From Lachnospiraceae bacterium (GTDB taxonomy: Bacteria > Bacillota > Clostridia > Lachnospirales > Lachnospiraceae), in contig JAUNDD010000015.1 in NCBI GenBank assembly GCA_030526245.1, forward strand, positions 1 through 43,839: DNA of 43,839 nt, read 5' to 3'. The notes below the pieces were generated by a model that made no database searches, was not told where the DNA came from, and saw only the letters and a program-made list of their open reading frames with translations. Shown here piece by piece: positions 1 through 43,839 of the stretch (the stretch's first letter is position 1; every line of letters starts with the position of its first letter). Made by a program: the position numbers and the translations under genes.

Positions 1-1112
1 GCAGGCGCCTGGCCCTTCTGAGCCGGTGCTGCCTTTGCCGGTGCCTGGCTCTTCTGAGCCGGTGCTGCCTTCACCGGCGCTTCGGTTCTGGCATATTCCG
101 GCATCTGACGTGCCTTTCGGGAGGTCTGGGGCATCACATCCAGTTCATTGCCCGGATAACCCATGGGGCGCTGACTCTGACCGGCCGGACGTACTCCCTG
201 GGGATCGCCCTGTCCCTGGCTGGCCGGACGCACACCCTGAGGCTGTCCCTGACCGGCCGGGCGTGCTCCCTGGGGATGTCCCTGATCTGCCGGACGTGCT
301 CCCTGGGTGCGGGTCTCCGGCTCTTCCAGGGGAGCCTGTCCCTTCATAGCCGCCTTCAGCTCCTTCTTCTGTGCCTTTTTCTGAGCCTTCAGCTCCTTTT
401 TGGTGGGAAGCGGCTTTCCATCCGGTCCGCCGATCCCGTAGCTGCGATAATCGTTCAGCTCCGCCTTCAGGTCACGCTTGTGGAGGATCTGATTGATCAC
501 CACAAACAGCAGTACCACCGCTGCCGCGATCAGGCCGTACACGATCTTGGTATACAGGCTGAGAGTTTCCTTGTACTGCGCGATCTCCCCCTTCAGGCTG
601 GTGATCGTACTCTCCGCCTCCTGGATCGTATTCTTATCCACCTTGACGTACTGGGTGTCGTCCACCGGCTCCTCGGTCTGCGGCTGAGTCTCCGGCTCAA
701 TGGGAACCTCGGTAGCCGGCACCGGTGCCTCGGTCTCCACCACCGGCGCCACCGTGGTGGCATCCGGGCGGACATTCAGCACATACGTGTGCACCGCACC
801 ATTCGGTGCCGTTACATTAATGTTGACTCTGCCGGTTCCGTCTTCATTAAGTACAGCTCCCTCCACAGCGCAGGATGCATTGCTGTTGGAGGTGACCGGT
901 GCGATAGACAGCTCCGCTGTTCCGGCCGGAACCGTCACATCGTACTCCCAGATATCGTAGGAGAAATCCGGGGTTACCGTTACACCCTCGGTGTTGATTC
1001 CCAGTGCATACAGGGAATTGTCATCATCTGAGGCCATCGCTGTCATACCGAAGATCAACATCATCAGTATCGTCATCACAGCAAGCCAGCTGTTTCTTAC
1101 CATACTTTTCAT
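1..1112 (-). CDS. Cadherin-like domain membrane protein, C-terminus cut off by the window edge
   Basis: The frame is open from 1112 to the left edge, so only about the first 370 residues are visible. I chose the ATG at 1110-1112 because an AGGAAAGGG ribosome binding site lies 12 nt upstream; a second in-frame ATG follows at 1103. In order the protein has a signal peptide (about 1-27), a beta-rich segment of about 85 residues resembling the cadherin-like beta-sandwich family (for example SYDIWEYDVTVPAG, then a closing HTYVLNVRP), a Pro/Thr/Glu-rich linker, a short helical stretch, one membrane segment (LIAAAVVLLFVVINQIL), a Lys/Ala-rich basic stretch, and a disordered tail. The tail carries repeats of the form PQG(A/V)RPAxQG followed by Ala-Pro-Gln-Lys-rich repeats. 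The topology implies a small outside domain and a long cytoplasmic tail. Function is unknown. The domain family is a judgement from pattern; signal peptide and membrane segment are clear. Confidence 0.8.
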   Translation of the reverse strand, partial: MKSMVRNSWLAVMTILMMLIFGMTAMASDDDNSLYALGINTEGVTVTPDFSYDIWEYDVTVPAGTAELSIAPVTSNSNASCAVEGAVLNEDGTGRVNINVTAPNGAVHTYVLNVRPDATTVAPVVETEAPVPATEVPIEPETQPQTEEPVDDTQYVKVDKNTIQEAESTITSLKGEIAQYKETLSLYTKIVYGLIAAAVVLLFVVINQILHKRDLKAELNDYRSYGIGGPDGKPLPTKKELKAQKKAQKKELKAAMKGQAPLEEPETRTQGARPADQGHPQGARPAGQGQPQGVRPASQGQGDPQGVRPAGQSQRPMGYPGNELDVMPQTSRKARQMPEYARTEAPVKAAPAQKSQAPAKAAPAQKGQAP

Positions 1113-1216
1113 TCGTTTGTGCTGCCCTTTCCTATCCATTCAGTCAGTAGCCGTTCTCAAAAAACTACACCAGATAATCTGCCTGTTTTCCCTTATCCGC
1201 GATAAGGTATTGCTGC

Positions 1217-1243
1217 GTTACAGTTCACTGCGTGAACTGTAAC
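1217..1243. repeat. 27-bp perfect palindrome with 8-bp flanking duplication
   Basis: Two perfect 12-base arms, GTTACAGTTCAC and its complement, surround the loop TGC. Left flank 1209-1216 is ATTGCTGC and right flank 1244-1251 is ATTGTTGC, a 7-of-8 direct repeat. It lies 11 bp downstream of the purD stop. A separate small palindrome (CCTTATC, CGC, GATAAGG) precedes it near 1190-1207. Confidence 0.85.
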
Positions 1244-1254
1244 ATTGTTGCCTC

Positions 1255-2529
1255 TCAGCATTCATCGATTGCTTTGCCGATGTCGCTGCGCATATACTGT
1301 CCTTCAAACTCAATGCTCTTCACCGCTTCATAGGCTGCTGCCCGGGCACTCTTTAAATCAGCGCCGGTGCAGGTCACGCCCAGAACGCGGCCGCCGCTCG
1401 TTACGATCTTTCCATCCTTGAAGGCCGTACCGGCATGGAATACCATGCAGTCGTCCCGATCCTTCAGACTTTCCAGTCCCCGGATTTCCTTACCCTTTTC
1501 GTAAGCCACCGGATAACCGCCGGATGCCAGCACTACGCAGACAGCTGCGTTGTCCTCAAACTCCAGGGTGATCTGATCCAGAGTACCGTCCACACAGGCC
1601 TCGAACACCTCAACGATATCATTCTTCATGCGCGGCAGGACCACCTGGGTCTCCGGATCGCCAAAACGTGCATTATACTCCAGCACACGCGGTCCCTTCG
1701 GAGTCAGCATCAGACCGAAGAAGATCACGCCCTGGAAAGGACGGCCTTCTGCTGCCATGGCATCCACCGTTGCCTGGAAGATGTACTTGCGGCAGAACTC
1801 CTCCACCTCCGGGGTATAGAAGGGGCTCGGAGAGAAGGTTCCCATACCGCCGGTATTCAGACCGGTATCACCATCACCGGCTCTCTTATGATCCTGGGCG
1901 GTGGTCATGGGCAGAATGGTCTTGCCGTCTGCAAAGGACAGGACCGATACCTCACGGCCGGTCATGAACTCTTCGATGACCATCCGGTTTCCGGCTTCAC
2001 CAAAGTGCTTGTCCTCCATGATCTCACGTACACCGGCCTTGGCCTCCTCCAGATCCTGACAGATCAGAACGCCCTTGCCCAGAGCCAGGCCGTCCGCCTT
2101 CAGTACAATGGGGAAGGAAGCCTCCTTCTCCAGATACTCGATGGCTGCCTTCGGATCGTCAAAGTTCTCATACGCTGCCGTCGGAATATTGTACTTCTTC
2201 ATCAAATCCTTGGAGAAGGCTTTGGAACCCTCCAGAATCGCTGCGTTTTTGCGCGGTCCGAAGATACGCAGCCCTTCACGCTCGAATACATCTACCACGC
2301 CGCCAACCAGTGGATCATCCATACCGACCACCGTCAGGCCGATCTGATGCTCCTTCGCAAAGGCTGCCAGCTTTTCAAACTCCATGGCTCCAATCGGAAC
2401 ACACTCCGCAAACTCGGCAATGCCGGCATTACCCGGTGCACAGTAAAGCTTGCCGGCCTTCGGGCTCTGGGCGATCTTCCAGGCCAGTGCATGTTCGCGT
2501 CCGCCGCTTCCAATAATCAGAATATCCAC
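1255..2529 (-). CDS. purD: Phosphoribosylamine--glycine ligase (GAR synthetase)
   Basis: PurD joins glycine to phosphoribosylamine with ATP, the second step of de novo purine synthesis. The 424-residue length is normal for the family. The N-terminal nucleotide-fold motif GSGGREHALAWK and PGNAGI, the ATP-grasp segment ADGLALGKGV and the metal-site region NARFGDPETQVVLPR are all present. Translation starts at a GTG (2527-2529), chosen because AAGGAGG lies nine bases upstream and the first residues MDILIIGSGG match the usual PurD start. It is the last gene of purE-purM-purN-purD and is separated from purN by 117 bp that hold a 27-bp palindromic repeat. No truncation is seen. Confidence 0.97.
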   Translation of the reverse strand: MDILIIGSGGREHALAWKIAQSPKAGKLYCAPGNAGIAEFAECVPIGAMEFEKLAAFAKEHQIGLTVVGMDDPLVGGVVDVFEREGLRIFGPRKNAAILEGSKAFSKDLMKKYNIPTAAYENFDDPKAAIEYLEKEASFPIVLKADGLALGKGVLICQDLEEAKAGVREIMEDKHFGEAGNRMVIEEFMTGREVSVLSFADGKTILPMTTAQDHKRAGDGDTGLNTGGMGTFSPSPFYTPEVEEFCRKYIFQATVDAMAAEGRPFQGVIFFGLMLTPKGPRVLEYNARFGDPETQVVLPRMKNDIVEVFEACVDGTLDQITLEFEDNAAVCVVLASGGYPVAYEKGKEIRGLESLKDRDDCMVFHAGTAFKDGKIVTSGGRVLGVTCTGADLKSARAAAYEAVKSIEFEGQYMRSDIGKAIDEC

Positions 2530-2612
2530 AGGACTTGTCCTCCTTCATGCTCTATCATCCCCGACACAGGGGCAACGTTCCTTACATGGCCTTCACTGAA
2601 TGAATGCCATAC

Positions 2613-2639
2613 GTTGCAGTTCACTACGTGAACTGTAAC
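2613..2639. repeat. 27-bp palindrome flanked by 7-bp direct repeats
   Basis: Same hairpin as at 1217, with loop TAC. One arm position is changed so that the RNA stem would hold a G-U pair. Flanks 2606-2612 and 2640-2646 are both GCCATAC, an exact direct repeat abutting the palindrome. The right end lies 7 bp downstream of the purN stop codon. Confidence 0.85.
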
Positions 2640-2646
2640 GCCATAC

Positions 2647-3276
2647 TTACTGCCCCAAAATGCGGCATCTTCCGTCTTCCACAACGACCCGACCCTGACC
2701 GATCAGACGAATGGCCTCCGGCAGGATCTTCCACTCCGCCTCCTGCATGATGCGCAGCTGCAGTGCCTCCGGCGTATCGCCGTCCCGCACCTCCACCGCT
2801 TTCTGCAGAATGATGGGTCCGGTATCCGTTCCCTTATCCACAAAATGAACCGTGGCTCCGCTGACACGAACGCCCCGTTCCAGAGCTGCCTCATGCACCT
2901 TCAGGCCATAGTAGCCTGTGCCGCAGAAGGCCGGGATCAGCGCCGGATGAATGTTGATGATCCGGTTGGGGAATGCATCCACCAGCTTTTCCGGAATCAC
3001 CACCAGGCAGCCGGCCAGTACCACCAGATCCGCACCGCTTGCCAGCAGTCTTGCCAGCAGGGCATCGTTAAAGGCTTCCCGGTCCGGATAATCCTTCGGG
3101 GAAATGCACTCGGCCGGGATGCCGTGACGGGCTGCACGCTCCAGTGCAAAAGCCCCTTTATTATTGCTGATGACTACCTCGATCTTCGTATCCGGAATAG
3201 TTCCCGCCTCGATCTGATCGATGATGGCCTGCAGATTGGTGCCGCCTCCGGACACCAGCACAGCTAATTTCAGCAT
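2647..3276 (-). CDS. purN: Phosphoribosylglycinamide formyltransferase (GAR transformylase)
   Basis: PurN transfers the formyl group of 10-formyltetrahydrofolate to GAR, the third step of purine synthesis. The 209-residue protein is a typical full-length PurN. Visible motifs are the phosphate loop [12 protein letters not shown] (9-20) and the catalytic triad expected from E. coli PurN: Asn108 and His110 in NIHPALIP, and Asp151 in [10 protein letters not shown]. The ATG at 3274-3276 lies inside the end of purM: the two genes overlap by seven bases (3270-3276), which indicates translational coupling. It is followed at 7 bp by a palindromic repeat and then purD. Confidence 0.97.
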
Positions 3277-4295
3277 AAGGTTACTCCCTTTTCACCGTTC
3301 TCCACGCTGCCTACCACATAGGGCTGCTCGCCGGCTGCCTTGATGGCTTCCATAGTCTTGTCCACATCCGCCGGATCCACCGCTACGATCATGCCCAGAC
3401 CCATGTTGAAGGTGTTGTACATCATCTGCTCGGCAATATCACCGGTCTTCTGCATCAGCTTGAAGATCGGCAGTACCGGATAGCTGTCCTTTTTCACAAC
3501 AGCGCGCACGCCATCCGGAAGCATTCTCGGAATGTTCTCATAGAAGCCGCCACCGGTGATATGGCTGCAGCCCTTGATGGTAACGCCGGCGTCCTTGATG
3601 CTCTTTAACGCCTTCACGTAGATCTTGGTGGGACGGATCAGTGCCTCACCCAGAGTCTCACCCAGCTCATCATAATAGGTATCCAGCGATTCCTTTGTGA
3701 TTTCAAATACCTTACGTACCAGAGAGAAGCCGTTGCTGTGTACACCGGAGGATGCAATACCGATCAGGGTATCGCCGGCCTTGATGTTCTCGCCGGTGAT
3801 CAGGTCCTTACGGTCTACCACACCTACCGCAAAACCGGCCAGATCGTAATCATCCTCCGGCATCAGACCCGGATGCTCTGCTGTCTCGCCGCCGATCAGG
3901 GCAGCGCCGGCCTGCTTGCAGCCCTCAGCTACACCGCTGACGATGGTGGCGATCTTTTCCGGATAGTTCTTGCCGCAGGCAATGTAATCCAGGAAGAACA
4001 GGGACTCGCCGCCGGCACAGGCAACGTCATTCACACACATAGCCACTGCATCGATACCGATGGTATCGTGCTTGTCCATCACGAATGCCAGCTTAACCTT
4101 GGTGCCGCAGCCATCCGTACCGGAAAGAAGGACCGGATCCTCCATGTCCTTGATGTTCTTCAGAGAGAAGGCACCGGAAAAGCCGCCCAGGCCGCCCAGT
4201 ACTTCCGGTCTCATGGTTCCCTTTACATATTCCTTCATCAGTTCGACTGACTTGTAGCCTGCTTCAATATCTACGCCCGCCTTCTTGTAATCCAT
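3270..4295 (-). CDS. purM: Phosphoribosylformylglycinamidine cyclo-ligase (AIR synthetase)
   Basis: PurM closes the imidazole ring with ATP, forming aminoimidazole ribotide. The protein is 341 residues, usual for the family, and carries the ATP-site signature [11 protein letters not shown], the segment [21 protein letters not shown], and [13 protein letters not shown]. The frame is open further upstream to 4346, but the ATG at 4293-4295 is preferred: AGGAGG sits five bases upstream and [20 protein letters not shown] is the expected beginning. The stop overlaps the purN start. purE ends 187 bp upstream; that gap shows no gene. Confidence 0.97.
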
Positions 4296-4482
4296 AGCTG
4301 TCCTCCTGGAATATTTTCTGTTCATCCGATCCGCCCGCACTTCCACGCGGTGCGAACCGTTATCTCACCTGTATACCTGTATAGACCGGGGCTCTCCAGG
4401 GCTGACCGTCTGCCGGTGTCCCCTTCCATCCCGGTGTTTTTCACGCCGGCCCACCTGTGGAGACCGCCGCTGCTTTCTTTGA

Positions 4483-4983
4483 TCAGTAAGCCTCGCAGCC
4501 TACCTCCTGCAGACGGGCATCCTTTGCCACCACCTGCTCCTTCATATCCTTTGCATACTCCTTCAGCTTTGCCAGAATAGCCGGATCACTGACAGACAGG
4601 ATCTTTGCTGCCAGCAGACCTGCGTTGGCACCGCCGTTGATCGCCACGGTAGCCACCGGGATTCCCGAGGGCATCTGCACGATGGAGTAGAGTGAATCGC
4701 GTCCGCCCAGAGAGGTGGTATGCATAGGGATACCGATGACCGGCATCGGGAAAATAGCGGCACACATACCCGGCAGATGCGCAGCCATACCTGCACCTGC
4801 AATGATCACCTTAACACCGCGGTCCTCAGCGGTCTTTGCATATTCAAAGAACTCATCCGGTTCTCTGTGTGCGGAAATAATTCTCATCTCATAGTCGATA
4901 CCAAGCTGCTTCAGTACATCGGCTGCCTTTTTCATAACCGGCATATCCGAATCGCTGCCCATAACAATGCTGACTGCTGCCAT
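4483..4983 (-). CDS. purE: 5-(carboxyamino)imidazole ribonucleotide mutase
   Basis: Class I PurE moves the carboxyl group of N5-CAIR to give CAIR. The 166-residue length and the motifs MGSDSDMPVMKKA at the N-terminus, SAHREPDEFFEYAK with the catalytic His, and INGGANAGLLAAKI near the end are diagnostic. The start ATG at 4981-4983 has GAAAGGAG eight bases upstream. It is the first gene of the purine cluster, about 130 nt downstream of the predicted transcription start. The companion purK is not in the window, so how N5-CAIR is supplied cannot be seen here. Confidence 0.96.
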   Translation of the reverse strand: MAAVSIVMGSDSDMPVMKKAADVLKQLGIDYEMRIISAHREPDEFFEYAKTAEDRGVKVIIAGAGMAAHLPGMCAAIFPMPVIGIPMHTTSLGGRDSLYSIVQMPSGIPVATVAINGGANAGLLAAKILSVSDPAILAKLKEYAKDMKEQVVAKDARLQEVGCEAY

Positions 4984-5119
4984 GTTGTTCTCCTTTCGCT
5001 ATTGCCCTGTCGCTGCATTACTCACTACAGTTCCTGTCAGATACTGCGTCCGGATCAGAAAACAAGCTCTGCTCCGGATCCTCTCTGGTCATGGAATGCG
5101 CACTGCAATCCATTTCTGC

Positions 5120-5148
5120 ATTGTAACCATCTGTCCTGCCCTTGTCAA
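5120..5148 (-). promoter_or_regulatory. Sigma-70-type promoter of the purine cluster
   Basis: On the minus strand, TTGACA (5143-5148) and TACAAT (5120-5125) are separated by exactly 17 bases. Transcription would start near 5113, leaving an untranslated leader of about 130 nt before purE. I looked for a purine (guanine-type) riboswitch in the leader and did not recognise one. Confidence 0.8.
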
Positions 5149-5233
5149 ATCTGCTTCCGCATATATTACAAATTGCCGCCTGGGCGGTCCGTTTATATTT
5201 CGAGTTCCACGGGAGATCTGGGCTTCAGCCGGA

Positions 5234-7315
5234 TCAGCCCCTGTCCTCCAGCGCTTCATTCAGAGCCTCCGTACCCGGGAGCACGAACCGGCCGTCCCGG
5301 ATCAGTTCAATGCCTGTTCCGTCCCGTCGGATCACTTCGATCAGCCCCAGCTGCTCGTAGGGGATCGTAATATCCGTATGGCATCCAAAATATGCTTCCG
5401 CCGGATCTTCCTTCCGCTTCACGGAAACGCTGTTGTCCCGGGCGATGATCTCTTTGCCGTCCGGGTTAAACACCGGCGTGTCCTCCTCGTAGCTGTAGCA
5501 GGTATCCCCCACCGCAAAATGAGGTCCGGTCTTTTCAGCGATCAGGATCGGAAGCCGTCCGGCAATTCCATACTTTTGTCCCATCCGATAGGCTGCCGTA
5601 TTCGTGCCGATGGCAAATTCACCCATGGGTAGTGTTTCATGATGAAACAGCACATTTGCCCGGATCAGCTCCTGACCCTTGCCGGGATCCTCAAAGTTAG
5701 CACAGCCGTATGACGTGATCCGGCCCTCCTCAAACTGCAGCTCCAGATCCCGGTACAGCAGTTCATTTAAGTAGACCTCCTGTACATGCAGACATCCCCG
5801 GGTGCCCTCCAGCTTCGGCGAGGTAAACACCTCTCCCACCGGGATATTGACATCCGCCACACAGTTTTCAAAAATCGTCTGCCGGTCCGGATCCTCCAGC
5901 TCATGCAGTGCCACCGTCAGATCCGTATGGTTTCCATTCATGCCCAGGATCCGCACCTTCTCGCCCTGATCCAGAGCGTCGATCAGTGTCTGCTGGATCC
6001 TTTCATAAAGGCCGGCATCCAGCGAATTGATGCGCACGGTCTCCTTAAAGATCTCCGGATAATCCGGACCGATGGAGGGAAGCGGCAGCGCCATGATCGT
6101 AAAGCTTCGCTCATCTCCCGGGATATACCGGTTCGCTAATCGGGAAGCGCTGGTATTCATCTCGCTGAGCCAGCTCTGCTGCTTTCCGGACAGATGCACG
6201 CGGCTTTCACAGTCCGCCGGCGTAAAGGGTTCTTCTCCGAACACCTCTAGCACGGCCGGACCCGCATGGCCTCTGGCCTGCTCTTCATACATCTGGTATG
6301 CGCTTTCGATCACTTCCAGACGGCGGCTCACCAGCTTTTTATCCAGAAACAGTCCCAGATCCTCCTGATGATCCATGATCATCTGCCGATTGGGATGGCC
6401 GCCGACATAGCCCACCTCATGACCGGTGGTGCAGTTCAAAATGCTGCGGGCGCTTCTAAAGATCACCGCCTTCAGTCCCATCTGTTCAAACTGCCGGATG
6501 GCCTCCGCGATCAGACGCTCAAAGCCCAGCTGATACCGGATATTCACCGTACGCTTCCGGCTCAGATCCTTTCCGGCCTTCACAAAGCCGATGCGGTAGC
6601 CCTCGGTAAACACCCGGGCAATGGCCTCCACCTCGTCCTGGCTCAGGGCGTTCATGGCTCTGGCCGTTTCCAGCTCGTCGGAGGATACATATTCGCCGTA
6701 ATAATATAGATAGATCGGATCGGAAAGATCCGCCCGGCGGATAATCTGCCCGGCAAAATCCCGGGTCTCGTCCACGCTCTGACGAATTCGCTCCGTCACG
6801 ATGATATCGCAGTTGTCATGCAGGAACCAGTACAGACACCGACGGATCTGCTCCGGTTCTTCGCCATCCTCCAGCTGATTGAACACCTCGATCAGCAGCT
6901 CCATGTGGATGACCATCAGCTCCAGCTGCCCCTCGAAGGTCCAGGCTGTCAGACCGCGCAGCTGAACATACAGAAAGGAAAGCAGCTGTCCCAGCTCCGG
7001 CCCCAGCCTTCGAACCGCATAGTCCGGGTTGGCAAAGCTTTCACTGTAGTGGTCCGGAAGGATATCCGCATACATCTCCCGGTTGATCTCTTCCCAGCGG
7101 CTGCGGTCCCATCCGTCCGCCTCGCCGCTTTCCAGGGCCTGACAGATCTGCCCCATCCGGCAGACAAAGGCTGCCGTGGACCGGAAATATTCCTTTAATC
7201 CGTCACCAAAACCAGCCGGCAATTCCTCCTGACCGATCTGACGGATCCGCTCCATAGCCAGCTCCCGGCGTTCCGCCAAAAGCCCGGCATTTTCTTCATC
7301 TCGATATAAATACAT
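5234..7315 (-). CDS. Aminopeptidase, peptidase family M29 (AmpS/PepS type)
   Basis: The C-terminal half is a clear metallo-aminopeptidase of family M29, which removes N-terminal residues using two metal ions. Visible motifs are GEVFTSPKLEGTRG, GEFAIGTNTAAYRMGQKYG, HFAVGDTCYSYEEDTP and FGCHTDITIPYEQLG. At 693 residues it is much longer than a classical M29 enzyme of about 400. The first 300 residues or so are helical and acidic, with no motif I recognise, so this is an N-terminally extended form. The open frame runs back to 7486, but the ATG at 7313-7315 has GGGGAG ten bases upstream and lies just past the stop of the preceding membrane-protein gene (27 bp gap). No signal peptide is seen, so it should act in the cytoplasm. 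Confidence 0.9.
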   Translation of the reverse strand: MYLYRDEENAGLLAERRELAMERIRQIGQEELPAGFGDGLKEYFRSTAAFVCRMGQICQALESGEADGWDRSRWEEINREMYADILPDHYSESFANPDYAVRRLGPELGQLLSFLYVQLRGLTAWTFEGQLELMVIHMELLIEVFNQLEDGEEPEQIRRCLYWFLHDNCDIIVTERIRQSVDETRDFAGQIIRRADLSDPIYLYYYGEYVSSDELETARAMNALSQDEVEAIARVFTEGYRIGFVKAGKDLSRKRTVNIRYQLGFERLIAEAIRQFEQMGLKAVIFRSARSILNCTTGHEVGYVGGHPNRQMIMDHQEDLGLFLDKKLVSRRLEVIESAYQMYEEQARGHAGPAVLEVFGEEPFTPADCESRVHLSGKQQSWLSEMNTSASRLANRYIPGDERSFTIMALPLPSIGPDYPEIFKETVRINSLDAGLYERIQQTLIDALDQGEKVRILGMNGNHTDLTVALHELEDPDRQTIFENCVADVNIPVGEVFTSPKLEGTRGCLHVQEVYLNELLYRDLELQFEEGRITSYGCANFEDPGKGQELIRANVLFHHETLPMGEFAIGTNTAAYRMGQKYGIAGRLPILIAEKTGPHFAVGDTCYSYEEDTPVFNPDGKEIIARDNSVSVKRKEDPAEAYFGCHTDITIPYEQLGLIEVIRRDGTGIELIRDGRFVLPGTEALNEALEDRG

Positions 7316-7341
7316 ACGCTGTTTACTCCCCGGCAATTCTG

Positions 7342-7662
7342 TCAGGACGCCAGTCCCAGACAAACGATCAGAAACCAGATCACTGTCATCAGACCACACC
7401 AAAGCGATCCGATCTTTGAAAACAGAAAGGACCGGCAAACGTCCCGGAAGCTGTGCAGGCCCAGATAGGTGCCATACAGAGAGCATGCCAGGCAGCAGAT
7501 GCCGATCGCTCCCATCAGCGGGGTCGCCTGTCCTGTCCGGGTCGTGATCCAGATCATAACGATAAACAGCAGCGCCGACACCGCTGCGATACCGGTGGCT
7601 GCCAGCCCATGTCTGGAATGATGACTTTCCCGATAGGTATATACCTTAGTTTTTCTGCGCAA
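7342..7662 (-). CDS. Small membrane protein, DUF6142-like
   Basis: A 106-residue protein with a basic N-terminus (RRKTKVYTYRESHHSRHG) followed by three hydrophobic segments (about LAATGIAAVSALLFIVMIWI, AIGICCLACSLYGTYLGL, and a C-terminal GLMTVIWFLIVCLGLA). The open frame starts at 7722, but a TTG at 7660-7662 is the likely start because AGGAGGAGA lies eight bases upstream. The region above it holds a decayed intergenic repeat (7701-7752). It precedes the M29 aminopeptidase by 26 bp and is probably co-transcribed with it. The resemblance to the DUF6142 group of Clostridia is from memory of pattern. Function is unknown. Confidence 0.75.
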   Translation of the reverse strand: MRRKTKVYTYRESHHSRHGLAATGIAAVSALLFIVMIWITTRTGQATPLMGAIGICCLACSLYGTYLGLHSFRDVCRSFLFSKIGSLWCGLMTVIWFLIVCLGLAS

Positions 7663-7700
7663 ATCTTTCTCCTCCTGACGACACCTGTTTCTGCCTGACC

Positions 7701-7752
7701 GGTACAGGTTTTTTGCCTGCAACCCTCGGAATCAAACCACCTGAACAGTCAT
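7701..7752. repeat. Decayed copy of the GTTACAG repeat, core hairpin deleted
   Basis: The order GCAACCCTCGG, AATCAAACCACC, TGAACAGTC follows the 90-bp copy at 8482-8571 but lacks the GCCGC hairpin core. No flanking duplication is seen. Confidence 0.5.
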
Positions 7753-7800
7753 ACATTTTCCGATGCGGATTCAAAGTATCCCGGCGATTGGCGGATGCTC

Positions 7801-7826
7801 TTTCAGTTCATGCCGTGAACTGCAGC
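7801..7826. repeat. Solo palindrome of the GTTACAG repeat, diverged
   Basis: TTTCAGTTCA, TGCCG, TGAACTGCAGC matches the end hairpin with several changes. It lies 4 bp downstream of the VanZ-like stop codon. Confidence 0.55.
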
Positions 7827-7830
7827 GGAT

Positions 7831-8283
7831 TCATACCGGCCAGATATGCCGGCGCATCCGGTCACAGACCGCAAAAACACAAAATCCGATGGCTCCGCCC
7901 AGTGTATTCAGTATCACATCATCGATATCGCAGCTTCCCACCCGGGTGAGCAGCTGAATCAGCTCCATCCCCACTGAAAACAGGGCCGTCAGACCGATCA
8001 TCCGCCAGCCGCTGCGCAGCTTTCGATACAGGATCGGCAGAATGGCCCCAAAGGGACAGAAGCCCACCACGTTACCCACCAGATTGATCAGCACATTTTT
8101 CATGCCGATCAGCTCTGCATACTGAATGAAACGGCGGATCTCCCGGAAGGGGACCAGATTGCAGGCAATCTGATCCGCCACGCTGCGCTCGGAAAACAGC
8201 AGCATGTACTCCAGCGCCGCAAAATAGAGAATAAACAGTACAGCTCCGGTCAACCGGATGCGTCTGGCTGTTTCCTGTGTCAT
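7831..8283 (-). CDS. VanZ family membrane protein
   Basis: A 150-residue polytopic protein with four or five hydrophobic segments and the VanZ-like features NLVPFREI, LINLVGNVVGFCPFGAILP and GMELIQLLTRVGSCDIDDVILN, the last containing the conserved Glu and Asp pattern of the family. VanZ itself confers low-level teicoplanin resistance by an unclear mechanism; most chromosomal relatives are uncharacterised, and no van genes are present here. The ATG (8281-8283) overlaps the stop of the upstream 55-residue membrane protein by four bases (ATGA), which implies coupled translation. Confidence 0.9.
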   Translation of the reverse strand: MTQETARRIRLTGAVLFILYFAALEYMLLFSERSVADQIACNLVPFREIRRFIQYAELIGMKNVLINLVGNVVGFCPFGAILPILYRKLRSGWRMIGLTALFSVGMELIQLLTRVGSCDIDDVILNTLGGAIGFCVFAVCDRMRRHIWPV

Positions 8284-8447
8284 CGAATCAGCATATCCGA
8301 CCGACGGGCCAGCAGCTTGGCTCCGCTGACGATCATCACGATACCGGCCGCCAGACTGGCTACGATTACTACCACACCGGTACCAATTCCCAGTGCACCC
8401 ACCGTACCCAGGGTCTTATATACCTTCTCATCCTGCTTCATTTTCAT
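8280..8447 (-). CDS. 55-residue single-pass membrane protein
   Basis: A small open frame with a charged N-terminus (MKMKQDEKVYKTLG), one long Gly/Val/Ala-rich membrane segment (GALGIGTGVVVIVASLAAG onward), and a basic tail ending ARRSDMLIR. AAAGAGGCAG lies seven to eight bases before the ATG at 8445-8447. The stop TGA shares bases with the ATG of the VanZ-like gene, so the two are likely made together. The coupling, the coding-like composition and the ribosome binding site support a real gene. Function is unknown. Confidence 0.75.
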   Translation of the reverse strand: MKMKQDEKVYKTLGTVGALGIGTGVVVIVASLAAGIVMIVSGAKLLARRSDMLIR

Positions 8448-8481
8448 ATTCTGCCTCTTTCACGGCTCTGCCGATCACGCT

Positions 8482-8571
8482 GTCACAGTTCACGCAGTGA
8501 ACTGCAACCCTCGGGATTTTGCCGCGTACGCAGCAAAACGCCTCACGGAATCGAACCGCCTAAACTGTAAC
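8482..8571. repeat. 90-bp MITE-like element with 8-bp flanking duplication
   Basis: Read on minus, it runs from GTTACAGTTTAGGCGG through a TTTTGC/GCAAAA hairpin core and CCCGAGGG to a 27-bp palindromic end. Left flank 8474-8481 is ATCACGCT and right flank 8572-8579 is ATTACGCT, a 7-of-8 match. The right flank overlaps the pyrE stop codon (8573-8575). Confidence 0.8.
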
Positions 8572-8572
8572 A

Positions 8573-9256
8573 TTACGCTTCCTTGACACCGTAGGTTTCA
8601 TAGTATGCATCGATGGCAGCCTTGATGGTGTCATCAATGTAGACCTTACCGTTGTACGGACGGTTGTACAGGCACTCCACCACTTCGGCCATGGTTACAA
8701 TGGCGGTGGTCTTCAGGCCGTAGGTCTCCTCGATCTCCTGCAGGGCACTCTTCTCTCCGGTGCCGCGCTCCATACGGTCTACGGAAACGACCAGTCCGAT
8801 GGCCTGAGCGTTTTCTGCCTGTGCCTTCAGCAGCGGAATGGTCTCACGAACGGAAGTGCCGGCGGTGGTCACATCCTCGATCAGAACGACCTTGTCGCCA
8901 TCCATGATCGGACCGCCCAGAAGGATACCGGTGTCACCGTGATCCTTAACCTCCTTACGGTTGCTGCAGTAACGCACATCCTTACCATACAGATCGCTCA
9001 GTGCGATAGAAGCGGTTACGCTTAAGGGAATGCCCTTGTAGGCCGGTCCGAAGAGTACATCAAAATCCAGACCGAAGCGCTCCTTGATGGCCTGCGCATA
9101 GTACTCACCCAGCTTCTTCAGCTGAGAACCGGTACGATAGTAACCGGTGTTGACAAAGAACGGGGTCTTGCGTCCGCTCTTGGTTACAAAATCGCCAAAT
9201 TTCAGAACCTGGCAGTCTACCATAAACTCAATAAACTCTCTCTTATATGCTTCCAT
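8573..9256 (-). CDS. pyrE: Orotate phosphoribosyltransferase
   Basis: PyrE couples orotate to PRPP to give OMP, the fifth step of pyrimidine synthesis. The 227-residue protein carries the PRPP-binding motif VVLIEDVTTAGTSVRE and the segment FGPAYKGIPLSV. The open frame extends 14 codons upstream, but the ATG at 9254-9256 (MEAYKREFIEFM) has AGGAGAGG eight bases before it and fits the family start. It is the last gene of pyrF-pyrK-pyrD-pyrE. The pyrD-pyrE gap contains four imperfect short repeats (9299-9414). A 90-bp palindromic element is inserted at its stop codon. Confidence 0.96.
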   Translation of the reverse strand: MEAYKREFIEFMVDCQVLKFGDFVTKSGRKTPFFVNTGYYRTGSQLKKLGEYYAQAIKERFGLDFDVLFGPAYKGIPLSVTASIALSDLYGKDVRYCSNRKEVKDHGDTGILLGGPIMDGDKVVLIEDVTTAGTSVRETIPLLKAQAENAQAIGLVVSVDRMERGTGEKSALQEIEETYGLKTTAIVTMAEVVECLYNRPYNGKVYIDDTIKAAIDAYYETYGVKEA

Positions 9257-9298
9257 GTTGTATTCCTCTCCTGCAGCCGGATGGCTGCCCGAATCCAT

Positions 9299-9414
9299 AT
9301 ATGCCTGCTTTCTTTTTCCAGCCGCACCGCAGCTGCCTGTTTTTTCCTCAACCGCGGCGTAGCTGCCTGTCTTCTTTTTGTCTCAGCAGCATCGCCGCTG
9401 CCTGCTTTTCTTAT
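9299..9414. repeat. Imperfect tandem repeats in the pyrD-pyrE gap
   Basis: Four units share a GCTGCCTG-like or GCCTG block followed by a T-rich run: near 9303, 9332, 9362 and 9398, about 30 bp apart. On the minus strand each unit reads A-rich then CAGGCAGC. No gene is seen in it. Confidence 0.5.
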
Positions 9415-10322
9415 CGAACGCAGCCGATCAGCTCGTGAATATCCTTCACACCATTCTCACGCATAAACTGCTCGATTCCCTGCGCGGTCTTCTCTGCCGT
9501 TTTCGGATCGTGGAAGGAAGCGGTTCCGATGGACACCGCGGTAGCTCCCGCCATGATAAACTCCAGCGCATCCTCTGCGCAGGCAATGCCGCCCATACCG
9601 ATGATCGGCACCTTCACGGCCTGAGCCACCTGCCATACCATGCGTACCGCCACCGGACGAATAGCCGGGCCGGACAGACCGCCGGTACGATTGGCCAGGG
9701 CAAAGCTGCGGCGGCGGATGTCGATCTTCATGCCCGTCAGCGTATTGATCAGCGATACCGCATCCGCACCTTCCGCCTCCACGGCCTTCGCCATCACCGT
9801 GATATCCGTCACATTCGGGCTGAGCTTCATGATCAGCGGCTTGGTGGTCCGTTTTCTGAGTTCACGTGTGATCTCGGCTGCAGCCCTGGGATCCTGACCA
9901 AAGGCAATGCCGCCCTCCTTGACATTGGGGCAGGAGATGTTGATCTCCAGCAGATCAACACGTTTCTCCTTATCCAGACGCTCTACGGCCTCACAGTATT
10001 CCTCCACACTCTTACCGCAGACATTCACGACCACTCTGGTATCATAATCCTCCAGAAACGGAAGGTCTCTGGACAGGAAGGTGTCCAGACCGGCATTCTG
10101 CAGTCCGATGGCGTTGATCATGCCGGAGGGTGTTTCCGCAATTCGCGGGGTCGCATTGCCCGGCCACGGCCGGATCGCTACACCCTTGGTCGTTACAGCG
10201 CCCAGTTTATTCAGATCCGTCAGGGCTGCAAATTCCATACCGGATCCAAACGTTCCCGATGCCGTCATAACCGGATTTTTCAGCTCCACGCCGGCAATGG
10301 TAACCTTTGTATTGATATCCAT
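9411..10322 (-). CDS. pyrD: Dihydroorotate dehydrogenase, class 1B catalytic subunit
   Basis: PyrD oxidises dihydroorotate to orotate with FMN. At 303 residues it is of class 1 size. The motif EINISCPN places Cys131 as the catalytic base, as expected for class 1 enzymes, and SGTFGSGMEF and the C-terminal IIGMGGIACAEDALEFIMAGA form the FMN phosphate site. Its partner pyrK lies directly upstream, which identifies it as the NAD-linked 1B form. The ATG at 10320-10322 has AAGGAG eight bases upstream. A degenerate repeat (10343-10432) fills the pyrK-pyrD gap. Confidence 0.96.
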   Translation of the reverse strand: MDINTKVTIAGVELKNPVMTASGTFGSGMEFAALTDLNKLGAVTTKGVAIRPWPGNATPRIAETPSGMINAIGLQNAGLDTFLSRDLPFLEDYDTRVVVNVCGKSVEEYCEAVERLDKEKRVDLLEINISCPNVKEGGIAFGQDPRAAAEITRELRKRTTKPLIMKLSPNVTDITVMAKAVEAEGADAVSLINTLTGMKIDIRRRSFALANRTGGLSGPAIRPVAVRMVWQVAQAVKVPIIGMGGIACAEDALEFIMAGATAVSIGTASFHDPKTAEKTAQGIEQFMRENGVKDIHELIGCVR

Positions 10323-10342
10323 TTATTTTCTCCTTGTATACT

Positions 10343-10432
10343 GTGCTCCCGGGTCAAAGCGCAGGCTGCATCCCTCTGGATTTTGCTGCGTATGCGGCAA
10401 ACACCTCGCGGAACCGCGCCAGCTTAACTTAC
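10343..10432. repeat. Degenerate GTTACAG-family element between pyrK and pyrD
   Basis: The core GATTTTGCTGCGTATGCGG and CACCTCGCGGAACCGCGCC are well preserved, while both ends have decayed. The right end lies about 12 bp past the pyrK stop. No flanking duplication remains. Confidence 0.6.
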
Positions 10433-10444
10433 CCTTCATACTGC

Positions 10445-11242
10445 TCAGATCTCGATGGAGCCTGCCTCAAATACGGGGCCCTCGGTGCAGATTCTGGCAT
10501 TATCCACCTGCGAGTGTGCATCCTTTTCACTGGTCCTGCAGACACAGGACAGGCAGGCACCGATACCACAGGCCATTTTTTCCTCCAGCGACAGCCAGCA
10601 CTCGATCTGTCGCTCCGCCGCGTAGGCCTTGATGGCACGCAGCATGGGCATGGGACCGCAGGCAAAGATCACTTCTGCCTCAATCTGCTGCTCGCGCATG
10701 CAATCCAGTACATTGCCCTTCGTTCCGACGCTTCCGTCCTCGGAAGCCACCTTCAGCTGTGCCGCTTTTTCAAAGGCCTCACCCAGGAAGGTATCCGCAT
10801 TTCGGTAACCCAGCACAGCGGTCACTGCTGCCGGCGTTGCCTCTCCCTCCAGAGCCTGCAGGGATTTTGCCAGCTGCAGCATCGGCGGAACACCAATACC
10901 GCCGCCCATCAAAACAGCCTTTTTGCCGGCAGCCCGCTCCAGCGGGAAACCGTTGCCCAGCGGTCCGGTCACACGAACACTGTCCCCGGCCTTCAGCTGT
11001 GAAAACTCATGGGTTCCCCAGCCGGCCACGCGGTATACCAGACGCAGGCTGTCCTCTCCCACCTCACAGATACTGATGGGTCTGGGCAGCAGATGACTGG
11101 TGTCCTGACAATACAGTGAAACAAACTGTCCCGGTCTGGCCGCTCCGGCAATATTTTCTGTCTTCAGCCACAGGCTGTAGATCCCTTCGGACAGACATTC
11201 CTGGGAGATCACCTGGGCTGTTTCATTCCATTTTTCTCTCAT
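10445..11242 (-). CDS. pyrK: Dihydroorotate dehydrogenase electron-transfer subunit
   Basis: PyrK passes electrons from PyrD to NAD through FAD and a [2Fe-2S] cluster. The 265-residue protein shows RPISICEV (54-61) for FAD binding, GPLGNGFPLE, the NAD-site loop MGGGIGVPPML (112-122), and cluster ligands Cys225, Cys230, Cys233 and Cys252 in the pattern CGIGACLSCVC plus a downstream Cys. The ATG at 11240-11242 has GGAG five bases upstream and follows the pyrF stop by 16 bp. Its pairing with pyrD shows that this organism couples pyrimidine synthesis to NAD reduction. Confidence 0.96.
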   Translation of the reverse strand: MREKWNETAQVISQECLSEGIYSLWLKTENIAGAARPGQFVSLYCQDTSHLLPRPISICEVGEDSLRLVYRVAGWGTHEFSQLKAGDSVRVTGPLGNGFPLERAAGKKAVLMGGGIGVPPMLQLAKSLQALEGEATPAAVTAVLGYRNADTFLGEAFEKAAQLKVASEDGSVGTKGNVLDCMREQQIEAEVIFACGPMPMLRAIKAYAAERQIECWLSLEEKMACGIGACLSCVCRTSEKDAHSQVDNARICTEGPVFEAGSIEI

Positions 11243-11258
11243 ATATTCTCCATTATCC

Positions 11259-12185
11259 TTATTTCGAGCTCAGTGCGTTCTGGATATCTTCTCTCATGGC
11301 GATGACGGCCGCACGGGATGCCTCTGCAAAGTTTGCCTCGCCATACTGTGCGTATGCCTCCTGCTTCCAGGCTGCAATGATTCCGCGAGAGCTGTTGACG
11401 ATCGCACCCAGACCATCCTCATTGAAGAAGGCCTTCAGGTCTTCACCCTTACCGCCCTGGGCACCGTAGCCCGGCACCAGGATATAGGTATGGGGCATCA
11501 GCTTTCTTAAGGCAGCGCCCATCTCCGGATAGGTGGCACCAACTACAGCACCTACATTGCTGTATGCACCGTCCATGCAGGTGCTTCCCCATTCTTCCAC
11601 TTTTTCACCCACATGCTCATACAGCGGTCTTCCGTCGATCAGACGATCCTGGAATTCACCACTGGACGGATTGGAGGTCTTGACCAGTACGAAGATACCC
11701 TTATCCTCTTCACGACATACCTTCAGGAACGGCTCTACACCGTCAGTTCCTAGATACGGGTTCACCGTCGCAAAATCCTCGGCGAACGGAGCGTAGGTAT
11801 TGGATCCGATCTGGATGGTTCCCAGATGTCCTACCGCATAGGCTGCGGAGGTGGAACCAATGTCACCGCGCTTGATATCTCCAAGCACCAGCAGCCCCTT
11901 TTCGCGGCAGTAATCCACGGTCTTCTTATACACGATCAGTCCCGGAATACCCAGCTGCTCGTACATGGCGATCTGAGGCTTTACACAGGGAATGAGATCA
12001 TACACCGAGTCAACGATTGCCTTGTTAAACTGCCAGAATGCTTCTGCCGCACCTTCCAGTGTCTCGCCGAACTCAGCGAAGGCCTTTGCTTTCAGCTGCT
12101 CCGGGATCATAGCCATGGTCGGGTCAAGGCCTACCACGATGGGAGCATTGGTCTTCTGGATCTTCTCAATCAACTTGCTGATCAT
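11259..12185 (-). CDS. pyrF: Orotidine 5'-phosphate decarboxylase, type 2
   Basis: PyrF decarboxylates OMP to UMP, the last step of the pathway. The 308-residue length and motifs IVVGLDPT near the N-terminus and LGDIKRGDIGSTSAAYA fit the longer type 2 family. The frame is open to 12212, but the ATG at 12183-12185 (MISKLIEKIQKT) is chosen because AGGAGG lies nine bases upstream. It heads the pyr operon. In the upstream 293 bp I did not recognise a PyrR-binding loop or a clear promoter with both boxes. Confidence 0.95.
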   Translation of the reverse strand: MISKLIEKIQKTNAPIVVGLDPTMAMIPEQLKAKAFAEFGETLEGAAEAFWQFNKAIVDSVYDLIPCVKPQIAMYEQLGIPGLIVYKKTVDYCREKGLLVLGDIKRGDIGSTSAAYAVGHLGTIQIGSNTYAPFAEDFATVNPYLGTDGVEPFLKVCREEDKGIFVLVKTSNPSSGEFQDRLIDGRPLYEHVGEKVEEWGSTCMDGAYSNVGAVVGATYPEMGAALRKLMPHTYILVPGYGAQGGKGEDLKAFFNEDGLGAIVNSSRGIIAAWKQEAYAQYGEANFAEASRAAVIAMREDIQNALSSK

Positions 12186-12478
12186 ATATGATGTCCTCCT
12201 TTTTTGGGTCATTAAGTATACAGTTTTTAATCAGGCGCAGCTCCTGTCCAGATCCATCGCTCGCTGAGGCAACGCTCCGTCGAGCTAACGCCAACTACGA
12301 CCATATATAAAATGCTCGGGGTGTGGCCCTCGCATTTTGGTCTCCGTAGGCGTGGATCTCTCCTCCGCTAAAAGCGCCTCTGAAATGCGAGCTTTTGGAT
12401 ACCGGAACAGTTCGCTGCCTGCTGCCCTGCAAAAGCGCTTTGCGAAGTCGTTGTCTCCGCCTACAAATTTGAGACAGC
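12186..12478. other. Intergenic region between the deacetylase gene and pyrF
   Basis: No gene is seen. A hairpin at about 12307-12341 (AAAATGC paired with GCATTTT, inner GGG/CCC) is followed on minus by ATATAT and may terminate the deacetylase transcript. A weaker AAAAGC/GCTTTT pair lies at 12369-12395. A TATACT box lies about 30 nt upstream of pyrF without a convincing -35. Confidence 0.4.
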
Positions 12479-13939
12479 TTACATAGCCGGTACGGGGGTG
12501 GGACGCGCATCGTCCCAGGCCTGGGAAACGTCAAACAGATCGTCGCACATCTCCGGGTTGTAGTACATACGGTAGCCATCCAGGTTTCTTCTGCCCTGGC
12601 GCATATAATCATCGCCAAACTGTACCCAGGCCTTCTGGGAGCCATCTACATTGCAGTAGATGGAGAAGCCCTGCTGCTTCAGATAAGCGAAGAATTCGTT
12701 GTTCATGGTATAAGGCGTCCAGTCATTGATGTCGGCACCGAAGGCAAAGATGAGCACGTCCGTGTCGCCCACGACCGTAGCCACATTTTCCAGCCAACGG
12801 GTGGTATCCTTCACCGTCGCATCATATCCGTAGGCCACCGGATTGATGTGGCCCCAGGTGTGGCTGGCAAATTCCCAGCCGTCGGCCTTCATGGCTTCAG
12901 CCACCTTCTTAGCCTCCGCCACCTCCTGCTCCCAGTCAAAATCCGGGTTTGCATTCAGGAAGGCTCTCTGATACTCGGTCAGACGACTTTCCTCTCTGGT
13001 TCGGTAGACCTCATCGGTCCGATAACCGAGTACACCTTCATAACCGGTCAGGGCCACGATGCCCTTATGTCCGTGGTAGGCAAAATCCGGATGCTCGTCC
13101 ACAAATGTGTCGATGAGCGGCACCATGTCATAATCACCAATGCTTACCGAACCATCGTCCTCGATGTAGGAGTTCTTGACACTTCCGTTTTCATCCAGCA
13201 CCAGCTTATTGGCAAAGCCGTCGCCTACCATGTAGTGATAGTAGCTTACATCGTCCTGTGACAATACAAAGGGCGTCTTTCCCGGCGGAAGCCGGATCTC
13301 CTTCTTCGTCACCGTTCCATCCGGATTGACCTCGCACATATCGTGGAGACTGACCATCACGTAGCCGCGATCATACATCTGCTGGATGATGCTGTTAAAC
13401 TCATCGATGGTCGTCATGACCTGATTGTACCCGGCCTCCCGGTCATCTCCATCGAAGGCCTTCGAAGTATCCCTTACCATAGTGTGGAAGAACACATGCG
13501 TGATCTGATCCAGGGGATAAGCCACGGTGGAGTCCTTCAGGACCTGATACTCGGCGGCTGCATTCTGCAGCTGTGTTGCCGTATTGTACTCCGGCGCCTC
13601 CTTCAAAAGCTCAATAGCCGCTGTATAATCATACTGATCTGCCAGACGCTTCGCCCGAGCCAGAAGTGCCTCCTGGTCGCTGGCCGGCAGTTCCTGCTCG
13701 GTAACGGCCTCCACCACAGCACCGCCTTCCGGCGTCCCCGGTGTCCTCAGGCCTGTGAGTGTCTCTCTGGTCTGTTTGAAAAAGCTTCCGATATTCCCGT
13801 TCTGCACATTGACGATGGTCAGAACCAGGATCAGCAGAATAATGATCAGCAGTTCAAAAGCGATCAGACTCTTCAGAATAAAGCTCTGCCGTCGTCTTTT
13901 TTCCATTCGCTGCTCTATAATTCGTTCTTTTGCTTCCAT
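12479..13939 (-). CDS. Membrane-anchored polysaccharide deacetylase family protein
   Basis: The 486-residue protein has a basic N-terminus, one membrane anchor (about 21-45, with LLIIILLILVLTIVNV), a linker and helical region to about 130, then a NodB-like domain. The zinc-binding motif is clear as FASHTWGHINP, and the aspartate motif appears as VLSQDDVSYYHYM, a variant of the canonical TFDDG. Enzymes of this family remove acetyl groups from peptidoglycan or other surface glycans outside the membrane. The ATG at 13937-13939 has GGAAGG five bases upstream. Its promoter is at 13998-14026. The substrate cannot be told from sequence. Confidence 0.85.
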   Translation of the reverse strand: MEAKERIIEQRMEKRRRQSFILKSLIAFELLIIILLILVLTIVNVQNGNIGSFFKQTRETLTGLRTPGTPEGGAVVEAVTEQELPASDQEALLARAKRLADQYDYTAAIELLKEAPEYNTATQLQNAAAEYQVLKDSTVAYPLDQITHVFFHTMVRDTSKAFDGDDREAGYNQVMTTIDEFNSIIQQMYDRGYVMVSLHDMCEVNPDGTVTKKEIRLPPGKTPFVLSQDDVSYYHYMVGDGFANKLVLDENGSVKNSYIEDDGSVSIGDYDMVPLIDTFVDEHPDFAYHGHKGIVALTGYEGVLGYRTDEVYRTREESRLTEYQRAFLNANPDFDWEQEVAEAKKVAEAMKADGWEFASHTWGHINPVAYGYDATVKDTTRWLENVATVVGDTDVLIFAFGADINDWTPYTMNNEFFAYLKQQGFSIYCNVDGSQKAWVQFGDDYMRQGRRNLDGYRMYYNPEMCDDLFDVSQAWDDARPTPVPAM

Positions 13940-13997
13940 TTATACCTTCCATACTAATTCCGCTTGGTGGGCATGGTACACCTGTTCTTCGTCCCCT

Positions 13998-14026
13998 ATC
14001 CTAACACGTTTCCCGTATCATGCCAA
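13998..14026 (-). promoter_or_regulatory. Predicted promoter of the deacetylase gene
   Basis: On minus, TTGGCA (14021-14026) and TAGGAT (13998-14003) are 17 bases apart, about 55 bases before the start codon. Confidence 0.6.
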
Positions 14027-14063
14027 CCGCATTTGTCCGATGCTGTGGTATGTGATATAAATC

Positions 14064-14212
14064 GTTACAGTTCACGCAATGAACTATAACGGGCCAAAAT
14101 CCATTCCAAATTGCCTTTACTTGACGAATGCCATTCCAAAGCGTGCTACGCACGATGGCATTCGGTCCATCCTATTCGCTTCGCGAATACAATCTGTAGC
14201 AATGGGATTTTG
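14064..14212. repeat. Composite GTTACAG-family element with a nested insertion
   Basis: It starts with the 27-bp palindrome (14064-14090, one arm mismatch), continues with GGGCCAAAATCCATTCC and AAATTGCC, and resumes at 14199-14212 with CAATGGGATTTTG. These are the two halves of the 48-bp module seen in the copy at 42210-42351. Between them lie further palindromes: CGAATGCCAT with ATGGCATTCG (14125-14164), CGTGC/GCACG (14142-14154), and TATTCGC/GCGAATA (14173-14189). Confidence 0.65.
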
Positions 14213-14358
14213 ACAGCTGCGCTTCAACTGCGCAGGCCGTGATATGTTATCATTATTATAACCGTATCGAAAAGCCAAACCGGCCTCTGCCGCTTTGGGC
14301 AGGGCATACAACGGTGCAGGCCGAACCAGTCAACACGAAAAGGAGACATCTGATTTTG

Positions 14359-15300
14359 ATGATGTGGAATGACAAACCCTATCACTCTCTCGATTATGAA
14401 TTAAAGCAGCGCTTTGGCGAAAAAGTCTGGCGTCTGTCATTGAATGCCGGCATGAGCTGTCCAAACCGGGATGGCCGGATCGGAACCATGGGCTGCAGCT
14501 TCTGCAGCGAAGGCGGCTCCGGCGACTTTGCCGGCGAAGCTGCTCAGACGATCACCCAGCAGCTGACGGCTCAGGCCGCCTTGCTTGCCGGCAAACGAAA
14601 TGCCGGCAAATTTATCGCCTACTTCCAGGCCTACACCAATACCTATGCCCCCGTCGAATATCTGCGCCGGGTCTACTTTGAGGCCGCCGCCTTCCCGGGC
14701 GTTGTAGGCATCTCCATTGCGACCCGACCGGATTGTCTGCCTCCGGAAGTTCTCAGTCTCCTCGGCGAACTAAACGAGCATCTGCCGGTATGGGTAGAGC
14801 TTGGCCTGCAGACCATGCACGAGGAAAGTGCCGCTTTGTTCCGCCGCGGGTACACTCTGCCGATGTACGAGGAAGCGGTCCGCGCCCTGCGCGAGCTCGG
14901 CATCGAGGTCATCACCCACGCCATCCTGGGGCTCCCGGGTGAAACAACCGGGCAGATCCTTCAGACTATGGACTATCTGAGCAGCCAGGACATTCAGGGT
15001 GTCAAGCTGCAGCTGCTCCATGTATTAAAGAATACAGATCTGGGACGTCAGTATCTGTCCGAGCCTTTTCATATCCTCACCCGAGAGGAATATATCGATC
15101 TGGTGATTCGTTGTCTGGAGCATCTGCGCAGAGATATCGTGATCCACCGTCTGACCGGTGACGGTCCGGCCGACCTGCTGATTGCTCCCCTCTGGAGCCA
15201 GCGAAAACGAGATGTTCTGAACGGCCTGCATCGTGAACTGAAAGTGCGTCAGACCTGGCAGGGGCGGTTGGTGACTGCCAACGGCAAAACACCTGATTAA
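14359..15300 (+). CDS. Radical SAM protein, TIGR01212/YhcC family
   Basis: The 313-residue protein carries the radical SAM cluster ligands in the family-specific spacing: Cys34, then Cys46 and Cys49, in MSCPNRDGRIGTMGCSFC. IATRPDCLP, VELGLQTMHEESA and HAILGLPGET are the expected SAM and barrel motifs. Members are thought to act on RNA or related substrates; the exact reaction is unknown. The open frame begins at 14239, but MMWNDKPYHSLDYELKQRFG is the natural start. The ATG at 14359 has AAGGAG 14 bases upstream; an in-frame TTG at 14356 has better spacing and could be used instead. It is one of two plus-strand genes here, with the DUF4364 gene 163 bp downstream. Confidence 0.9.
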   Translation: MMWNDKPYHSLDYELKQRFGEKVWRLSLNAGMSCPNRDGRIGTMGCSFCSEGGSGDFAGEAAQTITQQLTAQAALLAGKRNAGKFIAYFQAYTNTYAPVEYLRRVYFEAAAFPGVVGISIATRPDCLPPEVLSLLGELNEHLPVWVELGLQTMHEESAALFRRGYTLPMYEEAVRALRELGIEVITHAILGLPGETTGQILQTMDYLSSQDIQGVKLQLLHVLKNTDLGRQYLSEPFHILTREEYIDLVIRCLEHLRRDIVIHRLTGDGPADLLIAPLWSQRKRDVLNGLHRELKVRQTWQGRLVTANGKTPD

Positions 15301-15320
15301 TCATACTGCCCGAGCAGTAA

Positions 15321-15346
15321 GTTACATTTCACGCCTGAGCTGCAGC
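15321..15346. repeat. Relic of the GTTACAG palindrome
   Basis: GTTACATTTCACGC followed by CTGAGCTGCAGC is a diverged end hairpin, 20 bp downstream of the radical SAM stop codon. Confidence 0.45.
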
Positions 15347-15463
15347 AACAGTAATACTTAGTTCCTTGCAGAATGGCCGAACATAAGGTATTCTATTTCA
15401 TGTTGCAGCAAAGAGCTGCCTGATCAGATTATTTTGCCGTCTTACGGCGGAACGGAGAAATAC

Positions 15464-15997
15464 ATGAGTGACGCAACTACGCTCTACAAACTGATGGTTC
15501 TGTATATGCTTAACCGCATTGACTTTACCATGACATACTCCCAGCTTTCCGATTTTATTCTCGGCAAGGGCTATACCAACTATTTCCAGCTGCAGAACAC
15601 CCTTGTTGAGCTCCAGGATGCTCAGCTGATTCACACCGAAAAGATCCATAGCACTTCCTATTATTCCATCACCCCTCAGGGCCGGGAGACACTGGACTTT
15701 TTCGAAAACCGCCTGTCCAAGGCCATCCGGGATGACATTGAGGTCTGGCTCAAGGACAATCGTCTGCGTATTCGAGACGAAGTATCCGTCATTGCTGATT
15801 TCTATCCCGGAAAGAAAAAGGATTTTCTCGTCAACTGCCGGGCCCTGGAAAAAGACACGGTGCTCATCGATCTGACATTAAATGTCCCGGACGAAGCCCA
15901 GGCCAGAGCCATCTGCTTCCAGTGGAAGAAAAAAGCTGCTGACGTTTACGGCTATCTGATCGGCGAACTGATGCGATCCGAAACTTCAGACAATTGA
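15464..15997 (+). CDS. DUF4364 family protein
   Basis: A 177-residue cytoplasmic protein that matches the DUF4364 pattern of Clostridia. The N-terminal half (LMVLYMLNRIDFTMTYSQLS onward, and IHSTSYYSITPQGRETLDFF) looks like a winged-helix fold, so a regulatory role is possible but not shown. The ATG at 15464 is chosen over an upstream in-frame ATG at 15434 because GGAG lies six bases before it. An intrinsic terminator begins five bases after the stop. Confidence 0.85.
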   Translation: MSDATTLYKLMVLYMLNRIDFTMTYSQLSDFILGKGYTNYFQLQNTLVELQDAQLIHTEKIHSTSYYSITPQGRETLDFFENRLSKAIRDDIEVWLKDNRLRIRDEVSVIADFYPGKKKDFLVNCRALEKDTVLIDLTLNVPDEAQARAICFQWKKKAADVYGYLIGELMRSETSDN

Positions 15998-16001
15998 TAT
16001 G

Positions 16002-16037
16002 AAAAAAGCCGGAGCGGGCACACCGCTTCGGCTTTTT
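16002..16037 (+). terminator. Intrinsic terminator after the DUF4364 gene
   Basis: A 15-bp stem (AAAAAGCCGGAGCGG with CCGCTTCGGCTTTTT, one G-T pair) encloses a 5-base loop and ends in a T run. Confidence 0.9.
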
Positions 16038-16136
16038 AAATTCCTAACTCGTAATCTCCCCCGAGTGACCATGTCACAATGGTTTTTCAGGTCGATTATT
16101 ATAATAACTTCTGCTATTGCTTCGATTTACATTCTC

Positions 16137-17000
16137 TCATCTGTCTGCCACGCCAACCAGGATCAAATGCGCTTTATTTGCCACATCATCTCCATACTTG
16201 ACAGTGAGCAGCTCATCGGGCATTCCATCCCGCAGATCCATCACTGCACTGACCAGCAGATCCACGCCTTCTTTTCGCCCTTTTTCTTCTACTCTGTCCA
16301 GCACATCACACATAGTCCTGATCTCCTTCCCCTCGTCTCCTACTTTCATCATCTCTTCAAATCGATGATCATTCGTTAACACAGCCATCATACTCAGTGT
16401 TTCCTGCACATGTTTAATCTCATCCGTACTTCCAACATAAGTTCCTGTCGAACGTTTTTGCACAAAATAGTCAGCCACATGACGAAAATCACTTTTAAAC
16501 AGCTTCACCTGCTTTTCCGTAAGAAACGCTATATCAAACATATTGATTCGGTAGTCATTCACAAATCGTTTGAACCTATCCGGCACATCGACACGCTCAA
16601 AAAGCGACACGGGAGCATCCCATCTTCTATCATGATTGAAATACAGTACCATGGTCACTACCGGATATCTGTTCTTCCCTCCATGATATAACTGAGCTCT
16701 GTACTCAGCCCCGTCATATGCTAATACTCGAAGCGGCATATCCACATCCGCTTTTACCTGATTCTCCATTCCGATGCAGGCCACATGAATGTTGCCCTGC
16801 TTCCATCGTTTTGCAACATCTCTTTCTATTTCGCGATATTTCCCATCTGCCTTATATGCCGAGCGAGGAGATTGATCTGTCAATTCCGACACTTTAACAA
16901 CCTCTTCACCATTGAACAGGAGTACATTTACAATATCCGCAAACACGTCATTATACGACTCAAGAACCTTTGTTGCTATATCCTTCTGTCCCACGAGCAT
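16137..17000 (-). CDS. Rpn family recombination-promoting nuclease / putative transposase
   Basis: A 287-residue protein of the Rpn (PD-(D/E)xK, transposase_31-like) group. The conserved block is visible as YREIERDVAKRW (55-66), IGMENQ with Glu79 and Gln81, and MPLRVLAYDGAEYR (88-101). E. coli Rpn proteins are DNA endonucleases that stimulate RecA-independent recombination and act in phage defence. The ATG at 16998-17000 has AAGGGGG only two bases upstream; the GTG two codons later has better spacing. The gene and its flanks are visibly more AT-rich than the neighbouring genes, consistent with horizontal gain. It has no partner genes here. Confidence 0.85.
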   Translation of the reverse strand: MLVGQKDIATKVLESYNDVFADIVNVLLFNGEEVVKVSELTDQSPRSAYKADGKYREIERDVAKRWKQGNIHVACIGMENQVKADVDMPLRVLAYDGAEYRAQLYHGGKNRYPVVTMVLYFNHDRRWDAPVSLFERVDVPDRFKRFVNDYRINMFDIAFLTEKQVKLFKSDFRHVADYFVQKRSTGTYVGSTDEIKHVQETLSMMAVLTNDHRFEEMMKVGDEGKEIRTMCDVLDRVEEKGRKEGVDLLVSAVMDLRDGMPDELLTVKYGDDVANKAHLILVGVADR

Positions 17001-17397
17001 TTCCCCCTTATTTTACAGCAATGAACACGGTATTTCAAATAATCTCATACATACATTGTGTTGCCTTATTCTATCAATAACACATCCAGGGGTCAACCTT
17101 CATACATTATGAGTTAATATATATTTCTTGTTTCATTCACATTTTCATTTATTTTTCTTGCGCAGCCCTACCGATATTACGCACTACAAACCCATCATTT
17201 CTTCTGCCGCATTAACCTGTCCACAGCAAAAACCCCGGCAGATGGGGGTCTGCCGGGGTTTTCGTTGCATGGAATATTCAGTCTTTCATCAGGCTGAGTC
17301 ATTTTGTATGTGATCCGCAGGGAATACGGATAACTACCTTCATTCATACTGCCGTTCTTCTCATCGATGCATCTGCATCCTGATCAGATCCCGGCAA
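17001..17397. other. AT-rich intergenic region
   Basis: About 400 bp without a convincing gene. The only clear signal is the bidirectional terminator hairpin at 17228-17263. Confidence 0.6.
17228..17263. terminator. Strong hairpin terminator, usable on both strands
   Basis: AAAACCCCGGCAGA (17229-17242) pairs perfectly with TCTGCCGGGGTTTT (17249-17262). It lies about 135 bp past the SleB stop on minus. Confidence 0.8.
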
Positions 17398-18984
17398 TCA
17401 ATAGAACCAGTGCGCTCCAATCTTCACACCGCTGCCGTGAGAGGTGTTAAAGTACAGCGCTCCGCCGGTGGGATCCGATCCCGCCATGGCATCACTGGCT
17501 GCTCCGATGTAATTTGCACCAGATCCATTCGCCAGTGCACTGGCCAGTGCTCCCGAGAAAGCCGGGGTGAACTGTCCGCCCTGATAGATAACATCATGAA
17601 CAGTTCCCGGGAAGGATCCGCTGGCAATACGGTTCATTACCACCGCACCTACAGCCACCTGTCCCTCGTAGGGCTGATTTCCTGCCTCGCAGTAGATCAG
17701 AGCTGCCAGCAGTTCCAGATCAGAAGAAGAGACTTCAGCCGAACCGGTGTCAGCGGAAGAGCTTTCCTCTGACGCATCGTCATAGCTGTCGTCTTCGTAA
17801 TATTCGTCATCTGCCTCGTTGTAGGAGTCATCGTAAGAGTCATCCTCGTAGGCCTCATCCTCTGCATAAGAGTCATCATAGGATGCATCCGGCTGCTGGG
17901 TGCTGCCGGCATTGCTGTCGGTCGTCTGGGATCCGCTGTTGTCGGCGGCCGATGAGCTGCTGTCTGTCGACGGCGTGTAGGCATATCCATACTTTTCAGC
18001 ATCTGCCTTGTTCTGTGCCACAACATATTTTGCATAAGCATCCTGAGCCGCTTTACAGGTGCGATTGATCTCATCTTCACCTGCGCCGTTGGCAACCGCT
18101 GCATCTGCGGCAGCCTGTGCATCCAGGTATGCCTGATACAGACTCTGCAGCTCACTGTTGCCAGACACGCTCTCCGCTGCCGGCTGTGTATAAGTCGGTT
18201 CCTCATAGGCCGGTTCGCTGTACGCGGGCTCACTATAGGCCGGCTCCTCATAGGTCGGCTCATTGTAGACCGGCTCGCTATAGGTCGGCTCTTCATAAGC
18301 CGGTGCAGCCTGTGCCGTCTGCTGACCTGCCGAAGGCTGTCCGGACCAGTCTGCAGTGGAAATCACCTCGCCGACCACGTTTTCATTTACCGGAACATCC
18401 TCACCGGACACCGGTACAGCCGTATCCATCAGAAGCACCTTGGAAACATCCTCCGAGGATACGAAGGCCGTTCCCTGTTTGCCATTCTGCACCTCGATGA
18501 AGTGACCATCCGTTGCAATATAACGGTAGGTATCTCCATCATCTGCTGTTCCGACGATCTTCGATGCAGGATGATTACCTGCAAACATATTGACATCATT
18601 CCAGGAAGCCTTCACACCGTAGGTGCCGTAATGCTCGGCCAGTCCCTTTGCTTCCTCACCAAAGGTCAGATATTCATTTCGAATGTAACCGGTCACATTT
18701 CCCGACTGTACCTCTGACCACTCTTCTCCACGGTACAACACTGTCACGGCGCCGCCACGGTAAAGGAAACCAACTGCCTCGGAGTCGGTACTCTGCGCGC
18801 TTCGGATCACCGCACCTGTTTCTACCGTATCATCATTTGCCACAGCCAGATTAGCCCAGGCTGTTGTATTCTCGCCGGACATGGTGATACGGAACGCACG
18901 CGGGGCCGCCAGAGCGGAGACCGGGGCACTTACAATCATTGCAGCTGCTGTACATACCGCCGCTGCTCTTTTTGTATTCCTCAT
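17398..18984 (-). CDS. Secreted cell-wall hydrolase, SleB type, with SH3-like and Glu-Pro repeat regions
   Basis: The 528-residue protein has a signal peptide (1-26, cut near ALA-AP), one or two SH3-like segments (about 50-110 and 125-185), a repeat region 229-269 built from (E/S)EP(T/A)Y units, a helical segment (about 275-335), an Asp/Tyr/Ser-rich acidic linker (about 365-415), and a C-terminal Hydrolase_2 domain (423-528). The catalytic Glu is expected at 433 in LLAALIYCEAGNQPYEGQ; VAVGAVVMNRI and the terminal GVKIGAHWFY are typical. SleB-family enzymes are lytic transglycosylases of cortex or vegetative peptidoglycan. The ATG at 18982-18984 has AGGAGG nine bases upstream, and a consensus promoter lies at 19060-19088. 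Spore versus vegetative role cannot be decided here. Confidence 0.93.
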   Translation of the reverse strand: MRNTKRAAAVCTAAAMIVSAPVSALAAPRAFRITMSGENTTAWANLAVANDDTVETGAVIRSAQSTDSEAVGFLYRGGAVTVLYRGEEWSEVQSGNVTGYIRNEYLTFGEEAKGLAEHYGTYGVKASWNDVNMFAGNHPASKIVGTADDGDTYRYIATDGHFIEVQNGKQGTAFVSSEDVSKVLLMDTAVPVSGEDVPVNENVVGEVISTADWSGQPSAGQQTAQAAPAYEEPTYSEPVYNEPTYEEPAYSEPAYSEPAYEEPTYTQPAAESVSGNSELQSLYQAYLDAQAAADAAVANGAGEDEINRTCKAAQDAYAKYVVAQNKADAEKYGYAYTPSTDSSSSAADNSGSQTTDSNAGSTQQPDASYDDSYAEDEAYEDDSYDDSYNEADDEYYEDDSYDDASEESSSADTGSAEVSSSDLELLAALIYCEAGNQPYEGQVAVGAVVMNRIASGSFPGTVHDVIYQGGQFTPAFSGALASALANGSGANYIGAASDAMAGSDPTGGALYFNTSHGSGVKIGAHWFY

Positions 18985-19059
18985 ATCTTCTGTCCTCCTC
19001 TATTCTTTAAGTTTTGTTTCTGTATTTGTTACAGAATTGTTAACATTCATTACGGACGT

Positions 19060-19088
19060 ATTGTAATTCGCTCACAGCTTTTTGTCAA
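19060..19088 (-). promoter_or_regulatory. Sigma-70-type promoter of the SleB-type gene
   Basis: On minus, TTGACA (19083-19088) and TACAAT (19060-19065) are 17 bases apart, about 75 bases before the start codon. Confidence 0.85.
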
Positions 19089-19229
19089 GCTTTTTTATCC
19101 GGCGTAATATTTTCTCGCATTTTTCACATTCTATACTTTGAGTTCGCTCGGGCGCAGGGCCCAATGCCTCAGGCATGGACCGCGCCTTGGCACACGCGTT
19201 TCAAAAAGTATACTTTCTGAAAAATGCCG

Positions 19230-19267
19230 AAAAAAGGAGCATGCCCGCAAGCTCCCGGACATGCTCC
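19230..19267 (-). terminator. Intrinsic terminator of the TrmH-like gene
   Basis: GGAGCATG and CATGCTCC close a hairpin with further inner pairing (TCCG with CGGG), followed on minus by six T. It starts 16 bp past the stop. A second, nested hairpin without a T run lies near 19150-19190 (GGCGC...ATGCC, TCA, GGCAT...GCGCC). Confidence 0.85.
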
Positions 19268-19283
19268 AAACAATCTATTCCAT

Positions 19284-20102
19284 TTACTCCCGGCTCATAG
19301 CAGCCTGATACATCAGCACCGCTGCCGCCACCGCCGCATTCAGCGACTCCACCTGTCCCTTCATGGGAATGCGGACATAATGATCCGCCATCTCCGCCGT
19401 GGCATCGCTCAGCCCCTTACTCTCATTTCCGATCATAAAGGCGCTGGGGCCGGTATAATCCGGCTTCGTATAATTCATGGTGCCCTTCAGATGGGCTGCA
19501 TACATCCGAACCCCCCGGCTCTGCAGCTCCCGAATGGTCCCCTGCAGATCCTCTGTATAGATGAACGGCATCCGGTAGATGCTGCCCATGGTCGAACGGA
19601 TCACCTTGGGATTATACAGCTCGGCGCTCCCCTTACTTAATACGATACCGGTCACGCCGGCTCCCTCGGCCGTGCGCAGGATCGTGCCCAGATTGCCCGG
19701 GTCCTGCAGATTCTCCAGCACCATCAGAAGCGGTGTGCCCTGCAGCAGATCCTCCAGCCTGTAATGATACTGGCGAACCAGACAGATCACCCCCTGAGGT
19801 GTCTGGGTGTCCGACATGCGGGCCATGACCTCATCACTGACCAGCTCCAGCAGGCTGCCGCCCTTTGCGTCCTTTAATTCTCCGCTCTCGCATTGGCGGA
19901 TAAAAACGGATATCTGTGCATCGTACTGATATTTCTGATAGAAGCTCTCCGACATGTAGACCCGAACCAGACGCTCAGCCGGAACCTCCCGGAACATTTT
20001 CGGACCTTCTACCACAAACAGGTCCTGGGCCCGGCGCTCCTTCACCTTGCTCTGGAGGGCGATCACCTGTCTGACCTGATTGTTTCCCACACTGGTTATC
20101 AT
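19284..20102 (-). CDS. TrmH/SpoU family RNA 2'-O-methyltransferase
   Basis: The 272-residue protein has an N-terminal substrate-binding segment (ITSVGNNQVRQV, DLFVVEGPKMF) and a C-terminal SPOUT domain with all three motifs: NLGTILRTAEGAGVTGIVLS, FMIGNESKGLSDA and IPMKGQVESLNAAVAAAV. Such enzymes methylate ribose 2'-OH groups in rRNA or tRNA using SAM bound in a trefoil knot. The frame is open to 20153, but the ATG at 20100-20102 has GAGGAA upstream and begins MITSVGNNQ, the usual start. Which nucleotide is modified cannot be told. Confidence 0.92.
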   Translation of the reverse strand: MITSVGNNQVRQVIALQSKVKERRAQDLFVVEGPKMFREVPAERLVRVYMSESFYQKYQYDAQISVFIRQCESGELKDAKGGSLLELVSDEVMARMSDTQTPQGVICLVRQYHYRLEDLLQGTPLLMVLENLQDPGNLGTILRTAEGAGVTGIVLSKGSAELYNPKVIRSTMGSIYRMPFIYTEDLQGTIRELQSRGVRMYAAHLKGTMNYTKPDYTGPSAFMIGNESKGLSDATAEMADHYVRIPMKGQVESLNAAVAAAVLMYQAAMSRE

Positions 20103-20164
20103 ATACTGTTTCCTCAAATCTGCCCCGGCATAAGCCGTTTTCCGCGCAAACACGCAAACGCATT

Positions 20165-20228
20165 ATTCCGGGATCCTGCCGCACCCGCAGCAAAACACCT
20201 CACGAAATCGAACCGTCTGAACTGTAAC
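20165..20228. repeat. Truncated GTTACAG-family element
   Basis: CCGGGATCCTGCCGC, GCAGCAAAACACC, TCACGAAATCGAACCG and TCTGAACTGTAAC follow the 90-bp element; the left palindromic end has been lost. Its right end lies 22 bp past the pfkA stop. Confidence 0.65.
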
Positions 20229-20250
20229 TTAAAAATGCGCTGTATGAGCC

Positions 20251-21225
20251 TTAGACGCTCATGGCCTTGCTGACGCGGACCATGAACTCCGGCAGCTCCT
20301 TCTGCATGTTCAGAGCCTCTTCGATATCGTAATCCACGTAATCACCATGCTTGTAAGCCACCACGCGGTTATACGTTCCTTTGGCCAGCAGTTCAACCGC
20401 ATAGGCGCCCATCATGGTGCCGGCTACACGGTCACGACAGGTGGGGCTTCCGCCTCGCTGCATGTGACCCAGAATAGTGGCACGGGTCTCCACACCGGTA
20501 GCCGCCTCGATTCGGCGGGCCATGCTGGCGGAGTGACCGATACCCTCCGCATTAATGATAATGTGCAGCTTCTTGCCCCGGCGGCGGTTATCGATGATAT
20601 GATCGATCAGCTTCTGTTCGTCGTAATCGTAGGTCTCCGGCAGGATGATATCCTCCGCACCGTTGGCGATGCCGCACCACAGAGCCAGATAGCCCGCATT
20701 GCGACCCATGACCTCGATGATACTGCAGCGCTCGTGGGAGGTAGAGGTATCACGTACCTTGTCAATGGCCTCCATAGCTGTATTCACCGCTGTATCAAAA
20801 CCGATGGTGTAATCGGAGCAGGCAATGTCCAGATCGATGGTTCCCGGAACACCCACCACATGGATGCCCTGCTTGGAAAGAGCTCTGGCACCGGCAAAGG
20901 ATCCGTCACCGCCGATGACTACCAGCCCCTGAATGCCGTGCTTGCGGCAGATTTCAGCGGCCTGCTTCTGCACCTCCAGCTCATGGAACTCCTTGCAGCG
21001 GGCCGTGTAAAGGATCGTACCGCCCTTGGAGATCGTATCCGACATGGAGCGGGCGTCCAGATCTTCAAACTCTTCATTCAGCAGGCCCTTATAGCCCTGA
21101 TAGATTCCCTTGACCTGCATACCGTTTGAAATGGCGGCACGTACCACACCACGGATCGCTGCGTTCATACCCGGGGCATCACCGCCGCTGGTCAGTACAC
21201 CGATTGTCTTGATCTTCGTATCCAT
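20251..21225 (-). CDS. pfkA: ATP-dependent 6-phosphofructokinase
   Basis: The 324-residue length and motifs fit bacterial ATP-PFK, which phosphorylates fructose 6-phosphate. The sequence shows TSGGDAPGMNAAIRG at the N-terminus, VIGGDGSFAGA with the Gly typical of ATP rather than PPi use, the catalytic segment GTIDLDIACSDYTIGFDTA, and EVMGRNAGYLAL. The Asn of the canonical TIDND is replaced by Leu while both Asp are kept. The ATG at 21223-21225 (MDTKIKTIGVLTSGG) has AAAGGAAG upstream, better placed than earlier in-frame ATGs. dnaE ends 129 bp upstream with no terminator seen, so the two may be co-transcribed. Confidence 0.95.
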   Translation of the reverse strand: MDTKIKTIGVLTSGGDAPGMNAAIRGVVRAAISNGMQVKGIYQGYKGLLNEEFEDLDARSMSDTISKGGTILYTARCKEFHELEVQKQAAEICRKHGIQGLVVIGGDGSFAGARALSKQGIHVVGVPGTIDLDIACSDYTIGFDTAVNTAMEAIDKVRDTSTSHERCSIIEVMGRNAGYLALWCGIANGAEDIILPETYDYDEQKLIDHIIDNRRRGKKLHIIINAEGIGHSASMARRIEAATGVETRATILGHMQRGGSPTCRDRVAGTMMGAYAVELLAKGTYNRVVAYKHGDYVDYDIEEALNMQKELPEFMVRVSKAMSV

Positions 21226-21354
21226 ATCGTTTCTTCCTTTCATCATGTCAAACTCAATGCTGCCTGCACTGCAGCACATCTCCTGCACTTTCGATATGAT
21301 TTTTCATCCTGTCTGCTTCCGTACACGGCATCCGTCAGACAGCCATGCATGCTG

Positions 21355-24300
21355 CTAAGGTGCCTGTACCTCCGTCACTCTCACATTCTCCTCGCCAAAG
21401 GCTTCCTGCATGCTTCGCAGCAGGTCCGGCGTAATACGAATGCTCTGACTTCGTCCCAGGCGCTTGATGGCCTTGGGATTGCGCACATAGATCACGATCT
21501 GATCCCGTCCGTCACTGTCCGCGATCAGCGTCTTCAGTTTCTTTTCTGCTTCCTGATAGGCTTCCTTGGTCTCAAACTGGATCCACAGATCATGCGCCGG
21601 CTCCTCGATGGGCCAGACCCTCTCGCAGATCAGTTTGCTGGGCTTGTCATCCTCGGCGGAGACCCGGCCGCTGATAAACACCCTGGCATCCTCCGTCAGC
21701 AGATGATTGTATTTTTCATAGTCCTTGGGGAAGATCACCACCTCAACGGTTCCCACCAGGTCCTCGATGGTCACAAAGGCCATCATTTTGTTGGTCTTGG
21801 TGTATTTGACGGTCCGGCTTTCCACCAGACCTCCGATGATCTGTTTGGACTCATCCTGGATCCGGGGAGCGCCCAGCTCATCGTCGATGGCAAACTCCGT
21901 GGATACCGCCGAAATATTCCGGCGCCATACCGACTCCAGCGTCTGCAGCGGATGCCCGCTGACATAAATGCCCAGTACCTCTTTTTCATACATCAAAAGC
22001 TGCTCGGTGTCAAACTCTCCCACCCTGGGCAGGGTCATGGTATAGCTTGCTTTCTCTTCGTCTCCCATCAGATCAAAGAGGGACATCTGGCCCGTCATGG
22101 CATTTTTCCGGTTCTTGGCGGCCTGATCCATCACCTGGGCGTATACCATCATCAGCTGACGGCGGGTGGCTCCAAATCCATCAAAGGCGCCGGCCTTGAT
22201 AAAGCTCTCCACCGTGCGCTTGTTGACCTCCCGGCCCGACAGACGGTCTGCAAAATTGCTCAGATCCGTAAAGCGGCCGCCCTTCTCCCTCTCCCGGATG
22301 ATCGCATCGATCACCGGACGGCCAATGCTCTTCAGCGCCGACAGACCATACAGGATCTTTCCGTCCCGAACCGAGAAACCGGCCACGCCTTCGTTGATAT
22401 CCGGCGGCAGGATCTCGATCTTCATCTGGCGGCAGGTCATGATATACTCAGCCACCTTTCCCGGATTGTCGATCACCGAGGTCATCAGCGCCGCCATAAA
22501 TTCCACCGGATAGTAATATTTCAGCCAGGCGGTCTGATAGGCCACCACCGCATAGGCCGCCGCGTGGGATTTATTGAAGGCATACCGGGCGAAGTCGGTC
22601 ATCTCATCAAAGATCTTGTTGGCCGTCGCCTCGCTGATGCCCTTGGCCTGGCAGCCCGGCACGCCCTCCTCCGCGTTTCCGTACACGAAGTTCTGGCGTT
22701 CCTTCTGCATGACGGCTGCTTTTTTCTTGGACATGGCACGGCGCACCAGGTCACTTCGGCCCAGCGAATAGCCGCCCAGATCCCGCACGATCTGCATAAC
22801 CTGCTCCTGGTACACGATACACCCGTAGGTGGGTTCCAGGATCGGCTCCAGCAGCGGCGTTTCGTAGGTAATGGAGTCCGGATTGTTCTTACCCCGGATG
22901 TACTGGGGGATGAAGTCCATGGGACCCGGACGATACAGGGAGATTCCCGCGATCACATCCTCCATGCTGGCCGGCCGCAGCTCCTTCATGAAGCTCTTCA
23001 TCCCCGCACTTTCCAGCTGGAACACGCCATCCGTCTTTCCGGTTCCTAATGAAGCGTATACCGCCTTGTCATCGTAATCGATGGCATCCATATCGATGAC
23101 TTCCCGGATCCCCGTCTTCCGGTAGTTGCTCTCCTCCGCCATCCGGCAGGCATTCTGGATCACCGTCAGGGTACGCAGCCCCAGAAAGTCCATCTTCAAA
23201 AGCCCCAGCTCCTCCAGAGCCGTCATGGTAAACTGGGTAGTCAGCGTGCCGTCCGACGCTCTGGAAAGGGGAACATACTCATCCACCGCCTTCTGACAGA
23301 TCACCACGCCGGCGGCATGCATGGAGGTATGCCGGGGCAGTCCCTCCAGTTTGCGGGACATATCGATCAGATGACGGATCTGCTCGTCCGTATCGTAGAG
23401 CTTTTTCAGCTCCGGATTCATGGTCAGCGCCTTATCCAGTGTGATGTTCAGCTCCTGGGGCACCATCTTGGAGATGGTATCGCACAGGGCATAGGGCAGG
23501 TCCATGACTCGCCCCACATCCCGGATCACGCCCCGGGCCGCCAGCGTACCGAAAGTAACGATCTGCGCCACCTTCTCCTTGCCGTACTTGCGCACCACGT
23601 AGTCGATAACCTCCGAGCGTCGCTCGAAGCCGAAATCCACGTCGATATCCGGCATGGATACACGCTCGGGATTCAGGAAGCGCTCAAAAAGCAGGCTGTA
23701 ACGCATGGGATCGAGCTTGGTGATCCCCAGACAGTAGGAAACCAGACTGCCCGCTGCCGAGCCTCGTCCCGGTCCCACCATGATATCCTGACTGCGGGCA
23801 TAATGGATGAAATCCCACACGATCAGGAAATAATCCACATAGCCCATGTGCTCGATGACCCCCAGCTCATAGGCCAGTCGTTCCTTCAGCTCCTCCGTGA
23901 CCGGACTGTACAATCGTTCCAGTCCTTCATAGCAGAGCTTGTGCAGATACTCCAGAGCGGTCAGCCCATCCGGTACATCGAACTTCGGCAGCTTGGTCAC
24001 GCCGAACTCGATCTCCACGTGGCACCGCTGGGCGATCTTCCAGGTATTCTCCAGAGCCTGCGGCGCATAGTAAAACAGCTGCGCCATCTCCTCGGCCGTT
24101 TTCACATAATACTGGCCGCCCTCGTACCGCATGCGGTCCTCATCCGCCAGCTTCTTACCCGTCTGGATACAGAGCAGGATGTCGTGAGCCGCCGCATCCT
24201 CCGCCTGGGTGTAATGCACGTCATTGGTACACACCAGCTCAATGCCGGTCTCCTCATGGAGCCGCATCAGCAGCGGATTGATCTGCCGCTGCTCCGGCAG

Positions 24301-24843
24301 GCCGTGATCCTGCAGCTCCAGGAAGAAATTGTTCTCGCCAAAGATCCGCCGGTACTCCAGTGCCGCTTCCTTCGCCTCCTCATAAAAGCCGCGCAGCAGG
24401 TTCTTGGAAACCTCACCCGCCAGGCAGGCCGACAGAGCGATGATGCCCTCGTGGTACTTCTCCAGGATCTCCTTATCCACACGCGGACGGTAATAATATC
24501 CGTCCACAAAGCCGGCCGATACGATCTTGGTCAGGTTCTCATACCCCTGATTGTTTTCAGCCAGCAGCACCAGATGGTAGTACCGGTCCTCCGAGGCTCC
24601 CTTGCCGGTCTCCCGGTCAAAGCGCGAACCGGGAGCCACGTACACCTCACATCCAAGAATCGGATTGATCCCGGCTGCCCTGGCGGCCTTGTAAAAGTCG
24701 ATCACACCATACATGACACCATGGTCCGTGATGGCTGCGCTGTCCATGCCCAGCTCTTTGACGCGATCAACATATTCGGAGATCTTATTCGATCCGTCCA
24801 GCAGAGAATACTCTGTATGGACATGCAGATGAGTAAAATGCAC
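21355..24843 (-). CDS. dnaE: DNA polymerase III alpha subunit
   Basis: The replicative-type C-family polymerase DnaE, 1162 residues, full length. Visible domains are the N-terminal PHP domain (FTHLHVHTEYSLLDGSNK, AITDHGVMYG), the palm with GPGRGSAAGSLVSYCLGI and the catalytic Asp motif PDIDVDFGFERR near residue 400, the fingers with KSHAAAYAVVAYQTAWLKYY, helix-hairpin-helix, and an OB-fold region toward the C-terminus (TKTNKMMAFVTIEDLVGT). The start is a GTG (24841-24843) with GGGAGG nine bases upstream. In low-GC Firmicutes DnaE works alongside PolC. The large open frames on the opposite strand here are shadows of this gene. Confidence 0.98.
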   Translation of the reverse strand: MHFTHLHVHTEYSLLDGSNKISEYVDRVKELGMDSAAITDHGVMYGVIDFYKAARAAGINPILGCEVYVAPGSRFDRETGKGASEDRYYHLVLLAENNQGYENLTKIVSAGFVDGYYYRPRVDKEILEKYHEGIIALSACLAGEVSKNLLRGFYEEAKEAALEYRRIFGENNFFLELQDHGLPEQRQINPLLMRLHEETGIELVCTNDVHYTQAEDAAAHDILLCIQTGKKLADEDRMRYEGGQYYVKTAEEMAQLFYYAPQALENTWKIAQRCHVEIEFGVTKLPKFDVPDGLTALEYLHKLCYEGLERLYSPVTEELKERLAYELGVIEHMGYVDYFLIVWDFIHYARSQDIMVGPGRGSAAGSLVSYCLGITKLDPMRYSLLFERFLNPERVSMPDIDVDFGFERRSEVIDYVVRKYGKEKVAQIVTFGTLAARGVIRDVGRVMDLPYALCDTISKMVPQELNITLDKALTMNPELKKLYDTDEQIRHLIDMSRKLEGLPRHTSMHAAGVVICQKAVDEYVPLSRASDGTLTTQFTMTALEELGLLKMDFLGLRTLTVIQNACRMAEESNYRKTGIREVIDMDAIDYDDKAVYASLGTGKTDGVFQLESAGMKSFMKELRPASMEDVIAGISLYRPGPMDFIPQYIRGKNNPDSITYETPLLEPILEPTYGCIVYQEQVMQIVRDLGGYSLGRSDLVRRAMSKKKAAVMQKERQNFVYGNAEEGVPGCQAKGISEATANKIFDEMTDFARYAFNKSHAAAYAVVAYQTAWLKYYYPVEFMAALMTSVIDNPGKVAEYIMTCRQMKIEILPPDINEGVAGFSVRDGKILYGLSALKSIGRPVIDAIIREREKGGRFTDLSNFADRLSGREVNKRTVESFIKAGAFDGFGATRRQLMMVYAQVMDQAAKNRKNAMTGQMSLFDLMGDEEKASYTMTLPRVGEFDTEQLLMYEKEVLGIYVSGHPLQTLESVWRRNISAVSTEFAIDDELGAPRIQDESKQIIGGLVESRTVKYTKTNKMMAFVTIEDLVGTVEVVIFPKDYEKYNHLLTEDARVFISGRVSAEDDKPSKLICERVWPIEEPAHDLWIQFETKEAYQEAEKKLKTLIADSDGRDQIVIYVRNPKAIKRLGRSQSIRITPDLLRSMQEAFGEENVRVTEVQAP

Positions 24844-24875
24844 GCTTTGCTTCCTCCCTCGGGATTTTTTGACTT

Positions 24876-24884
24876 ATCATATCA
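24876..24884 (-). promoter_or_regulatory. Possible extended -10 promoter of dnaE
   Basis: On minus, TG-A-TATGAT forms an extended -10 box about 33 bases before the GTG start; no good -35 is present. Confidence 0.4.
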
Positions 24885-24908
24885 CGGATAGGACTAAATA
24901 TCATTAAG

Positions 24909-24947
24909 AAAAAAGCGCTGCCTCCTGTTCAAGAGACAACGCTTTTT
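24909..24947 (-). terminator. Intrinsic terminator of the 77-residue gene
   Basis: The stem AAAAAGCG.TG.CTC pairs with GAG.CA.CGCTTTTT around an 8-base loop, with T runs on both strands. It lies 25 bp past the stop. Confidence 0.8.
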
Positions 24948-24971
24948 ATTTGATCCATGATCGATCGACAA

Positions 24972-25205
24972 TTAGTTGTTCAGCATGAATGCGATCAGTC
25001 TGTCGATATCTTCCTTCTCGGAAGCAACGATCTCCAGCTCCGGAATGGTGCCGTTAGAGAAAACGTTAGCCAGCGCAACATACTGAGTCAGCTTGGACTT
25101 CAGGTTCAGACGGTCTCCCTCGCCGGTGATCAGCTCAACACGACCGGTGCACTTGCTTACTACGTTGAAAAATCCTTCGATGTCCTTAATGTTATTTACC
25201 TTCAT
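24972..25205 (-). CDS. Conserved 77-residue protein of unknown function upstream of dnaE
   Basis: A small cytoplasmic protein (MKVNNIKDIEGFFNVVSKCT at its start, then GRVELITGEGDRLNLKSKLT). It has its own consensus promoter (25255-25283) and terminator, and AAGGAG seven bases before the ATG at 25203-25205; the frame is open to 25283 but without a better start. I recall near-identical small proteins in Lachnospiraceae that databases sometimes label polyA polymerase, which the sequence does not support. Central residues LTQYVALANVF look amphipathic. No function can be assigned. Confidence 0.85.
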   Translation of the reverse strand: MKVNNIKDIEGFFNVVSKCTGRVELITGEGDRLNLKSKLTQYVALANVFSNGTIPELEIVASEKEDIDRLIAFMLNN

Positions 25206-25254
25206 TGTTCTTCTCCTTATTAACTTTCCTAACCCATTTCCTTTGTACGCCCCT

Positions 25255-25283
25255 AATATAGAGCCGTTTTTCCGAGAATGCAA
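25255..25283 (-). promoter_or_regulatory. Promoter of the 77-residue gene
   Basis: On minus, TTGCAT (25278-25283) and TATATT (25255-25260) are 17 bases apart, about 43 bases before the start codon. Confidence 0.75.
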
Positions 25284-25374
25284 CCGTTTTTTGTCATTTC
25301 AGAACTTTGTTTTGTATGCACAATATTTAACGGTCGTTTTTGTTTATTTTCAACAATCGCAGTCTGTCAACAGA

Positions 25375-27624
25375 TCATTTCTTTTTTGCGCTCTTGACCG
25401 TGATCTTGATGGTTGCTTTCCTGCCGCTTCCATCCAGCGCTCTGGCTGTAATGGTCACCTTGCCGGCCTTCACGCCCTTCACCTTACCGGAAGAAGAAAC
25501 GGTAGCCACCTTCGGGTTCGAAGAGGTCCAGCGAACCTTCGTATTGGCCTTGCCGTTCTTTGTGGTGACCCTGGCAGTCAGCTTCACGGTCTTGCCAGCC
25601 TTTACGGTCTTGCTGCCGGAAATGGATACCTTTGTCACCTGACCCTTCATGATCTTGATGGTGATGGAGGCCTTCTTGTTGCCATAACCCGTAGCGGTGA
25701 TGGTCACTTTCTTGCCGGCCCCTGCCTTCTTTGTGGTAACCAGACCCTTGTCATTAACGGTTGCATATTTCGTGTTGCTGCTCGTCCACTTCACACCCTT
25801 GGCTGCCAGTGCAGACGGCGTGATGTTGGCTGTCAGCTGCACCTTTTTGCCTGCTGCAATGGAGGTGGAGGTAACTGCCTTAACGGAGATCGTCTTGATC
25901 TGCGGCGCCGGCTGCGGTACCGGCTTCTCCTCCGGCTGTGCAGGTTGAGACGGTACTTTGTCAATCAGAATTGTGCCGTTTTCCTTGCTCACCGTCAGCT
26001 GATATTCCTCCCAGCTGCCGGTCTGTGCATTGTGGAAGGAGACCGTCTTCGCCGCTTCCAGATAATCATAGGCCAGGGCGCCGCCGGTCACATTGCCCCG
26101 GAAGCTCAGGGTGATCTTTCCATCCGCCGCCGGAACCACCTGTGCACCCTCGGCCGAAGCCTCGGCTCTGGTTCCGATCACAGCCTGGTCAAATCCCTCC
26201 AACGTCAGGATCACCTTTTCCTGGTAATTATTGGAGTTAATACCGGCCACCGTATTCAGCTGTGCCTTGGTCACCGGCAAATCCACGGTATGATTGGTCA
26301 CCGCCAGCTCTCTGGTCATATCCAGATCGCCGGTCACCAGGGTCTTCGCCTGTACATCCACCATGATCTGCCGCGGATAGAAGGCGCGTCCCAGAGAATT
26401 CTGACCATTCAGATAATTTCCGTAGTAAGTATTGGAGATCGCCACCAGCGGAACCAGACTGCCGTCCAGCTGTCCCTCCTCCATCGGGATCTTAAATTCA
26501 TACTTACCCTCTGCATTCAGGGCGCCGTGGATCCAGCTGTCATTTCCCTTGTCCTTGCTTCCGTCGCCGTTGGCCACAGCCGCTTCGAAGGTTCCCTTAT
26601 ACAGTTCCCGGTAGCCCGCCGAATTCAGCGCCATCACCAGCCAGGTCTGTCCTTCTTCATTAACCAGCCGGGCGCTGACAGCCTTAAACATGGTCGTCTT
26701 GTTGGTGATGGTCAGCTCCACTGCTGCAGCCGCCTGGGGTTCCTCGATGGTGGTGGTCAGGGAATAGGCGATCTCCGTTCCCATGGAAGAGGACTTGGCC
26801 GCCAGATAAAAGGTGCTGTTCAGATCGATGGGCACCCCGGCGAACTCACAGTTGCCGCTGGTATTGGTCTTATCGTAGGTCTGACCATTCACGCGGATGG
26901 AGCTGTAGGAGGTGCTCTCCACCTTGATCACAGCCGTAGCCTTGCCGCCGCTTACGGTCACCTCGGATACGCTCCATGCCTTGTCACGGCTGGATGTACT
27001 CTTGCCCTTGCTGTATTTGGAGCTGAGGGCCGGTGTCGTGGACACATTGTAGGTACCGTCCGCCAGGGTCGTGGAGTTATCCACCGGCTTCAGTACTTCC
27101 AGTCCCCAGACGGCCGTCTCCAGAACACGGCCATAGGGCTGAGAGGTGTTCAGATTCGGAGACGTTTCCTCATCCAGCGCCGCCTGCTCCTGAGCGGTCA
27201 GCGCCTCATAAGCCGCCTGTGCCTCCCTGATCTGAGCGCTTTTTTCTTCCGTCACCTCTGTCAGGACCGGCAGGGCCTCGATCAGTGCCTTCACTTCATC
27301 CACCGTCTTCACGGCCGACTCACCCTCATCCAGCAGCTCTGCCATATCTACAGCCGACTCCGTCTCATCCACCAGCAGTTCTTCCTCACCGATCTCCTCA
27401 AACAGATCATCGGCATCCGCCGGCTCCTCGGCCGCCAGATCCAGAAGCTCCGCCATCTCTTCTTCCCCCGGCACTTCTTCCTCCAGGCTCACAACCTCTT
27501 CCCGGGCATCCTCTGCCCAGTCACTGACCACGATCTCCTCAGCCATCACCGGAACCGGTGCAGCAACTGAAGTCGCCAGCATCGACAATGCAAGCAGCAT
27601 TGCCACTACTTTTCTGCGTTTCAT
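25375..27624 (-). CDS. Secreted modular surface protein 2 of the corrinoid operon, with two Big_2 domains
   Basis: A 749-residue protein with a signal peptide (1-28, MKRRKVVAMLLALSMLATSV then AAPVPVMAEE), an acidic region (30-105), a helical segment (106-155), SQPYGRVLETAVWGLEVL (161-178), then two beta-rich domains: type A (about 190-293, ending in IDLNSTFYLAAKSSSMGTEI and AYSL) and type B (about 304-435, MFKAVSARLV, LNSAGYRELYKGTFEAAV, FYPRQIMVD). A third beta-rich stretch (436-565) and two Lys-rich Big_2 Ig-like domains (about 585-667 and 668-749, with KWTSSNTKYATVNDKGLVTT and RWTSSNPKVATVSSSGKVKG) follow. Types A and B recur in the 1153-residue protein at the head of the operon. There is no sortase motif; the basic C-terminus may bind the wall. 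The ATG has AAAGGAG five bases upstream. I infer a surface ligand-binding role in corrinoid capture; this is untested. Confidence 0.88.
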   Translation of the reverse strand: MKRRKVVAMLLALSMLATSVAAPVPVMAEEIVVSDWAEDAREEVVSLEEEVPGEEEMAELLDLAAEEPADADDLFEEIGEEELLVDETESAVDMAELLDEGESAVKTVDEVKALIEALPVLTEVTEEKSAQIREAQAAYEALTAQEQAALDEETSPNLNTSQPYGRVLETAVWGLEVLKPVDNSTTLADGTYNVSTTPALSSKYSKGKSTSSRDKAWSVSEVTVSGGKATAVIKVESTSYSSIRVNGQTYDKTNTSGNCEFAGVPIDLNSTFYLAAKSSSMGTEIAYSLTTTIEEPQAAAAVELTITNKTTMFKAVSARLVNEEGQTWLVMALNSAGYRELYKGTFEAAVANGDGSKDKGNDSWIHGALNAEGKYEFKIPMEEGQLDGSLVPLVAISNTYYGNYLNGQNSLGRAFYPRQIMVDVQAKTLVTGDLDMTRELAVTNHTVDLPVTKAQLNTVAGINSNNYQEKVILTLEGFDQAVIGTRAEASAEGAQVVPAADGKITLSFRGNVTGGALAYDYLEAAKTVSFHNAQTGSWEEYQLTVSKENGTILIDKVPSQPAQPEEKPVPQPAPQIKTISVKAVTSTSIAAGKKVQLTANITPSALAAKGVKWTSSNTKYATVNDKGLVTTKKAGAGKKVTITATGYGNKKASITIKIMKGQVTKVSISGSKTVKAGKTVKLTARVTTKNGKANTKVRWTSSNPKVATVSSSGKVKGVKAGKVTITARALDGSGRKATIKITVKSAKKK

Positions 27625-27770
27625 GTGTACTCCTTTCGCAGTTCCTGCTCAACCCGCACTTGAGGCAGTCCTCATCGGTCGATACCGGATCACTCCATTT
27701 TTCCCGGCATCGCCGCAACTATTTGGTTACATCTATATCCAGATCGCTGGCATACGATCAGACATACTTT

Positions 27771-28871
27771 TTAAATTTCCAGCTTTCCGTCCTTCCGGGC
27801 CTGATCCACCAGCTGCTTCAGTCCTGCATTCATACTTCCGATGGGTGTTCCCGCATAGATCACCCGGCTGCAGGCCTTCATCTTCTCCAGCGCTTCCCGG
27901 ATCTTCTCCTCTGAAATGGGCTCAAAGAGTTTTTCCTCGATCACCTCACTGGCCAGATGTCTGGCCAGATGATGATCCAGATCATTGGACCAGAGGATAC
28001 CGGTCACAAAGGCCTGTCCGGCCTTCTGCAGCTTCCGATAGACGGGAATGCCACAGCCGCCGCCGGCGATCACAAAGACCTTCTCCTCCGACTCGGGCCG
28101 GGGCAGCTCGATACTGCCGAAGGTGGGATCAAAGAAGCCGTTATCGATCTCATACAGCTCCCGGATCGTCGGCTCATCGAAGACCTCCTCCGGCCGACCG
28201 TAGCGGGCGATATGATCGCCCTTGACGCAGCAGATCTTATCCGAGATCTTCATAGCCAGGTCGATCTCATGCAGCGACATGATGACGGTGATTCCCTTCT
28301 CCTTGGCCATTTTTTTCAGGATCGACAGCAGCTCCAGCTTGTAGCGCACATCCAGAAAGGAGGTGGGCTCATCCAGCAGGATGATATCCGGCTCCTGACA
28401 AATGGCCCGAGCCAGCAGCACACGCTGCCGCTGGCCGTCGCTGATGGCGTTGAAATCCCGGGTGCCCAGCTCCTCGGCATGCACCGCCCGGATGGCCTCA
28501 TCCACCTTCTGCTCATCGTTTAGTGTCAGTCGGCCCAGTCGGCCGGTATAGGGATAACGGCCAGTAGCGATAACATCATGACAGGTCATCAGCTCCGGCT
28601 GCATCTTCTCGGTCAGCACCACCGCCATCCGGGATGAAAGCTCCTTGAAGGAATGCTTCAGGATATCCCTGTCCTCCAGAATGACCTCGCCTTCAATTCT
28701 GGCCAGCTGACGGCTGATGCTTTTAAGGATCGTTGATTTACCGGCTCCGTTGGGGCCGATGAGGGTAACGATCTCACCCTTGCGGACATTGATGTTGATG
28801 TCCTTTATGATCGACCGGCCGTTGTAGCCCACACTGAGCTGCTTCAGCCGGAAATAATATTCCTGTTTCAT
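27771..28871 (-). CDS. ABC transporter ATPase, FecE/BtuD type, with an extra C-terminal domain
   Basis: A 366-residue ATPase that powers the adjacent FecCD-type permease. Walker A GPNGAGKS (39-46), signature SDGQRQR (144-150, a variant of LSGGQ), Walker B IILLDEPT (163-170) and the switch His201 are all present. Residues from about 263 form an additional domain of about 100 residues starting VFVIAGGGCGIPVYRKLQ, with a Gly-rich turn after a hydrophobic strand like a Rossmann fold. The ATG at 28869-28871 (MKQEYYFRLKQLSVGY) has GAGG upstream; the open frame runs 18 codons further without a ribosome binding site. Placement in a cobalamin-riboswitch operon points to corrinoid uptake rather than iron. 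Confidence 0.93.
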   Translation of the reverse strand: MKQEYYFRLKQLSVGYNGRSIIKDININVRKGEIVTLIGPNGAGKSTILKSISRQLARIEGEVILEDRDILKHSFKELSSRMAVVLTEKMQPELMTCHDVIATGRYPYTGRLGRLTLNDEQKVDEAIRAVHAEELGTRDFNAISDGQRQRVLLARAICQEPDIILLDEPTSFLDVRYKLELLSILKKMAKEKGITVIMSLHEIDLAMKISDKICCVKGDHIARYGRPEEVFDEPTIRELYEIDNGFFDPTFGSIELPRPESEEKVFVIAGGGCGIPVYRKLQKAGQAFVTGILWSNDLDHHLARHLASEVIEEKLFEPISEEKIREALEKMKACSRVIYAGTPIGSMNAGLKQLVDQARKDGKLEI

Positions 28872-28950
28872 ACTCGCCTCATATCTGAAATCGTCCGCCT
28901 GCTTCTGTTCCCGGCTGCGCAGCATCCGTTATCTACCCACGCTGCCTGCC

Positions 28951-28982
28951 GCCTCGCGAAATCAAGCCGCCTGAACTGTAAC
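28951..28982. repeat. Truncated GTTACAG-family element end
   Basis: GCCTCGCGAAATCAAGCCGCC and CTGAACTGTAAC match one end of the 90-bp element. Its last base touches the stop codon of the permease gene (28983-28985). Confidence 0.6.
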
Positions 28983-30050
28983 CTATCTTCTGCCCTTATG
29001 CCGCCGGAACAGCATGAAAATAACGATGGGCGCACCAAACATGGAGGTCACCGTGCTTAAGGTCAGCTCCGTCGGTGCAAAGGCCATCCGTGCCACCAGG
29101 TCGCAGATCATACAGAAGACAGAGCCACCCAGAAATGTGGCCGGGATCACCACCAGCGGCTGAGCCGTACCCATGGCCGATTTGATCAGGAAGGGTACCG
29201 CAATACCCACGAAGGAGATCGGTCCGGCAAAAGCCGTCACCGTAGCGGACAGGATACTGGACAGCACGATCAGCAGGACCCGGAAGGCCTTGACGTTGAC
29301 ACCCATGCTCTGGGCATAGGCCTCTCCCAGCTGAAAGGCACCGATGGGCTTGGACATCAGAAATACCGCCAGCACCGTCAGACCGATGATAACAGCCGCA
29401 AAGTATACATTCTCCCAGCTCATGCTGGCAAAGCTGCCCTGGGTCCAGCCCCGGAGATTGACGATATCCGAATCATCGGAAAAGTTCAGAATGAAATCCG
29501 TGGCCGCATTGCAGATATAACCCACCATGACACCTGCCACCAGCAGGGCAGACATATTGTGGATGCGCTTGGCCGCCACCAGCACAAAGCCGGTGGTGAT
29601 CATGGATCCAAAGAATGCCGCCGTGATCAGCGACCAGGAGGTCATCTTGCCCACATACTGCACATAGTAGATCATGGTCGCAGCCACACACATCTTCGCA
29701 CCGGAGGAGATACCCAGGATAAAGGGACCCGCGATGGGGTTTTCGAAGAAGGTCTGCAGCAGGAAGCCGGACAGCGCCAGGGCTCCGCCCAGAATCGCCG
29801 CCATCAGGATCCGCGGCAGACGGATCCGCCAGATGATGTTCATATCATGCCGGTCACCCTGCCGCAGGAAGATAGCCCGGGCGATCTTCCCCAGCGGAAT
29901 ATCCACGTTTCCGGTATTGATGTTGTACACAATGATGGCACCGCATAAAAAGAGCAGTACCGCAAATACGATCGTGCAGCGCAGCTTCCGCTTCAGATTG
30001 AGCGCATGATAATCGGCGCCTCCCGCCATGTTTTGACTTAGCTTCATCAT
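28983..30050 (-). CDS. ABC transporter permease, FecCD/BtuC family
   Basis: A 355-residue polytopic membrane protein with about nine or ten hydrophobic segments and the family features IWRIRLPRILMAAILGGALA, GIAVPFLIKSA and LGGSVFCMICDLVARM (the last near the coupling region). It forms the channel for a metal-chelate or corrinoid substrate. Its ATG at 30048-30050 overlaps the stop of the binding-protein gene by the ATGA four-base overlap, so they are translationally coupled. The cobalamin riboswitch upstream of the operon points to corrinoid transport. Confidence 0.94.
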   Translation of the reverse strand: MMKLSQNMAGGADYHALNLKRKLRCTIVFAVLLFLCGAIIVYNINTGNVDIPLGKIARAIFLRQGDRHDMNIIWRIRLPRILMAAILGGALALSGFLLQTFFENPIAGPFILGISSGAKMCVAATMIYYVQYVGKMTSWSLITAAFFGSMITTGFVLVAAKRIHNMSALLVAGVMVGYICNAATDFILNFSDDSDIVNLRGWTQGSFASMSWENVYFAAVIIGLTVLAVFLMSKPIGAFQLGEAYAQSMGVNVKAFRVLLIVLSSILSATVTAFAGPISFVGIAVPFLIKSAMGTAQPLVVIPATFLGGSVFCMICDLVARMAFAPTELTLSTVTSMFGAPIVIFMLFRRHKGRR

Positions 30051-31195
30051 TCTCCCACCTTGGACAGGAACATCAGACCGCTGTGGTCCTTATCCTCCAG
30101 CATAATATTGAAGTCTGTAATCAGATGACCGACCAGTGCCGTGGACTGATACCAGGTCCGGTCGATCTGCCAGACATCCCCGTTTTGTACCGCCTTGAAC
30201 TCAGCAAACATCTCATCCCGCTCAATCAGGTCCTCCACACTGCCAAGCGTCTTTTCGATGGTCGCATTATAGACCAGGAAATCCGCATCCGCCGCCGTAT
30301 CATAGAAGGTCTCCATGTTGATGGCCACGGAAGCGCTGTTGCTCTCCGGATTCTTCAGATCCTCAAAAATATAATTGCCGCCGGCCAGCGAGATCATATT
30401 GGGAATAAAATCCTCCGTCCGGCGCACGACGATGGAGCCGTCCGTGTTCACCGAGAAAAAGGCCACGGTCCTGCCGGTATTCTGATAGGTCTCGATCTCG
30501 CTTAAGATCTGCTCCTGTTCGGCAAAGAAGGCCTCCGCCTCCGCTTCCTTATTGAGCAGCGCACCGTATACCTTGATCCACTCGATACGCCCGAAGGCCG
30601 TCAGCTCATAGCTGGACCGGTCGATAAACACCGGCATCTCCAGATCCATCAGCATTTCCATCACGTCCGGTGCATGCAGAATCATCGTGGACTCAATGCA
30701 CAGATCACAGACCCGGTCCACCATCATCTCATAATCCGGTGCACTGTATTTGCCGGCATAGATCATCCGGCCCTCTTCCATGGCCTTTTTCGGTGCTTCA
30801 ATATGCCAGCTGCCGATGTCCGTACCGCTCATGGTCACCGTGTCCATGGCATCCAGCGCATCGAAGAAGGACATTACCGAGGAGGCGGCCATGTAGATCT
30901 CCTTCAGATCCTGGTAAATGACCTGGGTATCCTCAAAGGGCAGCTCCTCCGGTTCCTCTCCATCCGCCGGCACCACCAGATAGGTACCGCTTTGGGGGAT
31001 GTCGATGAACTTGTAGCCGCCTTCATAATAGTAGACCTCAAAGCCCTGGGCATATTCCAGCTCCATGGCATGGTCATAGGTCAGCCCGGCGATCTCGGGA
31101 GCCTGACCGGCCTCCTCCCGGGCTGCCGCGCTCAGTCCGCCCGCCATCGTTGCCAGCACAGCCGCTGCCAGCAGCTTCATCATTCTTCTCTTCAT
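30047..31195 (-). CDS. ABC transporter substrate-binding protein, FecB/BtuF type, without lipobox
   Basis: A 382-residue secreted protein. The signal peptide MKRRMMKLLAAAVLATMAGG ends in LSAAAREE and contains no cysteine, so it cannot be lipidated as Gram-positive binding proteins usually are. A short N-terminal beta segment (about 33-77, ELEYAQGFEVYYYEGGYKF and TYLVVP) precedes a class III periplasmic-binding fold with lobes joined by a long helix (about 185-235). KEIYMAASSVMSFFDALDAM and AGKYSAPDYEMMVDRVCDLC lie in the N-lobe. The ATG at 31193-31195 has AAGGG nine bases upstream. The riboswitch implies corrinoid as ligand; heme or siderophore is the alternative. Confidence 0.9.
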   Translation of the reverse strand: MKRRMMKLLAAAVLATMAGGLSAAAREEAGQAPEIAGLTYDHAMELEYAQGFEVYYYEGGYKFIDIPQSGTYLVVPADGEEPEELPFEDTQVIYQDLKEIYMAASSVMSFFDALDAMDTVTMSGTDIGSWHIEAPKKAMEEGRMIYAGKYSAPDYEMMVDRVCDLCIESTMILHAPDVMEMLMDLEMPVFIDRSSYELTAFGRIEWIKVYGALLNKEAEAEAFFAEQEQILSEIETYQNTGRTVAFFSVNTDGSIVVRRTEDFIPNMISLAGGNYIFEDLKNPESNSASVAINMETFYDTAADADFLVYNATIEKTLGSVEDLIERDEMFAEFKAVQNGDVWQIDRTWYQSTALVGHLITDFNIMLEDKDHSGLMFLSKVGE

Positions 31196-31278
31196 ACTTT
31201 CATGCCCTTCCGTCTGTATTTCCAATAGTGGTTCAGGTGTCAAAAACAGTATTGCGGATCGTTTCGTGCCTCGCAATC

Positions 31279-34200
31279 TCACGATTCCGCCGGTCTCACC
31301 AGCAGACCGTACACCAGTCTCCAGTCTTCGACTGCCCGTTCGTCCTCTTCCTCACCGCTGCGGTCAAAGAAGGTCGCAGTCTCCAGCTGACAGGCCCGGC
31401 TGGTCAGCTTCCGATACAGCTTTTCCGCCTCTTCCCAGCCTTCTCCCTCTTCCGGGATCAGCGCTGCACTCTCGATGATCAGATCCGTCCGTCCGGAGAT
31501 CATCTTTTTCAGCTTCCAGTTATCATAGCTTCCAAAAAACTCTACCGGCGCATCGCCCGCATAATCCTTTGCCATTCTCTCCCGAATCGTTTCCGGCAAC
31601 TCATCCTCTTCCGTCAGGCCCACCGAGGCGATCCGATCTGCATCACCGTTTTCATCCATCAGCTTCAGTGCACTCTCCGAAGACACATAAACTCTGGAGA
31701 CGGGCTGCTGGATGAGTACCGCCTGCTCCTCTAAGCCCACCGGTACATCCCGGCCCTCGGAAACCACCAGATATTTGACGATCCGGCTTTGATACGCTCT
31801 TCCGATGCTTTCGTCCAACGCCGCTTCCTTCACCGGCTTCACGCCCAGATCCACCTCGATCAGTCGATAGCCATCTTCGTATTCAAAGACCTTCAGAAGC
31901 TTTGCATATTTCAATTCTATCTCACGACCGCCGCGAAGTCCCACAATGTCCGGGGCTTTCTCATCCAGCCGGTCGGTCTGGTCGCCGAGCGTCGTTTCCA
32001 GGGCTCCGCCCTCCTGCGCGTCCTGGCCAACCTGCTCCAGGATCTCCTTGTCGTTGACCCCCACATAAATGGTGTAATTGACCCAGTGGCCCTGGGACAT
32101 GGCCGTCGTGTAGGCCTGAATGGCGGTATTGGCATTCAGATTAACCGGAATGGTAAAGGTATTATTGCCCGAAACCGTCTGCCCAAGGGAAGTTACCTGG
32201 CTGAATTTGGCACTGCCGCCCACCGATGCCTTCCGCACGAAGGTGATGGTCACATAGGCCTGTCCGCCCCGGATTTCCACGCCCTGACACTGGATGGTCA
32301 CATGACCGCGGCTGCCGCCGCTCCAGCTAAAGGCATATTTTCCAACTGTCTGGGAACCGCTGCCCGGTCCGACAGACTCATTTTTATCCGGATCCTTACT
32401 TTCATCCCGATTCGTTACGCCGCTGTTATCCTGGGCCTGACTATCCCCGGATACCTTCACCAGCTGCTCCGAAGAAAGGATGATCGCCCGCTGGAACCAG
32501 ATACTGGTATAGGTATTCGTTCCGTCCCCCTGCAGCTTCCAGCGCTGCTTCGTCGATTTTGAAGCACTGGAGCTGTCATGAGACCAGGAATGCGCTGCGA
32601 TCAGAATCGGATGATCCAGACTCTGTACCGGAATGGTAAACCGGTAGGAGGAATGACTTCCGTCCTTATCCTGATAGGTGACCGGTTCTCCCCGGATCAC
32701 CCCTCTGGTCTGACCGATATTTTTAAAGCCGCCCACAGCCTCTTCCGCTTCAAAGGCCGCATTTGCCTCTCCCATATACAGGTAACGATACCCTGTTCCG
32801 GAAAGGGTCAGCTCCGCCTTCATATTTCCCTGGGAGTCCACCCGCAGAATCGCACTGACCACCCGGAACATGGACTGCCCGTTGGCCGTGGTGGTCAGAC
32901 TCTCTGCCTGATACTGGCTTCCATTGGCTGTACTCTTATTTTTGAAACGATAGGTACCGCTTCCGCCGGCCGGCTTTTTCGGTCCCAGCTTTTTGTAGAT
33001 TGCCTCCAGCCGGCTCTTATTGGTGACCCGGGCCTCCTCGTCACTTTCCAGTGCGATCAGCGCCCGCTGGGCTGCAATGATGGCGGCCCGGTCTGCTTCC
33101 CTGGGATCAGCAGGCAGGGCTGCGATCATGGCGATCACCCGATTGACCGCCGCCGATTTGTCCGCCGCCGCGCTTCCCTTTTTCTTCAGCTGCAGAGTCA
33201 GCTCCTGATCCCCCTGAAGAGTCAGCTGTCTGTCTGCCGCATCGTAGCCCGCAGCCGTCCCGCGAATCTGCAGCAGGCTGCCCCGCTTTGCAAAGTACGT
33301 GCCGGCTTTAAATGGCACCAGGGTCTCTTCCTTTGTCCCCTGCTTTATCGTAACCTGATAGGAAGCCTGTACCGGCAGTCCGCTGTCTGCATCCTCCGCC
33401 CGCAGTGTCAGGCAGTCGGCTTCCTTCATTTCAAATACATACACCTCATCCTGCACCGCCGTGTAAGTGATCCGTTCACTGGCATATCCGTCCGCCGCGA
33501 TCTCCACCGTATAGGAAGCCCCCGGCATCAGAACATAAATCCCGTCCGTCGGCTTTGTGTTGCCGCTGTTTACCAGAACCTGCACAGCTGGGATCGGTTC
33601 CTTTTTCTCATTCACTGCGCTGAAGGTCACATTCACGCTCTGCTTCTGCTCCGGCTCCTCGATGGCGCAGGTCATCTTGTAGGCGATGGAGGTAGGCATG
33701 CTCGTGGAATGTCCAATAATATAGAAGGTACTGTTCGGATCCACCGGAACCAGGAAGCTGCTGACACCGGATGCACTGTCACTCAGGCGCTGATACCGTG
33801 CGCCCCCGCACTGGATATAATCATATCCCGTGCTGTTGACCGAGATCCTCGCCGATGCATTATGCCCGGCATCTACGATCAGTTCATCCACCGTCCAGCT
33901 GCGTGGCCGGCTGGATGTGCTCTTCCCCTTATCCGATGTGCTCGATACCGCCGGCTGCGTAGCCGTGGTATAAACGCCCTGCGGCAGGGTCGTGGTCGGA
34001 TCCGGCAGCTGCAGCGAATAGAGCCCCCACTGACAGGCCTCCAGCACACGTCCGTAGGACTGACTGGTTCCCACTCCGTCCGTCAGAAGCTCCTCGCAGG
34101 AAGCCTCATCCAGCAGCTTCTGATCCGCGGCCGAAAGCTGACGATAGGCTGCCGCGACCGCCTCGATCAGACTGCGGTCCGCCTCGGTTACATTCAGGGG

Positions 34201-34740
34201 CTCGCCCTTGAGCTTTAAGATCTGCTGTTTCACACTGTCCACAGCCGAAGAAGCCTTCGGCTCCGCCTTTTCGGTGGCCGCTTCGGTCTGCTCCGTGTCC
34301 ACCGCCAGAGCTGTTTCCTCGCCGGGATGACCGCTTTCCGTTTCCACTCCAGGCACTTCACTCTCGCTCCAAGAGCTTTCTGCCTCGGTTCCGGAGGTTT
34401 CGCTCTCAGTCTGGGTGCTTTCCTCTTCGGGCTGTTTCACAGCTTCCTCTTTCACTTCACTTTGACTCTCTCCGGCTGATTCCTGCGGTGCTGCAGATTC
34501 CGCTTCCTTATTTTTGTCTTCCCCGTCTCTTGCCTTGGTTCCGGCATCTGAAGTATTCTCTGTTGCCGGCATCTCCTTCGCTTCGGCCACTTTCTCGGTT
34601 TCCGGCTTGATCTCTGTTTCCGCCGGCGCTTCCGTCCGGACCTGCGTCGTTTCTTCTGCCGGCACAGGCATCGGACTTATCGTCATTCCGCCTGCCAGCA
34701 AAAGCGCCAGCAGCCGTCTCCAATGTCCCCTCTTACTCAT
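31279..34740 (-). CDS. Secreted modular surface protein 1, first gene of the cobalamin-riboswitch operon
   Basis: A 1153-residue protein. Signal peptide 1-28; Glu/Thr/Ser-rich region 30-165; helical segment 166-222; SQSYGRVLEACQWGLYSL (227-243); type A beta domain 255-361; two carboxypeptidase-regulatory-like beta segments (368-440 and 442-520); a helical stretch 523-585; type B domain 595-762 (MFRVVSAILRV, LTLSGTGYRYLYMGEANAAF); a second type A domain 799-895 (TFTIPVNLNANTAIQAYTTA then MSQGHWVNYTIYV); and a C-terminal part (931-1153) resembling the N-lobe of the neighbouring binding protein. There is no sortase motif or membrane tail. The ATG at 34738-34740 (MSKRGHWRRLLALLL) has GGGAG six bases upstream and lies 19 bases past the riboswitch terminator. 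Inferred role: corrinoid capture at the surface. Confidence 0.88.
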   Translation of the reverse strand: MSKRGHWRRLLALLLAGGMTISPMPVPAEETTQVRTEAPAETEIKPETEKVAEAKEMPATENTSDAGTKARDGEDKNKEAESAAPQESAGESQSEVKEEAVKQPEEESTQTESETSGTEAESSWSESEVPGVETESGHPGEETALAVDTEQTEAATEKAEPKASSAVDSVKQQILKLKGEPLNVTEADRSLIEAVAAAYRQLSAADQKLLDEASCEELLTDGVGTSQSYGRVLEACQWGLYSLQLPDPTTTLPQGVYTTATQPAVSSTSDKGKSTSSRPRSWTVDELIVDAGHNASARISVNSTGYDYIQCGGARYQRLSDSASGVSSFLVPVDPNSTFYIIGHSTSMPTSIAYKMTCAIEEPEQKQSVNVTFSAVNEKKEPIPAVQVLVNSGNTKPTDGIYVLMPGASYTVEIAADGYASERITYTAVQDEVYVFEMKEADCLTLRAEDADSGLPVQASYQVTIKQGTKEETLVPFKAGTYFAKRGSLLQIRGTAAGYDAADRQLTLQGDQELTLQLKKKGSAAADKSAAVNRVIAMIAALPADPREADRAAIIAAQRALIALESDEEARVTNKSRLEAIYKKLGPKKPAGGSGTYRFKNKSTANGSQYQAESLTTTANGQSMFRVVSAILRVDSQGNMKAELTLSGTGYRYLYMGEANAAFEAEEAVGGFKNIGQTRGVIRGEPVTYQDKDGSHSSYRFTIPVQSLDHPILIAAHSWSHDSSSASKSTKQRWKLQGDGTNTYTSIWFQRAIILSSEQLVKVSGDSQAQDNSGVTNRDESKDPDKNESVGPGSGSQTVGKYAFSWSGGSRGHVTIQCQGVEIRGGQAYVTITFVRKASVGGSAKFSQVTSLGQTVSGNNTFTIPVNLNANTAIQAYTTAMSQGHWVNYTIYVGVNDKEILEQVGQDAQEGGALETTLGDQTDRLDEKAPDIVGLRGGREIELKYAKLLKVFEYEDGYRLIEVDLGVKPVKEAALDESIGRAYQSRIVKYLVVSEGRDVPVGLEEQAVLIQQPVSRVYVSSESALKLMDENGDADRIASVGLTEEDELPETIRERMAKDYAGDAPVEFFGSYDNWKLKKMISGRTDLIIESAALIPEEGEGWEEAEKLYRKLTSRACQLETATFFDRSGEEEDERAVEDWRLVYGLLVRPAES

Positions 34741-34759
34741 TCGCCTCTCCCTTTCAATC

Positions 34760-34796
34760 AAAAAAATCCCTACTGAAATCATTTCAGTAAGGATTC
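34760..34796 (-). terminator. Intrinsic terminator, expression platform of the cobalamin riboswitch
   Basis: On minus, AATCCTTACTGAAA, loop TGA, TTTCAGTAGGGATT and then a T run. It lies between the aptamer and the start codon of the first operon gene, so ligand-bound aptamer most likely promotes termination. Confidence 0.85.
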
Positions 34797-34892
34797 GTTC
34801 TTGATGCACACTCATTAGGCCGCCATCGCATCCGCGCGCAGCCATTTTGTTTCATCAGACATGATATCAATTACTCGTGATTTCTCTGTCCA

Positions 34893-35097
34893 CCCAACAG
34901 GTAGGTCTCCTGGCTCACAGCTTTCCATCATAAAACCACCTTCCCGGATAAAGATCCAGTGGCATTCGCATCGACCCCGGGCAGTCCTTCACCTGGTCTG
35001 CTTCGGCCGGTCGTTTCCGGTTCTATGCATTGCTGCCTACAGTGACGAGTTCGCACAGGCCTTTCACCTGTTTCCCTTGTTAACTGGCATCTGACAG
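34893..35097 (-). promoter_or_regulatory. Cobalamin riboswitch aptamer
   Basis: On minus, the upstream core AAGGGAAACAGGTGAAAGGC is followed by CTGTGCGAACTCGTCACTGT (35043-35076 region), matching the conserved B12 element blocks AGGGAA-GGTGAAA and the GC-G-CACTGTA block. The B12 box appears as GAGCCAGGAGACCTACCT (about 34899-34916). Total length is near 205 nt, usual for the class. It controls the surface protein, binding protein, permease, ATPase and second surface protein. Confidence 0.93.
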
Positions 35098-35103
35098 ATC
35101 TTA

Positions 35104-35130
35104 GTTACCGTTCACCCAACGAACTGTAAC
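35104..35130. repeat. 27-bp GTTACAG palindrome inside the riboswitch leader
   Basis: GTTACCGTTC and GAACTGTAAC enclose a 7-base loop, with one arm mismatch. It lies directly upstream of the aptamer in the transcribed leader. No flanking duplication is seen. Confidence 0.7.
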
Positions 35131-35206
35131 AACAAAACTCCCCTGCGGCGCGGAACGTGTTACGCCCTCGCCCTGTCAGTCTGCCGGCACCTGTTGTGCA
35201 TGAAAT

Positions 35207-35270
35207 CAGCTGCCGTTTCCGGCAGCTGCTCCTATTCCATTGTCAGAAAGAGGGCAGCTCCTGCCCTCTT
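35207..35270 (-). other. Two perfect hairpins in the 5' leader
   Basis: Near the predicted transcription start is a 10-bp stem AAGAGGGCAG with loop GAG (35248-35270). After it comes a 9-bp stem CAGCTGCCG closed by a GAAA tetraloop on minus (35207-35228). Neither has a T tract, so they look like structural or stabilising elements rather than terminators. Confidence 0.65.
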
Positions 35271-35281
35271 CTCTACAATAA

Positions 35282-35310
35282 AATGTAACACCAGCTTCGG
35301 TGCTTGTCAA
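35282..35310 (-). promoter_or_regulatory. Promoter of the cobalamin-riboswitch operon
   Basis: On minus, TTGACA (35305-35310) and TACATT (35282-35287) are 17 bases apart. The start would be near 35275, giving a leader of about 535 nt. The -35 box lies five bases from a truncated repeat element. Confidence 0.75.
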
Positions 35311-35315
35311 TTTAT

Positions 35316-35416
35316 CCCCTCGGGATTTTGCCGCATGTGCGGCACCCCCTCGCGAAATCGAACAGCCTGACCTGTAACGCAGCCACCTCGCGGAAGCGAA
35401 CTGCCCGGACGGTCAC
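35316..35416. repeat. Two truncated GTTACAG-family elements in tandem
   Basis: 35316-35378 (CCCTCGGGATTTTGCCGC, TGCGGCA, CTCGCGAAATCGAACAGCC, TGACCTGTAAC) is a copy lacking its palindromic end. 35379-35416 (CCTCGCGGAAGCGAACTGCC, GGTCAC) is a second end fragment. The right edge lies 5 bp past the stop of the 1211-residue gene. Confidence 0.65.
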
Positions 35417-35421
35417 ACTTA

Positions 35422-38400
35422 TTATTTCTTCACAGTCACCTTTACCTTCTGATACATCCCGTTCTGTGCAAAAACATAGATGTAGCAGGTTCCCTTTTTC
35501 TTCGCCGTGATCTTTCCGGTCTTGCTTACCGTAGCCACCGACGGATCCGAGGATTCATACCGTACACTGCGATGTTGGCTGATCTTCGTGCCGGCGGACT
35601 TCTTCACCGCCTTCCCCTTCAGCTTGAAAGTCTTTCCTTTCTTTGCCAGAGACACCTTCTTGTTCCCGGCCGCCGTGGTCACCCTGGTATAATTGCCGGC
35701 CTTGCCGCCGCTGGTACCGATGTGCAGCGTATTGGACATTCCCAGCAGTTTGCCGTTTGAACCAAAGGCACCAACCAGGTATTTATAGTAGGTTCCCTTC
35801 TTCAGACCTTTCTGCTTATAGGTACAGGTCTTTACCGTGGCGATGGGCTGATACCGGTTTGCCTTACCGCACTTTGCACCGTAGACCACATAGTAGGCAG
35901 CATCCTTTTTCGCCTTCCAGCTCAAAGAGATGGAGCTGCTCGTCACCTTTCCCTGCCTGGCCAGAAGGAACTGGAAGCTGGTCCCCGTCGGATCATTGTC
36001 CGTCTTTAAAGCCTTCACAAAACGGTCCACCTGTGCCTGGGATGCTCCGGCTGCAGCTTCTTTTATGGCAAGAGCCGGGATCACCTTCTCCGCCATCACC
36101 AGTCCGCACTTCACACAGGCCTGATGCTGTTTCCCTTCCTGGGAGTCCGTTTCCACCTGATCCACGATCCAGTCACCCCGTGTATGTGCCAGTAGACCTC
36201 CCCAGTTGAAGCTTTCGGTTCCTGTCTCCCCGCATTGACAGCTCATGTAGTACTGTGCCGGCGCACTGCAGGTGGCGATCGTTTTTCGATACGTGAGCGT
36301 CGGAAGCTGCCGGTCAAACACATGGGTGTGGAAGCCCTCCACTTTCACCTGACACGTTGTCTGCACGCCACCGGGGCCTTCTGCCAGCAGAGTCACCTCT
36401 CCGTCCTGATGTCCTGTCAAAATGACCAGCCGGTTCGATCCTGCTTTTTTCGCCACGGATACGATGGTCGGATCCGATGAGGTATAGGTGATGCAGTCAT
36501 TGATCAGCGGAGCCTGGACCGGGAAACAGATGACGCCCGCCACAATATTGTTTTTCTCCGGCTTCAGCGTGTAATCATTTTGAAAGAGGAGCTTTGTGGG
36601 ATCGACCATTTTTCCTGTGATCTGCAGATACCGAAATTCCTCTTCATGATTGTAGGGAGCTGTATCGTTACCGATTCCCTGGACCGTGCCGGGCTGTCCG
36701 AATTCATTCTTCCTGCATCCCTTAATGGTAAACCAGCCGTCTGGAAATGTCTCCCCCCAGGTATCGATGGCATCGCCGTTATACTGACACTCCGCCGTCA
36801 ACTTTGCATTTCCCATCATCGTGATATAACGGGCTGTAATGGCCGAAAGATCCTGGTTATCACTGGTCTGATACGCCTTACAGGTCAACTCCGCCTGGTC
36901 CGCCAGCGTTATGTCACCGCCATCCGTCACCTTGATACACAGCCCCTGTCGACCCGACAGCTTCACTTTCGCTGTCTCCGAGAAGTACAGGTCTGTATCG
37001 TCGGCATGGATCGCGTTGATATCACAGTTCACCTCCGCTGTCAGGCTGCCGTCTCCCAGGAAATAGCCCCGGCTGTTCTCCTTCGAAAAATAGATTCCGC
37101 TATTCATGGAGCCTTTACTGAGCACATTGTCTCCTTTAAGAACAATATTCAGTCCCTCCTCACCCACATAGATCTGAGTCGCAGCCACCTTCGTCTGAGA
37201 ATAATCCCCATTCGAATTCCTGTAATTGGTCAGCACCAGAGTGCCGCTGCCGCTGTCGCAGTAGGCGGCGTCATGTCCCGAAAAGTCATAGGCGCCGGGA
37301 CGATAATACTTCACGCTTCCTCCATCTCCCAGTACATCCAGACTGTTTTTTTCTCCAACGCGGGTAGATCCCACATACAGATCATAATACCGATCCTGCG
37401 GCATGATGTAGCTTCCCACAAAAGCGAAGGCGCCGACCTCTTCTGTGGTGTATTCGCCCGCTTTGATGCCGTTGATCATCAGGCCGCCTCCGGATGCCTT
37501 TTCCAGATACATCCCCGGCTTCGGGATCAGTGTGATCACCGGCCTGTACATTCTTCCGCTTTGAAACCGGGTGCTTCGCATATCCACAGCCTGCTGCTTG
37601 TAGAATTCCTGCCACTTGATCTGCACTGAAAACCGGTTGGATGCAACCGACAGCTCGCCCTTTTTTGCGGGAACATCCCCTGCCACCGGCCTTCGCACAT
37701 CGATGTTCAGGTCCTCAATGGTAAAGGTCGTTGAGTCACTGTTCCAGATGGGGCGGAACACCGCATTTTCTTCAATCAGTACCTGATCTCCTGGTTTATA
37801 CCGTTTATACGTTTCCCGATCGATGCAGTGCTCCCAGTATCCGCTGAACTTTCCTCCCACCGGCGCTGTAAAAGTACACTCCGGAAGCCTGTACGTTTTT
37901 CCACGTTCCACCATGGCCCCCGGCATACTGCCCGATCCTCCATTGGCAGAAAAAACCACTGCATGGTCCGAACCGCATATCCACTCAACATACGTCGGAA
38001 CGACTACCTTCGGGTCGTAAGAACAGTTTTCTTTTCTTTCAACAGCAAATTTCAGATATGGTGTCTCGGTCACATCCACAGGCCCAATTCCCTCTGACAC
38101 ATTCAGAATCTGTAAATATTCCAGTCCCTTAACGATAACCGTAGTAAGAAACTCATTGTTTGGAAGATATGCTGTATCCAGCTTTTTATTCTTTGTCAGA
38201 TCCAGTTTTACGATGGACGTATTAACCACGCCAAGATAAACCAGTTCAGTACATGCGCTAAGATCTAATTCCTTAAGGATCAGATTATTCAGCTGCAAAA
38301 TTCTAAGTGCTCTCAGATTTGTCAGATCTATTTTGCATACAAAACGGTTGCTTCGTTTGCTTCTGTCCCATTTGAAAAATGTCAGTGCCGTCAGATATTC

Positions 38401-39057
38401 TATTCCCTCCACACTGGTGATTTCTGTCTCCCCAGGCTCAAGCGTGCTATCTGCGACGATGGAAATCGACGTAATCGATGATATCTCAGCCGGGCCGAGC
38501 ACTCCATTCGCATTCGCATCATACAGCCTGATCATCCTTCGAAATTCATCATCCGGAAAATGCTCACTGTCGAGAGGTACTTCTCCATTTGCCAGCTCTT
38601 CCACCTCCAGAAGCGCCTCTTCTTCCATGGGGTCTTCGATCAGATCCATCCGATCCGCTGCTTCTGCATCCCCTTCCGTTTCAGGGAGTCCGTCCTCCCA
38701 TACAGACTCTTCAGCCCCTTCAACATACACTTCCTCAATCAGATCCGGTTCATCCTCTGCCGGAAACACGTTGTTCTCCTGTTCAACTTCGGTCCGATCC
38801 CCGTCCAGTTCCCCTTCTTCTTCCGTCAGAACTGCGCCGACCTCTGCCTCCCATCCCGGATCCGCCTCCAGGACATCGCTCCCGTTCTCCGGCTCCGGAT
38901 CCGCTAAAACAGTCCCATCATCCACAGTCCCAAACTCTTCCATCAGCACTTCATCCGTCCATGCCTCCCCGCTCACGGGTACCGAACCGGCCAGAAGGAT
39001 CCCCGACAAAAGAACCGCCAACATCCTTCGCTTTCCAACGCTGGTATACCTTTTCAT
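35422..39057 (-). CDS. Large secreted protein with EF-hand-like motif, leucine-rich repeats, beta-helix and Big_2 domain
   Basis: A 1211-residue protein. Signal peptide 1-30; a very acidic region to about 155; PDDEFRRMIRLYDANANGVL then GPAEI, an EF-hand-like calcium loop; leucine-rich repeats (about 200-335, NLRALRILQLNNLILKELDL); an InlB-like repeat (VVFSANGGSGSMPG); a right-handed beta-helix-like stretch resembling Cthe_2159-type carbohydrate-binding domains (about 650-800, GLNIVLKGDNVLSKGSMNSG, ADQAELTCKAYQ); a cysteine pair region (CQCGETG, QACVKCG); a fibronectin III-like domain; and a C-terminal Big_2 domain (YESSDPSVATVSKTGKITAK). No sortase motif. The ATG at 39055-39057 has AAGGAG upstream. 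It has its own promoter and lies upstream of the corrinoid operon on the same strand. Its ligand is unknown; attachment to mucus or plant glycan is a guess. Confidence 0.85.
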   Translation of the reverse strand: MKRYTSVGKRRMLAVLLSGILLAGSVPVSGEAWTDEVLMEEFGTVDDGTVLADPEPENGSDVLEADPGWEAEVGAVLTEEEGELDGDRTEVEQENNVFPAEDEPDLIEEVYVEGAEESVWEDGLPETEGDAEAADRMDLIEDPMEEEALLEVEELANGEVPLDSEHFPDDEFRRMIRLYDANANGVLGPAEISSITSISIVADSTLEPGETEITSVEGIEYLTALTFFKWDRSKRSNRFVCKIDLTNLRALRILQLNNLILKELDLSACTELVYLGVVNTSIVKLDLTKNKKLDTAYLPNNEFLTTVIVKGLEYLQILNVSEGIGPVDVTETPYLKFAVERKENCSYDPKVVVPTYVEWICGSDHAVVFSANGGSGSMPGAMVERGKTYRLPECTFTAPVGGKFSGYWEHCIDRETYKRYKPGDQVLIEENAVFRPIWNSDSTTFTIEDLNIDVRRPVAGDVPAKKGELSVASNRFSVQIKWQEFYKQQAVDMRSTRFQSGRMYRPVITLIPKPGMYLEKASGGGLMINGIKAGEYTTEEVGAFAFVGSYIMPQDRYYDLYVGSTRVGEKNSLDVLGDGGSVKYYRPGAYDFSGHDAAYCDSGSGTLVLTNYRNSNGDYSQTKVAATQIYVGEEGLNIVLKGDNVLSKGSMNSGIYFSKENSRGYFLGDGSLTAEVNCDINAIHADDTDLYFSETAKVKLSGRQGLCIKVTDGGDITLADQAELTCKAYQTSDNQDLSAITARYITMMGNAKLTAECQYNGDAIDTWGETFPDGWFTIKGCRKNEFGQPGTVQGIGNDTAPYNHEEEFRYLQITGKMVDPTKLLFQNDYTLKPEKNNIVAGVICFPVQAPLINDCITYTSSDPTIVSVAKKAGSNRLVILTGHQDGEVTLLAEGPGGVQTTCQVKVEGFHTHVFDRQLPTLTYRKTIATCSAPAQYYMSCQCGETGTESFNWGGLLAHTRGDWIVDQVETDSQEGKQHQACVKCGLVMAEKVIPALAIKEAAAGASQAQVDRFVKALKTDNDPTGTSFQFLLARQGKVTSSSISLSWKAKKDAAYYVVYGAKCGKANRYQPIATVKTCTYKQKGLKKGTYYKYLVGAFGSNGKLLGMSNTLHIGTSGGKAGNYTRVTTAAGNKKVSLAKKGKTFKLKGKAVKKSAGTKISQHRSVRYESSDPSVATVSKTGKITAKKKGTCYIYVFAQNGMYQKVKVTVKK

Positions 39058-39140
39058 CTCCTTCTCCTTTCTGTTAAGCCTCTATCCCTGCAGCTTCCCG
39101 GCTGCCATGATTTCCCGTTTATTTAACTATTATTAAATAT

Positions 39141-39168
39141 ATTATAGCATAGTTTTTTCACGCATCAA
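39141..39168 (-). promoter_or_regulatory. Promoter of the 1211-residue surface protein gene
   Basis: On minus, TTGATG (39163-39168) and TATAAT (39141-39146) are 16 bases apart, in an AT-rich stretch about 85 bases before the start. Confidence 0.75.
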
Positions 39169-39191
39169 TTTATTCTTTATTAAATATTCAG

Positions 39192-39232
39192 AAAAAAAGG
39201 CTGCCGCACCCTTCAAAGTGCGACAGCCTTTT
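39192..39232 (-). terminator. Intrinsic terminator of the PfkB gene
   Basis: AAAAGGCTG.CGCAC pairs with GTGCG.CAGCCTTTT around a short loop, with seven T on minus. It lies about 140 bp past the PfkB stop. The intervening 39233-39372 shows no gene. Confidence 0.85.
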
Positions 39233-39372
39233 CTTATTCTTATTCTTCTAAATTGATCAAGATGAAAGGCAGGATCACGGATTGCTTCGGTCTCCGCTCC
39301 AGCCATGCTAAGCTGAGCAAAGAATCGTCAGGTCTTCTGCACATTCCATCATCCTTCCGGTCGAACGATCAA

Positions 39373-40308
39373 TCAGCCCTGAAGATGTGCCTCGATCTGC
39401 TCTCTGGTCGGCAGAGACGGAATACCGCCCTTGCTCTGTACACAGATCCATCCGCTGACATTTCCGTAGTTCATAGCCTTAACGATCACATCCTTGTTCA
39501 GATCCTCGGCCTTTTCCACGCCCTGAATACGCAGGCTGGAAAGGAAGCCGCCCCAGAATGCATCGCCGGCACCGGTCGCATCCACACAGACAGCCTTACG
39601 TCCCGGTACCACAAAGACCTCATCGCCGTAGTAGCAACGTGCACCATCCGCACCCAGCGTCTCTACCAGCAGTGTCACATTGTACTTTTTCATCAGCTCC
39701 GGCAGATAGGCCTCGCCGCCCATCATATCCACTTCCTCTTCCGAAATCTTCAGGATATCGATATAGGGCATGCATTCAAATACCTTGTCCGCGCAGGCCT
39801 TTACATCGTCCTTCCACATCACGTTTCGGTAATTAACATCGAAGCTGACCAGCTTATGGTGTTCCGCCCCCAGCTTTAATGCCTTTACAGTTGCTTCCGC
39901 AACAGGAGAGGCAGACAGAGAACAGGAACCGGCATGGATGATCACCGAATTCTTAATATCCTCTTCACGAACAGCCTCCTCCGACAGGAGCATATCCGCA
40001 CCCGGCTTACGGGCAAAGGTAAAGCTTCTGTCACCGTCCTCAGCCAGAGTCACAAAGGCCATGGTCGTGATCGCTTCCTCGCAGAAGGTGGGATTTAAGT
40101 TCTTAACGTGGTACTCCTCCAGTGTGTCAGCCAGAAAATGACCGAAATCATCCTCGCCCAGGCTGCAGAGCATACCGGCTTCCAGACCGTTTCTTGCCAC
40201 CGCGCAGGCTACATTGGCCGGTGCGCCGCCTGCATTTCGAACATAGCTGGCCGGCTCACTGCCCGGGATAAAGTCAATCAGCATTTCACCAATACTATAC
40301 AGATCCAT
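39373..40308 (-). CDS. PfkB family carbohydrate kinase, probable fructokinase
   Basis: A 311-residue ribokinase-fold enzyme that phosphorylates a sugar with ATP. The N-terminal substrate motif NAGGAPANVACAVARNG and C-terminal signature VDATGAGDAFWGGFLSSL, with the catalytic Asp in GAGDAF, are both intact. MDLYSIGEMLIDFIPG is the usual beginning of clostridial fructokinases. The ATG at 40306-40308 lies nine bases past AGAGG; an in-frame ATG two codons earlier (40314) sits only three bases from it. Fructose is the likely substrate by family resemblance, not proven. It is a single gene ending in a strong terminator. Confidence 0.92.
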   Translation of the reverse strand: MDLYSIGEMLIDFIPGSEPASYVRNAGGAPANVACAVARNGLEAGMLCSLGEDDFGHFLADTLEEYHVKNLNPTFCEEAITTMAFVTLAEDGDRSFTFARKPGADMLLSEEAVREEDIKNSVIIHAGSCSLSASPVAEATVKALKLGAEHHKLVSFDVNYRNVMWKDDVKACADKVFECMPYIDILKISEEEVDMMGGEAYLPELMKKYNVTLLVETLGADGARCYYGDEVFVVPGRKAVCVDATGAGDAFWGGFLSSLRIQGVEKAEDLNKDVIVKAMNYGNVSGWICVQSKGGIPSLPTREQIEAHLQG

Positions 40309-40351
40309 CTTCATAAACCTCTTTTCTTCCGTAGAATAATATATCCCCATT

Positions 40352-40378
40352 GTACCCGCTCGCGCGATGAACTACAAC
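40352..40378. repeat. Diverged 27-bp GTTACAG palindrome relic
   Basis: GTACCCGCTCGC, GCG, ATGAACTACAAC keeps the 27-bp length and the right arm. It lies 4 bp downstream of the stop of the S1 protein gene. Confidence 0.45.
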
Positions 40379-40382
40379 CGGA

Positions 40383-41216
40383 TCATTTGCGAAAAATACG
40401 ATTTTCGGTCACTTCCACCAGACCTTCCTTCATCAGATGTCCCACCGCTCTCTTAAAGGCCGCCTTGGACAGACCGAACTCGCGGCGGATCACCTCCGGG
40501 CTGGCTTTATCCGAGAAGGGCAGCACGCCGGCAAACTCATCGATCACCGCCAGCACATTTTCGGAATCCTCCTCGATCTGCTGATAGGCCTTTCCACGGA
40601 CACTCAGATCCAGCTTTCCATCTTCCTTCACCGCCGTGACCCGTGCCTCGATGACATCGCCGATATGGAAGGTACCGGCTGCATCCTTTCTGGGAATCAG
40701 CGCGGAATAAATATCGTCCACCGCCACGAATACACCGAAGTTGTCACTGGTCTCATAAATACGACCGCTGACCTGATCATCCACGATGTAGGGTGAATTC
40801 TGCTTCAGATAGGGGTAGACGTTCATGGTGGCGCACAGACGGCTGCTCTTATCGATGTACAGAGCCACCAGCACCTCCTGCCCGTTCTTCACCCGGGCTG
40901 TCTGCTCATGGAAGGGAAGAAGCAGATCCTTTTCCAGCCCCCAGTCCAGGAACGCACCGATCCGGGTCACTTCCTTCACCTGCAGCAGCGCTACCTTATG
41001 AAGGGACACCAGCGGATCCCGTCTGGTCGCGATCAGACGGTCCTTCGAGTCTCTGTACAGAAAGACCCGCATGGTATCCCCGATCCTGGTATCCTCCGGC
41101 ACTTCCTTCTTCGGCAGCAGCACGCTGTCCTTTTCGTTTCCCTCTTCCGCCAGATAGATACCGAAATCCGCTTTTCTGACAACCTTCAGTTCCTGTTTTT
41201 CACCCAGTCTGAGCAT
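40383..41216 (-). CDS. CvfB/YitL-like S1 RNA-binding protein
   Basis: A 277-residue cytoplasmic protein with three S1-type OB folds followed by a C-terminal winged helix, the CvfB architecture. The S1 blocks are visible as LKVVRKADFGIYLAEEG, VKEVTRIGAFLDWGLEKDLL and GRIYETSDNFGVFVAVDDIY; the winged helix includes IRREFGLSKAAFKRAVGHLM. CvfB of Staphylococcus affects virulence gene expression and binds RNA. Several in-frame ATGs exist upstream (to 41267), but the one at 41214-41216 (MLRLGEKQELKVV) has GGAG six bases before it and fits the family start. Confidence 0.9.
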   Translation of the reverse strand: MLRLGEKQELKVVRKADFGIYLAEEGNEKDSVLLPKKEVPEDTRIGDTMRVFLYRDSKDRLIATRRDPLVSLHKVALLQVKEVTRIGAFLDWGLEKDLLLPFHEQTARVKNGQEVLVALYIDKSSRLCATMNVYPYLKQNSPYIVDDQVSGRIYETSDNFGVFVAVDDIYSALIPRKDAAGTFHIGDVIEARVTAVKEDGKLDLSVRGKAYQQIEEDSENVLAVIDEFAGVLPFSDKASPEVIRREFGLSKAAFKRAVGHLMKEGLVEVTENRIFRK

Positions 41217-41355
41217 ATGTTTCTCCATTTCTGTGCCGCTTTCCGGCGGCACCGTTATTCCGTTCACAGTTGTTCCGTTCTTGTAGTGATCTCCCCAAAG
41301 CGACAGCGGTCGCAGTGGGTCTTACATTTCAAATGATAAAATCAGACGCTCCGCT

Positions 41356-42063
41356 CTATTCCGTGATCTCCACCACAGCATAGGGATAGCCCTCATCCGT
41401 GTTGAGCAGCACCTGCCAGATGCCCTCCTGCCGAACCACCACCGGATGGATCCGGTCTCCCAGATGGGCCTGCTGCTTGTACTCCACCCGCAGCTGCCGG
41501 ATCGACAGCTCCGCAGGCAGGAAGGCCAGTGCCATCCGGATGTATTCACCGTTGTTTACATGATGGTTGGTATCCAGGTTCTCTCTGGTGACCACGAAGG
41601 ACTCCCGTGCCTCGCCTTCGCCCAGCACCCGGATCTTTCGCGGCGCGTAGTCCATCTCCAGCGGCTCATCCTTCCCATATACATGGATCAGCTCCTCATC
41701 CACCGTGGTCGGCTTCTGCTTTTCCACATCGAAAAGGACCCAGCAGCTGTTAGCGCAGGCATACAGCCGGTCTGCGCCATCCGTCAGGACAAAGTTTCGC
41801 AGTCCCGTGGAATACTTAAAATCATAGGGCCAGGTGGCCGCCGTCACATGCTCTCCAAAGCCCGGCAGTTCATGGATGACGATCTGCCAGGAGGAGAGGA
41901 TCCAGGCCAGTCCTTTCCCCTGGAGCCGCTTGTAGCCATCTCCCAGCATTTCGGACTGGAACACACTGGTATCCTGAAAATAATTGATCAGCGCATGGAT
42001 CGACAGCTTTCCGTTTTCATCCAGCTCGCTGTAGCGAACCCGGCTTTTAAATTCATATCTCAT
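41356..42063 (-). CDS. Acyl-ACP thioesterase family protein
   Basis: A 235-residue protein built of two hotdog folds, as in bacterial acyl-ACP thioesterases, which release fatty acids from acyl carrier protein. FKSRVRYSELDENGKLSIHA at the N-terminus, and DTNHHVNNGEYIRMALAFLP in the second fold with the Asp/Asn/His active-site pattern, are diagnostic. The frame is open to 42144, but the ATG at 42061-42063 has AAGGAG six bases upstream. Neighbours give no pathway context. Chain-length preference cannot be read from sequence. Confidence 0.92.
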   Translation of the reverse strand: MRYEFKSRVRYSELDENGKLSIHALINYFQDTSVFQSEMLGDGYKRLQGKGLAWILSSWQIVIHELPGFGEHVTAATWPYDFKYSTGLRNFVLTDGADRLYACANSCWVLFDVEKQKPTTVDEELIHVYGKDEPLEMDYAPRKIRVLGEGEARESFVVTRENLDTNHHVNNGEYIRMALAFLPAELSIRQLRVEYKQQAHLGDRIHPVVVRQEGIWQVLLNTDEGYPYAVVEITE

Positions 42064-42209
42064 GTACAGCTCCTTCAATCGATCGGCAGGCTTCTTTCCA
42101 TCCGTATTCCTGCCCGTACAACAGCGTTTGGGATATTGTACCATTTTCAGACGGCAGATTGAATATGGATTTTTGCCAGTTGCTATTCGCTGGCGTGGAG
42201 TGAAAAGTC

Positions 42210-42351
42210 GTTACAGTTCAGGCGGTTCGATTCCGCGAGGTGTTTTGCCGCGTATGCGGCAAAATCCCGAGGGTTGTAGGCCAAAATCCCATTGCCGAAG
42301 GCAATTTGGAATGGATTTTGGCCCGTTACAGTTCACTACGTGAACTGTAAC
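42210..42351. mobile_element. 142-bp MITE-like element with perfect 8-bp target-site duplication
   Basis: The ends are GTTACAGTTCA and TGAACTGTAAC, an 11-base perfect inverted repeat. Flanks 42202-42209 and 42352-42359 are both GAAAAGTC. Inside, in order: GGCGGTTCGATTCCGCGAGG, a perfect hairpin TTTTGCCGC/GCGGCAAAA (around 42242-42263), CCCGAGGG, a 48-bp nested palindrome (GGCCAAAATCC with GGATTTTGGCC, inner CATTGCC/GGCAAT), and the 27-bp palindromic end (42325-42351). It carries no gene. Confidence 0.85.
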
Positions 42352-42398
42352 GAAAAGTCTCCTCTGCCTGTCCGCTGCCGTTTAAGCAGCTCCCTCTT

Positions 42399-42422
42399 AC
42401 AGCAGGTTCCCTTACCTGCTGT
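42399..42422 (-). terminator. Hairpin downstream of the chromate transporter genes
   Basis: ACAGCAGGT pairs perfectly with ACCTGCTGT around a 6-base loop, 8 bp past the stop. It has no T run, so termination is uncertain. Confidence 0.4.
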
Positions 42423-42430
42423 CCATGATC

Positions 42431-42994
42431 TCAGAAGCGGAAGATAATACCCGCTGCCGCTCCAATCACAAACCAGAAGAAGGGATGGAACTTCGGGAAC
42501 TTTTTGATCTGCATCAATCCCAGAATGATCAGCGCCAGCACGATGGTCTGCCACACCGGCGTCAGCGTCCCTTCCACCTCCGTAAACAGGGAGACCCGGC
42601 ACAGATTGACCACCGCCGCCGCGATCAGTGCGGTGACTGCCGGACGGATTCCCTTAAAGGCCGCCTGCACGAATTTGTTCTTATTAAAGCCCTCCAGGAA
42701 TTTAGCGATCAGGATGATGACCACGATACTGGGGATGACCAGGCCCAGGGTGGAAACCAGACCGCCGAACAGGCCAAGTGTCTGGAAACCGGCGTAGGTT
42801 GCCATATTCAGGCCAATGGGGCCCGGTGTGGACTCACTGATTGCCACCATGTTGGTCAGCTGCTCCATGGTAAACCAGGGCTTGCTCTGGGCCAGGTTCA
42901 TCAGGAACGGCAGGGTAGCCGGACCGCCGCCTACCGCAAACAGACCGATCTTAAAAAACTCAAAAAAGAGGGATCCCATTAATGCCATATTCAT
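42431..42994 (-). CDS. Chromate transporter, half-size (second of pair)
   Basis: A 187-residue membrane protein with one CHR domain. FFKIGLFAVGGGPATLPFLM and SESTPGPIGLNMATYAGFQT are the two hallmark motifs of the ChrA family, and five or six hydrophobic segments follow. In Firmicutes ChrA is often split in two genes whose products pair as a heterodimer with opposite topology; the adjacent gene is the partner. Its ATG overlaps the partner's stop by four bases (ATGA, 42991-42994). Chromate export is established for some members only, so the natural anion is uncertain. Confidence 0.94.
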   Translation of the reverse strand: MNMALMGSLFFEFFKIGLFAVGGGPATLPFLMNLAQSKPWFTMEQLTNMVAISESTPGPIGLNMATYAGFQTLGLFGGLVSTLGLVIPSIVVIILIAKFLEGFNKNKFVQAAFKGIRPAVTALIAAAVVNLCRVSLFTEVEGTLTPVWQTIVLALIILGLMQIKKFPKFHPFFWFVIGAAAGIIFRF

Positions 42995-43548
42995 TTCGCC
43001 TGTTCCTCCTTAAACACCTTTGTTTCCAGAACAATGCCCACAATGGCTGCCAGAACCACCAGCACCAGGGTCGGAACGCCCAAAAACAGAGCCGCCGCAA
43101 ACACCAGCACACACAGTACCACCGAGCGCTTGTTGATCAGACTCTTCTTAGCCAGTCCCAGGACGGTGTTCATCATCAGAGCACAGACCACACCGCGGAT
43201 ACCCATCAGTGCATGCTGCAGCCAGACGTTGTCCATAAAGCTTTCCAGACAGGCTGCCACCAGGGTGATGATCACCAGGGACGGTGTCACCATGCCCAGT
43301 GTTGAAACGATACCACCGATGACACCGGCCTTTTTATAGCCTACGTAGGTGGCCGTGTTGACCGCAATGATACCCGGCGTACACTGTCCGATGGCATAGC
43401 AATCGAGAAGCTCATCCTCCTCCAGCCACTTCTTTTTTTCCACCAGTTCATATTTCAGCATCGGAAGCATGGTCAGGCCGCCTCCGAATGTCAGGCCGCC
43501 GATCCGCATAAAAGCAAAGAAAAGCTGCGCCAGAATCCGTAAATTCAT
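42991..43548 (-). CDS. Chromate transporter, half-size (first of pair)
   Basis: A 185-residue membrane protein with one CHR domain: FFAFMRIGGLTFGGGLTMLP and QCTPGIIAVNTATYVGYKKA are the two hallmark motifs. It is transcribed first and coupled to the second half by the ATGA overlap. The ATG at 43546-43548 has AAGGGGAGG upstream. The 3' part of a tRNA-Gln and a 143-bp inverted-repeat segment lie upstream. The two halves are diverged in sequence, as expected for an obligate pair. Confidence 0.94.
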   Translation of the reverse strand: MNLRILAQLFFAFMRIGGLTFGGGLTMLPMLKYELVEKKKWLEEDELLDCYAIGQCTPGIIAVNTATYVGYKKAGVIGGIVSTLGMVTPSLVIITLVAACLESFMDNVWLQHALMGIRGVVCALMMNTVLGLAKKSLINKRSVVLCVLVFAAALFLGVPTLVLVVLAAIVGIVLETKVFKEEQAK

Positions 43549-43757
43549 ATGATCCTCCCCTTCCTCTTTCCGTTCTGAGCCGGATTACGCTTCAAAATGC
43601 AAGCGTTCCCTTTATCCGTTCTGAGCCCCATCTCAAAAATGCTGCGCATTTTTTCGATGCGGCGTATTCGCCAAATATCCCTTCGCTCATGCGGTCTACG
43701 TAGCGCAAGCGCTCCTCGCCCGCACAAGCGTAGGGCTACTTGGCTCAGAACGGATAC
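43549..43757. other. Intergenic region with palindromes between the chromate transporter and tRNA-Gln
   Basis: No gene is seen. It contains the 15-bp inverted repeat pair described at 43613-43756, and a further partial copy CCGTTCTGAGCC at 43570-43581. Confidence 0.5.
43613..43756. repeat. 144-bp segment bounded by perfect 15-bp inverted repeats
   Basis: TATCCGTTCTGAGCC (43613-43627) and GGCTCAGAACGGATA (43742-43756) are exact complements. Inside lie the palindromes AAAAATGC/GCATTTTT, GGCG/CGCC and AGCGC/GCGCT. No flanking direct repeat is seen, so it is not proven mobile. Confidence 0.6.
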
Positions 43758-43783
43758 AAAAAAAGCACCTCGTTTGAGGTGCT
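43758..43783 (-). terminator. Intrinsic terminator of tRNA-Gln
   Basis: AGCACCTC and GAGGTGCT form a perfect 8-bp stem with a 4-base loop, followed by six T on minus, four bases past the tRNA 3' end. Confidence 0.9.
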
Positions 43784-43787
43784 TGAG

Positions 43788-43839
43788 CAGGGCTACAAGG
43801 ATTCGAACCTTGAAATGACGGAGTCAGAGTCCGTTGCCT
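43788..43839 (-). tRNA. tRNA-Gln (anticodon CUG), 5' part beyond the window
   Basis: On minus, the anticodon stem ACGGA/TCCGT encloses the loop CTCTGAC with anticodon CTG. It is followed by variable loop CATTT, T arm CAAGG-TTCGAAT-CCTTG, acceptor strand TAGCCCT and discriminator G. CCA is not encoded. Only the acceptor 5' strand and D arm are missing. Confidence 0.92.

Follow-up and report, generated by a model that had tools for sequence, protein, structure and literature searches.

The window, by which we mean the entire 43,839-nt stretch of Lachnospiraceae DNA analysed here, contains five minus-strand open reading frames in a row downstream of a cobalamin riboswitch. The aptamer (34883..35134, minus strand) matches RF00174 with 62.9 bits (cut-off 31.5, E 2.4e-13). 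Upstream of it a consensus scan located a putative sigma-70-like promoter, TTGACA-17-TACATT (35282..35310, minus strand), with 10 of 12 matches and a TG before the second hexamer; one such site was found, compared with a mean of 0.4 after shuffling. A predicted intrinsic terminator, consisting of a 15-pair stem and a T-run (34764..34796, minus strand), is located just 5' of the ATG at 34740; the stretch holds two terminator-like sites against a shuffle mean of 0.9.

The first gene (31279..34740, minus strand; ORF and domain searches) lies in an open frame of 1188 codons beginning at 34845, and a start at the signal peptide gives a secreted multidomain protein of 1153 aa. It is followed by a BtuF/FecB-type substrate-binding protein (SBP; 30047..31195, minus strand; Peripla_BP_2, 8.7e-33), whose signal peptide lacks a lipobox Cys according to the inspected N-termini, a BtuC/FecC-type permease (28983..30050, minus strand; FecCD, 2.4e-76) and a BtuD-type ATPase with a C-terminal extra domain (27771..28925, minus strand; ABC_tran, 1.9e-30). 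This ATPase aligns to the corrinoid-ATPase model NF007082 over residues 26-363, with the extra domain inside the alignment, at 218 bits and thus far under the cut-off of 537. The last gene (25375..27624, minus strand; ORF, Pfam, HMM) codes for a secreted protein of 749 aa that carries, besides A and B domains, another beta module and two Big_2 domains. The SBP, permease and ATPase of a BtuFCD importer are therefore all present and, judged by sequence in the window and at homologous loci, probably under cobalamin riboswitch control. A sequence-only reading of this DNA had described the riboswitch, the terminator and the same row of genes, all of which was confirmed by the matches given above, and had also noted that the two large secreted proteins share repeated beta domains; our alignment of the two gave 42% over 240 columns (2.6e-40). 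It had overlooked a similarity between residues 963-1183 of the 1188-codon frame and BtuF residues 60-243 (26%, 5.9e-9). The 1153-aa protein thus ends in half a class III binding protein, similar to the N-lobe of BtuF (31297..31959, minus strand). When the C-termini of both large proteins were read, no LPXTG sorting signal was found, and the 749-aa protein ends in Big_2.

NEAT-like domains of the secreted proteins

The 1153-aa protein carries a first A-type domain without the signature His (33652..34002, minus strand; HMM), a B-type domain (32458..32937, minus strand) and a second A-type domain with the signature MSQGHWVNY (32050..32334, minus strand; alignment A1, HMM). In the 749-aa protein there is one A-type domain without the His (26737..27081, minus strand; HMM) and one B-type domain (26365..26718, minus strand). 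These repeated beta domains are remote relatives of NEAT, to which the sequence-only reading had likened them in function: the B types fold as NEAT, and the A types are related in sequence. We call them remote because the PF05031 cut-off of 32.8 bits is missed (15.6 and 12.8 bits for the first alignment members). No protein of the window matches PF05031 at E<=1; at that level there are matches for 21 of the 41 A members, the best with 1.3e-6, and for 8 of the 18 B members, the best with 0.0025. Foldseek with the model of the 749-aa protein gave no match at E<=0.001, two fold comparisons returned no structural match for the A domain, and the B profile found CD109 first among PDB sequences (E 0.071) and NEAT only at 0.72.

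Metalloporphyrins are known ligands of NEAT domains, which bind heme through YxxxY. The A-type domains often carry TTxMSxxHxxxY, in which HxxxY lies close to the end of the domain and takes the place of the YxxxY of NEAT. In alignment A5 (41 of 45 rows used) the conservation of these residues is partly by choice, since its rows were selected by a pattern that includes MS..H, whereas the 18 rows of alignment A1 were not chosen in this way. With the NEAT/Isd heme relays (IsdX1, IsdX2, Hbp2, IsdH/B) the operon shares B domains of NEAT fold, surface domains in repeated copies and a class III SBP with a FecCD-type importer. It differs from them by a cobalamin riboswitch in place of iron control, by C-termini without LPXTG and by its linkage to cbi genes and CbiK.

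Homologous loci and the secreted CbiK

In a survey of the kind that the sequence-only reading had proposed, homologues across the family co-occur with cobalamin riboswitches, namely in 45 out of 64 clusters. A riboswitch survey of the named genomes gave a match in 38 of 38, but these matches could not be placed on loci; therefore a B12-box pattern was used instead, which on 40 known riboswitches had found 35, missed 5 and made no extra call. Of the 68 testable named loci, at least 10 of which come from genomes also in the 64-cluster survey, 51 contain the box and 17 do not, and none has one on the opposite strand. The related operons follow the order riboswitch, (secreted CbiK), NEAT-like protein, BtuF, BtuC, BtuD, and fusions of CbiK with NEAT-like domains and of NEAT-like domains with BtuF occur. 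There is linkage to cbi genes as well: the A-domain gene is located within 20 kb of cbiD on the same strand in 41 of 98 genomes, and on the opposite strand in none. At one locus (L036) matches to CobT, CobU and CobS, under the cut-offs of their models, adjoin the operon, and a cobyric acid synthase gene lies beside it in L036, L154 and L156.

The single CbiK match of the window's genome (PF06180, 4.7e-71) is located elsewhere in that genome under a cobalamin riboswitch of its own. It is a putative secreted chelatase of the CbiK type, whose GHG and GDHA motifs align with 1qgo and include the active-site residues His145/His207 (numbering from PMC7689651, seen in part). Among 33 inspected single-CbiK carriers, which are part of 65 and not a random choice, 31 have a CbiK with signal peptide and with the GHG, VE and GDHA motifs kept; in G186 and G203 it is of cytosolic type. 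CbiK gave no match in four carriers, including one of the window's own genus (G142), and no other CbiK or CbiX was seen in three near-complete carriers; the survey covered CbiK, plus CbiX in three genomes, and Met8-, CysG- and HemH-type cytosolic chelatases lie outside it. Relatives with a CbiK fold are the periplasmic CbiK 2xvx and FetB (9b86), both of them extracytoplasmic. They differ from the CbiK found here, which stands beside cobalamin riboswitches and which some genomes encode as a fusion with NEAT-like domains. Among PDB entries, heme-binding FetB is the closest relative of the secreted CbiK and, together with the NEAT fold, would fit acquisition of heme or a porphyrin under an incidental cobalamin riboswitch. 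Since 45 of 64 clusters are linked to the riboswitch, and the operon also to cbi genes, we consider this very improbable. In the portions of the literature returned by our search, no paper joining NEAT domain, cobalamin and riboswitch and no description of a secreted CbiK in such operons was found.

Distribution among likely B12 makers and a possible route for cobalt

Gut Lachnospiraceae include many B12 makers. A query with the A and B sequence of the window detected 58 of 299 genomes and the A profile 110; therefore, all counts are based on the profile. CbiD, which likely marks B12 makers, is present in 107 of these 110 carriers, whereas the A domain occurs in 3 of 128 genomes without CbiD (Fisher 3e-31, genera taken as independent) and the SBP profile (E<=1e-40) in 2 of 128. 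This bears directly on the ligand. A corrinoid was the favoured ligand before the CbiD and CbiM surveys: outside the wall, NEAT-like domains would capture cobamides or cobinamide and relay them to BtuFCD, with makers recovering leaked or foreign corrinoid. The riboswitch, the BtuFCD-type importer, the CobT/CobU/CobS matches and cobyric acid synthase genes beside the operon and, as far as PMC4285132 was seen, a riboswitch-controlled Dehalobacter operon with corrinoid transporters all agree with it. However, unlike BtuFCD serving organisms unable to make the corrin ring, the operon goes with CbiD and is nearly absent from the genomes that would need it most; it also has additional NEAT-like proteins, a half-SBP tail and a secreted CbiK. 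Corrinoid scavenging is thus disfavoured and appears rather doubtful to us, and it leaves the secreted cobaltochelatase and the anti-correlation with CbiM described below unexplained. From the sequence-only reading the NEAT-like domains and the riboswitch-linked importer stand, but not corrinoid as the preferred cargo. Surface B12 binding in Gram-positives has been proposed for transcobalamin-like SLBB proteins, whose bearers usually lack key B12 biosynthesis enzymes according to the part of PMC1796856 consulted; those have a beta-grasp fold, and no such Pfam match was obtained with the window's proteins.

Cobalt-type CbiM is found in 10 of 107 carriers but in 44 of 64 non-carriers, all with CbiD (p 5e-16). 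On the best tree of 120 CbiD sequences the anti-correlation holds over 30 independent pairs (16.2 vs 1.5, median p 5e-4); with well-supported branches only, on an earlier tree with four rows in the wrong frame, 10 pairs remain (5.9 vs 1.3, p 0.125). Twenty CbiD genomes have neither system, and NikM-type transporters, possible cobalt carriers, occur in 24 of 107 carriers. The length of the frame and the end of the profile served to tell CbiM from NikM types. CbiM matches that did not reach about 1e-50 were excluded, namely fragments in G257 and G209 and around twenty weak hits; as a check on the split, CbiD is present in 54 of the 55 genomes with a cobalt-type CbiM. The survey comprised CbiM and NikM, with NiCoT, CorA and CbtAB outside it, and CbiM gave no match in the window's genome, which is 60% complete.

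Our best explanation, to which we give an even chance, is that the operon forms an extracellular cobalt-supply route under riboswitch control, serving de novo cobamide (B12) synthesis. At low corrinoid the terminator would be bypassed, and the surface NEAT-like proteins, the BtuF-like receptor and the BtuCD-like importer would be made. A secreted CbiK-type chelatase and the NEAT-like domains would collect cobalt outside the wall, and these domains, together with the half-SBP tail in which the 1153-aa protein ends, would pass the cargo to BtuF and BtuCD. The route would replace the CbiMNQO importer and cytosolic CbiK, a proposed cobalt supply for the same synthesis but with an ECF transporter and a cytosolic chelatase; the two are distributed in a nearly complementary manner and share riboswitch control (Dehalobacter CbiMNQ, PMC4285132, seen in part).

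The most likely cargo is a cobalt tetrapyrrole charged by extracellular CbiK, Co(II) or a small cobalt chelate being less likely. We tentatively suggest, as a possibility only, that B12 synthesis receives its cobalt outside the cell: sirohydrochlorin or another metal-free tetrapyrrole would serve as cobaltophore, a lipoprotein CbiK would insert cobalt at the surface, NEAT-like domains would relay the product through the wall and the BtuFCD-type importer would bring it back for CbiL and the corrin enzymes that follow. Uptake without a tetrapyrrole, with Co(II) or a small chelate bound by secreted CbiK and by the A domains through their conserved Met, His and Tyr and then imported by BtuFCD in the manner of CbtJKL, would explain the distribution equally; it seems unlikely to us, since NEAT domains are known as binders of metalloporphyrins and since in three near-complete carriers no second CbiK or CbiX was seen that could use Co(II) within the cell, although Met8- or CysG-type enzymes could. 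In its favour, the consulted parts of PMC7689651 state that CbiK takes Co(II) for insertion and that Sinorhizobium CbtJKL, with a BtuF-like SBP, moves Co(II); they do not mention NEAT-like proteins or a secreted chelatase there, and the likeness to this cobalt ABC importer is drawn from its description.

Several observations were counted against the extracellular cobalt-supply route: CbiM in 10 carriers, neither system in 20 CbiD genomes, NikM in 24 of 107, cytosolic-type CbiK in G186 and G203, four carriers without CbiK, the p of 0.125 for pairs on well-supported branches and the 60% completeness of the window's genome. We also know of no exporter for a metal-free tetrapyrrole here, which counts against it as well.

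The findings raise the question where makers without CbiMNQO obtain their cobalt and why the only CbiK found often has a signal peptide. If the cobalt-supply route is correct, a NEAT-like fold serves cobalt and not heme, many gut genomes carry importers that are wrongly annotated as B12 transporters, and models of B12 sharing that score these genes as salvage need correcting. The alternative module of the CbiMNQO type also occurs in fused form, as a CbiO-CbiK fusion in L301.

Riboswitch linkage and operon layout

The sequence-only reading had placed the operon under a cobalamin riboswitch, and this linkage recurs among its homologues. In a family sample of 299 genomes, approximately one per genus, a query derived from the window matched 58 genomes, including the window's own, and the 57 others yielded 64 clusters. 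A cobalamin riboswitch is located upstream on the same strand in 45 of the 64 (44 genomes), always within 4.3 kb, a count which leaves out one riboswitch match below the cut-off. With the profile of the A-type domain, 483 relatives were found in genome contigs and the best 80 of these were fetched, among them Coprococcus comes (a member of Lachnospiraceae), Faecalicatena, Blautia, Fusicatenibacter, Hornefia and Eubacterium. Twelve of the 80 loci were not testable; of the remaining 68, 51 have a B12 box upstream in the same orientation and none has one on the opposite strand. Both surveys overlap, as several loci come from genomes common to them, and the domain of L061, from genome G232 of the family sample, is 100% identical to that of L073, one of the best 80, which suggests that the sampled family is Lachnospiraceae too.

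The usual order in 40 mapped loci is riboswitch, CbiK (where present), NEAT-like protein, BtuF, BtuC, BtuD; fusions join CbiK to NEAT-like domains or NEAT-like domains to BtuF. From the 19 riboswitch-less clusters 11 more were fetched, with BtuF- or CbiK-like neighbours or parts in nine and none in two. In some loci cobyric acid synthase, CbiC, CbiD, CobT, CobU or CobS follow downstream in the same operon, the CbiC, CobT, CobU and CobS matches being below their models' cut-offs. Both genes were listed for 98 genomes; in 41 of these the A-type gene shares its strand with cbiD and lies within 20 kb of it, and in none is a pair this close on opposite strands. At one locus (L065:10915-11499) a small A-domain gene is divergent from the riboswitch operon. 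The BtuF-type protein of the window (30047-31195) has a signal peptide without the lipobox Cys, unlike most relatives but in common with those in L057 and L065.

Association with corrin synthesis and cobalt import

The A profile identifies 110 carriers among the 299 genomes, one of which (G295) was called from a match that is both short and weak. CbiD, which belongs to the anaerobic route of corrin synthesis, occurs in 171. Both occur in 107 genomes, the A profile only in 3, CbiD only in 64 and neither in 125 (Fisher 3e-31, genera treated as independent). The 58 genomes of the first query have CbiD in 57 and CbiC in 56 cases. At E 1e-40 the binding protein is found in 110 genomes, namely 108 carriers plus G008 and G127, which have CbiD and no A-profile match. 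Were the operon mainly a corrinoid scavenger, CbiD-less genomes should carry it, but it is hardly found there (the three A-only genomes). The most likely role of the operon, at about even odds, is to supply cobalt to de novo B12 synthesis.

Within the set of 171 CbiD genomes, 10 of 107 carriers have cobalt-type CbiM versus 44 of 64 non-carriers (p 5e-16). NikM-type proteins, which might also carry cobalt, occur in 24 of 107 versus 6 of 64. A CbiD tree was built from 120 of these genomes, with 68 carriers (including all 10 with CbiM) and 52 non-carriers. On it the A-type domain changes 30 times, against 39 after shuffling, and CbiM changes 27 times, therefore the pattern does not stem from one clade. 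When 30 independent pairs were drawn at random from the best tree, 300 times over, a carrier without CbiM faced a non-carrier with CbiM in 16.2 pairs and the reverse held in 1.5 (median p 5e-4). Strongly supported branches, in a tree with four mistranslated rows, left only 10 pairs (5.9 versus 1.3, p 0.125), hence the tree support is moderate. Genome incompleteness, the profile thresholds, the length-based split of CbiM and the use of a CbiD tree are all sources of error in these comparisons.

A probably secreted chelatase and two proposed modules

The window's genome, 60% complete, has a single CbiK match. Its second cobalamin riboswitch is upstream of a secreted CbiK-type cobaltochelatase (L001:113-1264, G000:C11). 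In a survey of 290 genomes (taken as G000-G289), 65 of the 104 carriers have one CbiK match, 35 more and 4 none. G142, of the window's genus and 94% complete, has a NEAT-like operon and CbiD, yet no CbiK match. N-termini were inspected in 33 of the 65 single-CbiK carriers: a script heuristic assigned a signal peptide, of lipoprotein or another kind, to 31 and a cytosolic type to two (G186, G203), the choice being non-random (19 fetched with, in or beside operons or the window's genome, 12 picked for long frames). Among the matches listed, the median CbiK frame is 412 aa in carriers without CbiM versus 288 aa in non-carriers with CbiM. In all 31 signal-peptide proteins the motifs that surround the pair of active-site histidines are conserved; in CbiK of Salmonella these residues are His145 and His207 (PMC7689651). 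The survey for cytosolic cobaltochelatases covered the CbiK and CbiX types, the latter in three carriers of 99–100% completeness, where the sole match was the secreted CbiK itself.

Five further CbiK, inspected in genomes with CbiM (G203, G237, G284, G027, G058), are of cytosolic type, three of them on the CbiM contig. One is part of a single open frame with a CbiO-type ATPase (L301, G237:C29). Since CbiK has a signal peptide in most inspected carriers and is of cytosolic type in these CbiM genomes, there seem to be two alternative modules: one pairs CbiMNQO with a cytosolic CbiK, the other combines a secreted CbiK, NEAT-like proteins and an importer of the BtuFCD type.

Possible cargo and neighbouring genes

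The NEAT-like fold, a tetrapyrrole chelatase predicted outside the cell and an importer of the heme/B12 class together point to a cobalt tetrapyrrole as the probable cargo. In the boldest form of this reading, sirohydrochlorin would act as a cobaltophore. As a speculation, the half-SBP tail, half of a BtuF-type protein at the C-terminus of the 1153-aa protein, may bind to BtuC or associate with BtuF. For a BtuF-like importer of Co(II) itself, PMC7689651 provides a precedent in CbtJKL, the cobalt ABC importer of Sinorhizobium.

A small ORF of 103 aa (24972-25283) appears HPr-like by eye and gave no Pfam match at E<=1. Upstream of the riboswitch and outside the operon, a 1211-aa secreted modular protein (35422-39057) has Big_2 and weak fn3, EF-hand and LRR-like matches.
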